NCBI GenBank assembly: GCA_945883565.1
Contig: CAMCXO010000013.1
Span: forward strand, 1 to 64,000
Direction of reading: 5' to 3'
Length of the DNA stretch: 64,000 nucleotides
DNA from: Chryseobacterium gleum
GTDB lineage: Bacteria; Bacteroidota; Bacteroidia; Flavobacteriales; Schleiferiaceae
Numbering within the stretch: position 1 is the first letter of the stretch; each line of letters begins with the position of its first letter. Under the pieces are notes generated by a model. The model was given only the letters and a program-made list of their open reading frames with translations, had not been told where the DNA came from and did no database searches. A program made the translations under genes and the position numbers. Of the stretch, positions 1 to 64,000 are shown in pieces.

Positions 1-10
1 GTATACAGCC

Positions 11-142
11 GAAGAGGCTTAGTAAGACCGGGAAGCGACGAAGGAGCTCGCCCGGCCGCACTTAGCCTCTTCAATGGAGACCAGACGACAGGCTGAACAG
101 GCCTTGACCTTTTGCCTACTTTTGGGTCAAGCCAAAAGTAGG
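11..142. repeat. GC-rich hairpin-rich intergenic element
   Basis: No gene is visible here. The base composition is clearly more GC-rich than the neighbouring AT-rich DNA. Two strong inverted repeats are seen. A 9-bp stem (GAAGAGGCT at 11-19, AGCCTCTTC at 64-72) encloses a smaller CCGGG/CCCGG stem (28-32, 51-55). Next comes an 11-bp perfect stem (CCTACTTTTGG at 115-125, CCAAAAGTAGG at 132-142) with a 6-nt loop. The second stem resembles palindromic intergenic repeats dispersed in many bacterial genomes. No second full copy lies in this window, so calling it a dispersed repeat is inference. Confidence 0.45.
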
Positions 143-185
143 AAGCCCCGCGCCGGCGATTGAGGCGCCCAAAAGACCAACCAAT

Positions 186-459
186 TGAACAAATTAAATA
201 GCCAAAGGCTTAGAAAAACAATTCCTAAAAACCTACCCTAACACTATAATCACTATTCAAACAAATAAACCCCGGCCCTTTCAGCATGGCGACTGTTATA
301 CAACCGAAGAATCTCAAACCGAAACCCCATATTACCATCTGTTCAAAAAGCAACCACGTTCAACCACAACCCCATCTTCTGGCTTTGTTAAAGTCATAAA
401 TTTAAAGGTCAATCTTGAATCTAGCAGCCTAAAAACGCATTGTAAACACAATTTCGCCT
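186..459. other. intergenic, no gene seen
   Basis: AT-rich stretch between the hairpin element and the 3' end of the M23 peptidase gene. I see no convincing reading frame, RNA gene or terminator. The only item noted is an 18-nt stretch at 297-314 that resembles positions 2-19 with three mismatches. Confidence 0.5.
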
Positions 460-1764
460 TTATAAACCCGCTTCAGCAATACCCAGATCCACCAACATTT
501 CGCGCTTTATAAGATCATCTAACTTACTTTGGTAAGAAGCAACCAATTGCATAAACGCTTGTTTATAGCTTTCATGAATACTTTGTGCTTCTGGCAGTTT
601 TTCTTTGAATGGATCTACCTGAACCCCATTTTTCCAAAATCGATAACAAACATGAGGCCCGGTTGCCAAACCTGTACTCCCAACAAAACCAATTACATCA
701 CCCTGTCTAACCCTGGTTCCAGGGCGAATGCCTTTAGCAATTTTACTCATATGTAAGTATTGGGTAGAGTAAACATCATTGTGACGCACTTTCACAAAAT
801 TTCCATTGCCTGCCGTATACGATGCCTGATCAACAACGCCGTCGGCCGTACTCATAATTGGTGTTCCGGTAGGCGCCGCATAGTCGGTACCTAAATGTGG
901 TTTCACCCGCTTCAGCACAGGATGAAGGCGATTCATATTGTATTTGGAAGATATCCTGAAAAAATTTAGAGGGGCTTTCAAAAAAGCTTTTTTCAGGCTC
1001 CTTCCTTCTTGATCGTAATAATCTACAAAGCCAGTGTCCGCTTCAAAACGATATGCATCATAATCGCGGCCTGCATGTTGAAAACGCGCTGCCAAAATTC
1101 TTCCATGCCCCACGAAAACCGTATCATCTACTAAAATTTCTTCATATTCAACTACCAAACGGTCTCCATTCTGAATTCTAAAAAAGTCTATACTCCAGGC
1201 ATACAAATCCGCAATGCGCATCACCAAATCGGGCGATGTGCCTTTTTCTGCTAAAGCATTGTATAAAGAAGAGTAAACGGTTGCACTTACCCATCTTTTC
1301 CTGGTTAAAACCTCCTTTTTTTGGCGAACTGCTCTGATGCTGTCGCCTAAATCAATTCGAACAAAATTTACTGCATCTTCCTGATAAACCATACTCTTAA
1401 ATGGATACACACTGTCATTCGGATCTTTATAGAAATGGAATAGCTCTCCTGCTTTTATTCTGCGTAAATCCAAAACCCCTTGCGCTTTTTCAGCCAATGC
1501 AAAAAGTTGGGCTTTTTGCAACCCATGCTGATCCATTATTGTTGAAAAGGTTTCCCCTGTTTTAACCTCATGACGAACAATTTCAAGCCCGTTCACAACC
1601 ATGCCAAATTCTTCAACAGTTGGGGGAACAACTTCAACATTTGGAACAGACTCCTCAGTATTATTTCTAAACTTAAAAGGATTTAAATTCCAAACCACCA
1701 ACGCAACAATCAATATCATGGCGGTGCCCAGTACCCAACTCCAAGTTTTTAAAGAGAACCGCAT
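460..1764 (-). CDS. M23 family metallopeptidase (LytM-like)
   Basis: Predicted cell-wall endopeptidase that cuts peptidoglycan cross-bridges, anchored in the inner membrane by one N-terminal segment (about residues 10-28) and facing the periplasm. A LysM/OapA-like region precedes the C-terminal LytM domain (about 280-390). The first zinc motif HLGTDYAAPTGTP is intact (His290, Asp294). In the second motif, GPHVCYRFWKNG, the catalytic-type His371 is kept, but the usual second His, a zinc ligand in LytM, is Cys373. I recall the same variant in other Bacteroidota M23 proteins, so it may be a subfamily trait. The ATG at 1764 overlaps the TGA of the upstream dioxygenase by one base, implying translational coupling. 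A GTG one codon earlier is the alternative start. Confidence 0.88.
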   Translation of the reverse strand: MRFSLKTWSWVLGTAMILIVALVVWNLNPFKFRNNTEESVPNVEVVPPTVEEFGMVVNGLEIVRHEVKTGETFSTIMDQHGLQKAQLFALAEKAQGVLDLRRIKAGELFHFYKDPNDSVYPFKSMVYQEDAVNFVRIDLGDSIRAVRQKKEVLTRKRWVSATVYSSLYNALAEKGTSPDLVMRIADLYAWSIDFFRIQNGDRLVVEYEEILVDDTVFVGHGRILAARFQHAGRDYDAYRFEADTGFVDYYDQEGRSLKKAFLKAPLNFFRISSKYNMNRLHPVLKRVKPHLGTDYAAPTGTPIMSTADGVVDQASYTAGNGNFVKVRHNDVYSTQYLHMSKIAKGIRPGTRVRQGDVIGFVGSTGLATGPHVCYRFWKNGVQVDPFKEKLPEAQSIHESYKQAFMQLVASYQSKLDDLIKREMLVDLGIAEAGL

Positions 1765-2732
1765 CACTTTTCCCGAATTTCATTAATCACATTTTCTACC
1801 CATGATTTACCCCATTCCTCCATCTCTCTCGCAGTCCATAATTCAGGATAAAAAATGCGTTTCTGAAATCTGGGTGGCAAATACTTCTGCCAGTTGGTAC
1901 CTCCTGTTGCCCTTTTATCGCTGGGCCTTGTAGCCAAATAAGCCACGGCTGTTTTGTAATGCTGAAGAGGCCAATTAACATTTACATTTAAATCCAATTG
2001 GCGATACGCTGCCGTTAACTTCTCAAGATTAGCGCCCATACTTTTGAGCCATTCAAACTTTTTCCACAAATTCCTTTCTACACTGTTTTTTGCTATTTCT
2101 GTTAGTTCATGGCTGTATTTTAACTCAAATTGTTTTAACGTAAGGGTCTTCTCTTGAGTGCTTTCAACCATTGCACCTTTTTTCCAATAAATATGTTCAA
2201 ACATTTCACCAACAGTCGAAGATCCTTGCCGCAAATCTTCTCGAACATCTTTATCCACTAAGTTGATAAAATCTGTTGCAAGTATTTCTATTTTTCTATA
2301 CTGAGCCGATTGAAAACCACTGGCCGGAATAAGCGACATGCGAAACTTTAAAAACTGCTCGCGCTCCATTCCTTTCTCCATAATGCCAAAACTTTGCGTA
2401 AGAGCGCTGAAATACATATTAATACGCTCCATTCGGCTTTCATACCAACCAATATCAACAGATGGCGACTCCACTATTTGCTCCATTTCGTGAAGACTTA
2501 ACTTGAAATAGAGCTCTGTTATCTGATGGTAAACAATAAAAATTAATTCATCTTTAAAACTCGTTCTTGGATTTTGAAGGCTCAAAAGGGTATCCAGCTG
2601 AGCATAGTTCCAATAAGTTAAGTAATCTGCATGCAAAAGTCCATCTAAAAAATCGACCAGCTCTTGGCCTGAAGCTTGATATTTTTGCGCCAAATGAGCT
2701 ATACGCTCCTGAATTTCCGGCAGATTATGCAT
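1764..2732 (-). CDS. kynA: tryptophan 2,3-dioxygenase
   Basis: Haem enzyme that opens the indole ring of L-tryptophan to N-formylkynurenine, the first step of the kynurenine pathway, in the cytoplasm. The family signature is clear. FKDELIFIVYHQITELYFK contains the active-site His before the substrate pocket. FQSAQYRKIE follows in the middle. Near the C terminus is HYKTAVAYLATRPSDKRATGG, which holds the proximal haem His and the TGG loop. At 322 residues it is slightly longer than well-studied bacterial enzymes. No other kynurenine gene lies nearby; the 3' end is coupled to the M23 peptidase gene. A TATTTTTG -7 box lies 24 nt upstream of the ATG. Confidence 0.9.
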   Translation of the reverse strand: MHNLPEIQERIAHLAQKYQASGQELVDFLDGLLHADYLTYWNYAQLDTLLSLQNPRTSFKDELIFIVYHQITELYFKLSLHEMEQIVESPSVDIGWYESRMERINMYFSALTQSFGIMEKGMEREQFLKFRMSLIPASGFQSAQYRKIEILATDFINLVDKDVREDLRQGSSTVGEMFEHIYWKKGAMVESTQEKTLTLKQFELKYSHELTEIAKNSVERNLWKKFEWLKSMGANLEKLTAAYRQLDLNVNVNWPLQHYKTAVAYLATRPSDKRATGGTNWQKYLPPRFQKRIFYPELWTAREMEEWGKSWVENVINEIREK

Positions 2733-2756
2733 TATTAACTATTTAATGAGGGTTGT

Positions 2757-2764
2757 CAAAAATA
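2757..2764 (-). promoter_or_regulatory. -7 promoter box upstream of tryptophan dioxygenase
   Basis: TATTTTTG on the minus strand matches the Bacteroidota -7 consensus TAnnTTTG, 24 nt upstream of the ATG at 2732. No clear -33 TTG was found. Confidence 0.4.
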
Positions 2765-2779
2765 CAGAACACCGCCTTA

Positions 2780-3592
2780 TTATTTCTTAAATGTCAAGGG
2801 CACTTTAACATTTTGGTATTCTATTAGGTCCATTTTAATGGAGCCAACGGCCAATTCAGTTTGTAAACGTATTGGAAGTTTGTTAGAATCATTGCTAACC
2901 CAAAGTGTCATGCCTTCCTCTTCCTTAAATACCCTTCCTTTTTGTACCACCGGCATAAATTTCAAACATTCAATTTTTCCGAACTTTGTTTTTAATACTT
3001 CTTTACCCAAATACTTCAATTTAAAATCAAAATTGGTATGATCTAAAAACATAGTAATGGGAAATGTTTGTCCAACTTTTATATTAGATACATCTAAACT
3101 TCGAGCATAATAAAAAGTGCTCAACATATCTTGAGCATATTTGGGAATACTAAAAACTTTTTCTTTATCTAATAAAAAATCAATGGCTGTTTGTTTAAAG
3201 TGGTCAAAGAAAATATGTCTTTTAATAATAAATCCACCTTCATTAACATCTCGAATAAACTCCCAAGGAACCATAGCTTCTGTATCTATCCACGATTCGT
3301 AGCGATCGCGTGTTTTAAAGAAAACCTCTGCCATTCCAATACTGCGTCCGGTTCCAACAACATGGTATGTTGCCCTGCCATTCTTTTCTTCTATTCCGCC
3401 CACTTTTAACTCAGCAATACCGGCGTTTATAACACCGTAGTGAATGCGGTATTTTATGGTCTCACCTACTTTAAAGGCCTGCTGATTTAGCTTTCGAAGC
3501 GGTGGAACAACTTGGTCTGTTTGGGCAAATACATCTGTATTCAGGACCAACAAACAGACCAATAAAAACAGTCTTTTGAACATCAATTTCAT
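2780..3592 (-). CDS. DUF3108 domain-containing exported protein
   Basis: Exported protein of unknown function. A signal peptide (about residues 1-23, ending VFAQ) is followed by a DUF3108-type beta-rich domain beginning near FKVGETIKYRIHYGVINAG and continuing to the end (270 residues). DUF3108 proteins are periplasmic or outer-membrane associated in Bacteroidota and Proteobacteria, and no enzymatic role is established. No Cys lipobox and no T9SS tail are present. The gene lies between the dioxygenase and aminopeptidase P genes on the same strand, with 35-50 nt gaps, and could be co-transcribed with pepP upstream of it. Assignment rests on sequence resemblance only. Confidence 0.8.
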   Translation of the reverse strand: MKLMFKRLFLLVCLLVLNTDVFAQTDQVVPPLRKLNQQAFKVGETIKYRIHYGVINAGIAELKVGGIEEKNGRATYHVVGTGRSIGMAEVFFKTRDRYESWIDTEAMVPWEFIRDVNEGGFIIKRHIFFDHFKQTAIDFLLDKEKVFSIPKYAQDMLSTFYYARSLDVSNIKVGQTFPITMFLDHTNFDFKLKYLGKEVLKTKFGKIECLKFMPVVQKGRVFKEEEGMTLWVSNDSNKLPIRLQTELAVGSIKMDLIEYQNVKVPLTFKK

Positions 3593-3627
3593 ACGGTTAT
3601 CTAGCTTAAAATAAAATGAAAAACCCT

Positions 3628-4920
3628 CTACTTCTGGTTCATTACAGCCTCTATTTCCTCAATTTCCTTTGGTATAGAAACGGTTAGATTTTGGTTTTCA
3701 GATAGCCCAATGCAAATATTGTCTTCTATGCGTATCCCTAAGCCTTCTTCTTGAATATAAATACCGGGCTCTACGGTGAAAACGTTTCCTGCTTCCATTC
3801 TAGTGTTCCAAAGCCCTACATCATGAACATCTAAACCCAAATAATGAGACGTTCCATGCATAAAATACTTTTTGTACGCCGGCCAATTTGGATTTTGGTT
3901 TTTTATATCCGTTTTATCTATGAGTTTTAAATCAAGCAATTCAGCTTCCATAATTTTTCCTACCTCACGGTGGTACTCGTGCAGCTGATTACCAGGCCTA
4001 AGCATAGCAATGGCTTCTTTTTGAACCCGTAGAACAGCCTCATAAACTTGTTTCTGCCTGGCCGAAAATTTACCGTTTACAGGGAAACATCGTGTAACAT
4101 CGCTGGCATAGTGGGCATACCAGCACCCAACGTCGAGAAGCAACAAGTCGCCTTCTTTAAGTACGTTTTTGTTTTCTATATAATGCAATACACAAGCACT
4201 AGAACCGGAGGCAATAATAGGAGTGTATGAAAAACCTGAACTGCCATTTCGAATGTACTCATGCAAAAACTCGGCTTCAATTTCAAATTCTGTTATTCCC
4301 GGCTTAATAAAATTCAAGACCCGTTTATAGGCTTTGGCATTTAAGTCTGCAGCTTTTTGCATCATCAATACTTCCTCTTCTTGTTTAACAGATCTTAGCT
4401 GATGCATGATTGGTGCACTGCGTTCAAACTTGTGAAGCGGATACTTCTCCATTATCCATTTTGCCAAACGGTCTTCTCGGGTTTGTAACTCTACATGTGC
4501 TCTTAAATGCTCATTTCTATTTAAATAAACATTCTCAGCTTCATGAATCAGTGTGTGAAGCATCTTTTCAAATTCCGCATTCCACTGCACATTCGCTATT
4601 CCACTTACTTCAGTGGCTTCGCTTTTATTCAACTTTGCGCCTTCCCAAATGGCAATGGTTTCATTCGTCTCCCGAACAAATAATATTTCACGATGCTTGG
4701 GGTCAAAGGCATCCGGAAACAAAATCAAAATAGTTTCTTCTTGATTTATACCCGATAAATAAAGCAAATCGCGGTTTTGAATAAACGGCAAATGTCCATC
4801 GGCATTCGTTGGCAAAACGTCGTTTGAAGTAAAAATGGCCAATGATTTCGATTTCATGAACCGAATGAAGTTTTGTCGGTTCTTAATGAAGAGCGTGTTT
4901 GGAGCTGTTTCGTATCTCAT
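3628..4920 (-). CDS. pepP: aminopeptidase P family protein (Xaa-Pro aminopeptidase)
   Basis: Dinuclear-metal (M24B) peptidase that removes the N-terminal residue before a proline. It has the two-domain layout: an N-terminal creatinase-like domain (about 1-165) and a C-terminal pita-bread domain (about 175-430). All five metal ligands are visible: Asp in LLLDVGCW, Asp in ASDVTRCF, His in HGTSHYLGLDVHD, Glu in FTVEPGIYI and Glu in IRIEDNICI. The length of 430 residues is normal and there is no signal peptide, so it should be cytoplasmic. It is divergent from sdhC, with overlapping promoter boxes in the 100-bp gap. Confidence 0.93.
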   Translation of the reverse strand: MRYETAPNTLFIKNRQNFIRFMKSKSLAIFTSNDVLPTNADGHLPFIQNRDLLYLSGINQEETILILFPDAFDPKHREILFVRETNETIAIWEGAKLNKSEATEVSGIANVQWNAEFEKMLHTLIHEAENVYLNRNEHLRAHVELQTREDRLAKWIMEKYPLHKFERSAPIMHQLRSVKQEEEVLMMQKAADLNAKAYKRVLNFIKPGITEFEIEAEFLHEYIRNGSSGFSYTPIIASGSSACVLHYIENKNVLKEGDLLLLDVGCWYAHYASDVTRCFPVNGKFSARQKQVYEAVLRVQKEAIAMLRPGNQLHEYHREVGKIMEAELLDLKLIDKTDIKNQNPNWPAYKKYFMHGTSHYLGLDVHDVGLWNTRMEAGNVFTVEPGIYIQEEGLGIRIEDNICIGLSENQNLTVSIPKEIEEIEAVMNQK

Positions 4921-4973
4921 ATTCGGAATCGTTCTAAATAAGCGGTATCAAAAGCAATTAGGCCCTTGGCCTT

Positions 4974-4981
4974 TACATTTG
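4974..4981 (+). promoter_or_regulatory. -7 promoter box for sdhCAB
   Basis: TACATTTG matches TAnnTTTG and lies 39 nt before the sdhC start. It sits 4 bp from the opposing box for pepP (4986-4993). No clear -33 TTG at normal spacing. Confidence 0.4.
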
Positions 4982-4985
4982 TGAC

Positions 4986-4993
4986 CAAATATA
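4986..4993 (-). promoter_or_regulatory. -7 promoter box for pepP
   Basis: TATATTTG on the minus strand, 65 nt upstream of the pepP ATG at 4920 and almost touching the sdhC -7 box, so the two promoters would overlap. Confidence 0.35.
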
Positions 4994-5020
4994 GACTTAG
5001 CACTTCGAAACCCCTGAACT

Positions 5021-5710
5021 ATGGCAGCAAACAAAAACGTTTTTGATTCGTCGGTTGTACGAAAAGTTTGGATGTCGCTTACCGGTTTGTTCCTCTGCAC
5101 TTTTTTAGTGGTGCACTTATTGGGCAATCTAACGCTTTTGGGACCGGCCGAGCATGCCCAAGAAACTTTTAATAATTACGCCCACTTCATGACCAGCTTC
5201 CCACTAATTAAAGCTGTATCGTATTTGCTGTACTTCAGCATCTTGTTCCATGCGGTTTGGGGCATCATGCTTGAAATAAAAAACAGAAAAGCCCGACCCA
5301 TTAATTATGCTTACAATAAACCATCGAGCAACAGCATCTGGGCAAGTCGCAATATGGGGCTGCTTGGAACCATCATTTTGGTCTTTATTGCAGCCCATAT
5401 GTACCATTTTTGGTACCAAATGCATTGGGGAAGCGTCCCAATAGATGCTTCTGGGAACAAAGACCTGTACACGGTTGTAGTTGAATTCTTTAGACATGAT
5501 GGATTGGGCTTACCTGCTACTCTTTTCTATGTTTTGGCCATGGTGGCCATGGCTTTTCACCTTTTCCATGGCTTTCAAAGCGCTTTTCAAACTTTGGGAA
5601 TCAATCATAAACGATACACTCCAATCATAAATGTTATTGGATTTGGATTCTCTCTGCTAATACCGGCAGCTTTTGCCTTTATTCCGCTTTTTCTCTATCT
5701 TACCAAATAA
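5021..5710 (+). CDS. sdhC: succinate dehydrogenase cytochrome b subunit
   Basis: Membrane anchor of complex II, passing electrons from the SdhA/SdhB head to menaquinone. The 229 residues form about five transmembrane helices, as in single-subunit (type B) cytochrome b558 anchors that bind two haems. Candidate haem ligands are the His residues in FLVVHLLGN, ILFHAVWG, AAHMYHFW and AFHLFHGFQS. There is no sdhD, consistent with the fused type. It is the first gene of sdhCAB, 15 nt before sdhA, which is the usual Bacteroidota order. Confidence 0.95.
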   Translation: MAANKNVFDSSVVRKVWMSLTGLFLCTFLVVHLLGNLTLLGPAEHAQETFNNYAHFMTSFPLIKAVSYLLYFSILFHAVWGIMLEIKNRKARPINYAYNKPSSNSIWASRNMGLLGTIILVFIAAHMYHFWYQMHWGSVPIDASGNKDLYTVVVEFFRHDGLGLPATLFYVLAMVAMAFHLFHGFQSAFQTLGINHKRYTPIINVIGFGFSLLIPAAFAFIPLFLYLTK

Positions 5711-5725
5711 TCGAAACTCGTCAAC

Positions 5726-7726
5726 ATGGAGCTAAATGCAAGAATTCCTGAAGGTCCAATAGACCGTAAGTGGACCAAGCACAAAACCGACGTTCGCCTG
5801 GTAAACCCAGCCAACAAACGCCATATAGATGTTTTGGTGGTAGGTACTGGATTAGCCGGTGCATCTGCAGCTGCTTCTTTAGCAGAAATGGGGTATAACG
5901 TTAAAGCTTTCTGCTTTCAAGATTCGCCTAGACGGGCCCATTCCATTGCTGCACAAGGTGGAATTAATGCCGCAAAAAACTATCAAAATGATGGTGACTC
6001 TGTTTACCGTCTGTTTTACGATACCATAAAGGGTGGAGATTACCGTTCAAGAGAAGCCAATGTGCATCGATTGGCAGAGGTGTCAACCAGCATTATAGAC
6101 CAATGTGTGGCACAAGGTGTCCCTTTTGCCCGCGAATATGGTGGCCTTCTTGATAATAGATCATTTGGAGGTGTTCAAGTAAGCAGAACTTTTTACGCAA
6201 AAGGACAAACAGGTCAACAGTTGCTGTTGGGTGCCTACTCGGCGCTCGAAAGACAGATTGCCAAGGGAAAAGTTAAAATGTATGCCCGCCATGAAATGCT
6301 CGAGCTGGTGATAGAAAATGGAAGGGCAAGAGGAATTATTACCCGTAATTTGATTACAGGCGAATTGGAACGCCATGGTGCACACGCTGTACTTTTGGCC
6401 ACTGGTGGTTATGGCAACGTATTCTTTTTGTCCACAAACGCTATGGGTTCTAATGTTACCGCCGCTTGGCGCGCCCATAAAAAAGGGGCCTTGTTTGCAA
6501 ACCCTTGCTTTACACAAATTCACCCCACTTGCATACCGGTTAATGGTGAGCTTCAATCTAAGCTAACCTTAATGTCTGAATCGCTTAGAAACGATGGACG
6601 TATATGGGTTCCGGCCCACAAAGAAGACGCTTTAGCGGTTCGCGAAGGAAAGCTAAAGCCTACAGACATTCCTGAAAATCGTCGCGATTACTATTTGGAA
6701 AGGCGCTATCCTTCATTTGGAAATTTAGTGCCCCGCGATGTGGCTTCGAGGGCGGCAAAAGAACGTTGTGATGCTGGACTTGGGGTAAATGCCACAGGCG
6801 AAGCGGTTTACCTCGACTTTGCGGCAGCCATTGAACGTTACGGGAAAACAGAAGCCAACGTAAAAGGCATTAAAAACGCTTCCCAAGAGGAAATTTTAAA
6901 TCTAGGAAAACAGGTAGTCGCTGCAAAATACGGCAACCTCTTCCAGATGTACGAGAAAATTACGGACGACAATCCCTATGAAACTCCAATGAAGATTTAT
7001 CCGGCTGTTCATTATACCATGGGTGGTTTATGGGTAGACTATAACCTAATGACAACCGTACCAGGTTGTTTTGCATTAGGTGAAGCGAACTTTAGCGACC
7101 ACGGAGCAAACCGTTTAGGAGCATCCGCTCTTATGCAAGGCTTGGCAGATGGTTACTTCGTTATACCCTATACTATCGGAGATTATCTGGCCGATGACAT
7201 TAGAACTGGCCCTGTATCAACCAACACTCCCGAATTCGAAGCCGCCGAAGCGGAAGTTAAAAACCGAATAAACCACTTCATTAGCAATAAGGGCTCTAAA
7301 ACCGTAGACAGTTTCCACAAACGTCTTGGGAAAATAATGTGGAATGAATGCGGTATGGAAAGAACCGAAGCCGGCTTAAAAAAAGCAATACAAGACATTC
7401 ATGCTCTTCGCCAGGAGTTTTTACGCGATGTAATGGTTCCGGGAAGCGATTCAAGTGTGAATCCGGAATTAGAAAAAGCTTTAAGGGTTGAAGACTTTAT
7501 GGAATTGGGAGAACTTATGTGTATCGATGCGCTTGACCGTAATGAAAGTTGCGGCGGACATTTCCGAGCCGAATACCAAACACCTGATGGAGAAGCCCTT
7601 CGTGATGACCAAAATTACGCATACGTATCGGCCTGGGAATTCACTGGTAACCCTAGTCAACCTAGGCTTCAAAAAGAAGATCTGAAATTTGAATTTGTAG
7701 AAGTAAAAAACAGAAGCTACAAATAA
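5726..7726 (+). CDS. sdhA: succinate dehydrogenase/fumarate reductase flavoprotein subunit
   Basis: Catalytic subunit oxidising succinate to fumarate with covalently bound FAD. The Rossmann motif [18 protein letters not shown] (about residues 36-53) is followed by the flavinylation site [13 protein letters not shown], with His72 as the expected FAD-linked residue. Later come active-site segments [28 protein letters not shown] and the C-terminal MERTEAGL region. The length of 666 residues matches the B-type flavoproteins of Bacteroidota, which are longer than E. coli SdhA. Second gene of the operon, cytoplasmic face of the membrane. The sequence alone does not settle dehydrogenase versus reductase direction. 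Confidence 0.96.
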
Positions 7727-7783
7727 AAGAAAACCAAATAGTATGTCAGCCTGTTTACTAAATAAGTCCTTCAAAAAAGCAAT

Positions 7784-8536
7784 ATGAACCTCACGCTAAA
7801 AATATGGCGCCAATCTGGCCCAAAGGCCAAAGGCAGCATGCAAACCTACCCTGTAAGTGGTATTGAAGAACACATGTCGTTTCTTGAAATGCTCGACACC
7901 TTAAACGAACAATTGGTAACCAAAGGTGAAGAACCCGTAGTGTTTGACCATGATTGTAGAGAAGGTATTTGTGGCAGTTGCAGTCTTTACATCAATGGCG
8001 AAGCCCATGGTCCTGGTCGCGGTATTACAACATGTCAATTGCACATGCGCTCTTTTAAAGATGGTGACACCATTTTTATTGAGCCTTGGCGGGCAGCAGC
8101 CTTCCCGGTAATTAAAGATCTAATGGTAGATCGAACTTCATTCGACCGTATTATAGCAGCTGGAGGCTATATAAGCGTGAATACCTCCGGCAACACTTTA
8201 GATGCCAACGCCATACCCATTCCAAAAGAAGATGCAGACAAAGCCATGGATGCGGCCACTTGTATTGGTTGCGGAGCTTGTGTAGCCACTTGCAAAAATG
8301 CATCGGCCATGCTGTTCGTATCTGCAAAGGTCTCTCAATTCGCACTCTTGCCGCAAGGACGCGTTGAAGCCAAAGAGCGAGTAATAAGCATGGTAAACCA
8401 AATGGATTTAGAAGGTTTTGGCTCGTGTACCAATACAGGTGCTTGTGAAGTTGAGTGCCCAAAAGGCATTTCGCTCGAAAACATTGCCCGAATGAACCGA
8501 GAATACTTATCGGCAGCGGTAGCCAGCGATAAATAA
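7784..8536 (+). CDS. sdhB: succinate dehydrogenase/fumarate reductase iron-sulfur subunit
   Basis: Electron-transfer subunit linking the flavoprotein to the cytochrome b anchor. The N-terminal ferredoxin fold has the 2Fe-2S ligands in [16 protein letters not shown] plus a downstream Cys in ITTCQLH. The C-terminal domain has [15 protein letters not shown] and [15 protein letters not shown], which supply ligands for the 4Fe-4S and 3Fe-4S clusters. The length of 250 residues is normal. Last gene of sdhCAB, 57 nt after sdhA, followed by a strong hairpin terminator. Confidence 0.96.
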
Positions 8537-8555
8537 AGAACTGTATTTTTCATAA

Positions 8556-8590
8556 ACCGACAAGGCCAATACAATCTTGTCGGTTTTTTT
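8556..8590 (+). terminator. rho-independent terminator after sdhB
   Basis: Stem ACCGACAAG (8556-8564) pairs with CTTGTCGGT (8576-8584), loop of 11 nt, followed by a run of seven T. Confidence 0.85.
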
Positions 8591-8671
8591 ATTTAATCAA
8601 TTTGCATATTCCTCAAACAGTTACTTTTAACTGCAACTCAGGCAGGCTTTATGGTCTTGGTCTTGGCAATT

Positions 8672-8679
8672 TACATTTG
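8672..8679 (+). promoter_or_regulatory. -7 promoter box 4 nt before dxs ATG
   Basis: TACATTTG, then CGCC, then the ATG at 8684. Transcription starting a few bases after the box would give an almost leaderless mRNA and rules out the upstream in-frame ATG at 8651. Confidence 0.45.
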
Positions 8680-8683
8680 CGCC

Positions 8684-10339
8684 ATGGAAACGGATAATTC
8701 CTTGCCTTTTTTAGAACTTAGCTTAGAGGAAATTCGACGGCTTAACAGTTCGCAATGGATTGAATTAGCACAGCAAATCAAAATTTGGCTTAAAAAAGGC
8801 AGATTTGGCAAAGAAGGCCATTTAAACAGCAGTCTTGGTGTTGTCGAACTCACCTTGGCCTTACACTTGGTATACAAAACCCCTTATGACATTATAGTTT
8901 GGGACGTTGGCCATCAATCTTATGTTCATAAAGCGCTTACAGGCAGGGCCAAGTTTATGGACAATATGCGGCAACTAAACGGAATTAGCGGATTCCCTAA
9001 TCGAACTGAAAGTGTATACGACGCCTTTGGAACCGGACATTCGGCAACCTCCATTTCGGCAATAGGTGGAATGGCTTTGGCCGACAAAATTCTGGGCGTT
9101 CAAAGAAAATATGTGGCAGTTATTGGCGACGGGGCCATAACGGGCGGACAAGCTTTTGAGGCCCTAAATCATTTAGGCAGCTTAGACTTAGATATTTTAT
9201 TGGTTTTTAACGATAATGGCCGGAGTCTTGATGATAATGTCGGCGCATTGCATCTTCATCAATCCTATTCTACTTTCTTTTCTTCTTTAGGATGGAATTA
9301 CAATGGACCGGTTGACGGTCATGATCTCAATCTTTTAATTGAACTTCTTCAACACGAACGACGCACATTAGGCAAACGGGTTCTTCATATAAAAACAACC
9401 CATCCCGGTTTAAAAATTTCCACCATCAATGCTCCAAAACAAAGCGGTGAAATGGGCTTTGGAGAAGTGTTTGGTGGGCAATTATTGGAATGGGCAAAAG
9501 TTCACAATCATTTTGCGGTAATAAGTCCGGCCATGACTGAATCGGCTTTTTTGAGTGCTTTTGCAGATAAATTTCCCAACCGCTTTTTTGATGTAGGCAT
9601 TGCCGAACAACATGCCGCAGGTTTGGCTGCAGGCTTGGCTGCACATAACCTAACCGTATTCTTACATTTATATTCAACCTTTAGCCAAAGAGCCATAGAT
9701 CAAATCATACATGACATTGCACTCCAAAACCTTCCGGTTAAATTATTTATAGACAGAGCCGGTATCACCGGTGAAGATGGCGCTACCCATCAAGGAGCCT
9801 TTGATTTGGCTTTAATGCACGGTATACCAAATTTAGAAATCTGGGATGTTGTAAACGGCAATCAGCTGGCTGCTGCTATTCACTATGCATTAGAAAACAA
9901 TGGTCCAATGGCTGTCAGATTTCCAAGAGGCAAAACCCTCTTTAATCCAAACGACAAAACGCCGCTTTTTCAACAAAAAACGGTAATAACTCAAGATTCC
10001 AATATAGGTTGGATGATTCTTGGGCACTCCATGGAGCATTTTATAGCAGCTGGTTTAGAAAAGCTTCCTCATTTACTTATCCAAAGGCTGAAGCCTTTAG
10101 ACGAAAATGAATGCCTAAGCTTTATGAAAAAGTTTGAGAAAATAGCGGTTCTGGAAGATGCTTCTATTAAAGGCGGATTATACGCTTCAGTTTGTGAGAT
10201 TAATAGCCGTTATAATTTAGGGAAAAAAATCCATGCCTTTTCTTTACCCGACACTTTTATCCCCCACGGAAAGCCCGAACAACTTCGCGAAATTCTTGGG
10301 TTGGGCAATAGAGCACTAGGCGAATTTGCAGGCATTTAA
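8684..10339 (+). CDS. dxs: 1-deoxy-D-xylulose-5-phosphate synthase, short form
   Basis: Thiamine-diphosphate enzyme condensing pyruvate and glyceraldehyde 3-phosphate, the first step of the MEP isoprenoid pathway. Seen motifs: GHLNSSLGVVELTLALH with the active-site His, DVGHQSYVHKALTGR, the cofactor motif GDGAITGGQAFEALNHLG ending in NDN, the catalytic Glu in VGIAEQHAAGLAAG, and DRAGITGEDGATHQGAFDL. At 551 residues it is about 70 shorter than the usual 620-640. The shortening falls after NVGAL, in the linker region that normally carries another conserved His. The start at 8684 is chosen because a -7 box ends 4 nt upstream; an in-frame ATG at 8651 would precede the promoter. A less usual transketolase-like role cannot be excluded. 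Confidence 0.88.
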   Translation: METDNSLPFLELSLEEIRRLNSSQWIELAQQIKIWLKKGRFGKEGHLNSSLGVVELTLALHLVYKTPYDIIVWDVGHQSYVHKALTGRAKFMDNMRQLNGISGFPNRTESVYDAFGTGHSATSISAIGGMALADKILGVQRKYVAVIGDGAITGGQAFEALNHLGSLDLDILLVFNDNGRSLDDNVGALHLHQSYSTFFSSLGWNYNGPVDGHDLNLLIELLQHERRTLGKRVLHIKTTHPGLKISTINAPKQSGEMGFGEVFGGQLLEWAKVHNHFAVISPAMTESAFLSAFADKFPNRFFDVGIAEQHAAGLAAGLAAHNLTVFLHLYSTFSQRAIDQIIHDIALQNLPVKLFIDRAGITGEDGATHQGAFDLALMHGIPNLEIWDVVNGNQLAAAIHYALENNGPMAVRFPRGKTLFNPNDKTPLFQQKTVITQDSNIGWMILGHSMEHFIAAGLEKLPHLLIQRLKPLDENECLSFMKKFEKIAVLEDASIKGGLYASVCEINSRYNLGKKIHAFSLPDTFIPHGKPEQLREILGLGNRALGEFAGI

Positions 10340-10358
10340 CTAAACGCCTTCATACCGT

Positions 10359-10366
10359 TAAATTTG
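10359..10366 (+). promoter_or_regulatory. -7 promoter box 4 nt before yicC ATG
   Basis: TAAATTTG, then CCCC, then the ATG at 10371. It gives yicC-gmk-nadD a likely promoter of its own, with a nearly leaderless transcript. Confidence 0.45.
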
Positions 10367-10370
10367 CCCC

Positions 10371-11234
10371 ATGATAAAATCAATGACTGGATTCGGCCAA
10401 GCTAAATTTTCAAACGAGGCCTTCAGATTAGAAATCGAAATTAGGTCCTTAAATAGCCGACATCTTGATTTGAACCTAAGAATACCGCATGTAGTTAAAC
10501 CTTTTGAAGCCGGCATCAGGGCCAAAGTACAAGAAGCACTTCAAAGAGGTAAAATAGACCTGACTATTAACTTTGAAAGTGAATCTTCCTCGGATAAATC
10601 AATTTTGAATAGCTCTGTTTTAAATCGATACATAAACCAATTCAAACTTTTGGCAAATGAGCACGATTTAAAAACCGATGTATTGGCACTCGCACTTCGT
10701 ATGCCCGATGTTTTAGGAAATGCCGAAGAAACAGAAATAGTTGATTTAGATGATGCCCTTCTTGACGCTTTAACACAAGCCTTACATCAATTAAATGCCC
10801 ACAGGAGCGCCGAAGGCCTGGCCCTACAAAACGACCTTGAAAACCAAATTAAGGGCCTTGAGTTGTTGTTAAATGAAATAAAACCTTTCGAAGATGCACG
10901 CAAGCGCCATTTGCGTGAGCGAATTTTGAAGGCCTTAGAAGAATTGGGTACCGAAACAGATGAAAACCGTTTTCAACAAGAATTGCTTTATTACCTGGAA
11001 AAATGGGACATTAATGAGGAAAAAGTTCGATTGAGCAGCCATTTGCAATTTTTCCTTCATGAAATGCATCACAACGATAAAGCGGGACGCAAACTACACT
11101 TCATTGCACAAGAAATTGGTCGAGAAATTAACACCATTGGTTCAAAAAGCAACGAAACCAATATGCAACGTATTGTAGTAGAAATGAAAGATTTACTTGA
11201 ACAAATTAAAGAACAATTGAACAACCTTTTGTAA
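10371..11234 (+). CDS. yicC: YicC/YloC family endoribonuclease
   Basis: Member of the YicC/YloC family, which in E. coli and relatives has been shown to be an endoribonuclease acting on structured or small RNAs. The typical N-terminal signature IKSMTGFGQAKF opens the protein, followed by the RSLNSRHLDLNLRIP segment. The C-terminal DUF1732 part ends with the highly conserved AGRKLHFIAQEIGREINTIG and KSNETNMQRIVVEMKDLLEQI. The length of 287 residues is normal. The stop codon overlaps the gmk start (TAATG), as expected for a yicC-gmk-nadD operon. Confidence 0.93.
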   Translation: MIKSMTGFGQAKFSNEAFRLEIEIRSLNSRHLDLNLRIPHVVKPFEAGIRAKVQEALQRGKIDLTINFESESSSDKSILNSSVLNRYINQFKLLANEHDLKTDVLALALRMPDVLGNAEETEIVDLDDALLDALTQALHQLNAHRSAEGLALQNDLENQIKGLELLLNEIKPFEDARKRHLRERILKALEELGTETDENRFQQELLYYLEKWDINEEKVRLSSHLQFFLHEMHHNDKAGRKLHFIAQEIGREINTIGSKSNETNMQRIVVEMKDLLEQIKEQLNNLL

Positions 11235-11803
11235 TGAGGTCTGGTAAACTCATCATTTTTAGTGCCCCTTCAGGAAGCGGAAAAACCACCTTGGTACAAC
11301 GCATGTTGGCTATTTTTCCGGAATTGGCTTTTTCCGTTTCGGCTACATCGCGTACTCCGCGCGAAAATGAACTTGATGGAAAAGACTATTATTTTTTCAC
11401 ATCCAACAAATTCGCCGAAAAAATTAATAACGGCGAATTTTTAGAATGGGAAGAAGTATACCAAGGTATATTTTATGGAACCCTTAAATCAGAAGTTGAA
11501 AGGCTTTGGCATTTAAACAAACATGTTGTGTTTGATATGGACGTAGCGGGTGGGCTCCAATTGAAAAAGAAATATGGCGATAGAGCTATATGTATTTTTA
11601 TAGCCGTTCCCGACTTATCTGCACTAGAAGAAAGGCTTAAACTCCGAGGAACAGAAAGCCCCGAAAAGATTAAAATAAGACTTCAAAAAGCCGAAAAGGA
11701 AACGCAGGCTTCTAAGTTTTTCGACCATATTGTAATGAATGACCATATAGACAAGGCCGAAGCTGCTTGTGTTGACCTTCTAAAAACATTCTTGAAATCG
11801 TGA
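11234..11803 (+). CDS. gmk: guanylate kinase
   Basis: Phosphorylates GMP to GDP using ATP in the cytoplasm. The P-loop APSGSGKTTLVQRM lies at about residues 10-23. The GMP-binding segment SATSRTPRENELDGKDYYF and the EWEEVYQGIFYGT region follow, and FDMDVAGGLQLKK is the family's conserved core. The length of 189 residues is normal. Its start overlaps the yicC stop and its stop overlaps the GTG start of nadD (GTGA), so the three genes are tightly coupled. Confidence 0.95.
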   Translation: MRSGKLIIFSAPSGSGKTTLVQRMLAIFPELAFSVSATSRTPRENELDGKDYYFFTSNKFAEKINNGEFLEWEEVYQGIFYGTLKSEVERLWHLNKHVVFDMDVAGGLQLKKKYGDRAICIFIAVPDLSALEERLKLRGTESPEKIKIRLQKAEKETQASKFFDHIVMNDHIDKAEAACVDLLKTFLKS

Positions 11804-12366
11804 AAATAGGGCTCTTTTTTGGGTCCTTCAATCCCATTCACATTGGGCATCTGATTTTGGCTGAGTTCATACATCACCATACTGAATTACAAGAAATTTG
11901 GTTTGTAGTTAGCCCTCAAAATCCATTTAAAAAATCAGCCTCATTACTGGCCGAACGTCAGCGGTTGTACATGGTTCAAGAAGCCATTTCTGAGTGCGCA
12001 TTTTTTAAAGCAATTGATATTGAATTCTCATTGCCAAAGCCCAATTATACGATTGTAACCCTCGGCCATCTCAAAGAAAAGTATCCGAATCACGAATTTT
12101 CGCTGATAATGGGAGCTGATAATCGAAATAATCTTCATAAATGGCGAAGTGGAGATTTCATAGCCGAGAACTTCCGCATTTTTGTTTACCCACGTTTGGG
12201 TTCTAACCTAATAGAAACAAATACGAACACATTTTGGGTTAATGCACCAATAATTGAACTTTCTTCTTCTGGTATTCGACATGATATTGCCAACGGCCGA
12301 AACCCTAGGTTCATGCTTCATTATAAAACATGGCAATATATTGAGCACAATGGTTTTTATAAATAA
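11800..12366 (+). CDS. nadD: nicotinate-nucleotide adenylyltransferase
   Basis: Transfers AMP from ATP to nicotinate mononucleotide, giving deamido-NAD in NAD synthesis. The nucleotidyltransferase motif GSFNPIHIGHLILAEF lies near the N terminus and the SSSGIRHDIANGRNPRFML motif (ISSTxIR type) near the C terminus. Length 188 residues, GTG start at 11800 overlapping the gmk stop. No terminator was found in the 128-bp gap after it; the next gene has its own promoter box. Confidence 0.93.
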   Translation: MKIGLFFGSFNPIHIGHLILAEFIHHHTELQEIWFVVSPQNPFKKSASLLAERQRLYMVQEAISECAFFKAIDIEFSLPKPNYTIVTLGHLKEKYPNHEFSLIMGADNRNNLHKWRSGDFIAENFRIFVYPRLGSNLIETNTNTFWVNAPIIELSSSGIRHDIANGRNPRFMLHYKTWQYIEHNGFYK

Positions 12367-12463
12367 GCAAGCCATGCTTTAATAAATGCGTTAAAGTTCA
12401 AGCTCAAATAGAATTCGACGAATTTTGGCACACATTTCGCTTCCTTGGCGGCAACTAAAATCC

Positions 12464-12471
12464 TAACTTTG
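12464..12471 (+). promoter_or_regulatory. -7 promoter box for DUF1573 gene
   Basis: TAACTTTG, 23 nt before the ATG at 12495. A TTG at 12445-12447 lies 16 nt upstream, slightly short for a -33 element. Confidence 0.4.
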
Positions 12472-12494
12472 TTTCACCAAAAAAAGAAACCCTA

Positions 12495-12929
12495 ATGAAA
12501 AAACTGCTCCTTCTTGTTTCGGCCATATTAATTGGCTGGACAGCAAACGCCCAAAATGCGGCGGTAATTGCTTTCGAAACCGAAACAATTGACTACGGAA
12601 CCATTGAACAAGATGCAGATGGCAATCGCGTTTTTAAGTTTACAAACAATGGAAAAGAGCCTTTAATTATAACGAATTGTAAGGGTTCTTGTGGATGTAC
12701 TGTACCACAATGGCCCAAAACGCCAATTATGCCTGGAGAAACCGGCGAAATAAAAGTGAAATACGATACCAAACGTGTTGGTCAATTTAATAAAACTGTA
12801 ACCGTTACCTCCAATGCCTCGAATGGAGAAGTGGTTTTAAAAATTCGTGGGGTTGTAAAAGCCAATCCAAACGAAGAAACCGTTCCACTTAAAAAAGAAA
12901 GCAACACCAGCCCTTTACAAGTTCGCTAA
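12495..12929 (+). CDS. DUF1573 domain-containing exported protein
   Basis: Small exported protein of unknown function, common in Bacteroidota. A signal peptide (about 1-19, ending ANAQ) is followed by one ASH-like immunoglobulin-fold domain. This domain has the DUF1573 signature DYGTIEQDADGNRVFKFTN, then NCKGSCGCTVPQWPK and PGETGEIKVKYDTK. The two Cys in SCGC are typical of the family. The C-terminal tail is polar and lacks a sorting domain. Single gene with its own -7 box and a terminator after it. Confidence 0.9.
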   Translation: MKKLLLLVSAILIGWTANAQNAAVIAFETETIDYGTIEQDADGNRVFKFTNNGKEPLIITNCKGSCGCTVPQWPKTPIMPGETGEIKVKYDTKRVGQFNKTVTVTSNASNGEVVLKIRGVVKANPNEETVPLKKESNTSPLQVR

Positions 12930-12958
12930 TTAATTAAATGCTTTCGCGTTACGCGTCA

Positions 12959-12992
12959 AACCGCTTCCGTAATACTTGGAGGCGGTTTTTTT
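12959..12992 (+). terminator. terminator after DUF1573 gene
   Basis: Stem AACCGCTTCC (12959-12968) pairs with GGAGGCGGTT (12978-12987) with one G-T wobble, followed by a T run. Confidence 0.75.
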
Positions 12993-13079
12993 ATGTAATC
13001 ACTTTTAGGCTTAGTAAATTTCACTCTATCTATACGCAACTTGCACATTGTACATAATCAATTCTAAATTGGTTAATAG

Positions 13080-13087
13080 TATTTTCG
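13080..13087 (+). promoter_or_regulatory. -7-like box 4 nt before SDR ATG
   Basis: TATTTTCG (one mismatch to TAnnTTTG), then GGCT, then the ATG at 13092. Same 4-nt spacing as dxs and yicC. Confidence 0.35.
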
Positions 13088-13091
13088 GGCT

Positions 13092-13853
13092 ATGAATAAT
13101 ACCAAAACCGCATTAATTACAGGCGCCAGCAGTGGATTTGGCGAAGCCATTGCCCGCAAACTCGCTTTCAATGGTTACAAATTGATTTTAACCGCAAGAA
13201 GACACGAACGCCTAAGGCAACTTTCTGAAGAATTAGAGTTTACTTACGACATACAAACCCAATTATTCCCTTTTGATGTTCGTAGGAAAGATCAAGTAAT
13301 GGAAGCCGCAAATTTTTGTAAAAGCCTGGGAACTAAAATAGATGTTATAATCAACAACGCAGGTTTAGCCCTGGGTTTAAGTGGAATTGCCGATGGCGAC
13401 CCCGACGATTGGGATAATATGCTTGACACAAATGTGAAAGGACTTTTGTATGTCACCAAATACTTCATTCAACTCATGCCCAACGGAGGGCATATTGTTA
13501 ATATTGGTTCCATAGCAGGAAAAGAAGTTTATGCCAACGGAAATGTGTATTGTGCAAGCAAGCATGCTGTAGATGCCCTAAATCAAGCTATGCGAATTGA
13601 TTTGCTTCAAAAAGAAATAAAAGTTTCCCAAATAGCACCTGGAATGGCCGATACAGAGTTCTCATTGGTTAGGTTCAATGGAGATTCAGAAAAAGCAAAA
13701 TCGGTCTACAAGAATTTAAACCCTTTATTAGCCGAAGATATAGCCGATGCTGTTGAATTTGTGCTAAGCCGCCCGGCCCATGTTTGTATAAACGATATGG
13801 TTATTATGCCAACTGCCCAGGCCAACGCCTCAACTGTTTACCGAAAGCCTTAA
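13092..13853 (+). CDS. SDR family NAD(P)-dependent oxidoreductase
   Basis: Classical short-chain dehydrogenase, closest in look to YdfG-type NADP-dependent 3-hydroxy acid (serine/threonine) dehydrogenases. Cofactor motif TGASSGFGEAIA near the N terminus, with TARRHERL after strand 2, which suggests NADP preference. NNAGLALG follows, then the catalytic Ser in NIGSIAG and YCASK (Tyr and Lys). Length 253 residues. The stop codon is followed immediately, without any gap, by the dprA ATG. The substrate cannot be set from sequence. Confidence 0.9.
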   Translation: MNNTKTALITGASSGFGEAIARKLAFNGYKLILTARRHERLRQLSEELEFTYDIQTQLFPFDVRRKDQVMEAANFCKSLGTKIDVIINNAGLALGLSGIADGDPDDWDNMLDTNVKGLLYVTKYFIQLMPNGGHIVNIGSIAGKEVYANGNVYCASKHAVDALNQAMRIDLLQKEIKVSQIAPGMADTEFSLVRFNGDSEKAKSVYKNLNPLLAEDIADAVEFVLSRPAHVCINDMVIMPTAQANASTVYRKP

Positions 13854-14951
13854 ATGGATGAGCTATTTTATAGAATCGCTTGGACACAAATCCCTGGATT
13901 TGGACATGGCATTCTGAGGCAGTTAATTCGAACTTTTGGCTCCGGAAAAGAGGCCTGGCATGCTTCTTTTTCAGATTTAAAAGGCGTCGAAGGATTAGGA
14001 GAAAGACTTGTTTACTTGCTAAAGAATCATCGCAAGCTTGCATTTGAACAATCAGAACAGCAGGTGCAGTTAATTCTTAAACACAACATTCATTGGCTTT
14101 TATGGGGCGAGAGTGGTTTCCCGGATCGCCTAAAACAATGCATAGATTCCCCGGCGTTTTTACTCTACAAAGGTCAATTAGATTGGCAAAGTAAACGTTG
14201 GGTTGCAGTGGTGGGCACAAGAAAAGCAACAGAGCAAGGAAGAATATCAACCAGAGAAATAGTAAAAGTCTTAGCTGAATATAATGCTGTGGTTGTAAGC
14301 GGATTGGCCTATGGCATCGACATTTGCGCACATAGAGAAGCACTTGCTTGTGGAATTCCAACAATAGCCATACTAGGAAGTGGTTTAAACAGAATATATC
14401 CATCTGAACATTCTTTTGAAGCCAAACGCATTCTAGAAAATGGTGCAGTAGCAACTGAATTCATGCCAAATGAAGGGCCAGACAGAGAACATTTCCCAAT
14501 GAGAAACCGAATAATTGCAGGAATAAGTGATGCGGTTGTGGTGGTAGAAGCCGGTAACCAAGGTGGTGCCTGGATTACAGCAAGACTGGCCAATGACTAT
14601 AATCGAGATGTATTTGCCGTTCCCGGGCCCTGGAATAAACCTTACTCTTTAGGGTGTAATCAGCTCATTTCTTCACATCTAGCCGCCATATTAACCCAAG
14701 CACGCGACATCCCAAAACTTCTGTCATGGAATAATACTGCACCAGAACCCACCGTTCGCCAGCTACAACTTTTTCCGGCCGAAACGCAAAATGTGGCAGA
14801 TATTCTAATTCGCGAAAACAAACCGGTTTTTTTTGATGACCTCTTGCAAAAAAGTGGCTATTCTGCCAGTGAATTACAAGTTTTACTGTTTAAAATGGAA
14901 ATGGAAGGATGTATTAAAAACTTGCCCGGAAGATTCATTCAACTGTGTTAA
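13854..14951 (+). CDS. dprA: DNA-processing protein DprA
   Basis: Loads RecA onto incoming single-stranded DNA during natural transformation and protects that DNA. The N-terminal helical part has a helix-hairpin-helix (KGVEGLGERLVYLL, about residues 42-55). The Rossmann-like core has VAVVGTRKATEQGR, VSGLAYGIDICAHREAL, AILGSGLNRIYPSEH, FPMRNRIIAGISDAVVVVEA and GGAWITARLAND. A C-terminal winged-helix segment (about 310-365) is retained. Length 365 is normal. It abuts the SDR gene with zero spacing. Other competence genes are not in the window. Confidence 0.95.
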   Translation: MDELFYRIAWTQIPGFGHGILRQLIRTFGSGKEAWHASFSDLKGVEGLGERLVYLLKNHRKLAFEQSEQQVQLILKHNIHWLLWGESGFPDRLKQCIDSPAFLLYKGQLDWQSKRWVAVVGTRKATEQGRISTREIVKVLAEYNAVVVSGLAYGIDICAHREALACGIPTIAILGSGLNRIYPSEHSFEAKRILENGAVATEFMPNEGPDREHFPMRNRIIAGISDAVVVVEAGNQGGAWITARLANDYNRDVFAVPGPWNKPYSLGCNQLISSHLAAILTQARDIPKLLSWNNTAPEPTVRQLQLFPAETQNVADILIRENKPVFFDDLLQKSGYSASELQVLLFKMEMEGCIKNLPGRFIQLC

Positions 14952-14994
14952 ACCATAGTTTTTTATTTTATTATTTAAGATATTTAAGCCATAA

Positions 14995-17688
14995 ATGAAT
15001 ACCTCCATTAAAACCAATCAGCTGTCTAAAAAAGGCATTTTGCTCACAGCTTTTGCAGTTAACATGGCTTTAATTTTGGTTGTCGCCTCATCATCATATT
15101 TCGTATATAAAAGAGAAGAAAATCAGCGGTTCAATGAATTGTTGCGACAGGGTAAGCAAGACATTGGAGTTATTACTCAATTCATTAGCAATGAGTTGGA
15201 ATTTGCAGCAAAGGATCTTGAATATTTAAGCCGCAATCCGGCTTTTGCTTCTTACCTCAATCAAAAAGACGAAATAAATGCCCAGGCCATCGAAAAAACA
15301 CTTGCAAGCTTTGGAAAAATTAGAGGTATTTATCATAAAATAAGGCTAATAGATACAAACGGATACGAACGCCTGAAAGTTGACTTTAACTTAGAAGGCG
15401 ATGCCATAATAAATGACAATCTTCAAAATAAAAAACAGCGCTATTACGTAACGGAAGGCCTAAAGCTAAACAAGAATGAAGTCTTCATCTCCCAATTTGA
15501 TTTAAATCAAGAAGATGGCGAAATAAGTCCCCGAGCTCAAGCAGTTATTAGGTTGGTTCAACCATTTTACGATAAGAACAACCAAAAATCCGGTATTGTG
15601 GTCGTCTCTTACAAAGGAGAACGCATACTTGAGCAGTTAAAATCGCTGGAGCAAAACAACCCAATGAAACTTTGGATGCTTAACGATTTCGGTCATTGGA
15701 TTAGGGGCCCGGAAGAATTGGAACCTTGGCAATTTGAAATTCAGCCTGACTCTGCACAAAACATAGAAAAATTATTTCCCGGGCTCTTAGCCAATTTGGT
15801 AAACCAAACCCAAGGTTATAAAAATACCGAACAGGGATTGTTGACTTTTACTCGCTATCATGTGGAAAATGCGTTCGGACAAATTACCTCCACACACGCA
15901 AACCCTCGGTATTGGGTACTGACAGGAATTTACCCTAAAAACTATTTGCAAAATATGTTGTCGGGAGTGAAACGTGATTTAATATTATTTGCTTTAATCG
16001 TTCTAGCCGTCACCTTACCTATTCTCACTCTATTATTCAGTAATTTATTGGTAAAAAATGAAGAAGTTCAAATGTTCAATTTAGAACTTGAATCGTCCAA
16101 CAACGAACTGCGCCATAGTCAGCTTGAACTCCAACACCACTTGGCTCAAATGGAAGAATTGACCCAAGAAAAAGAAGAAGCCATAGAAGAATTAGAAATC
16201 AAAGAAAGGGAACTCATAATCGCAAAAAATAAAGCAGAAGAAGCCACTCAAGCAAAATCCAGCTTTTTAGCTACTATGAGCCACGAAATCAGAACGCCCA
16301 TGAATGCCGTTTTAGGCATGGCAGATTTGTTGGCACGAACACCTTTAAATTCTGAGCAAAAAGAATTAGTCCAAACCATTCAAATAAGCGGTGATGCATT
16401 ATTATCAGTCATAAACGATATTCTAGATTTTAGTCGAATACAGTCGGGCAAAATGCAGATAGATTATCATCCTTTCGACCCCGAAAATGTAGTTCTCGAA
16501 ACCTTGGGTATTATGGCCAACAGAGTTGGTAATAAACCGATTGAGCTCATTTATGAAATGGATGAACATGTACCTGCTTTGGTAATTGGTGATGCCTCAA
16601 GAGTGAGGCAAGTACTATTAAACCTAGTGGGCAATGCCGTAAAATTTACAGACCAAGGCCATATTTTATTAAAAGTACACACAAAAGCCAATGATTATCA
16701 ACTTCCCGGGAATTTAGTTTTTGAAGTTCAAGACACCGGCATAGGAATAGACGATAACAAATTGGACCAACTTTTTTTGCCCTTCAATCAACTCGATTCA
16801 AGTATAACTCGAAAACATGGCGGATCTGGGCTGGGATTAGCCATTTCGAGACGTATAATTCAGCATATGGGCGGCGAAATTCAAGTAAACAGTGTAAAGA
16901 ATCAAGGCTCAATCTTCCGGTTTAGCTTAACGGCTGTCCCTTCTCCTAGTCTGCCCTTTCCTAAATTGTCATTAAATGGCATCCACATCGAACTTGGTAG
17001 TGTATATGAAGAACAGAAAAGGGTACTAAAACAATATTTTGAGAGACTCGGTGCCCAAATAAATCAAAATAAAAAAGCCGACTGGCAAATTGTCGATTAC
17101 AAATACCATCAAACAGAAAAAACGGCGAATGAGGGATTGATTTGGATAAATGCTCCAAGACGAATGACCTTTATTGGTGGCAAAAAAGTACACATGCTCC
17201 CTCCTCCCACTAATCAAAGGGGATTAGTACAACTTATTCTGGAACAAAAAGATGTTCCAATTTTGCCGGAAGCTGAACCCAAAATTGAAAGCAGTAACGC
17301 TCAAAAACCTCTTAAAATACTTTTAGCCGAAGACAATCCGGTTAACATGAAAATGGCGGTGATGATGTTCGAAAAACTGGGGCATTCACCGGTTTGTACA
17401 GCCAATGGGCTAGAAGCCTTAAAAGAATTAGAAACATCAGAATTCGATTTAATCTTCATGGACATTCAAATGCCCGAAATGGATGGACTTGAAGCAACTC
17501 GTAACATAAGGCGTTTATATGGCGCAACGCCCATTATAATCGCTTTAACCGCGAACGCCATGGAAGGGGATCGGGAGCTTTACTTAAAAGAAGGCATGAA
17601 CGACTATTTATCTAAACCCATTCGATTTGATGTGCTAGGCGAAAAAATAGCACAATGGAGTCTTAAATTACCGAAAGCAAAATATTGA
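14995..17688 (+). CDS. hybrid sensor histidine kinase/response regulator
   Basis: Membrane signalling kinase with its own receiver. Order: transmembrane helix (about 14-36), a periplasmic sensor region of about 290 residues resembling a Cache fold, a second helix (about 333-355), a long coiled coil (360-415), HisKA with the phospho-acceptor His430 in [10 protein letters not shown], the HATPase domain (N box [12 protein letters not shown] boxes DTGIGID and [13 protein letters not shown]), a degenerate spacer, and a C-terminal REC domain (about 772-890) with the phospho-acceptor Asp823 in [11 protein letters not shown]. No HAMP, Hpt or output protein is next to it, so its target is unknown. The ligand is unknown too. 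Confidence 0.92.
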
Positions 17689-17759
17689 TTCACAGACAAC
17701 AAAGTTAGTGTACCAATTACACTAATAACTTGATTTTAAGTAGGTTTACAACATACTAA

Positions 17760-19142
<1,383 letters not shown>

Positions 19143-19164
19143 CTTAGATCATCACTTTTTTATT

Positions 19165-19192
19165 AGGGCCGCTTATCTGCGGCCCTTTTTTT
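19165..19192 (+). terminator. terminator after gdhA
   Basis: Perfect 8-bp stem AGGGCCGC (19165-19172) and GCGGCCCT (19179-19186), loop TTATCT, then seven T. Confidence 0.9.
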
Positions 19193-19349
19193 ATCCTTAC
19201 TCTTTTGAAATTTAGAATTTACCAATGTATACATGCATTTATTACTACAATGATTTAATTTTTTACTTTTTTCGGATACTTGTCATTTTTTTTGTTGAAC
19301 CAATCAAAAAAAACCACAATTTAGTAACACCTAAAACACCTATTAACCT

Positions 19350-22163
19350 ATGAGAAAATCATTATGGTTGGCAGCGGCCATCGGATATGGCTCGGCTGCT
19401 TTTGCTCAATCTGCTCTCGAGAATTATGCCTCAGAACGCAGAATTGTTGATGATCAAACTGCACCAACCGTGCGCTTGGCCATGCAACCCGACGATAAAA
19501 TTTTGGTTGACAAGTCATTCAAATCTTTGTCCCAAAATGTCGGAAATACCGAAAACACTGTAATCTGGAGCGAAACCTTCGCCAATGGCATTCCAGCCGG
19601 TTGGGGAAATGGAGGTACTGCTGATGGATTGCCAAATGTGAATGCCCGTTGGGAATACCGTGGTGCAACCGGTGCATTTCCGGCAACTGTTGGTTCACGC
19701 GGCGCTTACGGAAACCCAGCCGTAGTCATTGGCTCGCCTACCGGCGCCAATGGCTTCGTAATTTTTGATTCAGATCGTCTTGACAACAATGGCGTTGCAG
19801 GTAATTTTGGCAACGGTCCTGCTCCTTCTCCTCACGTAGCCAATTTGGTTACCCCAACCATTGACTTAACTGGTCAACCACTGGTTTTCTTGGATTTCTA
19901 TCAATACTACAGACGATTTGCCGGCCCAGGTAATCCTCCAACACAGTCTTTACCTGCTACATATGTTGACTTCTCCACAAATGGCGGCACTTCTTGGGGC
20001 AATACCGTTACCCTCAATAGTGGGGTTGCGGTTAATGGGGCTACAGCCACCAACAACAACCAATACCTGAATGTGAGCGCGGCAATTGGCGGACAAGACA
20101 GTGTTCGCATCCGCTTCCGCTTTGAAGGTGACTACTATTTCTGGATGATTGACGACATTTCATTGGTGGCTCCAAACCAATTTGACGCGCAGTTTGTAAC
20201 CGATGCTGGATTTGCTCCAACCGACTTCCTGGTTGGCCCATTAAACAGCACGGGTGCCAAAATGGGCATCAATACCACCGCGCACGCCAAGCCTTGGTAT
20301 TTTGTAGCCGGCGTAGAAAACCTGGGCACACAATCGCTTACCAATGTTCAGCTTCGTGTAAGCATAATGAAGGATGGCGCCCCTTATACCCAAGTTCAAA
20401 GCCCAACCAATCTACCGCTTGCATCTGGCAGCACTTTAGGCGTGGGCTTCTTAAATACTGTGGCTCAACCTTTCTTGCCTACTGAACCCGGTACCTATAG
20501 TTTTTATTTCGAAATGGTTAGTAATGAGCTTACTTTACATGGAGGCGACACCACCTATTTCTTTGTTACCGATGACTTGTTAAGCTTAGATTTCAACGCT
20601 TTCTGGAACAGCATTGGCACCGATGTATTGGGTCAAAACGGCTCTGGCATGGCTGTTCGTATGGACCTAAATGCAAACGATTATTTATACGGTGTATCAG
20701 TAGGGTTAAGCTCCTTAACCGTTGCAGGAGGAACCATAACACTAGAAATTTACGACAGCGCCGATTTTACAGGCTATGTAACCGGATTTGATGCAAACAA
20801 CCGATTGGCTCAGGTTACCCAACAAATCACATCAGCCCATGTTACTGCAGGCGCCATCAACTTTTTTCTGCCCGAACGCCTGCATATGGGGGCCAATAGA
20901 AGAGCCTTTTACGCGGTTATTTGGTTGAATTCTAACAGTGGTGCAAATTTAATTCGTATTAGAAACGACCAAACCGTAGCCCCGAATGCACCTACAGCAT
21001 TAATGTATCTAACAGCCAATGCAAGGTGGTTTACCGGTTATTCAAACAGCCGCACCTTCGCTTCACCGTGGATACGTTCGATTGTAAACAATGGAGATTG
21101 TTTCGATTTCAACCAAAGCGCTCAACCTGTAGGCCAATATTCGGCTTTTGTTAGCTGGAGCCCTATAAGCGGAACCAACCCTTATAGATTGCAATACCGC
21201 TTAACCGGAAACAGCAACTGGACCAATGCCAGCACCAGCGATACCAGCCGCACCATCATTAACCTGGCACCCGGAACGTATGAATACAGAGTATTCCGCT
21301 TAGGTGTTGCCGATACATCATGTGTTGCAAATTTTGACGTTGATTGCGCTGACAATATTGCTTACAGTTATAATGTGTTCCAAGCGCCTGAATTTGGTAA
21401 GCTGGGCAGCGTTAACGTGTTTAATACCAGTGGAGGCCGTTCACTTTATAACATCAGTTTGGTTGATGCCTTGGGCGATACCACGGCTCAGTTGAACAAG
21501 CGTTCTGCTACCTTCAGAAACCTAGGCCAAGGCAACTACACTATTTATGTATCTGACTTCTATGATTGTGTTTCCGACTCAGTTGGAAATTTCACCATCA
21601 ATGCGCTTGATACTTCTTATGTGCCTTTCTTGATAAGCGCAGTAAACAGCTCTCCAAATGGCTTCCGTCCAATTTGGAATCGTGTAAATCAACCCGGTGT
21701 AATCAATTATCAATTGCGCGTTCGCAATGCCACAGATAACCAGTTGGTTTCTTTGATTAGCGGAATTACCGATACATTCAGACATGTTAACAATTTAACT
21801 CCGGGCAAACTGTACACATTTAATGTTCGTACCCGTTACAATCCCGGTACTGGAGCGGTTAACTCGGCTTACTCAATACCGCGTTCACGTAACCTCGGTG
21901 CTGGTGGAAACAAAACCGAAGGTGATATTCTGATCAACAATGGTTTAATTTTCCCTAACCCAGTGTCTGATAAATTGAACATCGTAATGGATGAGGCGGC
22001 TGAATTTGAACTTACCGATTTGAGCGGTAGAGTGCTGTTCAAAGACGCTTTACTTGAAAGCGGCTCACTGAACATAGATATGACAAACTTGCCGGTAGGC
22101 ACCTATGTTTTGCGCATAAGCCAAAACAACTCAATTCAAAATCAAAAAATTATTAAGCTTTAA
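19350..22163 (+). CDS. T9SS type A sorting domain-containing secreted protein
   Basis: Large secreted or surface protein of unknown function. A signal peptide (about 1-19, ending AFAQ) is followed by a choice-of-anchor J/MAM-like jelly-roll domain (about 70-270, starting near WSETFANGIPAGWG and ending YFWMIDDISLV). Beta-rich domains come next, and a C-terminal third (about 584-937) is homologous to the end of the next gene product. It includes fibronectin III-like segments and ends in a type A sorting domain (about 866-937, IFPNPVSDKLNI to NQKIIKL) that targets it through the type IX secretion system. No catalytic motif was recognised. The next gene lies 134 bp downstream, after a terminator. 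Confidence 0.88.
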   Translation: MRKSLWLAAAIGYGSAAFAQSALENYASERRIVDDQTAPTVRLAMQPDDKILVDKSFKSLSQNVGNTENTVIWSETFANGIPAGWGNGGTADGLPNVNARWEYRGATGAFPATVGSRGAYGNPAVVIGSPTGANGFVIFDSDRLDNNGVAGNFGNGPAPSPHVANLVTPTIDLTGQPLVFLDFYQYYRRFAGPGNPPTQSLPATYVDFSTNGGTSWGNTVTLNSGVAVNGATATNNNQYLNVSAAIGGQDSVRIRFRFEGDYYFWMIDDISLVAPNQFDAQFVTDAGFAPTDFLVGPLNSTGAKMGINTTAHAKPWYFVAGVENLGTQSLTNVQLRVSIMKDGAPYTQVQSPTNLPLASGSTLGVGFLNTVAQPFLPTEPGTYSFYFEMVSNELTLHGGDTTYFFVTDDLLSLDFNAFWNSIGTDVLGQNGSGMAVRMDLNANDYLYGVSVGLSSLTVAGGTITLEIYDSADFTGYVTGFDANNRLAQVTQQITSAHVTAGAINFFLPERLHMGANRRAFYAVIWLNSNSGANLIRIRNDQTVAPNAPTALMYLTANARWFTGYSNSRTFASPWIRSIVNNGDCFDFNQSAQPVGQYSAFVSWSPISGTNPYRLQYRLTGNSNWTNASTSDTSRTIINLAPGTYEYRVFRLGVADTSCVANFDVDCADNIAYSYNVFQAPEFGKLGSVNVFNTSGGRSLYNISLVDALGDTTAQLNKRSATFRNLGQGNYTIYVSDFYDCVSDSVGNFTINALDTSYVPFLISAVNSSPNGFRPIWNRVNQPGVINYQLRVRNATDNQLVSLISGITDTFRHVNNLTPGKLYTFNVRTRYNPGTGAVNSAYSIPRSRNLGAGGNKTEGDILINNGLIFPNPVSDKLNIVMDEAAEFELTDLSGRVLFKDALLESGSLNIDMTNLPVGTYVLRISQNNSIQNQKIIKL

Positions 22164-22184
22164 AAAGTTGATAATTTGATTTTT

Positions 22185-22217
22185 AAAGCCGCCTTGCTCT
22201 CGCAAGGCGGCTTTTTT
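22185..22217 (+). terminator. terminator after first T9SS gene
   Basis: 13-bp stem AAAGCCGCCTTGC (22185-22197) and GCAAGGCGGCTTT (22202-22214), 4-nt loop, then T run. Confidence 0.9.
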
Positions 22218-22297
22218 ATTTACACAGGCTTAACATTTATAAAACCCTGAGGTTTCATGCTAGGCAGAACTTCGTTGCACAACAAAAACCAAAATTT

Positions 22298-25200
22298 ATG
22301 AAGAAGTTTTTCCTTCTCAACGCTTTGGCCTTTTTGTGTTTTGCAGGCAGTCTTAGCGCGCAAACCACTCTTAGTGCAGGCGACATCAGTGTTATTGGCT
22401 ACAGAGCAGACGGCCCCGACGGCTTTGCTTTCGTTACATGGGTAGATTTAGCAGCTGGAACCCAAATCCGTTTTACCGACAATGGTTGGTTTGCTTCCGG
22501 TGCATTTGCCACTACCGAAAATGATATGGGCTGGACCAACTCTACAGGTTCAACCATTGTGGCTGGTACGGTAATAGCCATTAGCTCACCTTCTAGCACC
22601 TCAACCGCCAACATAGGAACCACAACTGGTGGTCTAGACGGCTTGAGCAACTCTGGTGATCAAGTTTTTGCTTATCAAGGCTCACTTGCTACACCAAGTC
22701 TCATTTTTGGTTTGAACATGAATGGCACTGGCTGGACCGCCGACCGCACCAGCTCAAACAACTCAGCTCTTCCATCTGCCTTGGCCTCAGCAAATGTTCA
22801 TATCAACCACGTGGACAATGCCGAATACAATGGCGCACGTTCTTCTAACACTGTAGCTAACCACAAAACAGCTGTTGCCGATGCCAGCAACTGGGCCACA
22901 GATAACGATGGTACCATCATTGTAAACTTAAATGCAACTGCTTTCACCATTGGTGCAGGCGGTGGACCGGTTCTAACTCCAGTAAGCGCTTTTGCCGCTT
23001 CTGCCAATGGCGAAGACGAAATCAGCATTAGCTGGAACAAACCAACAGGTACCAATGGCGTTGATTGGACAGGTGTGATGGTTTTTATGTCTGAATACCC
23101 ATTTAGCAACTTCAGCACCAACAACCCATCTGCTTTATCAGCCGTTGGTAATTTCTCTTTTGGAGGCGGTACTCAAGTAAGTGCCGATGGCAGCAACCCA
23201 GCTTTTTGTGTTTACAACAGCGCTGCTGACGCCAACGGTAATATTGCTGTTGATGGTTTGGTTGAAGGCACTACCTACTACTTGGTGGCCTATTCTTACC
23301 AAGGAACCGTTCTGTCTGCTGAGGTTGCCACCAATGTAACCACAGATGCCGCGCCTGTAACCGGAGGAACAGACCTTATTTTAACCGGTATAATGGACGG
23401 CCCATTAAGTGGCGGAACACCAAAAGTTTTAGAGCTTTATGCCGCTAACAGCATTGCCGATTTATCACAATACAGCTTATATGTTTATTCGAATGGTGGA
23501 ACAACTGGTAACCTTATAGCCAATTTGCCAGCGGTTTCTTTAAATGCCGGCGACTTTTATTATGTAGCATCTGAGGCGCCGAATTTCACAGCCTTCTTTG
23601 GCTTTGCTCCAGATCACCTTGGAAGCGTATTCATCAATGGAGACGATGCTGTTGAATTGCGTCGCAATGGTGTTGGTGTTGATGCCATTGGAACCATTGG
23701 CGTTGATGGAACTGGACTTTGCTGGGACCACTTAGATGGATGGGCTTATCGTGCGAACGGTACTTCTGCATCAACCACTTTTGACTGTGCCGATTGGTTG
23801 TTTAGCGGTATTGATGCTTTAGACAATGCCACTTCTAACGCAACTGCCTCTACACCATTCCCTATTGGAACCTATTCTTCAGCCATTTCTACTGCCGATT
23901 TGGTTATTACCGAAATTATGGCCTCGTCTGCTTTGTCAAACTCAGCGGTTAACGGCGATTGGTTTGAAATTCGCAATAACGGTGCTTCTGCAGTTAATAT
24001 GACCGGATTCTCTTGGGATGATGACAGCAAAATTGCCGGAAACCACACTTTTGGAAACGTTACCCTACAACCAGGCGCTTCTTTAATCATTCTTGATGAA
24101 GACCAAAGCAATGCTGCTGCTTGGTTAAGCGAATGGGGTCAAGCCTCAAACGGTCTTACTGTGGTAGCACGCGATTTAATGGGCTTCTCTGGCTTAGGCA
24201 GTTCAGGTGATGCTTTGTATTTGTGGGATGCAAGCAACAACCTACTTGATTCTATCGTATTCGGTGCTTCTACAAGCGGTCGCAGTTTAGAAATTGCCAA
24301 TGGTGTTGTTTTAGGTAATGCCACTGCCGGTGTAAATGGAGCATATGCTTCATTGGGTGGCGATGTGGCTTCTCCAGGCGATATGACTGCAAACTATCCA
24401 GTTATTAATCTTTATAACATTTCTCAAATCAATGGCATGAATGCCAATGGTGTAGCCGACTCAACCGGGCTTTATTGCAAACTTACCGGTGTGGTATATA
24501 CTCCCGACTTCCGCTCAGGAAATGGTTACAGCTTCCACATCATGGACGCTACAGGTGGTATCAATGTTTTCAAAACGTCTGATGTTGGTAGCTACCAAGT
24601 AACCGAAGGCGATTCAATTCGCGTTGTAGGCAGCTTAACCCAATTCCGTGGTTTGTTCGAAATCCTTCCAGACTCAATTGTGGTTTTGGCTCAAGGACGT
24701 GCCTACGGAGACCCTGAAGTAGTAACCACTATGGGAGAAGGAACAGAAAATATGTTGATTCGCTTTAACAATGTTTCTTTAGTTGATACGGCCCAATGGA
24801 CCAATACCGGAAGCGGATTTAATGTTGATTTCGTTACAGAAAACAACGATACTTTGGTAATGCGTATTCAAAGCAGCACCAATGTTTATGGAACACCCGC
24901 ACCTACCGGTACCTTCAGCGTTATTGGAGTTGGTAGCCAATTTGCATCTTCTTCTTCATCACCTTGGATAGATGGTTACCAATTGTTACCTCGTTATCTA
25001 AACGATTTTGTAGTTTGCAATAGCCATAACTTGGTTTCTAACCCTGGGGTAAGCGGCAATTACAATCAGCGCTTTAATTGGGATACCATAGCAGGCGCCA
25101 CTACGCACCGCTTACAGTACAGAATGGTTGGAAACTCAGTATGGTCTGGTATAAACGAAGCTGGTACTCAGCGCTTAATTCAAAATCTTGCACCTGGAAA

Positions 25201-26107
25201 TTATGAAGCCCGCGTATATGGCGTTGGTGTAGCCGATACTTCATGTGTTGTTAACTTCAGCATTGGCTGTGCAACCGATATTATGTATGCCACCAATGTT
25301 TTCCAGGCTGCTTATTTAGATGCTCTTCCTGCTAGCAGTGCCCGTGTTACTGTTTTCAACCTTACAGGTGGTAAGAGCTTGTATTCTTTCGAATTGGAAA
25401 ACTTAAGCAACAACAACATTCAACGTGTTGACGGACGCAGAAACAACACTTTCAGCTCTTTGACCGGTGCCAATTACGTGTTGAGAGTATACGATGCGTT
25501 CGGTTGTCAGGCCGATTCGGTAACACCCATTACCATTGAAGCACTTGACACTGCTTACATTCCATATTTGATTAGCGCCGTTAACAGCAGCCCTAATGGT
25601 TTCCGTCCTTTGTGGAACCGTCCACGTCAAAATGGAGTACTTATGCCAGGTGTTAGCAGCTATCAGTTGCGCGTAAGAAACGAAACAGACAACCAATTGG
25701 TGAATGTTTTCACTGGTGTAACCGATACATTCTTAAGCGTGAATAACTTAACTCCAGGTAAATTGTACCGCTTTAACGTTCGTAGCCGTTATAACGCTGG
25801 TTTTGGAACGGTTAACTCCGCTTACTCTATCCGTAGAGACCGTTCATTGGGTGCTGGTGGTAACAAAACCGAATTGGCTAACGATGCCGTATTGGTTTAT
25901 CCAAACCCCACCCAGAATGCAGTTTATGTTAACCTTGGTGCAGAAGGCCGAATTGAATTACTTGACTTAAATGGCCGAGTATTAAATATAGCTGTAACAG
26001 CCGGTGAGGAAGTGTCATTCGACCTTTCAAATTTGGCCAATGGCGTTTACAACCTGCGCATTACCAATGCCCAAGGCACTGTTAACCAAAAAGTAGTTAA
26101 GCAGTAA
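22298..26107 (+). CDS. lamin tail domain-containing T9SS type A secreted protein
   Basis: 1269-residue secreted protein. Signal peptide (about 1-21, ending LSAQ); a beta domain with GYRADGPDGFAFVTWVDL; a fibronectin III-like part (about 230-350); two lamin-tail-like domains (about 355-520, and about 528-690 beginning LVITEIMASSALSNSAVNGD); an OB-fold-like domain resembling those beside secreted nucleases (about 705-830, GYSFHIMDATGGINVF); and a C-terminal third (about 905-1269) homologous to the end of the preceding gene product, closed by a type A sorting domain (about 1199-1269, VYPNPTQNAVYVNL). No nuclease catalytic domain was found. Probable role is surface attachment or extracellular binding; this is inference. 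Confidence 0.88.
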   Translation: MKKFFLLNALAFLCFAGSLSAQTTLSAGDISVIGYRADGPDGFAFVTWVDLAAGTQIRFTDNGWFASGAFATTENDMGWTNSTGSTIVAGTVIAISSPSSTSTANIGTTTGGLDGLSNSGDQVFAYQGSLATPSLIFGLNMNGTGWTADRTSSNNSALPSALASANVHINHVDNAEYNGARSSNTVANHKTAVADASNWATDNDGTIIVNLNATAFTIGAGGGPVLTPVSAFAASANGEDEISISWNKPTGTNGVDWTGVMVFMSEYPFSNFSTNNPSALSAVGNFSFGGGTQVSADGSNPAFCVYNSAADANGNIAVDGLVEGTTYYLVAYSYQGTVLSAEVATNVTTDAAPVTGGTDLILTGIMDGPLSGGTPKVLELYAANSIADLSQYSLYVYSNGGTTGNLIANLPAVSLNAGDFYYVASEAPNFTAFFGFAPDHLGSVFINGDDAVELRRNGVGVDAIGTIGVDGTGLCWDHLDGWAYRANGTSASTTFDCADWLFSGIDALDNATSNATASTPFPIGTYSSAISTADLVITEIMASSALSNSAVNGDWFEIRNNGASAVNMTGFSWDDDSKIAGNHTFGNVTLQPGASLIILDEDQSNAAAWLSEWGQASNGLTVVARDLMGFSGLGSSGDALYLWDASNNLLDSIVFGASTSGRSLEIANGVVLGNATAGVNGAYASLGGDVASPGDMTANYPVINLYNISQINGMNANGVADSTGLYCKLTGVVYTPDFRSGNGYSFHIMDATGGINVFKTSDVGSYQVTEGDSIRVVGSLTQFRGLFEILPDSIVVLAQGRAYGDPEVVTTMGEGTENMLIRFNNVSLVDTAQWTNTGSGFNVDFVTENNDTLVMRIQSSTNVYGTPAPTGTFSVIGVGSQFASSSSSPWIDGYQLLPRYLNDFVVCNSHNLVSNPGVSGNYNQRFNWDTIAGATTHRLQYRMVGNSVWSGINEAGTQRLIQNLAPGNYEARVYGVGVADTSCVVNFSIGCATDIMYATNVFQAAYLDALPASSARVTVFNLTGGKSLYSFELENLSNNNIQRVDGRRNNTFSSLTGANYVLRVYDAFGCQADSVTPITIEALDTAYIPYLISAVNSSPNGFRPLWNRPRQNGVLMPGVSSYQLRVRNETDNQLVNVFTGVTDTFLSVNNLTPGKLYRFNVRSRYNAGFGTVNSAYSIRRDRSLGAGGNKTELANDAVLVYPNPTQNAVYVNLGAEGRIELLDLNGRVLNIAVTAGEEVSFDLSNLANGVYNLRITNAQGTVNQKVVKQ

Positions 26108-26132
26108 GTTCATTTCTTTTCTTAAAAGGAGG

Positions 26133-26160
26133 AAGCTGCCCTTAGGGGCAGCTTTTTTTT
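26133..26160 (+). terminator. terminator after second T9SS gene
   Basis: 9-bp stem AAGCTGCCC (26133-26141) and GGGCAGCTT (26146-26154), loop TTAG, then a long T run. Confidence 0.9.
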
Positions 26161-26202
26161 TCTCCATAAAAAGAAGCACATTAAATTGGGCCAAAACTTG
26201 AC

Positions 26203-26568
26203 ATGAAAAGCATTTCTACTATTCTGCTTTTGTTATTGTCTAATACATTCATGACCATTGCTTGGTATGGGCACTTGAAATTCCAAGATTGGAAACCAAT
26301 TGCAAAATGGGGGTGGATTGGCCTAGTACTTATTAGCTGGGGAATTGCGCTATTTGAGTATTTTTTTCAAGTTCCGGCCAACAGAATAGGCTATAAAGGA
26401 AATGGCGGCCCCTTTACTTTAATCCAGTTAAAGGTTATTCAGGAAGTAGTAGCTCTTTTGGTCTTCGTGGTAATGGCCACTGTTTTATTTAAAAATGAGA
26501 GCTTTCAATGGAATCATTTATTGGCATTCTTCTTCCTAATTGCAGCGGTCTACCTGGTTTTCAAATAA
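26203..26568 (+). CDS. DMT family (DUF486) membrane protein
   Basis: Small integral membrane protein with four predicted helices in 121 residues, resembling the DUF486 branch of the drug/metabolite transporter superfamily. Characteristic segments are NTFMTIAWYGHLKF, ISWGIALFEYFFQVPANRIGY and PFTLIQLKVIQEVVALLVF. Such half-size proteins are expected to dimerise. Substrate unknown. Single gene on the plus strand, convergent with the kinase-like gene and separated from it by only 13 bp. Confidence 0.88.
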   Translation: MKSISTILLLLLSNTFMTIAWYGHLKFQDWKPIAKWGWIGLVLISWGIALFEYFFQVPANRIGYKGNGGPFTLIQLKVIQEVVALLVFVVMATVLFKNESFQWNHLLAFFFLIAAVYLVFK

Positions 26569-26581
26569 CCACAGATACAAT

Positions 26582-27649
26582 TTAAGCCTCGCGTTTATAA
26601 GCCGTTTTCCCGAAGTACTTCCGATGTTCGGTTCTTTCTGTTATGTACTTTAAATGCAAACGCAAAACTTTACCCATCGAATCAAAACCATGAAAAGCCT
26701 GTGTTTGATGATATATGTTTAAATCATGGCAAAGACTATCAATTTTCTCTTGTGTTGAAAAAGGGTAAAGACCCATTACATCGAGCATCTTATCTAGCCG
26801 GTTTTTCGCTAATTCGTAACGCTTTTTTATAAGTGTTCTTTCTTCTGTTTCATACTGATTAACCGTTTCGGGGGTTAAATTTTCCATACAAAACTGAACT
26901 ACTTTAAAATTCTCTTTGTAAAACTGTGGCAAATAGTGGTTTTTCCTTCCCTCATAGCTCAATTGATCGAAATCTATTGCCCTAACTCTATACTGTTCCA
27001 TATCGAAATCAGGGGTTACATCTATTACATAATTGTAGGCCCTCATATCGCCCAACAGCATGGCAAAGCACCTTTGGTTGAATTTCACAAACTCTTTAGC
27101 CATCCGGATTCTAGAAAATCCTGGCCGATCCATATGAAATTGTAGAAAAACATCTCCCGGAATACCGGCAATATGTTCTTCTATTAAAGTATGCCCATGA
27201 ACCAAATAATTCATACGGTTTGGACTTAAAATATGCTCTAACTCTAAACCACAAATCCTGGAGGCATCGGCTCTTTTAATATAATAATAGTCGTGATTAT
27301 CGTTGACCATATTTACAACGCGAACCCTAAATGGATTTGAATTGCCAAATAAGCAATGATCTATATGGCTTATGCGCAAATGCCCAATAAATGAACGGTC
27401 TCCATCTGTTTTTAAAAGCGCATAAATCTCTACCAAAGATCTTCGAATCTCATCATCCAAATGAGGCGGATAAATAACTGTCTGCCATAAAGTATCTCGT
27501 CCTTTTTTATCTAATACCGGGATACCTGTATGGTACTCGAGTAAATCTTCATATGCCAATGGCAATGCGCTAAGCCTTTGATAGTATTTTAAATAAGCAA
27601 AGAGCTCTGACGGAATGGGGAAACTTGTTTTTTTGCGTGAAATATCCAC
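26582..27649 (-). CDS. uncharacterised protein with kinase-like motifs
   Basis: I do not recognise a named family. The 355-residue soluble protein has a motif order like protein-kinase or APH-type folds: a Lys in YYYIKRADA (Lys125), a Glu in GLELEHIL (about 136-138), an acidic hinge-like TLIEEHIAGIPGDVF (154-168), a catalytic-loop-like LLGDMRAYNYVID (Asp201, Asn206), and a DFG-like AIDFDQ (Asp226). No signal peptide or membrane segment is present. The N-terminal 100 residues and the C-terminal helical part (about 265-355) have no recognised similarity. It stands alone between convergent and divergent neighbours. Kinase activity, substrate and fold are inference. Confidence 0.6.
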   Translation of the reverse strand: MDISRKKTSFPIPSELFAYLKYYQRLSALPLAYEDLLEYHTGIPVLDKKGRDTLWQTVIYPPHLDDEIRRSLVEIYALLKTDGDRSFIGHLRISHIDHCLFGNSNPFRVRVVNMVNDNHDYYYIKRADASRICGLELEHILSPNRMNYLVHGHTLIEEHIAGIPGDVFLQFHMDRPGFSRIRMAKEFVKFNQRCFAMLLGDMRAYNYVIDVTPDFDMEQYRVRAIDFDQLSYEGRKNHYLPQFYKENFKVVQFCMENLTPETVNQYETEERTLIKKRYELAKNRLDKMLDVMGLYPFSTQEKIDSLCHDLNIYHQTQAFHGFDSMGKVLRLHLKYITERTEHRKYFGKTAYKREA

Positions 27650-27714
27650 AACTTCTATTTGAATTTCATTAAAAGTACATTAAACCCAGGCATTTCAATA
27701 GAAATACAAATAAC

Positions 27715-27745
27715 AAAAAAGCCCCCTTTCCAGGAGGCTCTTCTC
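27715..27745 (-). terminator. terminator after M16 operon
   Basis: On the minus strand, stem AGCCTCC/GGGGGCT (with one G-T pair) is followed by TTTTTTG. It sits just downstream of the second M16 gene. Confidence 0.7.
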
Positions 27746-27762
27746 TTTATAATTTCATTTAC

Positions 27763-29838
27763 TTACTTGGTGAAAACAGCACTGTCTATTTTTTGGTTAA
27801 GCTTCACTTCTTTTAAAGTGAACTCTGCCGACATAGGACCAAGCGGAACCTTAATAACACTAGGAAATAAAATGCCTTCCCGCGCTTCATAGTTTAAAAA
27901 GTCGGTGTTTTGAGACGTCATTTTACCATCTTGACCTTGAACCATTTGCTGAGTGCGCAGTTTCAAGCCGGTTTCTGCATCGAAGAAGTCCACTTGGGTT
28001 TCTTCGTTCACTTTGATTTCCAAAGTATAGGCTTTCTTTCCGTTAACTTCAGTAATACCCGTTGCTTTATACGAAACACCTTTTGAATCGTAATACAATT
28101 CAGGAAGCCAAACCAACTGATTCTTCAAGTCTTCCTTATCATCATCAGACATAGGGGCTTCTTGTCCACCTTGTAGCATTTTTACGTCATCGCCCTTCTT
28201 TATCAACTCAATAATACCCATTGGGCCGATGTCTTGAAGTTGATAAGCATTAGAAGGAAACTCGTAAATTTCTTGACTCTTGATTGACATCCCCATAATT
28301 GTGGCCTCACGCTTCATTTCCAATGTTTTAATACTCTTCAACTGCTGTAAACCACCCAAAGCACTTAAATAATTTGCCAAAATACTTTGTGCTGTAACAC
28401 CTTCTGGTAGTTCTACGGGCGGCGAGGTTTCAGCCCCTTCATGATCGTGGAAGCTCAATGTACCAAAAGACTCTAGGCCTTTTCTTACTTCAGAAGACTT
28501 TCCAACCACAGCGATTCTAAACCCTTCTTTTCCTATATACTTACGCGCAACTCTTTGCACATCTTCTTTGGTAATTGAGGATAGTTTAATTAAATAATTC
28601 TGGTAATAATCGGCTGGTAATCCATATCTGTAAGTATTTAGGGCAAAATTGCTAATGGTTGAAGGCTGTTCTAAAGATCGGCCAAAACTACCTTTAATAG
28701 ACTCTTTAGCCATGCTCAGTTCTTCATCGCTCACCAGCTCATCGCTCATTCGGCCTATTTCCTTTAATAATTCAATAACTGCACTGTCGGTTACTTCGTT
28801 TCTAACTTCGGCAGTGGCACTAAATCGACCGGCATATAAATCAGCACCGGTATTGGCATAAGCACCATAAGTATAAGCTTTGGTTTCTCGCAAGTTCCGG
28901 AACAGTCGCGCAGAACTTCCACCTCCCAAAATCTGATTCATTACCCGAATGGCCATATGATCGGCACTTTCTGGTTTTAAATCCACCACTTTGCTTATCT
29001 CTATAACCGATTGAACCGATGATGCGCGATTCACTAAATGCACCGTATTTTGGGTTGGATTAGTGGGCATACTTGGCGCAACTTCATTTAAAGTGCTGGT
29101 TGCCCAAGCCCCAAAATACTTCTTCACTAGCTTTTTAGCCTCTTTAGCGGTAATATCGCCAACAATGGCCAAATAGGTGTTCTGTGGACTGAAATGCACA
29201 GCATACAAATCTTTAACATCTTGTAAAGCAATGTTTTTCAGACTCGATTCCGTCATAAACTGTCCATAAGGATGGTTTTTGCCAAAAGTCACCGCAGAAA
29301 CCAAATTAGAAGAAATGCTATTAGGGTCTTCCTTGGCAGATTGGAGATTGCTTTCGTTCTGTTTAACCAATTTTTCAAATGAAGCTTCGGGAAAAGCAGG
29401 ATGCAACACAACATCTGATAATATGGCAATTAAGTCTTCTTTGTATTTCGACAAACCTGATGCAAATGCCGAATTGGCACTTGCCCTAATAGAGGCTCCC
29501 ATAAAATCAACAGACTCATCTATTTGATCTTTGCTCTTAGTAAGAGTACCCTCGGTTAAAATACTGCCTAATATATCTGTAAGCCCTGCTTTATCACCAC
29601 TGTTTATGGGTTTGCGGTCTAAAATTAAAGAATACGTTACTCTGGGTAATTTGCTGTTGTTCACCACAATTACCTTAAGTCCATTTTTCAATTCAAAGGT
29701 TTCGGCCTTACCAATAACCAAAGTCCTTTCAGGGCCGGCTAATGGCATAACACTACGGTCTAATTGGGCAAAAGCGCTAAAGCTCAAACCCAAAATGGCC
29801 AAAAGGCTAAATATTTTTTTCATGTTCTTCATTTCCAT
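27763..29838 (-). CDS. M16 family protein, non-catalytic subunit with LolA-like C-terminal extension
   Basis: Periplasmic partner of the M16 peptidase encoded just upstream. A signal peptide follows MKK (about 6-24, ending AFAQ; the true start may be the internal MKK, five codons in). The M16 fold spans about 40-470. The zinc motif HxxEH is absent: the matching segment reads AGLTDILGSILTEGT. The substrate-binding Arg/Tyr segment SSARLFRNLRETKAYTYGAY is present, as in non-catalytic M16B partners. The last 200 residues or so (about 485-691) form a separate beta-rich domain resembling LolA/outer-membrane-lipoprotein-sorting folds, an unusual addition. Gap to the upstream gene is 7 nt. Confidence 0.88.
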   Translation of the reverse strand: MEMKNMKKIFSLLAILGLSFSAFAQLDRSVMPLAGPERTLVIGKAETFELKNGLKVIVVNNSKLPRVTYSLILDRKPINSGDKAGLTDILGSILTEGTLTKSKDQIDESVDFMGASIRASANSAFASGLSKYKEDLIAILSDVVLHPAFPEASFEKLVKQNESNLQSAKEDPNSISSNLVSAVTFGKNHPYGQFMTESSLKNIALQDVKDLYAVHFSPQNTYLAIVGDITAKEAKKLVKKYFGAWATSTLNEVAPSMPTNPTQNTVHLVNRASSVQSVIEISKVVDLKPESADHMAIRVMNQILGGGSSARLFRNLRETKAYTYGAYANTGADLYAGRFSATAEVRNEVTDSAVIELLKEIGRMSDELVSDEELSMAKESIKGSFGRSLEQPSTISNFALNTYRYGLPADYYQNYLIKLSSITKEDVQRVARKYIGKEGFRIAVVGKSSEVRKGLESFGTLSFHDHEGAETSPPVELPEGVTAQSILANYLSALGGLQQLKSIKTLEMKREATIMGMSIKSQEIYEFPSNAYQLQDIGPMGIIELIKKGDDVKMLQGGQEAPMSDDDKEDLKNQLVWLPELYYDSKGVSYKATGITEVNGKKAYTLEIKVNEETQVDFFDAETGLKLRTQQMVQGQDGKMTSQNTDFLNYEAREGILFPSVIKVPLGPMSAEFTLKEVKLNQKIDSAVFTK

Positions 29839-29845
29839 TCAAGTA

Positions 29846-31168
29846 TTAAAGTCCCTCTTCGCTTTTTGGTCTATACTCTAAAATAACCACATTGTCGGCA
29901 TTCAAATATTTGCGTGCCACACGTTGCAAATCGGCAGGTGTTATTTTTCTGTAGCGTTCGATTTCGGTATTAATTAAATTGGCATCCCCATAGTAAACAT
30001 GATAGTCGGCTAAACTTTCGGCAATACCGGCCATGCTAGAGTTGCTGCTAATAAAATCGCTCTCCAATTGATTTTGCAATTTTTGAAATTCTCTTTCACC
30101 AATTAGCTCGTTTTTCAATCGTTCAATTTCTTCGTTTATACTGGCCTCCAACTCTCCTAAAGTTTTGCCCTGATTGGCCAAAGCCAGAGTAATTAAAATA
30201 CCCGATTTCTCAAGCTGATATGGAAACGCAAAAACAGCCACTGCGCTTTGATCGCGGTCAACCATTTTCTTGTAAAGCCGTGAACTTTCACCTTGAGAAA
30301 GAATTTGTGAAAGCATTCTAATGGCATAAGCATCTTCTTCTGTTTGGCCCGGAGTTCTAAAACCCATAAACAAACCCGGAAGTTGAATATTATCGTAAAC
30401 TGTTTTGCGAACCCCATTTTCGGGCAAAGCCGGCATAACAAATTCAGGTTGAACTACCTCCTTACCGCGCGGAATACTTGCGAAATACTTGACTACAAAT
30501 TCTTTGGTTTGGGCTATGTCTATGTCTCCAGCTATGGAAAGCGTTGCGTTATTTGGCACATAAAACTGCTTATAGAATGCAATAAACTCCTCCAATTTCG
30601 CCGCATTTAAATCTTCCATGCTTCCAATTGGAACCCATTCGTAAATAGTGCCTGGAAATGCGCTTTTGAACATCACTTCTGAAAACGACATGTAGGGCTG
30701 ATTGTCAATGCGCAAGCGCTTTTCTTCCTTCACTACTTCACGTTGAGTTTCAAGCCCTTCATTATTAATTTTTGCATGCAGTAAGCGCTCAGATTCTAAC
30801 CAAAGACCCAATTCCAATTTGTTACTGGGCATTATCTCATAATAAAAGGTGCGGTCTTGACTGGTATTTGCATTCAAGGCACCTCCATTTCGCTGAACAA
30901 TTTCCATATACTGCCCTCTCCCGATGTGCTCACTTCCTTCGAATAAAAGATGCTCAAAAAAATGCGCGAAGCCAGTACGACCTGCCACCTCATTTTTAGA
31001 ACCTACATGATACAGAACTGTAACCGCTACAATTGGGGTAGACTTGTCTTCATGCAGAATAACGTGCATGCCGTTTTCGAGGGTGTACTCCTCAAATTGA
31101 ATGTTCTTTTGCGCATGTAAGCCTAAAACAAGGCTTAATGACAAAAGCCCCGTTGCCATTTGCTTCAT
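29846..31168 (-). CDS. M16 family zinc peptidase, catalytic subunit
   Basis: Insulinase-type peptidase expected to degrade peptides in the periplasm as a heterodimer with the downstream protein. A signal peptide (about 1-20, ending LHAQ) is followed by the inverted zinc motif in GFAHFFEHLLFEGSEH, with the third ligand Glu in REVVKEEKR. The length of 440 residues is that of an M16B half-enzyme. The start at 31168 gives a clean signal peptide. An in-frame ATG at 31204 would place 12 residues before it and sits only 4 nt from the promoter box. First gene of a two-gene operon. Confidence 0.92.
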   Translation of the reverse strand: MKQMATGLLSLSLVLGLHAQKNIQFEEYTLENGMHVILHEDKSTPIVAVTVLYHVGSKNEVAGRTGFAHFFEHLLFEGSEHIGRGQYMEIVQRNGGALNANTSQDRTFYYEIMPSNKLELGLWLESERLLHAKINNEGLETQREVVKEEKRLRIDNQPYMSFSEVMFKSAFPGTIYEWVPIGSMEDLNAAKLEEFIAFYKQFYVPNNATLSIAGDIDIAQTKEFVVKYFASIPRGKEVVQPEFVMPALPENGVRKTVYDNIQLPGLFMGFRTPGQTEEDAYAIRMLSQILSQGESSRLYKKMVDRDQSAVAVFAFPYQLEKSGILITLALANQGKTLGELEASINEEIERLKNELIGEREFQKLQNQLESDFISSNSSMAGIAESLADYHVYYGDANLINTEIERYRKITPADLQRVARKYLNADNVVILEYRPKSEEGL

Positions 31169-31208
31169 AAAAAAGGGTTTTGTGTTAATCAGAAAAATGC
31201 CCAAGGCC

Positions 31209-31216
31209 CAAATATA
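31209..31216 (-). promoter_or_regulatory. -7 promoter box for M16 operon
   Basis: TATATTTG on the minus strand, 40 nt upstream of the chosen start at 31168, in the 136-bp gap shared with rsgA. Confidence 0.4.
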
Positions 31217-31292
31217 CTTTAGGGCTTTAGAGTTTTTGAATGCTTTTAAAGAAATGGCTTAGATTTAGTTAAAATGCTTCCTTTCTTTAACC

Positions 31293-31300
31293 GAATTTTG
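31293..31300 (+). promoter_or_regulatory. -7-like box 4 nt before rsgA ATG
   Basis: GAATTTTG (one mismatch to TAnnTTTG), then CTCC, then the ATG at 31305. Same 4-nt spacing as dxs, yicC and the SDR gene. Confidence 0.35.
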
Positions 31301-31304
31301 CTCC

Positions 31305-32231
31305 ATGCGTGCTAAAATAACCAAGTCTACCGGCAGTTGGTATCTGGCCGCTACAGAAGACTATAAAATTTATCAATGCCGTTTGGCTGGCCATTTCCGA
31401 AAAAGAAATATTAAAAACACCAACCCAATAGCGGTTGGCGATTGGGTAAAACTAGAACCGGAATCAGCCCAAATGGCTATAATAGTAGAATTGGAGCCTA
31501 GGAGAAATTATATAATACGCAAATCGGTCAATCTTTCTAAACAAGCCCATATTATAGCTGCCAACCTGGATTTGAGTTTGCTTATTGTTTCGTTGGTAAA
31601 TCCTAAAACTTTATTTGGTTTTATCGATCGCTTTTTGGCAACTGCAGAGGCCTATAGCATTCCTTCTCTTATTGTTGTAAACAAAACCGATTTACATGGT
31701 CCAAATGAGTCCAACGAACTCCAATACTTCGAAGCCGTTTATGGTTTGGCTGGCTATAAAACCCTCTCTGTTAGTGCGGCTGAGTTAACTGGAATTAAAG
31801 ACCTAAAAGAAATACTTCAGAACAAAACCACTTTGGTTTCAGGTAATTCTGGCGTTGGTAAAAGTAGCTTGGTTAATGCCATACAACCCGGATTGGGTAT
31901 TCGCACCCAAGCTTTAAGCAAATCTCACCAACAAGGGCAACACACTACCACTTTTGCAGAGCTTTATGTATTGGATTTTGGAGGCGAAATAATTGACACC
32001 CCAGGTATCAAGAGTTTTGGAATGGTAGACATGGAAAAAGCAGAAATCGCACACTATTTCCCCGAAATTTTGAAGCATTCTGCTCAATGTAAATATCACA
32101 ATTGTTTGCACATTGACGAACCTGGGTGCGCTGTTCAAGCTGCTGTAAACGATGCCCGAATTGCTGATACGCGTTATCACAACTACCTGAAAATGTTAGA
32201 AAGCGAAGACGAAAGCAGTCCGTATCGTTAA
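31305..32231 (+). CDS. rsgA: ribosome small subunit-dependent GTPase A
   Basis: Circularly permuted GTPase that checks late maturation of the 30S subunit. An N-terminal OB fold (about 1-70) precedes the GTPase domain, whose motifs occur in the permuted order: VVNKTD first, then the P-loop GNSGVGKSSLVNAI, then the switch region with IDTPGIKSFG. A C-terminal zinc finger has the ligands in QCKYHNCLHIDEPGCAV. The length of 308 residues is normal. It is divergent from the M16 operon and convergent with the OmpA gene. Confidence 0.95.
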   Translation: MRAKITKSTGSWYLAATEDYKIYQCRLAGHFRKRNIKNTNPIAVGDWVKLEPESAQMAIIVELEPRRNYIIRKSVNLSKQAHIIAANLDLSLLIVSLVNPKTLFGFIDRFLATAEAYSIPSLIVVNKTDLHGPNESNELQYFEAVYGLAGYKTLSVSAAELTGIKDLKEILQNKTTLVSGNSGVGKSSLVNAIQPGLGIRTQALSKSHQQGQHTTTFAELYVLDFGGEIIDTPGIKSFGMVDMEKAEIAHYFPEILKHSAQCKYHNCLHIDEPGCAVQAAVNDARIADTRYHNYLKMLESEDESSPYR

Positions 32232-32271
32232 CCCTTATTCAGGTAAATAATTTAACATAGAAAACAAAAAT

Positions 32272-33069
32272 TTAATCGGTTCCCAAAGTTCCAAAAAGAT
32301 GATACAATCTTGGGCTCAGTAATATTTCAGTTCTCCGATTCCGTGCTCTGCCCGAAGCTTCTTTATTGGGTGCTATTGGGTCATGCCACGACCTTCCGCC
32401 CGCTTGTATTCGACTTCCATTAATGCCATGCTTTTCCTCTAAAATTCGAATAATACTCACTGCCCGATCAACACTTAGGTCCCAATTGTCTTTGTAACGG
32501 GTGGTTTTTATGGGCAAACTATCGGTATGCCCAACAATGCTAATTTGAACATCCACCTGATTTTTAAGGGCCACCGCCAATTTGCCCAAAGCATCAAGAC
32601 CTTTGGGGTTCAATTTGGCACTCGCCGATTCAAACAACAACTGATCTGAAAGAGATACATAAACGGCACCGTTTTTCAATTCTACACTTATTTCTTCTCC
32701 CGAAAAACCGATGAGCGCATTTTGAATGGCTTCTTGTAATCTCTGAGATTGCTGAAGCTCAGCTTCTAATTGAGCCTGTAAATTTCTCAAATGCTCGGCT
32801 CTGCTCTGCAAAACCTGGTCTTTCTCTAGAATATCTGCCGTTTTCTTATCTATTTGTGACAACAAATATGTCTTCTCTTTTTCTGTCTTTTCTCTTAAAT
32901 CATTAAAAGCTAATTTGGTAGAATCTAACTTCTTATTAAGCATTTGGCCCCAATTCAAAGCAGAATTTAGTTCAGAGTTAAGCTTTTCGCTGTTGGCTTC
33001 AAACTTCTTTTTGCTCACACAGCTCAACAACAATCCGGAAAAAATAAGACCCCATAATTTCACATTCAT
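32272..33069 (-). CDS. OmpA family lipoprotein
   Basis: Probable outer-membrane lipoprotein that ties the envelope to peptidoglycan. A lipobox LLLSC (Cys17) ends the signal peptide. A long coiled coil (about 22-115) follows, and then an OmpA C-terminal peptidoglycan-binding domain (about 125-262). This shows LFESASAKLNPKGLDALGKL, SIVGHTDSLPI, DNWDLSVDRAVSIIRIL and SGRARNRRTEILL, including the conserved Asp and Arg that bind diaminopimelate. Length 265. It ends convergent with rsgA, with a 40-bp gap and no clear terminator. Confidence 0.92.
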   Translation of the reverse strand: MNVKLWGLIFSGLLLSCVSKKKFEANSEKLNSELNSALNWGQMLNKKLDSTKLAFNDLREKTEKEKTYLLSQIDKKTADILEKDQVLQSRAEHLRNLQAQLEAELQQSQRLQEAIQNALIGFSGEEISVELKNGAVYVSLSDQLLFESASAKLNPKGLDALGKLAVALKNQVDVQISIVGHTDSLPIKTTRYKDNWDLSVDRAVSIIRILEEKHGINGSRIQAGGRSWHDPIAPNKEASGRARNRRTEILLSPRLYHLFGTLGTD

Positions 33070-33154
33070 ACAGACTATTTTAAAAACACGAATTTATATG
33101 AATAGCTTAAACTCTTACCTTGGAAAAACTTAACAAACCCTAAAAACGAATACC

Positions 33155-34939
33155 TTGAATATATTTAGAATCTCGGTTAAAGCACCAATTTGGCGTTCTT
33201 TGAAGGGATTGATCCCCATTTTACTCATTTTGTTCAGTAAAATCACATTTGGTCAAAATTATACCGACAGTATGGTTAATCAAGTTTGGGAGGAGATTAG
33301 ACATGGAAACTTAACCAAGTATTATATAATCGATAGCCTTTATACAAATAACGTATCAAGAGACAGTATTTATTTAAGAAAGTTATTGCGCACCAAAGCA
33401 TGGGGCCTTATAAACATGCGTGAGGTTCACAATGGACTAAAATTGTTAGATTCTATGGGAGGCCTTATTGGCAAAAACGATTATCAAAACAGGTCATTGT
33501 TGTATTCTGACTATGCCGTTTTGTTTGTAAGAAACCGCAAATGGGAAGCTGTAGACAGTTTAATGCGCGAAGCCATAAATCATGCATGGCAAATGCATGA
33601 TACTTTAAATGCCGCCAGTTATGTAAATAACTTGGCCATTTCATTTTTAGGTCGCAACAACCCAAAAGACGCTAAGCGGGTTATTCGGCCATTTATGAAC
33701 TATGGCTTTAACTACCCTCAAGAAAGCAAAGCCTACGCCCGCCTACTTTATCAATTGGCAACTGCCCATTTAGATTTAAATGAAATTGACTCAGCAACTT
33801 ATTTCTACAAACTGAGTTTAGACCACGAAAAGCTTCACCCCATCACACCAAGAGGGGGGCCTGAAGCTTATTTGAGGCTCGCCGAAACGCAACTAAAGCG
33901 ATACGAATTTCTGGATATAAGCCAAAAGCAGCAAATATCTAATTGGTTAGATTCGGCAGAAGTTCTTTGCTTGCTTAAGCAGGATGATTACGTATTGCAG
34001 TTTGTATACAAGCAAAAAGGACACTATTATGCGTTAAATGGCCAGCCTCAAAAATCGGTGGAAGCTTATTCTAAAGCGTTCGAATTGCAAGAAGCTTTAT
34101 TCGACATCGAAAATGCCAATTTGCTTAATGAACTCGAAACCAAATTAAAACTTTCAGAGCGTAACAAACGTATCCAACAAGCTCAGCTCATTATAAAATC
34201 GCGTGAAAACCGAATAAAGTGGTTAATCTTGGGTTGCTTGTTTTTGTTAATCGTTTCAATTCTGTTGACTTTATTGATTGCTCAAAGGAAGAAACTACAT
34301 AATGCACAACTAACCAAACAACAACAGAGCAACGATTTAGAAATTCTGGAGGCACTTTCTAGAGGTGAAGAAATAGAACGTCAACGGCTTTCAGAAGAAC
34401 TTCATGACGGTCTTGGCAGTTCGATAGGCGCCTTACATCTGCAGTTCTCGGCCTTAAAAGTTAAACCGGAAGTCCTTGCTGAGCTAGAGAGAATTGGACA
34501 GGATGTTCGAAATATTTCTCATGATTTAATGCCAATGGCACTCTCACAGGGAAATCTTGTGGCATCATTTATTAATTTAAAACGGCATTTTCTAAACTCA
34601 AATATGACGTTTCACCTACATCAAAATGGACAATTAACTTCAACCGGCAGTCAACAAAAAGATCTTAATCTCTTTAGGATAGTACAAGAATGGACTAGAA
34701 ACACACTAAAACATTCAGGTGGAACGGAGGTTCATTTGAGCTTGTGGGAAGAGCCAAATGAATGGGTCTTGCAGTACGAGGATAATGGCATTGGTCTTCA
34801 TAATGACGTTACTAAACCGGGTTTAGGGCTTCAAAACATTGAAAAAAGAGCCCAACGGATAGGAGCCAAACTTCACGTTCATAAGAATCTTAAGGGCTTT
34901 AGGTCAGAGTTGAGGGTTCCTATCAACAGAAGTACTTGA
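33155..34939 (+). CDS. TPR-containing sensor histidine kinase (HisKA_3/NarX type)
   Basis: Signal-transducing kinase with a signal peptide or first helix (about 10-34), a periplasmic tetratricopeptide-like region (about 40-340), a transmembrane helix (about 352-374), a HisKA_3 box RQRLSEELHDGLGSSIG with His417 as phospho-acceptor, and a HATPase domain ending in GLGLQNIEKRAQRIGAKL. This type usually pairs with a LuxR/NarL regulator, but none is next to it. The start is a TTG at 33155: it is the only start giving a complete hydrophobic leader, as the next in-frame Met lies after it. Diverges from the OmpA gene. Confidence 0.87.
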   Translation: MNIFRISVKAPIWRSLKGLIPILLILFSKITFGQNYTDSMVNQVWEEIRHGNLTKYYIIDSLYTNNVSRDSIYLRKLLRTKAWGLINMREVHNGLKLLDSMGGLIGKNDYQNRSLLYSDYAVLFVRNRKWEAVDSLMREAINHAWQMHDTLNAASYVNNLAISFLGRNNPKDAKRVIRPFMNYGFNYPQESKAYARLLYQLATAHLDLNEIDSATYFYKLSLDHEKLHPITPRGGPEAYLRLAETQLKRYEFLDISQKQQISNWLDSAEVLCLLKQDDYVLQFVYKQKGHYYALNGQPQKSVEAYSKAFELQEALFDIENANLLNELETKLKLSERNKRIQQAQLIIKSRENRIKWLILGCLFLLIVSILLTLLIAQRKKLHNAQLTKQQQSNDLEILEALSRGEEIERQRLSEELHDGLGSSIGALHLQFSALKVKPEVLAELERIGQDVRNISHDLMPMALSQGNLVASFINLKRHFLNSNMTFHLHQNGQLTSTGSQQKDLNLFRIVQEWTRNTLKHSGGTEVHLSLWEEPNEWVLQYEDNGIGLHNDVTKPGLGLQNIEKRAQRIGAKLHVHKNLKGFRSELRVPINRST

Positions 34940-34946
34940 TACGCGC

Positions 34947-35753
34947 CTAATAATTGAAGCCGAAATTCCCGTAAGCCGAATTAAAATCTATTTTTCCTTC
35001 AATGCCAAAATTTGCCTTTCCACCATTAATTAATTGAATCACCTGAGGGCCCAATGACATTGGATTGAGCTCAATGGGGATTTCCAGATTCTGCTCTACA
35101 CCACCTTGTATCATTTTAGCGGAAACTGGAAAAGAAGCTTTGCCCAAATTCTTGCCATCAAGCAATAATCTGCAATCACCTCCGGCTACTCCCATTTCAA
35201 ATGAACTGTTATTAAGCAGTTTAACCTTAAGAGAGCCTTTTATTCTAGTCAATCCAACTTCCGTCCAGTCCACGCCTTGCAGACTAACTTTTGGAGGTGC
35301 CGGAATAGGTAAATCACCCGACTTTTGCATTGGAATATTCAAAGGTGGCATACCACCCGGATTGAGTTTTGCCACCACGTCAATTTGATACGGCAGCGCT
35401 TGACCAAGCTTCAAATCACCCAAAATCTGTTTGATTCCTGTAAAAGTGAGCTCAATAGGAATGTTAATAGTGCTGCTGCTGTTTGCGGGTACTTCTTGTA
35501 AGTTACTTAAATCGCCTTTTACCAAAGACTTACCAGAAGTGCTTAAATCGTAAGACAAACCACCAACAGGTAAATTAAAGCTATATGGATTAACCACCTT
35601 CACACCAACCGTTAATCCTGCGGCAGTAAAATTCAAAGAAGAAAGCTTTACGGATTCTATTGAAGTTGAAGGCTTTGGAATGGCTTTATAGAGCGTATCG
35701 CAGGCTGTAATAGTCAAAAAGACCAACAAAAGAAGAATGAAATTGCGCTTCAT
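34947..35753 (-). CDS. LEA type 2 family lipoprotein
   Basis: Probable lipoprotein of 268 residues with two LEA-2 (WHy-like) beta-sandwich repeats. The lipobox is TITAC (Cys18). The first domain has SLNFTAAGLTVGVKVVNPYSFNLPVGGL. The second begins near LQGVDWTEVGLTRIKGSLKVKLLNNSSF. LEA-2 proteins are linked to desiccation or membrane protection in plants; the bacterial role is unknown. The start at 35753 is chosen because an upstream ATG (35819) would add 22 residues before the signal peptide. Convergent with the histidine kinase, only 7 bp apart. Confidence 0.85.
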   Translation of the reverse strand: MKRNFILLLLVFLTITACDTLYKAIPKPSTSIESVKLSSLNFTAAGLTVGVKVVNPYSFNLPVGGLSYDLSTSGKSLVKGDLSNLQEVPANSSSTINIPIELTFTGIKQILGDLKLGQALPYQIDVVAKLNPGGMPPLNIPMQKSGDLPIPAPPKVSLQGVDWTEVGLTRIKGSLKVKLLNNSSFEMGVAGGDCRLLLDGKNLGKASFPVSAKMIQGGVEQNLEIPIELNPMSLGPQVIQLINGGKANFGIEGKIDFNSAYGNFGFNY

Positions 35754-35802
35754 AACATAGTTTGGGTTAAGGTAAATAAAACTGATGAGCGAAATACAAA
35801 AG

Positions 35803-36060
35803 CTACAAACTTCTACCAAGCTCTATTTCAGAAGCTTGACCCCCAACCTTTAGTGTAAACTTCATCAATACTTTCTCGAAAAAATAATCTGCATCTTCAT
35901 AAGCATGAAACTCGAAGGTGCGCTTTTTTAAGAATAAACCCCAAAAATTGTGGCGGATGGCCACTACCCACAAGCATTCATTCACAACAAAAAGCTTTAC
36001 CGACAATCTGTTGCGCTCCTCTTTTCTCAAAATACGGATTCCTCGAATCCTCCTCTCCAT
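35803..36060 (-). CDS. small hypothetical protein
   Basis: An 85-residue frame starting with MERRIRGIRILRKEERN, located just downstream of the rplS terminator. It is basic at the N terminus and has an aromatic stretch (VVNECLWVVAIRHNFWGLF). The sequence does not match a family I know. The frame also stays open upstream into rplS, but a start there would need read-through of the terminator, so the internal ATG at 36060 is preferred. It may be real or chance; there is no promoter box to decide. Confidence 0.4.
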   Translation of the reverse strand: MERRIRGIRILRKEERNRLSVKLFVVNECLWVVAIRHNFWGLFLKKRTFEFHAYEDADYFFEKVLMKFTLKVGGQASEIELGRSL

Positions 36061-36070
36061 ACGGGATTGC

Positions 36071-36106
36071 TTAAAAATAAAAAAACCGCTACAAAGGAGC
36101 GGTTTT
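36071..36106 (-). terminator. terminator after rplS
   Basis: On the minus strand, AAAACCGCT pairs with AGCGGTTTT around a 7-nt loop and runs into a long T-rich tail. Confidence 0.85.
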
Positions 36107-36127
36107 AAAGTTACCTCAAGGTGAATA

Positions 36128-36478
36128 CTACATTCTCTTTTCTTTAATTCTTGCAGCTTTACCGGTAAGATCTCGCTGATAGAAGATACGCGCACGACGC
36201 ACACTTCCTTTCCTATTAATTTCAATTTTTTCTATTGCCGGGGCATTGATAGGGAAAATACGCTCCACGCCGACATTTCCAGACATTTTGCGGATGGTGA
36301 ACGTTTCTGTAGCTCCACTGCCGCGACGCTGAAGAACAACCCCTTTAAAAAACTGGGTACGAACTTTTTGTCCCTCGCGAATTTGGTAATACACGGTAAT
36401 ACTGTCTCCGGCCCCAAAATCAGGAACCTCTTTGGTTTCTACGTACGTATTTTGAACGTACTTAATTAATTCCTCCAT
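36128..36478 (-). CDS. rplS: 50S ribosomal protein L19
   Basis: Large-subunit ribosomal protein at the 30S-50S interface. The 116 residues are typical: VPDFGAGDSITVYYQIREGQK, then TQFFKGVVLQRRGSGATETFTIRK, VGVERIFP and the basic SVRRARIFYQRDL. It is a single gene here; trmD is not adjacent. The 170-bp upstream gap contains a weak -7-like TATCTTCG (36567-36574, minus strand), 88 nt from the ATG. This leaves room for a leader, but no structure was recognised. A strong terminator follows. Confidence 0.97.
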   Translation of the reverse strand: MEELIKYVQNTYVETKEVPDFGAGDSITVYYQIREGQKVRTQFFKGVVLQRRGSGATETFTIRKMSGNVGVERIFPINAPAIEKIEINRKGSVRRARIFYQRDLTGKAARIKEKRM

Positions 36479-36647
36479 ATGTAGAAGTTCTTTTTAACAG
36501 ATGACTCACATTCACCCCTTGTGGGCCAGCGGTGAACCACCATTTATAGCTTTATAAAAACGGCTGCGAAGATAACCATATTAATCGCATGTAAGCGATT
36601 AGATGAAAATATTATCGGTTTGTGACCAATAACTTAAATCGGCCTTT

Positions 36648-36863
36648 TTAATTCGACTTCGAATCCGATGCTTTAGTGCTAATGCCCATTAATTTGTATA
36701 GTGGGCAAAAGTTAATAATTCCTGTTGCAATAAATATTCCGGCAATTACGGCAAAACCAAGTGCTACCGGGCCCGAAATAACCCCCATAAAATAAAGAGT
36801 GGCAACCAGAATGCCCACTGCGATACGTAAAATTCTGTCTATTTGGTGTAAGTTGCTTTTCAT
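36648..36863 (-). CDS. DUF2892 (YgaP-type) small membrane protein
   Basis: A 71-residue inner-membrane protein with two helices and the DUF2892 pattern: an N-terminal HQIDRILRIAVGI and a C-terminal FCPLYKLMGIST with the conserved Cys-Pro. This domain is fused to rhodanese in E. coli YgaP and often lies beside sulfur-transfer or persulfide genes. Here an MBL-rhodanese fusion is encoded about 1.5 kb away, on the other side of rimO. A direct functional link is inference. Confidence 0.85.
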   Translation of the reverse strand: MKSNLHQIDRILRIAVGILVATLYFMGVISGPVALGFAVIAGIFIATGIINFCPLYKLMGISTKASDSKSN

Positions 36864-36936
36864 TTTGCAGGTGATTTAAAGTACAATAGTAAGCCCAAGC
36901 TTAAAAACACTTTGAGGTCTATGTCACATAATCATT

Positions 36937-38244
36937 TCAATTTATCAATTCACCTTGCAAATCATACTCTGTTGCCGAAACCATGCGCACATTACAGAAA
37001 TCACCAATTCTTAAATAGGTATTTCCAGCAGGAATTATCACCTCATTATCTACATCCGGGCTGTCAAACTCGGTTCTCCCATAGTAAAAACCGTTTTCCA
37101 GTCTATCGATAAGCACCCGCATTTCACGGCCAATTTTTTCTTGATTGAGTTCAAAAGAAATGTGCCTTTGAGTATCCATTATTTCGGCTGCACGGCTTTG
37201 TTTCACTTCTTCAGGCACATTGTCTATGAGCGAATAGGCATGGGTATTTTCTTCGTGGCTGTATGTAAAACAACCCAATCTATCAAACCGCATGCGCTTT
37301 ACCCAATCATGCAGGGTGTCAAAATCGGCATCAGACTCGTTAGGATAGCCCACTATCAAGGTGGTTCGAATGGCGATTCCCGGTACCTTCTCTCGCATTT
37401 GATCTAAAAGCTTTTCGGTTTTAGCCTGTGTAGTCCCGCGTCTCATAGACTTTAATATTGGGTCGGCTATGTGTTGAAGCGGGATATCGATGTAATTACA
37501 AATTTTGGGTTCCTCTCGCATAACATCCAAGACTTCTTCCGGGAATCCTGTTGGAAACAAATAATGCAAGCGAATCCATTCAATTCCATCAACCTTTACA
37601 AGCTCTCGCAACAAACGGGCTAAATCGCGTTTTTTATATAAATCTAGGCCGTAATAGGTTAAATCTTGAGCGATTAGAATCAGTTCTTTTACCCCCTTGG
37701 CCGCGAGCTTCCGGGCTTGGGTTACCAAATCTTCTAAAGGTGTAGATTTATGGCCACCACGCATAAGCGGTATGGCACAAAACGAACATGGTCTATCGCA
37801 ACCTTCCGATATTTTCAAGTATGCAAAATGGGCCGGCGTGGTTAAAAGCCTCTGACCTACCAGTTCATGTTTGTAATCGGCACCCAGTGTTTTAAGCAAT
37901 CGCGGCAAATCGCGGGTGCCAAACCAATCGTCTATATTCGGAACTTCCTTTTGCAATTCCGGCTTGTAACGCTCGGATAAACATCCAGTTACGTATACAC
38001 TTTCAACCACTCCTCTTTCCTTTAAATCAGCAAAATGTAAAATGGTGTCTATACTTTCTTGTTTGGCATTATCAATAAAACCACAAGTATTTATCACCAC
38101 AATTTGGCCATCGGTGCCCTCATGAACCACTTCTTTTCCATTTGCCTGAAGCTGACCCATCAAAACTTCTGAGTCGTAGATATTCTTAGAGCAACCCAAG
38201 GTCACTACATTAATTTTTTTGGGGCCTTTGCCTTTAGTGCGCAT
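36937..38244 (-). CDS. rimO: ribosomal protein S12 methylthiotransferase RimO
   Basis: Radical-SAM enzyme that adds a methylthio group to an Asp of ribosomal protein S12. The N-terminal UPF0004 domain has three cluster-binding Cys (TLGCSKNIYDSE, INTCGFIDNAKQES, VTGCLSERY). The radical-SAM domain has SEGCDRPCSFCAIPLMRGGHKS. A TRAM domain closes the protein. The ATG at 38244 gives 435 residues, the normal length. The frame stays open upstream to 38421, but that extension crosses the promoter box at 38267-38274 and the start region of the divergent MBL gene. Confidence 0.95.
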   Translation of the reverse strand: MRTKGKGPKKINVVTLGCSKNIYDSEVLMGQLQANGKEVVHEGTDGQIVVINTCGFIDNAKQESIDTILHFADLKERGVVESVYVTGCLSERYKPELQKEVPNIDDWFGTRDLPRLLKTLGADYKHELVGQRLLTTPAHFAYLKISEGCDRPCSFCAIPLMRGGHKSTPLEDLVTQARKLAAKGVKELILIAQDLTYYGLDLYKKRDLARLLRELVKVDGIEWIRLHYLFPTGFPEEVLDVMREEPKICNYIDIPLQHIADPILKSMRRGTTQAKTEKLLDQMREKVPGIAIRTTLIVGYPNESDADFDTLHDWVKRMRFDRLGCFTYSHEENTHAYSLIDNVPEEVKQSRAAEIMDTQRHISFELNQEKIGREMRVLIDRLENGFYYGRTEFDSPDVDNEVIIPAGNTYLRIGDFCNVRMVSATEYDLQGELIN

Positions 38245-38266
38245 GAACGAATTGAAATAAGATTTG

Positions 38267-38274
38267 CAAAGGTA
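38267..38274 (-). promoter_or_regulatory. -7 promoter box for rimO
   Basis: TACCTTTG on the minus strand, 22 nt upstream of the rimO ATG at 38244. It supports the short start. Confidence 0.45.
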
Positions 38275-38382
38275 GTTTAGAAGCCTGTGTTTAGCAGGGG
38301 ATGGTAAAACCGTGACCGTCGTCACAAGCTCAATTTCAGGCATGTTAGAAATTTGCAGCATCAAACAACTAACAGCACAACT

Positions 38383-39786
38383 ATGATTATAGAGCAAATC
38401 TACACCGGATGTTTGGCCCAAGGAGCCTATTACATCGAATCGAATGGCGAAGCAGCCATCATCGACCCATTGCGCGAAACAGCTCCCTATTTACAAAGGG
38501 CCGCAAGAAGTGGTGCCAAATACAAATACATTCTTGAAACGCACTTTCATGCCGATTTTGTAAGCGGCCATATCGATTTGGCCCGTGAAACAGGTGCAGC
38601 TATTGTGTATGGCCCTACTGCCATTCCGAATTTCGCCGCACACATTGCAGTTGATGGCGAAATTTTGCCCTTGGGAAACATTCAAATAAAAGTGCTTCAT
38701 ACACCTGGGCACACTATGGAATCGACCACTTTTCTATTGATTGATGAAAACGGGAAAGAACACTCCATTTTTACAGGCGATACCCTCTTTATTGGCGATG
38801 TTGGCCGTCCTGACTTGGCTGTGAAAACCAATTTGAGTCGCGAAGATTTGGCCAGTCATTTGTTCGATAGTCTGAGAAATAAAATTATGCCCTTAGCCGA
38901 CGACATTATAGTTTACCCGGCTCACGGAGCAGGTTCGGCCTGTGGAAAGAATATGAGCAAAGAAACATGGGATACTTTAGGCAATCAGAAAAAAGTAAAC
39001 TATGCTTTGAGACCCGACATGAGTCGTGAAGACTTTATTAAGGAAGTTACCGATGGCTTGCTTCCTCCTCCGGCTTACTTCCCTCTTAATGCACTGATGA
39101 ACAAAATGGGCTATGACCAAATAGACGAAGTGATGAAGCGCGGATTGCAAGCCCTTTCTCCAGAGGCCTTTGAAGCGGCCGCCAACGAAACTTCGGCTGT
39201 TATTCTCGATACCCGCAAACCTGCCGATTTTGTTAAGGCGTTTATTCCAAACAGCATAAGCATTGGCATAGACGACAACTTTGCGCCTTGGGTAGGGACA
39301 CTTATTCCAGATGTAAAACAACAAATTTTAGTAGTTGCCGAACCCGGCCGCGAAGAAGAAGTGGTTACCCGTTTGGCTCGTGTGGGCTACGATTATGCCA
39401 TTGGGTACTTGGAAGGCGGGGTTGAAGCTTGGATTAACGACGGCCGCGAAACAGACTCTATTGAAAGCATTGATGCAGTTGAATTTGCTTCACGCATGGA
39501 GGAAGGGGTTTTAAAAGTTGTAGATGTTCGTAGACATGCCGAATTTGAAAAGAGCCATTTAACAGCAGCCAACCACGCCCCACTTGACTATATAAACGAC
39601 TTTATGTCTGTTTTTAGTAATGAAGGAAAAACCTATCTTCACTGTGCAGGAGGCTATCGCTCGGTAATTGCGGCCAGTATATTAAAAGCACGTGGTTTTG
39701 AAAACCTTGTAAACATAGAAGGTGGATTTAATGCCATTTCTAAAACCGGTTTGCCTTTGAGTTCCGGGCCTTCTGTAAACGCTTAA
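38383..39786 (+). CDS. MBL fold hydrolase fused to two rhodanese domains
   Basis: Persulfide-dioxygenase-like enzyme (ETHE1/CstB type) with sulfur-transfer modules, 467 residues. The MBL domain (about 1-250) has the metal motif THFHADFVSGH, HTPGHT, TGDTLFIGDVGRPDLA and YPAHGAGSACG. The first rhodanese domain (about 275-360) has VVAEPGREEE where the catalytic loop should be and lacks the Cys, so it is probably inactive. The second (about 375-465) has the active CAGGYRS. The start at 38383 gives the family N terminus MIIEQIYTGCLAQ; an in-frame TTG at 38353 is rejected. A small HMA protein follows 10 nt later. Confidence 0.9.
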   Translation: MIIEQIYTGCLAQGAYYIESNGEAAIIDPLRETAPYLQRAARSGAKYKYILETHFHADFVSGHIDLARETGAAIVYGPTAIPNFAAHIAVDGEILPLGNIQIKVLHTPGHTMESTTFLLIDENGKEHSIFTGDTLFIGDVGRPDLAVKTNLSREDLASHLFDSLRNKIMPLADDIIVYPAHGAGSACGKNMSKETWDTLGNQKKVNYALRPDMSREDFIKEVTDGLLPPPAYFPLNALMNKMGYDQIDEVMKRGLQALSPEAFEAAANETSAVILDTRKPADFVKAFIPNSISIGIDDNFAPWVGTLIPDVKQQILVVAEPGREEEVVTRLARVGYDYAIGYLEGGVEAWINDGRETDSIESIDAVEFASRMEEGVLKVVDVRRHAEFEKSHLTAANHAPLDYINDFMSVFSNEGKTYLHCAGGYRSVIAASILKARGFENLVNIEGGFNAISKTGLPLSSGPSVNA

Positions 39787-39796
39787 TAAAACCACT

Positions 39797-40063
39797 ATGA
39801 CAGAATTGCACATTGAAATTGAAAACCTAAAATGCCATGGATGTGCGAATACCGTTCGCAAAAACATGCTGCAAATAGAGGGGGTAAATTTAGCTGACGT
39901 TAACCTAGACGAGAATTATGTAAAGGTGTCTATCACCAGCCCGAATTTGGAAGATACCATTGTGAAACGCTTAGCCGAGCTGGGTTATCCAAAGAAAGGT
40001 GAAAGCAATACCATAATTGATAAGGCCAAAAGTTATGTGAGTTGCGCCATTGGCCGTATGTAG
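39797..40063 (+). CDS. heavy-metal-associated (HMA) domain protein
   Basis: An 88-residue single-domain protein with the ferredoxin-like HMA fold. The metal-binding motif is KCHGCANTV (Cys13, Cys16), followed by the usual VNLADVNLDENYVKVSI strand. It resembles CopZ-type copper chaperones, but a third Cys (SYVSCAIG) and a C-terminal extension of about 15 residues differ from them. It shares a transcript with the MBL-rhodanese gene (10-nt gap) and ends at a strong terminator. The bound metal or sulfur species is not known. Confidence 0.85.
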   Translation: MTELHIEIENLKCHGCANTVRKNMLQIEGVNLADVNLDENYVKVSITSPNLEDTIVKRLAELGYPKKGESNTIIDKAKSYVSCAIGRM

Positions 40064-40083
40064 ATCTCTGTATCCCCTAAAAT

Positions 40084-40117
40084 AAAAGCCGCTGTTCTCT
40101 GGGAACAGCGGCTTTTT
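40084..40117 (+). terminator. terminator after HMA gene
   Basis: 14-bp perfect stem AAAAGCCGCTGTTC (40084-40097) and GAACAGCGGCTTTT (40103-40116), loop of 5 nt, then T run. Confidence 0.92.
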
Positions 40118-40143
40118 TGTTTGACTGAATATTTGGGTTTTAT

Positions 40144-41985
40144 TTAGAAATTACAAACATCCTCATTGGTTTGAGCGAAGTACCTGATTAGATTTTCGGC
40201 CTTCGTAACCGTGAAGAGTGTGTCAAATTGATATTCGCGGAACTGAATACTAATGTCTATTGGCGTATTTAGTTCTACGCCCCTGGTAGCCCAGCGTCCA
40301 TTGGTCATTCGGATGGTTTGCCAATAACCGCCTACATTGGTGGTGGCATCAACACTAGGGTTAATCTTCGTACTGTCGTTTTTTGTACAAACCACTTCCA
40401 CCGTATACCTTGTTACCGGAGGCAAACTTTCAAAATCAGACTCTTGAACCAATTGCTGATTGAAATTGGACCCTGGAAAGAATTTGTTGGCTATTGTTCT
40501 ATTCCAATACCCAATAAACAGTCTAACACCGGCATTGGCCGAGATTGGAGCTGTTGAAACCAATTTCCCAAAAAACCTGCGCTGAAATGCGGAGCGGCGA
40601 CCATAAAACGAAAAGCCATCGGCAGCAAAACCATTACCTAAGTCTATTAGGCCATAATAGAATACATTATTAATATCCGGAACGCTGCTTATAGCCGGGA
40701 TGCTTACCGAGTAATCGTAGTCAAAATCAAAACGAAGCCATCTGTAAATACCGGCCTTGTAGCTGCTGGATTGCACACGCAACTGACCGTTTGGAGCTTG
40801 AACCACTTGCATTTTAACGGTACCCCAGCTTTCAGGTCCAGTTCTATACATATCGCCCTCCAAGCTATCACCTGCAGCAATAGGCTGATTGGTAACAGGA
40901 TGAACAAAGTTTGGGTTGATTTGAATGCTGTACGTTATTTGCTTGCTTTTGGTTTGAACGGGTTGAAGACTGACAGGCTTGCCATCAATTTTCCCTTCAT
41001 AAAATACCCATGACAATAACTTTTCAGCAGCAGGCTCGAGCACAGCCCTTTTAACTGGAACATCTTCTTTTGAAATTGTTCGTACTGTTCTGCTTGACTC
41101 GCTTCCTCTAATGATGCGGGTTGGATTAAAATTGCTTGGTTCAAAGTAAAAAGTCCTAACCTTTAAACTGTTTCCGGTATAGTTACGTCTAATCCAATTC
41201 ACAACATCATACTCAGTTGTGTCGTAACCTACAATTTCATTTAAATTAGTTGAATTTAAATAAACCCATTGCCCATTAACCTGAACCGAATCCATAAAAC
41301 TTGAAGGTACCGGGGCATAACGTGGAGTAACTTGAACACCTTGGGTAACCACTTTTTCCCAGTACGTAAATGTCATACCCTGTGGAATGATAATACTATT
41401 GAGTTCATCATCATAGTATATGGTGTCGATATTGGCATTCTTACCCACAACGCGCAAAACCGATTTACCCGATTTATTGTAAATGCCGCTACTGCTTACG
41501 GCACCGTTGTTTAAGTTAAGTGAATAGGTTTCGATGTCGCCGTACTTGGTGCTGCCATTTTCGGGTAGCAACTCAATGCGGTAAGTAGGTTCGAAATCGC
41601 CACTTTCAATGACCATGTCTACGGCTCCCGGAATATAGCCGGCTGCACTTACAATGGCCGAGAACTCTGCCGTTTGCCCGGCTGAGGGTTCTTTATATGG
41701 GTTGAGGGTCAGGGTAATGGCCCCATTACTTCCAACAAAGTAATCGCGACTGCCAACTTCTGTGAAAATGATGTCTGCATCACGCCCATCAATACTGAGT
41801 TCTGCATTCGGAATGGGCTGCCCGTTCTCATCTACGATATTTAACTTAATACGATAGTTGAAAATATCGGTGTTCAAAGTCAACTGAAAACTATCCAGAC
41901 CCTTGGTAGCCTCGTCCGGACGACAAGAGTGCATGGCAAAAATGGCCAAAAGCAACAAGCTTGAGTAAAGTAACTTTTTCATCAT
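40144..41985 (-). CDS. uncharacterised lipoprotein with Ig-like N-terminal domain
   Basis: 613-residue exported protein with a lipobox-like MHSC (Cys21). The N-terminal part (about 30-135) resembles a carboxypeptidase regulatory/Big-type domain (LNIVDENGQPIPNAELSIDGRD). The central and C-terminal parts are beta-rich and I do not recognise them; a sequence ending in DVCNF closes the protein. There is no T9SS tail. The gene lies 8 nt downstream of a gene for a predicted outer-membrane barrel, so the two products probably work together at the outer membrane. Function unknown. Confidence 0.75.
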   Translation of the reverse strand: MMKKLLYSSLLLLAIFAMHSCRPDEATKGLDSFQLTLNTDIFNYRIKLNIVDENGQPIPNAELSIDGRDADIIFTEVGSRDYFVGSNGAITLTLNPYKEPSAGQTAEFSAIVSAAGYIPGAVDMVIESGDFEPTYRIELLPENGSTKYGDIETYSLNLNNGAVSSSGIYNKSGKSVLRVVGKNANIDTIYYDDELNSIIIPQGMTFTYWEKVVTQGVQVTPRYAPVPSSFMDSVQVNGQWVYLNSTNLNEIVGYDTTEYDVVNWIRRNYTGNSLKVRTFYFEPSNFNPTRIIRGSESSRTVRTISKEDVPVKRAVLEPAAEKLLSWVFYEGKIDGKPVSLQPVQTKSKQITYSIQINPNFVHPVTNQPIAAGDSLEGDMYRTGPESWGTVKMQVVQAPNGQLRVQSSSYKAGIYRWLRFDFDYDYSVSIPAISSVPDINNVFYYGLIDLGNGFAADGFSFYGRRSAFQRRFFGKLVSTAPISANAGVRLFIGYWNRTIANKFFPGSNFNQQLVQESDFESLPPVTRYTVEVVCTKNDSTKINPSVDATTNVGGYWQTIRMTNGRWATRGVELNTPIDISIQFREYQFDTLFTVTKAENLIRYFAQTNEDVCNF

Positions 41986-41993
41986 TTTTAGGT

Positions 41994-42695
41994 TTAAAGC
42001 CTTACGGCTATTTTTAGTTTAATATTAGGCAGCCAGGCAAACGACGAAAGCGCTTCTTCAAGCTTGGCCTCCTCGGTTTCGTTGGCGGTAGGTTCAAAAA
42101 GTTCTGTGGCACTTAGGCTTATATCCGGGCCTCCCACGTAATACGTTCCCAACTCAATTCCAAATCCCACACGCCCCTTTGGCACCGCTCTGCCAAAACC
42201 GAGTCCCATATAGGGTGCGATTCCGGTGTAGTTCATTTTAAGGCCTATTTCACCCACGTCATTGGGCTCTAATTCAATTTCTCCAAAGCTTAAACCGTCT
42301 TTAAGTTTTATGGTGGCATTGCCCCCCGTATTGTTCACATAGGCCAATCCTCCAACCAACTTAAATGAACTCTTTTCAAATGGGAGATACTCTAAAAACA
42401 GATCGACATTAAAGGCGTCTGCTCCCGCAATAATATCCACCTCTCGGCTGTCAAGTTCGTAGGGAACACTTATTCCGGATATAGTGAGCAAATTGACCCC
42501 TAATCTCACATTTAAATTTTTATTCAAATTGTAGGCATACTCCAGGCCATACCCTATAACCCCACCTTGAATGGCTATTGCATGTTTATGCAAATAGTTT
42601 TCGTAGGGCGCTTGGGCTGGCGTGGTGCCTACTTGTTCCTGAGCCGCCAATTGGCCAAAGGCCATAAGGGCTCCAAACAGTAAAGAATGCCGCAT
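41994..42695 (-). CDS. outer-membrane beta-barrel protein
   Basis: 233-residue protein with a signal peptide (about 1-18, ending LAAQ) and alternating strands typical of a small barrel: GGVIGYGLEYAYNLNKNLNVRLGVNL, ending in IKLKIAVRL with a C-terminal hydrophobic residue. It resembles uncharacterised Bacteroidota barrel proteins. The N-terminal AQAPYENYLHKHAIAI precedes the first strand. First gene of a pair with the lipoprotein gene 8 nt downstream. Ligand and role unknown. Confidence 0.75.
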   Translation of the reverse strand: MRHSLLFGALMAFGQLAAQEQVGTTPAQAPYENYLHKHAIAIQGGVIGYGLEYAYNLNKNLNVRLGVNLLTISGISVPYELDSREVDIIAGADAFNVDLFLEYLPFEKSSFKLVGGLAYVNNTGGNATIKLKDGLSFGEIELEPNDVGEIGLKMNYTGIAPYMGLGFGRAVPKGRVGFGIELGTYYVGGPDISLSATELFEPTANETEEAKLEEALSSFAWLPNIKLKIAVRL

Positions 42696-42890
42696 ATTGT
42701 TGACTTAGTTTGGTTATGGGCTAAATATATACAGCTTCTATATGTTAATATTTAAGGAATTTACGTAAATTAAAGTGCGCATAATATTACAAATCCTGCC
42801 ACCAATTAGATTCCCATTTAGAGAATTTATACCTTGATCGAAAAGAATCCAGCTCGGTTATTCTTCTAAAAACACCCGGTTAATGCTCAA

Positions 42891-44084
42891 TTAACGTAAA
42901 TTACGCTTTGATTCGTCGGTACTGGCTGTCTTTTCTGTAACCTCAAAGTGGGTAGCCGTTTTTTTGTTCACCTTGCTCAAAGCCTTCACCATTCCAAAAA
43001 AGGCTGCGGGTATCTGTAATACGGCTCCTAGTAGTTTGAGGTTATACATATTTCGGGGAACCGCGAAAAGCATCGACAAGGCCATTGCAAGGCCTAAATA
43101 ATCCCATTTTAAAGCCGAAAACTGGAATATAAAATCTAATATTCCCAACGGAATTAACAATCCCATTAAAAGTACCTTAAACACCAATGCAAACTGAATT
43201 AGTTTGTCGAGATATCCTAGTTTTCCGGTTTTAAAGAAATGCTTTACGCCATCCCAAAAAAAGTGCTTTAAATAAAAAATCTGATTACCCACCCATCGCG
43301 TTCGCTGTTTGCTAAAGTTTTGGGTATTTGCTACTTTTTCATCAAGCACCAAGGCGTTAGGCAAATACTCTATTACTATACCTTCTGCATTCAATTTAAT
43401 TTCTAAAAGTTTGTCTTCGGCTGCAACATCTTTGATATCCGACATAAGCCTTTTAAACAGGTCGAAATCGAAACACATTCCACTTCCTATTAAGGCCGAG
43501 GGCAATCCGGCTATTCGATGGCCTTTTCTAAAAATAGAGTTGCCTATTTCTTCATTTGCCGCGTCTAAAACCGAAAAAGGTGTGTGTGTGTTTTTAGCTG
43601 TCCTGTGGGCCTGTATTGCCTTAAAACCAGCATTTAAACTCATCGAAAACTGCTTTAGAACGCCCTTTGTAATAATATTGTCGGCATCTAAAACCACAAT
43701 GGCTTCAGGAGGCGAGCTGCTTAAGTACTCTAAACCGGCATTAAGCGATTTGGCCTTAGTTGAGTGTTCGAAACTCACTTCTAATACCTCTGCTCCCAAT
43801 TCACGCAAACGATGAATGGTGTTGGGCTGAAACTGATCGGCGAGAACCACTACCCTAAACAACGACTTATCGTAGTCGTGATTTAAGGCCGCCTCTGCTG
43901 TTTCTATAATGATTCGGTCTTCTTTATACCCCGGAATTAAAACGCCAAACGAATACGATTTACCTTCTTTAAGCTTTGGTTTGTAAGGAAACAGACTCAA
44001 ACAAGCAAAAAAGAATAAATAGCCCACCTGAAGTGCGAAGAATACGTAAATCAACCATTCTGCCCAAAAAATTACACTTTCCAT
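42891..44084 (-). CDS. family 2 glycosyltransferase, membrane-bound
   Basis: Processive-type GT2 enzyme: an N-terminal helix (about 7-30), a GT-A domain (about 45-270) with GVLIPGYKEDRIIIETAEAA, the metal-binding VVLDADN, a further acidic segment AAEDKLLEIKL, and the QRTRW motif (QxxRW) of cellulose/hyaluronan-type synthases. C-terminal transmembrane helices follow (about 290-375). It would add sugars to a polysaccharide at the inner membrane. No polysaccharide operon surrounds it; it stands between a barrel/lipoprotein pair and a choice-of-anchor B gene. The acceptor is unknown. Confidence 0.88.
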   Translation of the reverse strand: MESVIFWAEWLIYVFFALQVGYLFFFACLSLFPYKPKLKEGKSYSFGVLIPGYKEDRIIIETAEAALNHDYDKSLFRVVVLADQFQPNTIHRLRELGAEVLEVSFEHSTKAKSLNAGLEYLSSSPPEAIVVLDADNIITKGVLKQFSMSLNAGFKAIQAHRTAKNTHTPFSVLDAANEEIGNSIFRKGHRIAGLPSALIGSGMCFDFDLFKRLMSDIKDVAAEDKLLEIKLNAEGIVIEYLPNALVLDEKVANTQNFSKQRTRWVGNQIFYLKHFFWDGVKHFFKTGKLGYLDKLIQFALVFKVLLMGLLIPLGILDFIFQFSALKWDYLGLAMALSMLFAVPRNMYNLKLLGAVLQIPAAFFGMVKALSKVNKKTATHFEVTEKTASTDESKRNLR

Positions 44085-44148
44085 GCCCGAACCTTTAAAT
44101 CTTGAATGGCTACGAAGTTAATCGAAGGCAGAGGCTAAGCGAATTAAA

Positions 44149-45768
44149 TCATCGACTTATTTGTAAAATTTTCACTTGCGGCATCTTATTCGCCTGCTTG
44201 AATCTCAGTAAATATTGGCCTGATGCCATTTTTTCTAGATTCCAGTTAAAATCCTTTGTACCCACTTCCTTGATGTAAGTGGCCAGAATTCTTCCAGACA
44301 TATCCATAAGCTGGAGTTCAGCCGCTAGCCCATTACCTAATTCAAAATGTAAAACGCTCCGTACCGGGTTAGGATAAATGCGCCAATCAGTTAATTCCAA
44401 ATCGCTTAAACCAATACCCATTGGAAGCATGTCTAAAGTGTCAACCAATGTTTGACCAGCCATCAAAGGCATGCTTAAGTTCTCTGTGTTAAATCCAGAA
44501 GCAGAAACGGTTATATTATAAAGACCATTTAAAAGTAGTCCCTGTTTAAAATTGCCATTTATGTTGGAAGTTCCCTGCGATTGACCATTAGAAGAAAATA
44601 AAGCGGCCGGAATAGGCACTTTGGTTATGGCATGTCGAACATGAAGCCTCAAATGGGAAGCCCTTGGATAAGTTGAACTCAGCACATAAAGGCCTTCCTG
44701 CATATCGCTGGCCAAAATGCGTCCCGATGGCAACCAAGGATAAGCACCCCAACAGCCATTGAAAGTATCGTCAGAGAAATTAGGCGATGTATCGTAGTAC
44801 CCAACTTCAACCATCATATCCGGTTCTCGAACATCCACAATTTGAACGCCGCTGGTATAATAACTGTTCACCAAAAAGTTGTTGTGCCAGTGTGCATTGT
44901 GAGGAATAGCTTGTGGATTTAAGCTTGAGCGAATTTGATCGATTTCTCTAATGTTATTGATATTGCTTACGTCGTAGGCCGTAACCGGTGCTGCTGCCAC
45001 CTCGTCGGTTGTAAACAAGTACTTGTTATTACCCGAAAACCATGCGTTGTGCGTAAACTGAGCCGGGGTTAAACGGGCAGATTGTGTAATAGGGAACGCT
45101 TTATTGCTCACATCCACTACCACAAAATTGCCGGCAAAAACAGCACTTCCCCAAAGGGTATCGCCTCGTACTACCCCATCATGAAGATAATCTTCATCCC
45201 ACAATCCAATAAACGTTGGGTTCCATGGATTCGAATTTAAATCGAACATTAAGGCCCCTCCGTTGCCCACATTTGCTCCAAAAATGTAACAAATTCCATT
45301 TTCATCGATGTATAAGTTATGGGCTGTTTTCAAGGTGTCGAAACCGCCATTTATTGGAATAGGAAGCTTCAAATATTGATAAGTGGGAATTCGGCCCTCA
45401 TCGATGCTATCCATGTTAATAACCAGCAAACCCTGAGCAGGCATAGTTGCCGGATTGCGGGTAATATCATGGGTTACATATGCATGGTGCCCCCATGTCT
45501 TTAAATCTCTCCAAATGCTTGGGACTCCCGGAATGCGAATAATTTCGTTTAAAACCGGCGCTTGGGTTATGTTTACAATCGAAACCCCATTTCTTAAGCC
45601 CACCAAAGCGTATTCTTTCCCTTCATTGCCTGCATAACCCCATATATCGCTTAAATCCACTGAATAGTCGAAACGCCCCAATTTATTTACATTAAGACTG
45701 TCTTGTGCATAAAGGCCAAAACTCCATAAAATGGAGGCCACAAGGAAAATATGTATGCTTGTTTTCAT
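44149..45768 (-). CDS. choice-of-anchor B family T9SS secreted protein
   Basis: Secreted protein of 539 residues. Signal peptide (about 1-22, ending LYAQ), then a beta-propeller-like choice-of-anchor B region (about 30-375) with typical SDIWGYAGNEGKEYALVGL, SIVNITQAP, and repeated VDVSNK / VDVREPD segments. A carboxypeptidase-regulatory-like domain (about 375-450) follows, and a type A sorting domain closes the protein (WRIYPNPVRSVLHFEL to VKILQISR). Exported by the type IX system and probably held on the cell surface. Binding target unknown. It may form a transcript with the parC cluster upstream, but the gap is too short to tell. Confidence 0.88.
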   Translation of the reverse strand: MKTSIHIFLVASILWSFGLYAQDSLNVNKLGRFDYSVDLSDIWGYAGNEGKEYALVGLRNGVSIVNITQAPVLNEIIRIPGVPSIWRDLKTWGHHAYVTHDITRNPATMPAQGLLVINMDSIDEGRIPTYQYLKLPIPINGGFDTLKTAHNLYIDENGICYIFGANVGNGGALMFDLNSNPWNPTFIGLWDEDYLHDGVVRGDTLWGSAVFAGNFVVVDVSNKAFPITQSARLTPAQFTHNAWFSGNNKYLFTTDEVAAAPVTAYDVSNINNIREIDQIRSSLNPQAIPHNAHWHNNFLVNSYYTSGVQIVDVREPDMMVEVGYYDTSPNFSDDTFNGCWGAYPWLPSGRILASDMQEGLYVLSSTYPRASHLRLHVRHAITKVPIPAALFSSNGQSQGTSNINGNFKQGLLLNGLYNITVSASGFNTENLSMPLMAGQTLVDTLDMLPMGIGLSDLELTDWRIYPNPVRSVLHFELGNGLAAELQLMDMSGRILATYIKEVGTKDFNWNLEKMASGQYLLRFKQANKMPQVKILQISR

Positions 45769-45802
45769 TTGTTCTTAACGGTCTCGGGGGTTAAAGGCTT
45801 GG

Positions 45803-48442
45803 TTAAAGTTCTAAACTAAATTGTCCGCTTTCTTCTATTCGGGTACCAGGGGGCGGTGTTATAGTATCTATGGTTTCGTTAACTGCCTCTTTGAGGTCAA
45901 CAACTTCCTCGATATCTTCTTCTTCATCCGGAGGCAAAACATTTATGGTTTTTAGGTTATTTGGGCTAATCTGTTTGCCTAAAGCTTTAAAACCCTTAAC
46001 CGCAATAAATGTTTCCAAATCAATTAGAAGGTTATCTCTCGATTTTCCACTTTCTTCTTCAAAAATCAATTCAATTTTAGGGTGGTTTGCATCCAAAAGG
46101 TGTAAAATTTCTGTTTGAGGATGCTCGCTGCCAATGTATTCAGGTTTCTGAATTTCTTCGGCGAGAAATCGTTTTACGTACACTTTCTGGCGTTCTCCAT
46201 CGAAGTAAATAGCGCACAAAACCCTCTCAGGCCTCCATTTTTCCAGGTAAACGCCATGGTCTTCCAAATGCGCCATTAGATCAACGGCCAGCAAGCGGTA
46301 TTTGCCATTTTTAGTGATTTCCACAATTCGGTCGTCGCCCGAAAACGCCCCTAAAAGACGGCCTCTTCCATCGGCATTTAAGCGGTTAACCGATTGGTCG
46401 TGCCAAATCTTTCTTGGAGCGAGTGTAGAAATACCCTCTTGTTTAAGCTCCACCCGTTTAACTGGGTATTTGCTCACCAAATTGCCTTTAGAGTTGCGGC
46501 TTTTAATACCCAGTTGCGAAAAATCGATATCGAACTTTAGTTTTTTCAAGTTTTGTAAAGCCCGCAAATGCACACTCACCACCTCAGCTTCTCCATTTGG
46601 ATTGGCCGAAAAATACATCAGCTTCGACTTTGGATTTCCTTGTGTAAGATCGTATTCTTTATCTCGGGTTATGCCTTGTACGGTAAACCTTTTCATAAAG
46701 CACTTACCGCTGCCACCGTCTAAATAAATCAAATTATACACCGTTCGTTCATCGTTCTTTTTAAATACGCCAACATAGCGAATGCCTTTGCCAACAAAAG
46801 TTTTCTGATCCACTTTGGTAACCATCATCCTACCATCTTCCCGAAATACAACTACATCGTCTAAATCTGAGCAATCAAATAAAAATTCATCCTTTTTTAA
46901 GCTGCTCCCGACAAAACCTTCTTCGCGATTAACATAGAATTTAACATTGGCCATGGCCACTTGGGTGGCTTCTATGGCATCGAAAAGCCTTAATTCGGTT
47001 TTCCGTGGGTATTTATGGCCATATCGTTTTTTAAGACCTAAAAACCAGTTAATGGCGTATTCAATCAAGTTTGAAAGCTGATGCTGAACCTCTTGTATTT
47101 TCTTTTCGATTTCCAAAATCAAATCGTTTGCTTTATCCGAATCGAATTTGGTAATGCGCTTAATCCGAATTTCAGTAAGTCGAACTATATCGTCATCGGT
47201 TACCAAGCGCATAAGCTTTCCAATGTGCGGTTCGAGGCCTTTTCGAATAAACTGTATAACCTGTTCCCAATTTTCAGCTTCTTCAATATCGCGATAAATA
47301 CGATTTTCTATAAAAATACGCTCTAAAGAAGCGAAATGCCATTGTTCTTGAAGTTCCCCCAGTTTTATTTCCAACTCACGCCGAATAAGATCGAGGGTAT
47401 GGTCGGTGTTGCGCTTTAAAATCTCGCTAACGCCTAAAAACTCGGGCCTGTCGTTATGTATAACACAGGCCATTGGAGAAATAGACATTTCACAATCGGT
47501 GAAAGCGTATAGCGCGTCTATGGTTTGATCGGGAGATACTCCCGGTGGCAGATGAATCAGAATTTCAACTTGGTCGGCAGTATTGTCTTCAATTTTCTTT
47601 ACCTTGATTTTGCCTTTTTCGTTGGCTTTTAAAATACTGTCTATCAAACTTCCGGTATGGGTACCGAAAGGTATTTCGGTTATGGTGAGCATTCGATTGC
47701 CCACATCGTTAATCTTGGCTCTTACACGCACCTTCCCTCCTCTCACTCCATCTTGATAATGGCTTATATCGGCTAAGCCGCCTGTTGGAAAGTCGGGGAA
47801 CAAAACAAAGGACTCTCCTTTTAGAATGGCCACCGAGGCCTCGATTAACTCGTTAAAATTATGTGGCAAAATTTTGGTGGAAAGCCCCACGGCTATGCCT
47901 TCTACCCCTTGAGCCAATAAGAGCGGGAAACGGGCCGGAAAATGCAAAGGTTCTTTTCCGCGGCCATCGTATGACGATTGCCATTGGGTAAGCTTAGGGT
48001 GGTATAGAACCTCTAATGCAAAAGGGGTTAATCGGGCTTCTATATATCGGGGTGCTGCGGCAGAGTCGCCCGTTAGTATGTTACCCCAGTTGCCTTGGCA
48101 ATCAATGAGCAAATCTTTTTGCCCCAATTGAACCAAAGCATCGCCAATAGAAGCATCACCATGAGGGTGGTACTTCATGGTATGGCCAATTAAATTGGCC
48201 ACTTTATGGTAGCGCCCATCGTGTAATTCATCCAGGGCGTGAAGCAGCCGCCTCTGCACCGGCTTTAAGCCATCATTTAAAGCAGGAACCGCTCGTTCCA
48301 GAATAACATAAGAGGCATAATCGAGGAAATAATCCTGGTACATGCCCGAAACCTTTAAAACCTTCGAATGGCCTTCTTCGGTTTTAGCGTGGTTACCGTG
48401 GTCTGCGCTCAGCTCATCTTCAGAGTGCATCGTCTCCTCCAT
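45803..48442 (-). CDS. parC: DNA topoisomerase IV subunit A
   Basis: Cleavage subunit of the type IIA topoisomerase that unlinks daughter chromosomes. The N-terminal breakage-reunion domain shows DYASYVILERAVPALNDGLKPVQRR and AAPRYIEARL with the catalytic Tyr (Tyr133 from this start). The C-terminal domain has degenerate beta-pinwheel blades, and the acidic tail ends in SLEL. It is 879 residues from the ATG at 48442; an ATG at 48430 is equally possible. Both overlap the end of the membrane-protein gene upstream (23 or 11 nt), indicating coupling. Its order after parE supports topoisomerase IV over gyrase. Confidence 0.92.
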   Translation of the reverse strand: MEETMHSEDELSADHGNHAKTEEGHSKVLKVSGMYQDYFLDYASYVILERAVPALNDGLKPVQRRLLHALDELHDGRYHKVANLIGHTMKYHPHGDASIGDALVQLGQKDLLIDCQGNWGNILTGDSAAAPRYIEARLTPFALEVLYHPKLTQWQSSYDGRGKEPLHFPARFPLLLAQGVEGIAVGLSTKILPHNFNELIEASVAILKGESFVLFPDFPTGGLADISHYQDGVRGGKVRVRAKINDVGNRMLTITEIPFGTHTGSLIDSILKANEKGKIKVKKIEDNTADQVEILIHLPPGVSPDQTIDALYAFTDCEMSISPMACVIHNDRPEFLGVSEILKRNTDHTLDLIRRELEIKLGELQEQWHFASLERIFIENRIYRDIEEAENWEQVIQFIRKGLEPHIGKLMRLVTDDDIVRLTEIRIKRITKFDSDKANDLILEIEKKIQEVQHQLSNLIEYAINWFLGLKKRYGHKYPRKTELRLFDAIEATQVAMANVKFYVNREEGFVGSSLKKDEFLFDCSDLDDVVVFREDGRMMVTKVDQKTFVGKGIRYVGVFKKNDERTVYNLIYLDGGSGKCFMKRFTVQGITRDKEYDLTQGNPKSKLMYFSANPNGEAEVVSVHLRALQNLKKLKFDIDFSQLGIKSRNSKGNLVSKYPVKRVELKQEGISTLAPRKIWHDQSVNRLNADGRGRLLGAFSGDDRIVEITKNGKYRLLAVDLMAHLEDHGVYLEKWRPERVLCAIYFDGERQKVYVKRFLAEEIQKPEYIGSEHPQTEILHLLDANHPKIELIFEEESGKSRDNLLIDLETFIAVKGFKALGKQISPNNLKTINVLPPDEEEDIEEVVDLKEAVNETIDTITPPPGTRIEESGQFSLEL

Positions 48443-48908
48443 CGGAAATACCCTTGTTTTTGCGCAAGGTACCACGCAAACTTCTTTCTAAGTCGCGCAC
48501 TTCCGATTTTCTTAAATACGAAATAGGCACTTTAATGCGCTTGGCATTGCCTTCTTTGCTGTCAACAGAAAGTATCAAACTGCGCCTAAAAGGCCAACTG
48601 CTTATTTTAAACGATTTCAATTTTCGCTTTGGGAACTCGGTATGTTTAAAAAACAACTTAGAAAAAGGCTGAAGAAAAGGCTCTTTGGCTGTAAAAATTA
48701 ATACTTCACCATCGCTGTCAAATTCAAACACAGGCAAACCTCTGTAAATAAAAAACAAACCGACCGCAATCATTATCGGACTTATGGGCGGTAATCCGGA
48801 TAACGAACCTTCAAGTCCGGTTCTCACCACATCAAATAAAACCACCAGTACAAGCAGTAAATAATACAATTTGAAAAAAGTATATCTCTGTTTATTGTGT
48901 AATCTCAT
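48420..48908 (-). CDS. uncharacterised membrane protein between parE and parC
   Basis: 162-residue protein with two N-terminal helices (about 12-32 and 42-57) followed by a cytoplasmic beta-rich part with a PH-like layout ([18 protein letters not shown], then [17 protein letters not shown]) and a charged C-terminal helix ([14 protein letters not shown]). No family I can name with certainty. The gene overlaps parE by 17 nt and parC by about 11-23 nt, so all three are one translational unit. Such overlap suggests a role linked to topoisomerase IV or to its placing at the membrane; this is inference. Confidence 0.75.
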
Positions 48909-50757
48909 CTAATTCCTCTATAAAGTTTTTCTCAACTCTCAGGTTTTCTATAATAAACGACTGCCGGTTCGGGGTGTTCTTTCCCATATAAAACTCTAAC
49001 AAACTGGCAATGGTTTGGTCTTTCGCCAAAAGTACGGGTTCTAGTCTTATATTTTCACCTATAAAATTGCGAAATTCATCGGGAGAAATTTCACCCAATC
49101 CCTTGAAACGTGTAATCTCGGGCTTACCGCTTAATTCAGTAAGCGCATTGCGTTTTTCTTCTTCCGAATAACAATAAATAGTTTGTTTTTTATTTCTCAC
49201 CCTAAAAAGAGGGGTCTGCAAGATGTACAGATGCCCTTCGCGCACCAATTCGGGGAAAAATTGCAAGAAGAACGAAATGAGTAAAAGTCGAATGTGCATA
49301 CCATCCACATCGGCATCGGTGGCCACCACCACATTGTTGTAGCGCAAATCTTCCAACCCATCTTCAATGTTTAGAGCAGATTGAAGTAAATTAAATTCCT
49401 CGTTTTCGTACACTACTTTCTTACTTAAACCATAACAATTCAAAGGTTTTCCCTTCAAACTAAAAACGGCCTGGGTATTTACATCTCTCGATTTGGTGAT
49501 AGAGCCTGATGCCGAATCACCTTCGGTAATGAAAAGAGTGGTTTCTAATCGCCTTTCGTTTTTTTGATCGTTGTAGTGAATACGACAATCGCGTAATTTT
49601 TTATTGTGTAAACTGGCCTTTTTGGCCCTTTCACGCGCTAGTTTTTGAATACCGGCCAAATCTTTTCTTTCGCGCTCTGCCCGTAAAATTTTGCGTTGAA
49701 TGGCCTCTGCCACCTCCGGATGTCGGTGCAAATAGTTGTCGAGATGGGTTTTTACGAAATCCATAATAAAACTCCTTACCGAAGGTCCTTCCGGCCCCAT
49801 ATCGTTGCTGCCCAGTTTGGTTTTGGTTTGAGATTCAAAAACAGGTTCCATTACCTTTATACTCACCGCGGCAATTACACTTTGCCGAATGTCGCCGGCC
49901 TCAAAGTTTTTATTATAAAACTCCCGCAATGTTTTCACCAAAGCCTCTCTAAATGCGCTTTGATGGGTTCCGCCCTGAGTGGTATGCTGTCCATTAACAA
50001 AGCTGTAGTACTGCTCACTTTGCGATTTATCGCTGTGGGTCAAAGCAATTTCAATGTCTTCGCCTTTTAAATGCACTATTTCGTGCATGATTTCGCCATC
50101 TATATTGTCTTGCAGCAAATCGCGCAATCCATTCTCAGAATAGAATTTTAAACCGTTATAGATAAGAGTTAAGCCCGGATTTAAGTAAACATAGTTCTTA
50201 AACATCCGCTCTATGTACTCATCAACAAAACGGTAATTTTTGAAAATACCCGGATCTGGTTCAAAAGTCACCCAAGTTCCCTGCCGCTTGTCGGAAGTTT
50301 CAATTTGGAGATCGAGCACCAAATCGCCGCCTTCAAATTCTGCTGCCTTGGTTTGACCTTCTCTGAAGGATTGCACCCTAAACCAACGGCTTAATGCATT
50401 TACCGCCTTGGTTCCCACACCATTCAAACCAACGGCTTTCTTAAAGGCTTTGCTGTCGTACTTGGCGCCAGTATTAATGCGCGATACACAGTCAATTACT
50501 TTTCCCAATGGAATACCACGGCCATAGTCGCGAACACTCACCCGGCCTTCTTTAATAGTAACCTCTATGGTTTTGCCCGATCCCATAACGAACTCATCAA
50601 TAGAATTGTCGAGAACTTCTTTCAGCAAAATGTAAATACCATCATCCGGTGCACTGCCATCGCCCAGTTTCCCTATGTACATACCTGGCCTCAGGCGGAT
50701 ATGCTCTTTCCAGTCTAAAGACCGAATGCTGTTTTCGTCGTATTGTGGAATGGACAT
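48892..50757 (-). CDS. parE: DNA topoisomerase IV subunit B
   Basis: ATPase subunit of topoisomerase IV. GHKL ATPase motifs: [22 protein letters not shown] and [13 protein letters not shown]. The TOPRIM domain has [10 protein letters not shown] and [15 protein letters not shown]. At 621 residues it lacks the insert found in long gyrase B proteins. The order parE, membrane protein, parC supports the topoisomerase IV call. A frame-near CAAAATTTA sequence just upstream resembles a -7 box, but with imperfect spacing. Confidence 0.94.
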
Positions 50758-50846
50758 TTTTTAAATTGGTATAGGATGCAAAATTTAAGCAATTCTAGCC
50801 ACTTTCTTAGAGTGTTGGTGTGAGTTATTCACATTATATTCTCTCT

Positions 50847-51785
50847 TTATAACCTATCAAAACCGCTTAAAACAGATTGGGCCTTTTCTGCATCCATTTG
50901 TAGTTGTTTGATTAACCCATCTAAACTGTTGAATCGTTGTTCGTCTCGTAATCTTTGGTAAAAGGAAAGCTTCAATGTTTTGTTGTACAACGAGCCATTG
51001 AAGTCGAATAAATGCACCTCAATTCGAAACGTATTTCCTGAAACAGTGGGGCGCTCGCCCAGATTGCACATGCCTTTATACAACTTATCATCAAATTTAA
51101 CCATAACCGCGTATACCCCATTAGCCGGTATGTGCTTGTTTTCATCGTTTAGTTGCAGATTGGCTGTTGGAAACCCTAAGGTTCTACCAATGGCATCGCC
51201 TTCAACCACTTTTCCGCTCAAAGCATAAGGGTAACCCAAAAAACCATTGGCTTTCTCAATATCGCCTAACTCCAAGGCTTTGCGAATTTTGGTACTGCTT
51301 ACCGCTACTTCATCTATATCGTGTGCCGGAATTTCTTCTACTTCAAAACCGTATAATGGCCCAAATTCTTTAAGATGTGCAAAACTGCCTTCGCGGTTAC
51401 GGCCAAAATGGTGATCGTAACCGATAACCAGTCGCTTTACCCCAATTTTTTGAACCAAAATATTTCGAACGAACTCTAAGGAAGTGGTTCTGGAAAATGC
51501 CAAATTAAAAGGATGAACAATTAAATGATCGAGACCCATTTGGGCCAAACGTTCGGTTTTTTCATCTAATGAATTGAGTAACTTCAACGGCCTTTCGGGC
51601 TGGAGTATTTGACGGGGATGAGGCGAAAAAGTCAGTAAAACGCTCTCACCGCCAACCCGCTTAGCCACTTCGCACAAGCGCCCAATAATAAGTTGATGCC
51701 CTTTATGCACACCGTCGAACGTGCCGGTTGTAGCCACCGCTACGGGCAGTCTTTCAAATTCTTCAATAGAATGGTAAACCCGCAT
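50847..51785 (-). CDS. ribF: bifunctional riboflavin kinase/FMN adenylyltransferase
   Basis: Makes FMN and then FAD from riboflavin. The N-terminal adenylyltransferase domain has ATTGTFDGVHKGHQLIIGRL and the KRLVIGYDHHFGRNREG and SSTKIRKALELG segments. The C-terminal flavokinase domain has GRTLGFPTANLQL and PANGVYAVMV. From the ATG at 51785 the product is 312 residues, the normal length. The frame continues upstream to 51896, but that extension lies inside the permease gene. The ATG overlaps the permease stop by one base (TAATG), so the two genes are coupled. Confidence 0.95.
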   Translation of the reverse strand: MRVYHSIEEFERLPVAVATTGTFDGVHKGHQLIIGRLCEVAKRVGGESVLLTFSPHPRQILQPERPLKLLNSLDEKTERLAQMGLDHLIVHPFNLAFSRTTSLEFVRNILVQKIGVKRLVIGYDHHFGRNREGSFAHLKEFGPLYGFEVEEIPAHDIDEVAVSSTKIRKALELGDIEKANGFLGYPYALSGKVVEGDAIGRTLGFPTANLQLNDENKHIPANGVYAVMVKFDDKLYKGMCNLGERPTVSGNTFRIEVHLFDFNGSLYNKTLKLSFYQRLRDEQRFNSLDGLIKQLQMDAEKAQSVLSGFDRL

Positions 51786-53029
51786 TATTCGTAGCGCAAT
51801 GCTTCTATAGGATCCAACTTTGCTGCTCTTTGGGCTGGATAATAACCACTTACTACCCCAACCAAAAAGCAAACCCCAACCGCCAAAAGCAACCAATTGT
51901 AAGGAATAAAAAAGCTTCCCCCCACCAGTTGGGCCACCAAATTGCCAATTACAATTCCTAAAATGCTACCGGCTATTCCACCAAATTGGCTAATAATAAC
52001 AGCTTCACTTAAAAACTGGAGCCGAATGGCGTACGAAGGGGCACCTAGGGCTTTGAGGGTTCCAATTTCACGGGTGCGCTCGGTAACACTTACCAACATA
52101 ATATTCATTAGGGCGATGGCTGCGCCTAAAAGGGTAATACCTCCAATAAACGTTGCCGCGAATTTCACATATTTCAAATTATCAATCAGGGCTTTAGATA
52201 TATTATCGCTTTTGGTAACATTAAAATTGTCTTCTTCCAAGGGGGGTAATTTCCTCACACTGCGCATCAAGGCTGTTGCCTGTCCTACAGTGGCATCTAC
52301 TTCTAAGGCCGATCTTGCCATAATGTTAATAGCGTGGGTTCGGTTGGCGGCGGAAAAGCTGTACCTCGCTTCGGTATATGGAATAATACACATTTTATCG
52401 CCCCCAAACCCCACTCCATTTCCTTTTGATTTTAAAACGCCTATTATCCTATAACGCTTGCCTCTTAAACTAACCGATTTGTTTATGGGGTCTTCCGACC
52501 CAAAGAGCAAACTTTTTAACTCGCTTCCTATTATTATTACCGGACGGGCGTTTTCTATTTCGTTAACCGTGAAATTGCGCCCATTCTCAAGCTCATAACT
52601 CCCGGTTGTTAAATAATTGGCATCGGCAGCCATTACGTTAATGTTTGGATTGGTTTTCTTATTTCCTGCCTTTAATACGCCCATGCCGTTTGCCATAAAC
52701 GAAATACTCACCACTGCGCCAGGCATATCAAAACGCGATGCAAACTGTTCAGCCTCTCGTTTGCTTATGGGGGGAAAGGCTTTAGGGCGTTGTCCGCGGT
52801 TATTAATAAACACCTGCATGGCCCTGTTTTGAATGGTGATGGTATTGGCGCCTAATTGGCTAAAATTACCGGTAATGGTTTGCTCAATGGCATCGGTAGA
52901 CGTTAAAATGCCCACCAAAGCAGTAATGCCTATGGCAATAATTAAAATGGTTAAAACCGCTCTAAGCATTTGGCCTTTAATGGCTTCGAGGGCCATGCGC
53001 ACGTACTCGCGAAACAGTTTTATTTGCAT
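51785..53029 (-). CDS. MacB-type ABC transporter permease (FtsX domain)
   Basis: Membrane subunit of a mechanotransmission-type ABC system. An N-terminal helix (about 17-42), a periplasmic MacB core domain (about 50-245), then three helices in the FtsX domain with [35 protein letters not shown] and a final [17 protein letters not shown]. The ATPase and adaptor are not next to it, which is common in Bacteroidota. The start at 53029 ([10 protein letters not shown]) lies 4 nt from a -7-like box; an ATG at 53044 lies upstream of it. What it moves is not known. Confidence 0.9.
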
Positions 53030-53033
53030 GTTA

Positions 53034-53041
53034 CGAAGATA
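53034..53041 (-). promoter_or_regulatory. -7-like box 4 nt before permease ATG
   Basis: TATCTTCG on the minus strand (one mismatch to TAnnTTTG), then TAAC, then the ATG at 53029. Same 4-nt spacing as dxs, yicC, rsgA and the SDR gene. Confidence 0.35.
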
Positions 53042-53081
53042 CATTGAGCCTTACAATGCCAAGCGCTTCCCCTGCCTATGT

Positions 53082-53108
53082 AAAAAAATAAATGCCCTAA
53101 GGGCATTT
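53082..53108 (-). terminator. terminator after ars cluster
   Basis: On the minus strand, AAATGCCC pairs with GGGCATTT around a 3-nt loop, then runs into ATTTTTTTA. It closes the arsR-arsM-arsC-like transcript. Confidence 0.8.
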
Positions 53109-53163
53109 ACTTGGTTTCTGAATGCGTTAAAATACACTTCAATCAAGCTCAACAATAGGCTGA

Positions 53164-53892
53164 TTAAGGCTTTAGCATTTGAAAAACATACAGCATTTCG
53201 GCCGCAATTTGTCGCGACCTCAAATCGTAAACGGCTGTTTCTTCAGGTGTTCCGTCTGATACTTTGGGGTCGGTATATGGCAACGAAAGTCTGTACTCGG
53301 CCCCCGGAACAAAAGGGCAATTTCTATCGGCTTCCGAGCAAGTCATTACCGCAGCAAATCCTTTTTTAGGAATGGAAGCATGCTCATATGTTTTAGAAAA
53401 TCCGTGAATGGGTTCTAAATTCTCTCCCATTGTTACAGTGTAATCTGGATTGTCTTCTCCACTTTTTGAGATTACAAAGCCTGCCCTTTGCAAAGCCGCT
53501 ACCGCTCGTTCATTAAAAGCCGTAACCTCGGTGCCTCCGCTGTAGGTGCGAACAAATTGCCCCAATCCTACCGAATGGGCAGCTGCCATGGCCCAAATTT
53601 GTCCAAAATGGCTTCTTCTGCTGTTGTGGGTGCAAATAAATACCAATTCTAAGGTCTCCTTGGCATCGAGCTTCTCCTGAATATAGGTGCTCAATTCCAT
53701 CAATACCGCCCGTCTTTCATCCGAAATGGCGGCTATTTCGCGGTGCAAGCTGCCTTGAAATTCCTGAATCTTTGGATACATTGTGGTAGATTTTTGATTT
53801 TCGGTTGTAGAAGCCTTGGTTTGAATGGAAGTTTGGGCCGTAAGCTGATGTAAACCAAAAACCATCAGACCGGTATAAAGAAAGTTTTTCAT
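53164..53892 (-). CDS. arsC: arsenate reductase-like low-molecular-weight phosphatase with N-terminal signal peptide
   Basis: Member of the LMW-phosphatase/thioredoxin-type arsenate reductase family, expected to reduce arsenate to arsenite. The P-loop is FICTHNSRRSH (Cys87, Arg93, C-x5-R). A redox pair lies in MTCSEADRNCPF (Cys185, Cys192), with the same seven-residue step as the Cys82-Cys89 pair of S. aureus ArsC. The protein starts with a convincing signal peptide (about 1-20, MKNFLYTGLMVFGLHQLTAQ), which is not normal for a cytoplasmic reductase. An internal Met38 (53781) would give the usual 205-residue form. Last gene after arsR and arsM, 12 nt downstream of arsM. Confidence 0.82.
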   Translation of the reverse strand: MKNFLYTGLMVFGLHQLTAQTSIQTKASTTENQKSTTMYPKIQEFQGSLHREIAAISDERRAVLMELSTYIQEKLDAKETLELVFICTHNSRRSHFGQIWAMAAAHSVGLGQFVRTYSGGTEVTAFNERAVAALQRAGFVISKSGEDNPDYTVTMGENLEPIHGFSKTYEHASIPKKGFAAVMTCSEADRNCPFVPGAEYRLSLPYTDPKVSDGTPEETAVYDLRSRQIAAEMLYVFQMLKP

Positions 53893-53904
53893 GATTTTAA
53901 AGTT

Positions 53905-54789
53905 TTAGCAACAACCGCTGTTGGGTGCGCACTTTTGAATATCAGACAATTTAACCCTGGGCTTAACTGTATTTTCGGCTGTTGTGGGCTTTTGAGCGTA
54001 TACTGTAAGGCTCAAAATGCCCACTTCACCACTTAGCACTTTGGCAACTCCTTCGGCATCTTGGTACTTGCTCAACAAATCGGTTGGCAAAACAATGGCT
54101 TTTTCTTTCTGAATTCGAACATCTATAAAGCCTGCCTTCTCTATATATGCCAAATATTCTGACTTTTGAATGGCCCCCGAAACACAGCCCGCATACATTT
54201 CCGCGTCTTCTACAAGCGCTTGAGGCAGTTGGCCTTTAAGCACCACATCGGAAATGCTAAAATGACCGCCGGGTTTTAATACCCTAAAGATTTCGCCGAA
54301 AATTCGCGATTTATTGGGAAGCAGATTCAGCACACAATTAGATACCACCACATCGGCCCTTCCGTCGCCAATCGGCATGTTTTCGATATCGCCCAGTCTA
54401 AATTCTACATTGTTAAATCCAAGAGCATCTGCATTGTGTCTGGCTTTTTCTACCATAACCTCGCTAAAATCTACGCCAATTACCTTGCCTTCAGCCCCAC
54501 ACTCGTGACGCGCCACAAAACAATCGTTTCCGGCACCCGAACCCAAGTCTACCACGGTATCGCCTTTGTTTATCATAGCAAATGCGGTGGGCAAACCACA
54601 ACCCAATCCCAAATCAGCCTCTTCCGAATAGCCATCTAAAGACTCATAGCTATCGCTCATGATGTTGTAAACTTCGGTGGAGGACTCAGTGGCCCCGCAA
54701 CAGCTCGACCGGTTAAAGGCAGTAGACTGCGAAGCAATTTCCGAGTACTTCCTGCGCACCATATCTTTAATATCTGCTTCTGTTTTCAT
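53905..54789 (-). CDS. arsM: arsenite S-adenosylmethionine methyltransferase
   Basis: Methylates As(III) with S-adenosylmethionine to mono-, di- and trimethylated products. A SAM-binding motif VVDLGSGAGNDCFVA (about 79-93) lies in a class I methyltransferase fold. The three arsenic-binding cysteines of ArsM are seen: Cys64 in GLGCGLP, Cys152 in VSNCVLNLLP and Cys202 in YAGCVSGA. Extra cysteines occur near the N terminus (SSCCGATES, Cys30-31) and at the very end (CAPNSGCC). 294 residues. It lies between arsR (25-nt gap) and the reductase-like gene (12-nt gap). Confidence 0.93.
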   Translation of the reverse strand: MKTEADIKDMVRRKYSEIASQSTAFNRSSCCGATESSTEVYNIMSDSYESLDGYSEEADLGLGCGLPTAFAMINKGDTVVDLGSGAGNDCFVARHECGAEGKVIGVDFSEVMVEKARHNADALGFNNVEFRLGDIENMPIGDGRADVVVSNCVLNLLPNKSRIFGEIFRVLKPGGHFSISDVVLKGQLPQALVEDAEMYAGCVSGAIQKSEYLAYIEKAGFIDVRIQKEKAIVLPTDLLSKYQDAEGVAKVLSGEVGILSLTVYAQKPTTAENTVKPRVKLSDIQKCAPNSGCC

Positions 54790-54814
54790 TTTTCTGGTTT
54801 TTCATTTCCAATTA

Positions 54815-55162
54815 TTAACAACACCCGCTGTCGGCATCTGTATTTTCGATTGTGCCTTCTACATTTAAAAAGGCCTCCATTTCCAATCGCATCGCCTCCC
54901 ATTGCCCCCTGTCTATGCAGTAATTCACCTTTACCCCCTCTATGCTGCCTTTAATTAACCCAACCTCTTTTAATTCACGCAAATGCTGACTAATAGTGGC
55001 CTGGGCCAAACCAAGCTCTGAAACGAGGTCGCCGTTTATGCAACTTTCGCTTTTCAGCAAAAATTGAAGGATGGCAATGCGGGCGGGATGCCCCAATACC
55101 CTTGCCCAATTGGCCAAGCGGTTCTGGCTCTCGGTAAACAACTCTGTTTTGACTAGTCCCAT
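54815..55162 (-). CDS. arsR: ArsR family metalloregulator
   Basis: Winged-helix repressor expected to be released by arsenite. The helix-turn-helix region reads LVSELGLAQATISQHLRELKEVGLI (about 46-70; given in parts as LVSELGLAQATIS and QHLRELKEVGLI). The usual paired Cys of E. coli ArsR helix 3 is not kept: only Cys41 is present (SESCINGD). Other cysteines are Cys82 (NYCIDRG) and a C-terminal pair in DSGCC (Cys114-115), which may form a different As(III) site. First gene of the cluster, with a palindromic site at 55175-55190 just upstream of its ATG, suggesting autoregulation. Confidence 0.9.
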   Translation of the reverse strand: MGLVKTELFTESQNRLANWARVLGHPARIAILQFLLKSESCINGDLVSELGLAQATISQHLRELKEVGLIKGSIEGVKVNYCIDRGQWEAMRLEMEAFLNVEGTIENTDADSGCC

Positions 55163-55174
55163 AGCAAGTATTTC

Positions 55175-55190
55175 ATTGCAATATTACGAT
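55175..55190. promoter_or_regulatory. candidate ArsR operator
   Basis: 16-bp imperfect palindrome ATTGCAATATTACGAT; six of eight positions match between the two half-sites. It lies 12 bp upstream of the arsR ATG at 55162, where repressor binding would block the cluster. Confidence 0.45.
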
Positions 55191-55204
55191 GAATACATTA
55201 GCAC

Positions 55205-55231
55205 AAAAAAAAATCCGCTCATAAGCGGATT
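55205..55231 (-). terminator. terminator after DUF3078 gene
   Basis: Stem AATCCGCT (55212-55219) and AGCGGATT (55224-55231) with loop CATA. On the minus strand it is followed by a run of nine T. It separates the DUF3078 gene from the ars cluster. Confidence 0.85.
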
Positions 55232-55255
55232 CTTTTTACCAATCTTCAAAGCACT

Positions 55256-56212
55256 TTATAACTTATAAGACAATCCAACCCCCAAACTTTGCTTAAACTG
55301 GGTTCTAGGACCAACGCCCTGTGAGTCATTGAAAATAATATCATCGTCATAAATAAGATGGGCAATTATGGCCACTGTTACGTATTTGTTTACCTTCATC
55401 GACAATCCGTTTTCCCAGTTAATGTCTATATTTTGGGGATTGTTCAAATAGTTGGAAAACAAGTCCAGCTTTGATTCGTAGGTAATATTCGTCATAACTG
55501 TTCTTTTAAAGTAGGCGTTTACATAGGCACCCACTTCATAACGCTGCCTCTTACCTTCTTTAATGACCACCCCATTGCTATCTCGCTCGGCGGCTTCTAC
55601 CCCAAATGCACCTAAATTGGCCAAGCGCTGGTTATTTACTAACGTATGTTTAATGGTTACGGGTGAAACAAAAAAGCTGAAATTCTTGCTTGGCGAATAC
55701 GTGAATCCTAGCCCTAAAACCGTATATGCCGGAGCTAAAAAGGTGGATATGGGCACCGGGTTATCCGGATTCTCAAAACCTTCCACGTATTGGGTTCTAA
55801 AATTGAAGTTTAACGATGCGCTCCAGTTTTTACTCAATATTCTATCGGCCCTTGAATATAAATCGAAGCGGTCGTCGGTTTTTACGGTTTTGCCTTCAAT
55901 CCATTGCTGACCATAGCCCATATCTAAGCGGTTCGACCAGCGCCACTTTGAGCTTAATCTATTGGCATAAAAACTCAAAGCTATGCTGCCGCTTACCGAA
56001 CTTTGCCCCCCAGCTTGCCAATTGCTCAGCGAAACTTGGTTCAACAAAAAGGTGCCCGAGGCCCCTTTATCCCACTTCGATTCTTGGTGCTTGCCCAATT
56101 TGCTCAGAGCCGCCTGGGCCGAATCGCGCAAAGCTTTGGCGTCTTTTTCCACTTGAGCCAATAGGGCAAACGATGGCAGTATACACAGAGCCAGAATGAA
56201 CAATTGCTTCAT
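55256..56212 (-). CDS. DUF3078 domain-containing outer-membrane protein
   Basis: 318-residue exported protein with a signal peptide (about 1-19, ending LLAQ). The DUF3078 signature is GTFLLNQVSLSNWQAGGQSS, followed by SKWRWSNRLDMGYGQQ. Alternating strands run to the C-terminal YKL, as in a small beta-barrel. The family is common in Bacteroidota and has no known function. The start at 56212 gives a clean signal peptide; an upstream ATG at 56275 lies before the -7 box at 56249-56256. Transcribed alone, ending at a hairpin. Confidence 0.88.
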   Translation of the reverse strand: MKQLFILALCILPSFALLAQVEKDAKALRDSAQAALSKLGKHQESKWDKGASGTFLLNQVSLSNWQAGGQSSVSGSIALSFYANRLSSKWRWSNRLDMGYGQQWIEGKTVKTDDRFDLYSRADRILSKNWSASLNFNFRTQYVEGFENPDNPVPISTFLAPAYTVLGLGFTYSPSKNFSFFVSPVTIKHTLVNNQRLANLGAFGVEAAERDSNGVVIKEGKRQRYEVGAYVNAYFKRTVMTNITYESKLDLFSNYLNNPQNIDINWENGLSMKVNKYVTVAIIAHLIYDDDIIFNDSQGVGPRTQFKQSLGVGLSYKL

Positions 56213-56248
56213 AGTGGTAAATTGTAATTGAGAGAAGGTTTGTTTGGT

Positions 56249-56256
56249 CAAATTTA
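56249..56256 (-). promoter_or_regulatory. -7 promoter box for DUF3078 gene
   Basis: TAAATTTG on the minus strand, 36 nt upstream of the ATG at 56212. Confidence 0.45.
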
Positions 56257-56351
56257 GCGCGAAGCGACAGCCCAATTTATACTTATCCGCATTTTATAAA
56301 AGCAAATACCCCCATAGTTTTAGTCTATCAAACCCGAGCACTATGTGGTGG

Positions 56352-56359
56352 TAAATTTG
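56352..56359 (+). promoter_or_regulatory. -7 promoter box for CGNC thioredoxin gene
   Basis: TAAATTTG, 20 nt before the ATG at 56380. Confidence 0.45.
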
Positions 56360-56379
56360 CGTCATAAAATTTAAACACT

Positions 56380-56697
56380 ATGGCCGTACTAGATGCTAAC
56401 GACAGCAACTTCGAAACTATACTTCAAGAAAACGAAAAAGTGGTGGTAAAGTACTATGCCGATTGGTGTGGCAACTGCAAGCTTTTCGCCCCCAAATACA
56501 AGCGGGTTTCGAATGAAGAAAACAACAGTCAATTGGTTTTCTTAGACGTAGATGCCGAGAAAAATCCACTTGCCCGTAAAATGGCAGGCGTTAACAACCT
56601 TCCTTTTTTGGCTGTTTTCCAAAACGGACAACTTATAGAAGGTGATGCCTCAAGCAAAGAAGAATATTTGCGCACATTAATAGCTAAAATTCAATAA
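56380..56697 (+). CDS. thioredoxin family protein (CGNC)
   Basis: Cytoplasmic thioredoxin-fold protein of 105 residues. The redox motif is YADWCGNCKLF rather than the canonical CGPC, and the cis-Pro loop is NNLPFLAVF. The CGNC form suggests a redox potential and partner different from those of the general thioredoxin encoded 360 bp downstream. It is followed after only 2 nt by a DUF6952-like gene, a pair I recall from Flavobacteriales, often near a peroxiredoxin gene. No peroxiredoxin gene is seen here. Confidence 0.9.
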   Translation: MAVLDANDSNFETILQENEKVVVKYYADWCGNCKLFAPKYKRVSNEENNSQLVFLDVDAEKNPLARKMAGVNNLPFLAVFQNGQLIEGDASSKEEYLRTLIAKIQ

Positions 56698-56699
56698 GC

Positions 56700-56939
56700 A
56701 TGAGACTTCCAGCCATTAAAATGCTTGTAGAGCAATACACACTCGAGCAACTTCGGGCTGCCGAAACAGCTTTGCTTGAAGAACTAACCGTCGAAATTGA
56801 CCTCGGTCCTGACGAACCCGGCGATCAGCTTACCCATGTAATTGGAGCCATTTCGGTATTGGAAGAAGTGGCCAAAGGAACCGATTCTAAAACTGCCTTG
56901 CGCAACTTTACCCAAAGGGTGCGCAGCAGTATTAGCTGA
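56700..56939 (+). CDS. DUF6952-like small protein
   Basis: 79-residue soluble, acidic, mostly helical protein. It starts MRLPAIKMLVEQY and has a second helix with HVIGAISVLEEVAKG, then KTALRNFTQRVRSSI. It resembles the DUF6952 family of Flavobacteriales, recalled from memory. No function is known. The start follows the stop of the CGNC thioredoxin gene by 2 nt, so the two are surely co-translated; a role in thiol-redox regulation is inference only. Confidence 0.7.
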   Translation: MRLPAIKMLVEQYTLEQLRAAETALLEELTVEIDLGPDEPGDQLTHVIGAISVLEEVAKGTDSKTALRNFTQRVRSSIS

Positions 56940-57017
56940 AAAGGATGTATACAAGGCATTCAAAACCTTTTAACACACCTAATCTCGCCAAATAGAACTT
57001 TGGCTCAAACTTAAACG

Positions 57018-57025
57018 TACTTTTG
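57018..57025 (+). promoter_or_regulatory. -7 promoter box for trxA
   Basis: TACTTTTG, 34 nt before the ATG at 57060. A TTG at 57000-57002 lies 15 nt upstream, short for a -33 element. Confidence 0.4.
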
Positions 57026-57059
57026 CAAAGCCTTAATTTTTAATCTAAAACTCCTCATA

Positions 57060-57377
57060 ATGGCAATTGAAATCACCCACGACAACTTTGAAACAGTGGT
57101 TCTTAATAGCGACAAGCCTGTTCTGGTTGACTTTTGGGCAGAATGGTGTGGCCCCTGCCGCATGGTAGGCCCCATAGTAGAAGAACTTAGCAAAGACTAC
57201 GAAGGCAAAGCCGTTGTGGCCAAGCTTAATGTAGACGAATACGGCGACATTGCCGGTCAGTTTGGCATCCGCAACATTCCTACCCTATTGTTTTTCAAGA
57301 ATGGTCAGGTGGTAGACAAACAAGTGGGGGTAGCCCCTAAAACGGCCTTGGCGGCCAAACTCGACGCCACGCTTTAA
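57060..57377 (+). CDS. trxA: thioredoxin
   Basis: General cytoplasmic thioredoxin, 105 residues. Redox motif FWAEWCGPCRMVGPI, conserved Asp in VLVDFWAEW, and the cis-Pro loop RNIPTLLFFKNG. It reduces disulfides in proteins such as ribonucleotide reductase and peroxiredoxins. A role as electron donor to the arsenate-reductase-like protein encoded 3 kb away is possible only if that protein is cytoplasmic. Own promoter box, strong terminator after it. Confidence 0.96.
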   Translation: MAIEITHDNFETVVLNSDKPVLVDFWAEWCGPCRMVGPIVEELSKDYEGKAVVAKLNVDEYGDIAGQFGIRNIPTLLFFKNGQVVDKQVGVAPKTALAAKLDATL

Positions 57378-57397
57378 ACCGAATAGTGTATTTTACC

Positions 57398-57431
57398 AAA
57401 AGCCGCCGTTTTTACAATGGCGGCTTTTTTT
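57398..57431 (+). terminator. terminator after trxA
   Basis: 10-bp stem AAAAGCCGCC (57398-57407) and GGCGGCTTTT (57419-57428), then T run. It may also serve the convergent LamG gene, whose stop lies at its right edge. Confidence 0.88.
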
Positions 57432-60147
57432 ATTGCCATAAAGTGAGGGTAAAACGTCTTTCGCGAAAACGACCTTTCCGGTTCTTGTACCTTAAAACGC
57501 CTTGATAAATCCCTGCACCCTGAACTACGCCTCCCGAGATGCCATCCCAAATCAAACTTTCTGAGGAGCCATATACCTTTGCTCCCCATCGGTTGTATAT
57601 TTCTAGACTGGCTTCTAACAAATCCTCACCTTCAACTTTAAAAACCTCATTTATACCATCGCCATTTGGACTAAACGCGCTTGGAATGTAAACACGATCA
57701 CAAGCACTTGCTTCTGTAACTTCAAACTGATGCACACTCAATACACAGTTTTCAATTGTTCGAGCCACATAAAAGCCCGAGCTGTCTATCCAAATTCCAT
57801 GACCCCTATCGCCGTTGTTCCAGTTGGTTAAGCTATTTTCTGGCCAATTTGGTTTTAAATACAGCGGGTTGCCTTCACACCATTCCAAAGCACTCTTCAC
57901 CACCTTCACACTATCAGCATAAAACTCGGCTGTATCGCGCGCAAAAACCCCACATGCATTAAACGCCACCACCCAAACTACCGAAGGCGATAATAGTGTG
58001 AAGGTATTCGATGTAGATCCATCGCTCCAGGCGTATTGAACATCCGGCAGATCGGGCAAATCAAATTGCAATGGATAAGTGCAATTTGCACTTATCAAAG
58101 ACTGTAAATCTATTTCAAAAGGGGCACTTCCTTGTTGTAGTACCCAAAACTGTTCTGTTCTAAATCTTCCACATGTATCCTCAATTCTAAGTACATACGA
58201 GCCCGAAGCCGCCACTAAAAACGAATCCAATGCCACACCTCCCGGCCATACCAAACGTCCGCTCGCCAAGGTGTTTGGAACCACCCAAAAGGGGAAACGG
58301 CACACATATAAACTATCTGCAAGCCCGCTGTTGTAGTTTATATAACTGCTGTCTAACACTTCAAACAGAAAAGTGGAGGCGTAGCCGCAAGAGTCGCTAA
58401 GTGTATAGCTGTAGTTGCCCGCACTGTTTATGGTTATAGCATTCAACCTGCTGCCATTAAACCACTCAACTTCAATACCTGAAGGCAAAACCGGATTTAA
58501 GTTTAAAACGCCATTGCAAAGCCATTGACTGTTTGAAATTAAGGGCGAAAAAGCGGTTGGGCTGCTCTCGGCCACCACCAATGAAAAGGAAGTGCTCTGC
58601 CCACAACTATCGGTTAGCTGAACTGAATACGTTCCATTAGAAAAGGTGGAAAATCGGTTACCCACCAGCCCGTTAGACCATGTAACGTTTAAGCCACTTG
58701 CACTTAAATTTAATCTTGCAGAGTCGTTGACACATCTAAACAAGGTATCAAGCACATTTACACCTGTTAAGTTAGCCGATGCTGCCTGAACGTTAAAGTT
58801 GAAAAACCTCTGAGTGTTGCATGGCTGATACGTTGCGACAAGCTGATAGTTTCCAGGCGTATTTATGGTTACACTGTCACCAATACTTCCATTGCTCCAT
58901 TGAATGCTCCAATCGGCATTGGGGGCTACTCCCAACTGTAAGGGGAAATTACAAACAGTATAGGTAGATTGAAGTCCACTGTTATACAATGGTGCTGGTT
59001 TGCTAAATATAAATTCGCCCCTCCCGCTTGAAGTACTTAAGCTAAGGCCGCCTATAATTGGAAAAGAGGCCCCGTAAAATGTCCACAACAAATTGTTATT
59101 GGCAATTCGGGTATAACCTAAATGGGGAGGAGGCCCCAATCCGGTGAACCTCAAATCAACTGCCAAAGGCGCTGCAGTGCCCGCAGATCTAAAATACCCA
59201 TAGTAGCTGTCGTTAATGCAGCCTTGTCCAAGTCCATTCAACGAATTAGGGCTTTCTCTTACCTTGTAAATATGGAAACCGCCAAAACCGGGGTTCGACA
59301 AAAAAAGCGCTTGAGCACTATCGCCGTCAAACAGACTTAGTCCACCACTTCCTATCCAGTTTGTGGTGTACAAAAAAACCGAGGTATCGCCAATTGGAGC
59401 TCCTGAGGTTACCAAATTCGCCGTTCCAGTCACAAACCGACTGCCATCGGTTGAGAAATAAACAGGCGCCCCGGGTACAAAGCCTGAATCTAAAGGAAAA
59501 TGAAACAACAAGTTTGGGACACTTGGCGGGATTTTCCGGCACATAAAACTGCGTATCTCATTCACATTTAGAGCCCTTCTATACAAGCTCACATGGTCTA
59601 AATCGCCATTAAATCCATCTAACTGTCCATGCGCCTGACTTCCTCCCATTCGCCCTCCGGTTAACAATGACCCCAGCATTTGCGTAGCGCTTCCATTGTA
59701 GCTGCCCACCAATTCCTCGCCATTTAAAAACAATCGCATATCGTTCGTGGAGTTTACCACCGCAGCCACATGGTTCCAACGTCCGTTTAATACTCCAAAA
59801 CTTACAACGGCTCTATACGCTCTAAATCCTGCGCTGGTTGAATTCGTGTTGTTACCCAAAATAGCCTCTAAATAAAAAACCCCCGATTCTCGCTTTATCC
59901 GAAACAACAAACCAGCAAAAGCATTTCCGGTGCTGTGGGTAGAAAGTATAGGTTGGTTGTCTACCAAACCCAAATTGGGCCTAACCCAAGCACTTGCTGT
60001 TAGCGGCAACGCCAAAGTATCGCTTAGAGGAGGCGATATAAGCATGCCCGGATTACCTAAGGGAAAATTCAAACAGTTTCCTGAACCCGGAACCTGGGCT
60101 TTAACCCCTATCCAAAGCATCATTAACAACCAAAAGTGTGGTTTCAC
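57430..60147 (-). CDS. LamG and gliding-motility C-terminal domain (T9SS type B) protein
   Basis: 905-residue secreted protein. Signal peptide (about 1-17), then a LamG/concanavalin-like domain (about 30-215, with GRMGGSQAHGQLDGFNGDLDHVSLYRRALN). A beta-rich region follows, then six repeats of about 60-80 residues (about 395-810), each with paired cysteines and a W-x-NG core such as WSNGSIGDSVTI and WSNGLVGNRFSTF. The end is a gliding-motility-associated C-terminal domain (about 812-905, YIPSAFSPNGDGINEVFKV), a type B sorting signal for the type IX system. Likely a long surface adhesin; the ligand is unknown. Confidence 0.9.
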   Translation of the reverse strand: MKPHFWLLMMLWIGVKAQVPGSGNCLNFPLGNPGMLISPPLSDTLALPLTASAWVRPNLGLVDNQPILSTHSTGNAFAGLLFRIKRESGVFYLEAILGNNTNSTSAGFRAYRAVVSFGVLNGRWNHVAAVVNSTNDMRLFLNGEELVGSYNGSATQMLGSLLTGGRMGGSQAHGQLDGFNGDLDHVSLYRRALNVNEIRSFMCRKIPPSVPNLLFHFPLDSGFVPGAPVYFSTDGSRFVTGTANLVTSGAPIGDTSVFLYTTNWIGSGGLSLFDGDSAQALFLSNPGFGGFHIYKVRESPNSLNGLGQGCINDSYYGYFRSAGTAAPLAVDLRFTGLGPPPHLGYTRIANNNLLWTFYGASFPIIGGLSLSTSSGRGEFIFSKPAPLYNSGLQSTYTVCNFPLQLGVAPNADWSIQWSNGSIGDSVTINTPGNYQLVATYQPCNTQRFFNFNVQAASANLTGVNVLDTLFRCVNDSARLNLSASGLNVTWSNGLVGNRFSTFSNGTYSVQLTDSCGQSTSFSLVVAESSPTAFSPLISNSQWLCNGVLNLNPVLPSGIEVEWFNGSRLNAITINSAGNYSYTLSDSCGYASTFLFEVLDSSYINYNSGLADSLYVCRFPFWVVPNTLASGRLVWPGGVALDSFLVAASGSYVLRIEDTCGRFRTEQFWVLQQGSAPFEIDLQSLISANCTYPLQFDLPDLPDVQYAWSDGSTSNTFTLLSPSVVWVVAFNACGVFARDTAEFYADSVKVVKSALEWCEGNPLYLKPNWPENSLTNWNNGDRGHGIWIDSSGFYVARTIENCVLSVHQFEVTEASACDRVYIPSAFSPNGDGINEVFKVEGEDLLEASLEIYNRWGAKVYGSSESLIWDGISGGVVQGAGIYQGVLRYKNRKGRFRERRFTLTLWQ

Positions 60148-60342
60148 GACAGAACCTTTCTATTTCAACAAAACCAAGCTTAAATGGTTGAACCTTTTAT
60201 ACAAAGTTCGTATAACAATGAGGAACCGATGTTTCACCAGGCTCTTAACACACTCGTCTCCAACAACATGAAAATTCTACGCCTTATTCTAATTCTTCAA
60301 CAAAATACCATGAATAACCAATGTTATTTACAACCCTTCACT

Positions 60343-61410
60343 CTAAACCCTTAATCTGGGGTCGATATAGGTGTAAACAACATCCATTGCCATATTAATT
60401 AAAACAAAAGTTAATCCAATAAGCAAAACCGACCCCATAACCACCGGCAAATCCAGCAACTGTAAAGCCTCTACCACCTGTTTACCCAATCCATTCCAAC
60501 CAAAAATGTACTCTACAAATACACTGCCGGCCAACATACCGGCAAACCAACCCGAAGCCGCTGTACTTACCGGAATTAAAGCATTGGGCAAGGCATGAAA
60601 ACGCATTACCTGCCAGGCGCTCAACCCCTTGCTCTTGGCCGTTCGTATGTAATCGAGTTGCATTACTTCCAGCAAGCTGCTTCGGGTTAGCTGTACTATT
60701 ACGCCCAAAGGCCTAATGCCCAGAGTAAAAGCCGGCAATATTAAATTCTTCCAACGGTAATGCACCGCTTCTCCCAAATCGTCGAGCTCGCGCAAATTAC
60801 CGTTCATTTCTAAACCGGTATAAGCCCTAAGCACATAACCAAAAAGCCACGACACCAAAATGGCCGAAAAAAAACTGGGAAGCGACATACCCAAAGAGCT
60901 AAATACTATTAAAGCCCTATCTATAGCAGTATGTGCTTTCAAGGCCGCCAACATGCCCAAAACAATGCCCAAACTTAATGCAATGGCCATGGCCGCCACC
61001 GCCAACAACAAAGTGTTAGGGAATACCGAAATTAAAATATCGCTTACTTTGCGGTTACCCTGTTGAAAAGACTCCCTTAAATACGGCCATTTCAAAACCC
61101 ATTTGCCCTCAGACCCCTCCAACCATATTAGGCCGCCGTACTTGTTAGAATCGTACGAGGCAAAACCATGATTAGGATGGTACGACAAAGGCGATAAATC
61201 GTTTAGGTAAAACACAAACTGTTGGCCTAGGGGCAAATCAAAACCGTATTTTGCTTTTATTCGAGCCAATTGCTCGCTGTTTTCTCTTTGGTCCATCATC
61301 ATACGCGCCGGATCGCCGGGCAAGGCATAAAACAAAAAGAAGCAAATGCTAACCACGCCCAAGGCCACCGCAAAGGCTTGACCCAGTTTGCTTAACCAAC
61401 TTTTAATCAA
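60343..61410 (-). CDS. oligopeptide-type ABC transporter permease (DppB-like)
   Basis: Inner-membrane permease of a peptide/nickel-type importer, 355 residues with about six helices. N-terminal FYALPGDPARMMMDQR (about 28-43) is the family signature, and the EAA loop region reads RTAKSKGLSAWQVMRFHALPNALIP. A long periplasmic loop follows the first helix. The second permease, ATPases and binding protein are not in the window. Its start overlaps the DoxX gene stop by 4 nt (ATGA), so it belongs to the DUF1599-DoxX transcript. Substrate unknown. Confidence 0.9.
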   Translation of the reverse strand: MIKSWLSKLGQAFAVALGVVSICFFLFYALPGDPARMMMDQRENSEQLARIKAKYGFDLPLGQQFVFYLNDLSPLSYHPNHGFASYDSNKYGGLIWLEGSEGKWVLKWPYLRESFQQGNRKVSDILISVFPNTLLLAVAAMAIALSLGIVLGMLAALKAHTAIDRALIVFSSLGMSLPSFFSAILVSWLFGYVLRAYTGLEMNGNLRELDDLGEAVHYRWKNLILPAFTLGIRPLGVIVQLTRSSLLEVMQLDYIRTAKSKGLSAWQVMRFHALPNALIPVSTAASGWFAGMLAGSVFVEYIFGWNGLGKQVVEALQLLDLPVVMGSVLLIGLTFVLINMAMDVVYTYIDPRLRV

Positions 61411-62537
61411 AGCAATTCGGCCACCTCGGTCCAGGCCGGGGTATCGTTAAAGTGCCACTTACCTACCACAACCCCTTTCTTTAACATCATTAAACCCGGA
61501 TCTGAACGCATTATCGTTTTTAATGCAGTTTCGTCTAAAGCCGCCACCTCAAAATTCAAACCCCAAGCCGCTACCTCTTCTTTTAAACCGGCACTAAGCC
61601 CAATGGTGGTAACCCCTTGCTTCAAAGCTTCGGCTGCTAAAGCATTCAGCTTTTCTAGACCCACCTTATCGGCCCTTTTTGGCTTGCGAATACAAACCAG
61701 CAGCACATGCTCGGCTTCTAAAATACTTGACGTAATGTCTTCATCATTCAGCATTACCACAAAATCGTGAATGGGCGGCTCGTAACCCTTCTTCACCACA
61801 TAGCTCTTGGTTAGCGACTCTACGATCTTCCAATCGGTCTTCTCCCACCATTTTTCCTCTACGTACAAAGTGCCATCTACTTCTTGACGCTCGCCGGTTT
61901 TAGAATTCTCAAGGGTGTATAGTGTACCATAAACCGTGGGTTCTAAACCCAGTTCCTCTGCCGACTTTATGCCCTCGGCCAAATTCTTGCCTACCGCATA
62001 GGGCCTAAAATCAATGTATGGCAAATGGTTCAAAACCTGCCAGGCTATGGCCAGTGACAACAAGGTTACCGATACCATTTTAACATTTTGTAAAACGGGG
62101 GATAGCCAAGGCTTTAAGTGTTTTTTACCTGCGAACAAAATTAAAATCAACACCAACAACACAATGTCTTTGGTAAACGACTGCCAGGGCGTAAGCGGTA
62201 TGGCATCACCAAAGCAGCCACAATCGGTTACCTTGTTAAAGTAAGCCGAATAAAACGTGAGGAAAGTAAAAAATACAATTAAAGCCAAAAGCGCATTTAA
62301 GGTAAACCCAATGCGATGGCCAATAATTAAGGCCGTACCCAACAGTATTTCGGCTAAAATAACAAACAAGGCCAGCCACAACGTATAGGCATCCAAAAAG
62401 CCCAAATTCAACACATCGGGTGCAAAATAATCGTGCAGTTTAAACGACATGCCCATTGGGTCGTTTAACTTCACCAAGCCCGAAAAAATAAACAAGGCGC
62501 CTACCAGTACACGCACCACTTGAATTAAAATCTTCAT
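61407..62537 (-). CDS. DoxX family protein (BT_3928-like)
   Basis: Membrane protein of 376 residues. The N-terminal half has four DoxX-type helices (about 5-165), including FSGLVKLNDPMGMSFKLHDYF and a Cys pair in KVTDCGCFGDAIPLTPWQSF. The C-terminal half (about 240-370) is soluble and thioredoxin-like without a CxxC (VLLVCIRKPKRAD, TTIGLSAGL). This layout matches the BT_3928 family of Bacteroidota, which has no firm function; DoxX relatives act in thiol or quinone redox. The gene overlaps both neighbours by 4 nt. Confidence 0.9.
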   Translation of the reverse strand: MKILIQVVRVLVGALFIFSGLVKLNDPMGMSFKLHDYFAPDVLNLGFLDAYTLWLALFVILAEILLGTALIIGHRIGFTLNALLALIVFFTFLTFYSAYFNKVTDCGCFGDAIPLTPWQSFTKDIVLLVLILILFAGKKHLKPWLSPVLQNVKMVSVTLLSLAIAWQVLNHLPYIDFRPYAVGKNLAEGIKSAEELGLEPTVYGTLYTLENSKTGERQEVDGTLYVEEKWWEKTDWKIVESLTKSYVVKKGYEPPIHDFVVMLNDEDITSSILEAEHVLLVCIRKPKRADKVGLEKLNALAAEALKQGVTTIGLSAGLKEEVAAWGLNFEVAALDETALKTIMRSDPGLMMLKKGVVVGKWHFNDTPAWTEVAELL

Positions 62538-63076
62538 CCCTTCCAGTTTAATTTTATAAGTGCAAAGACGGCATAGTTCACCATGTCCGAATAGTTGGCC
62601 GCTACGCCTTCTGAAACCAAAGTAACGCCACCATTGTTTTCAATTTGCTTTACCCTCAATAATTTCTGTAAAATTAAATCGGTAAGCGATTCCACCCTCA
62701 TATCGCGCCAAGCTTCGCCATAATCGTGGTTTTTGGCCTCCATTAAATTAAAACAAAGCTCAGCCATTTTATCAAAAGCCTCCAAAGATTGCTGCACCCC
62801 CAAATCGGGCTCGGCCGCCACACCCAATTCCAATTGAATCAAGGCCATTAAAGCATAGTTTACAATGCCCACATATTCGCCCTCGTAACTGTCTGCTACC
62901 ATTTGCACCCCCTTATCTTCCAAACTTCTAAGCCTTTGGGCCTTTATGTAAATTTGGTCGGTTAACGAAGGCAACCGCATAATGCGCCAGGCCGTGCCAT
63001 AATCTTTTGCCTTTTTTTCGAAAAGCCGCCTACAGTGCCCAATCACAGCCCGATATTGCCCTATGGTATCCTTCAT
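62534..63076 (-). CDS. DUF1599 protein with internal duplication
   Basis: 180-residue soluble protein made of two similar halves, each with the DUF1599 (nucleotide modification associated domain 1) pattern: KKAKDYGTAWRIMRLPSLTD in the first half and AKNHDYGEAWRDMRVESLTD in the second. The family is common in Bacteroidota next to DoxX and folP genes, with no proven activity. First gene of the operon with the DoxX and DppB genes. Its ATG lies 14 bp from the ATG of folP on the opposite strand, so each promoter must lie inside the other gene. Confidence 0.9.
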   Translation of the reverse strand: MKDTIGQYRAVIGHCRRLFEKKAKDYGTAWRIMRLPSLTDQIYIKAQRLRSLEDKGVQMVADSYEGEYVGIVNYALMALIQLELGVAAEPDLGVQQSLEAFDKMAELCFNLMEAKNHDYGEAWRDMRVESLTDLILQKLLRVKQIENNGGVTLVSEGVAANYSDMVNYAVFALIKLNWKG

Positions 63077-63090
63077 TCTATTATAACGCT

Positions 63091-63963
63091 ATGTTAAGCC
63101 ATCCAACCTATTTATGGCCCTACAGCCTTAACCTAAACGGAAAACTTTGGTCCATTGATGCACCCAAAATTATGGGTATTTTAAACATCACCCCCAACAG
63201 CTTTTTCGATGGTGGCAAATATTTACTTCCCCATCAAGCCCTGCACCAAGCTGAAAGCATGCTTAGCCAAGGGGCTCACATACTCGACCTTGGTGCCGCA
63301 AGCTCTAAACCAGGCGCTCAGTTTATAAGCGAAACCGAAGAGTGGCAACGTCTTGAAGCCGTTCTTAAACCCCTTAAACAAAATTTCCCCAACGCCATTG
63401 TGTCTATTGACACCTGGAGAAGCAGCATTGCCCAAAAAGCCATCGATTTAGGTGCCCATATTATAAACGACATTTCGGGCGGGCAATTAGACCCCGCTAT
63501 GTTTAAAACTGTAGCCAGCGCCCGGGTGCCATATGTTTTAATGCATATGCAAGGCATTCCGGCCAATATGCAGCAAGCCCCGGCCTATAAAAACGTGGTA
63601 AGTGAACAATTCCGGTACTTCGCTCAAAAAATAGAGACCCTTCGAGAACTTGGTCAAAACGATATTATTCTAGATCCGGGATTTGGTTTCGGAAAAACCA
63701 CCGATCACAATTACCAAATTTTAAAATCACTCTCGCACTACCAAATTTTCGAGCTGCCTGTTTTAGTTGGATTAAGCCGGAAGCGCATGGTGTGCGAACC
63801 CCTTGGCATTCAAGCCCAGGATGCTCTAAATGGCACCACCGCCCTGCACATGTTGGCCCTACAGCAAGGCGCCCATTTTTTAAGGGCACACGATGTAGAA
63901 GCCGCCCAACAAGCCATTAAACTTTTCCTTCAATTTCAAGCCGCCCCCGATGAATTTATTTGA
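63091..63963 (+). CDS. folP: dihydropteroate synthase
   Basis: Joins 4-aminobenzoate to the pterin diphosphate in folate synthesis; the target of sulfonamides. TIM-barrel motifs: IMGILNITPNSFFDGGKY, AHILDLGAASSKPGA (usually GAxSTRPG), SIDTWRSSIAQKA, INDISGG, ILDPGFGFGKT and LVGLSRKRMV. The ATG at 63091 gives 290 residues, the normal length. The frame is open further upstream into the divergent DUF1599 gene, but that part shows no family match. The end overlaps the next gene by 14 nt. Confidence 0.94.
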   Translation: MLSHPTYLWPYSLNLNGKLWSIDAPKIMGILNITPNSFFDGGKYLLPHQALHQAESMLSQGAHILDLGAASSKPGAQFISETEEWQRLEAVLKPLKQNFPNAIVSIDTWRSSIAQKAIDLGAHIINDISGGQLDPAMFKTVASARVPYVLMHMQGIPANMQQAPAYKNVVSEQFRYFAQKIETLRELGQNDIILDPGFGFGKTTDHNYQILKSLSHYQIFELPVLVGLSRKRMVCEPLGIQAQDALNGTTALHMLALQQGAHFLRAHDVEAAQQAIKLFLQFQAAPDEFI

Positions 63964-64000
63964 TTTTCACTGGCTCGACCTTATTGATATACTGCTGGCC
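63950..64000 (+). CDS. cdaA: probable diadenylate cyclase, N-terminal fragment cut by window edge
   Basis: An ATG at 63950, overlapping the end of folP by 14 nt, opens a frame that runs off the window: MNLFDFHWLDLIDILLA (17 codons). This resembles the start of CdaA/DacA membrane-bound diadenylate cyclases, which make cyclic di-AMP, and folP-cdaA is a gene order I recall from Bacteroidota. The catalytic domain lies beyond the window, so the call rests on the N terminus and context only. Confidence 0.6.
   Translation, partial: MNLFDFHWLDLIDILLA

Follow-up and report, generated by a model that had tools for sequence, protein, structure and literature searches.

The protein encoded at positions 53164 to 53892 (minus strand) of the window, by which we mean the whole 64,000-nucleotide stretch of DNA analysed, is best described from its sequence as an exported variant of the thioredoxin-type arsenate reductase ArsC. 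The ArsC triad, an N-terminal extension that is conserved and selected, a position in an arsR-arsM operon and a DsbD gene in the genome are observed. We assign a probability of roughly 0.55 to the reading in which this exported ArsC would act in the periplasm, reducing a pentavalent arsenical with electrons that a DsbD-type protein supplies.

The gene starts with an ATG at 53892, its stop codon ends at 53164, and the product has 242 aa. The coordinates, strand and frame proposed in the first-pass annotation are all correct, as is the gap of 12 nt after arsM, which ends at 53905. Directly upstream, arsM encodes an arsenite methyltransferase (53905 to 54789, minus strand; NCBIfam NF008823, 349.8 bits, cut-off 263), and the first gene of the operon encodes an ArsR-type regulator (54815 to 55162, minus strand; NF033788, 60.5 bits, cut-off 55; Pfam HTH_5). 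Near the ars operon, and divergent from it, lie two thioredoxin genes (56380 to 56697 and 57060 to 57377, plus strand) in which no signal peptide is obvious. Elsewhere in the genome, contig C19 carries a lone ACR3 gene, C16 encodes an LMW-PTP-family protein, and C27 encodes a PF03960 protein whose active-site motif resembles that of YfgD. The gene in the window is the genome's one copy of the family.

The match to thioredoxin-linked ArsC claimed in the first-pass annotation was borne out, with Cys87, Arg93, Cys185 and Cys192 at the positions given there. Across 157 scored rows (30 exported, 123 non-exported and 4 membrane-fused), the P-loop CTHNSRR, Cys87-x5-Arg93 (53614 to 53634, minus strand), is invariant except for His89. 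The redox pair Cys185 and Cys192 (53317 to 53340, minus strand), equivalent to ArsC Cys82/Cys89, and Asp208 in the DP loop (53269 to 53271, minus strand), at the general-acid position of ArsC and LMW-PTP, are invariant in 157/157. Four exported rows (L143, L145, L146 and L147) carry the P-loop variant CTSNSRRS instead of CTHNSRRS.

An HMM profile of 26 sequences, the window protein included, matched the Bacillus subtilis ArsC 1jl3 at E 8.5e-18, and this alignment places Cys87 and the Cys185/Cys192 pair on the corresponding cysteines of 1jl3. The window protein scores 37.3 bits against the NCBIfam ArsC family TIGR02691, far under the cut-off of 174.3. Its score for Pfam LMWPc (PF01451; gathering cut-off 23.2) is 22.6 bits; searched on the DNA, PF01451 gives 22.9 bits, or 23.4 with neighbours in frame. 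The protein-level scores mark it as kin to both families yet under their lines. An AlphaFold model built from two sequences (mean pLDDT 65.3; residues 1-40 under 50) has N-terminal helices at 42-53 and 58-76. With this model as the Foldseek query, the top structure was ArsC2 of Deinococcus indicus (8p5n, E 2.1e-05, 26% identity), 1jl3 was found at E 3.7e-04, and the four best chains comprised two of 8p5n, ArsC 1jl3 and the thioredoxin-ArsC complex 2ipa.

The N-terminus of the window protein, MKNFLYTGLMVFGLHQLTAQ, is shaped like a Sec signal peptide. Residues 1-19 (53836 to 53892, minus strand) are the probable signal peptide, as judged from the hydrophobic scan and the extensions of relatives, with cleavage placed by eye before Gln20 (LTA/QTS). 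The first-pass annotation spoke of a clean signal peptide; the Sec shape is there, but "clean" was generous, as the best charge-free 8-residue segment reaches a modest 1.88 on the Kyte-Doolittle scale, under the 2.0 line used for relatives and the weakest among rows labelled exported. No lipobox was seen in this N-terminus when a Cys after the h-region was looked for.

To assess relatives, 161 distinct rows were searched for a hydrophobic segment that is free of charges and follows an upstream start. Hand labelling gave 31 exported rows, 4 membrane-fused rows with several membrane segments ahead of the ArsC-like domain, 3 ambiguous rows that were set aside (L049, L075 and L184) and 123 without such a segment. 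To be labelled exported, a row needed a score of about 2.0 or more and a start lying well upstream, and the window protein (1.88) and L135 (GTG start) were added by hand. Among the matches listed, a hydrophobic extension occurs in each of the four further genomes of the genus (L004/L109, L007/L111, L008/L112 and L010/L114), and signal-peptide-like extensions also occur in many other Bacteroidota; the extension is therefore not an accident of annotation. Homologues lacking an upstream hydrophobic segment, which the first-pass annotation would have counted against export, do make up most of the family (123/160 tree rows), but this does not extend to the exported subgroup.

Several relatives (L117, L108, L237, L218, L219, L224, L232 and others) carry a lipobox, and family f67 has many such members (L219 AAGC, L224 LVGC, L232 ASGC and L237 ATAC), whose motifs, as read from sequence, have no easy explanation other than export. 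At the N-termini of L232 and L240, GSDD follows the lipobox, an arrangement reminiscent of the surface-export signal of Bacteroidota lipoproteins.

The extensions of relatives are under purifying selection and evolve as protein. In 10 close pairs, which comprise relatives only and in none of which the window protein takes part, the pooled pN/pS was 0.27 in the extension vs 0.13 in the core. The extension had 43 synonymous changes over 157 sites, compared with 36 non-synonymous changes over 491 sites (Fisher p 5.7e-10, with sites taken as independent), and its two gap columns both fall in one of the 10 pairs. The pair L241/L242 is contrary, with an extension pN/pS of 1.26.

Start positions were considered in 49 exported rows, which are the 53 listed minus L108, L143, L225 and L229, where the offset met no start codon. 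The spacing count took the 29 of these with gene calls: in 26/29 loci, at most 300 nt separate the export start from the preceding gene's stop codon, with a median of 19.5 nt, and the remaining 3/29 have no upstream gene within 300 nt. The window, L109 and L114 share a gap of exactly 12 nt. Taken together, the extensions of relatives, their lipoboxes, the pN/pS of 0.27 and the median start spacing of 19.5 nt make it very likely that the window protein is exported from the cytoplasm.

Depletion of cysteines was considered as a further mark of an oxidising compartment and was dropped, as non-catalytic cysteines are not depleted in exported rows (mean 1.77 vs 1.90 in non-exported rows, p 0.69). 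The window protein has no extra cysteines.

From these features we infer the export, the chemistry, the substrate and the electron route as follows. The protein would be co-produced with arsR and arsM, exported over the inner membrane by Sec and act in the periplasm. There, Cys87 would be the nucleophile towards arsenate or another pentavalent arsenical, with Cys185/Cys192 finishing as a disulfide. This disulfide would be re-reduced by a DsbD-type membrane protein, either in direct contact or via a periplasmic thioredoxin-like protein, and the DsbD-type protein would in turn be fed by cytoplasmic thioredoxin.

Proteins of the DsbD type take electrons from thioredoxin in the cytoplasm and pass them across the membrane. 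The first-pass annotation held that a periplasmic reductase would need another electron source than thioredoxin; direct use of cytoplasmic thioredoxin would indeed be excluded for an exported protein, but DsbD relays the electrons of thioredoxin, and its genes are found in nearly all of the genomes concerned and once within an operon. DsbD_TM is over its cut-off in 31/32 genomes with exported members, the sole miss being a genome of 80% completeness, and the genome of the window has a DsbD frame of 694 aa. DsbD_TM is also over the cut-off in 10/14 control genomes, so the presence of DsbD is weak evidence. The operon case is that of genome G467, where the gene order (L117:5458-8573) is arsR, lipoprotein ArsC, DsbD (PF02683 at 94.5 bits, along with a thioredoxin-like domain) and an ArsC-like copy that is cytosolic; G467 is the single case of DsbD placed between exported and cytosolic ArsC copies. 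In G415, the exported ArsC gene is followed in the same run by ArsE, ArsF and ArsG family genes (ArsE: TIGR00412, 105.8 bits, cut-off 62; ArsF: 91 bits, cut-off 60, with a lipobox-like N-terminus; ArsG: 296.7 bits, cut-off 200). Adjacency to DsbD or CcdA as a feature specific to exported members was dropped, as the non-exported L139 and L183 also have CcdA-like and thioredoxin-lipoprotein genes nearby. DsbD is a plausible answer to the electron-source problem.

With the window protein as query, matches at E <= 0.001 were found in 60/88 genomes of its taxonomic family, 180/395 of the order, 168/395 of the class and 146/395 of the phylum, in genome draws that overlap; the weakest of them probably represent other proteins of the LMW-PTP type. 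Used as query, an exported relative matched in 176/249 genomes in the order of G467. Some relatives' loci were chosen mostly for long frames, and the exported share there is thus no estimate of frequency.

A quick tree was made from 160 rows, excluding the extension and omitting L114 as too short. The exported label requires 8 changes on this tree vs 27.7 in shuffles (0/500 as low), and all 30 exported tree rows lie inside one 58-row part with a support of 84. A tree holding the 30 exported rows together was 46 log units above that of the free search (p-AU 0.853, short search), so a single origin of export is not rejected. L126, L127, L128 and L129 of genus g118 form one clade in the quick tree; in these frames of 390-419 aa (L126:6898-8070, L127, L128 and L129), an ArsC-like domain follows several membrane segments, and a cytoplasmic orientation of this domain is suggested by the positive residues that follow the last segment. 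Single frames that join ArsR and ArsC-like domains were seen at L137:5858-6895, L155:1858-2760 and L175:4244-5038, and are possible regulator-reductase fusions.

The genes around the exported members are mostly, though not always, ars genes. According to a simple custom longest-frame gene caller, and with flanks incomplete at some loci, exported rows have ArsR (22/30), ArsM (12/30), ACR3 (11/30) and DUF6428 (5/30) within 1.5 kb, compared with ArsR (81/123), ArsM (25/123), ACR3 (78/123) and DUF6428 (40/123) for non-exported rows. Two candidate rules were dropped. ArsM linkage is not specific to the exported form, since many non-exported members also have ArsM (12/30 vs 25/123, p 0.03 with relatedness ignored), and the absence of ACR3 is no rule, as the genome of the window has the ACR3 gene on C19 and 22/32 genomes are over the cut-off. 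The stand-alone lipoprotein members L218-L229, L232, L234 and L240 (n = 15) gave no match to ArsR, ArsM or ACR3 within the DNA examined, and among those whose neighbourhoods were listed the recurrent neighbours are other genes. The exported form is thus not tied to arsenic everywhere, and appears to be an ars-operon protein mostly, not always.

These stand-alone members lend some weight to an alternative which we regard as unlikely, namely that the exported protein reuses the ArsC triad for something other than arsenate reduction and is a periplasmic phosphatase, a protein that binds or senses arsenicals, or a reductase of another oxidised substrate. Its LMW-PTP ancestry (Pfam LMWPc) and the name "protein-tyrosine-phosphatase" given to relatives in public plasmid records would agree with this, as would L111 and L112 from the genus of the window, which are sited behind other genes and showed no ars match. 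Against it stand the invariance of both extra redox cysteines, for which a phosphatase has no need, and the location of the window gene in an arsR-arsM operon.

A second alternative, which likewise seems improbable to us, concerns the internal ATG that encodes Met38 (53779 to 53781, minus strand), 49 residues before the catalytic cysteine. Translation from Met1 would give the exported form, and translation from Met38 a cytosolic arsenate reductase served by ordinary thioredoxin. Many non-exported relatives begin at this same position, -49 from Cys87. In 36 of the 49 exported rows, picked as representatives, an ATG occurs at -58 to -46 in 18 vs 8.5 expected from Met frequency (simulated P 0.0005, with rows taken as independent), while the control stretch at -45 to -33 has an ATG in 5 vs 10.1 expected. 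The genome of the window has no other family member, and in G467 the exported and cytosolic forms coexist as two genes. A relic of the ancestral start and a working second start would both fit the ATG enrichment, however, and there is no sign of a separate initiation signal. At -58 to -36, six of the 49 exported rows lack any ATG, GTG or TTG, so that the usual cytosolic start is closed to them. An exclusive start at Met38, making the protein an ordinary cytosolic arsenate reductase with its start annotated too far upstream, would agree with the usual start of the family and with the extension missing in most of it (123 of 160 tree rows), but is very unlikely given that the extension of relatives is selected as protein, that several relatives have lipoboxes inside it and that Met1 gives normal operon spacing.

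Periplasmic reduction by an exported ArsC is hence the reading we prefer for the window protein. Extended to the whole group, a more tentative proposal, against which the odds still lie, is that thioredoxin-type ArsC has an exported branch in Bacteroidota, whose members are periplasmic or lipid-anchored and powered across the membrane by carriers of the DsbD/CcdA type. Such a branch would reduce pentavalent arsenicals outside the cytoplasm in arsR-arsM operons, perhaps including methylarsenate from re-oxidised ArsM products, and in some members a second start may serve the cytosol.

ArsC has so far been treated as a cytoplasmic enzyme. If the preferred reading is true, arsenate reduction shifts to the cell envelope, and the site at which As(III) appears changes relative to efflux and methylation. 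The CcdA genes of ars operons are treated by Castillo and Saier 2010 (PMC2963123). In passages of that paper, genes for CcdA, thioredoxin and redox-active disulfide protein 2, including membrane electron carriers of the DsbD family, are linked to arsC in ars operons, and transmembrane electron flow is thought less likely because ArsC is cytoplasmic. On the evidence of these passages, the genes were left unplaced because ArsC was taken as cytoplasmic; the objection would be lifted in the lineages described here, where ArsC is predicted to be exported, and the DsbD/CcdA and thioredoxin-like genes would gain a concrete role. Titles and abstract openings in the open-licence literature, together with passages of PMC2963123 and PMC9751042, held no description of an exported thioredoxin-type ArsC, which is no proof of absence.

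The window protein shares with the thioredoxin-linked ArsC of Staphylococcus aureus pI258 and B. subtilis (TIGR02691; 1jl3, 2ipa) the CX5R P-loop, the DP loop, the fold and the spacing of seven residues between the second and third redox cysteines. It differs from these enzymes in being predicted to be exported, in scoring far under the TIGR02691 cut-off and in its longer core, where helices are added at the N-terminus and an insert separates the P-loop half from the Cys pair. ArsC2 of D. indicus (8p5n), with 135-144 residues in the solved chains, lacks the N-terminal extension of the window protein. The non-exported relatives in Bacteroidota belong to the same family, are mostly 40-55% identical to the window protein and share its invariant residues, whereas they have no signal peptide or lipobox and are often encoded in arsR-DUF6428-arsC-acr3 operons.
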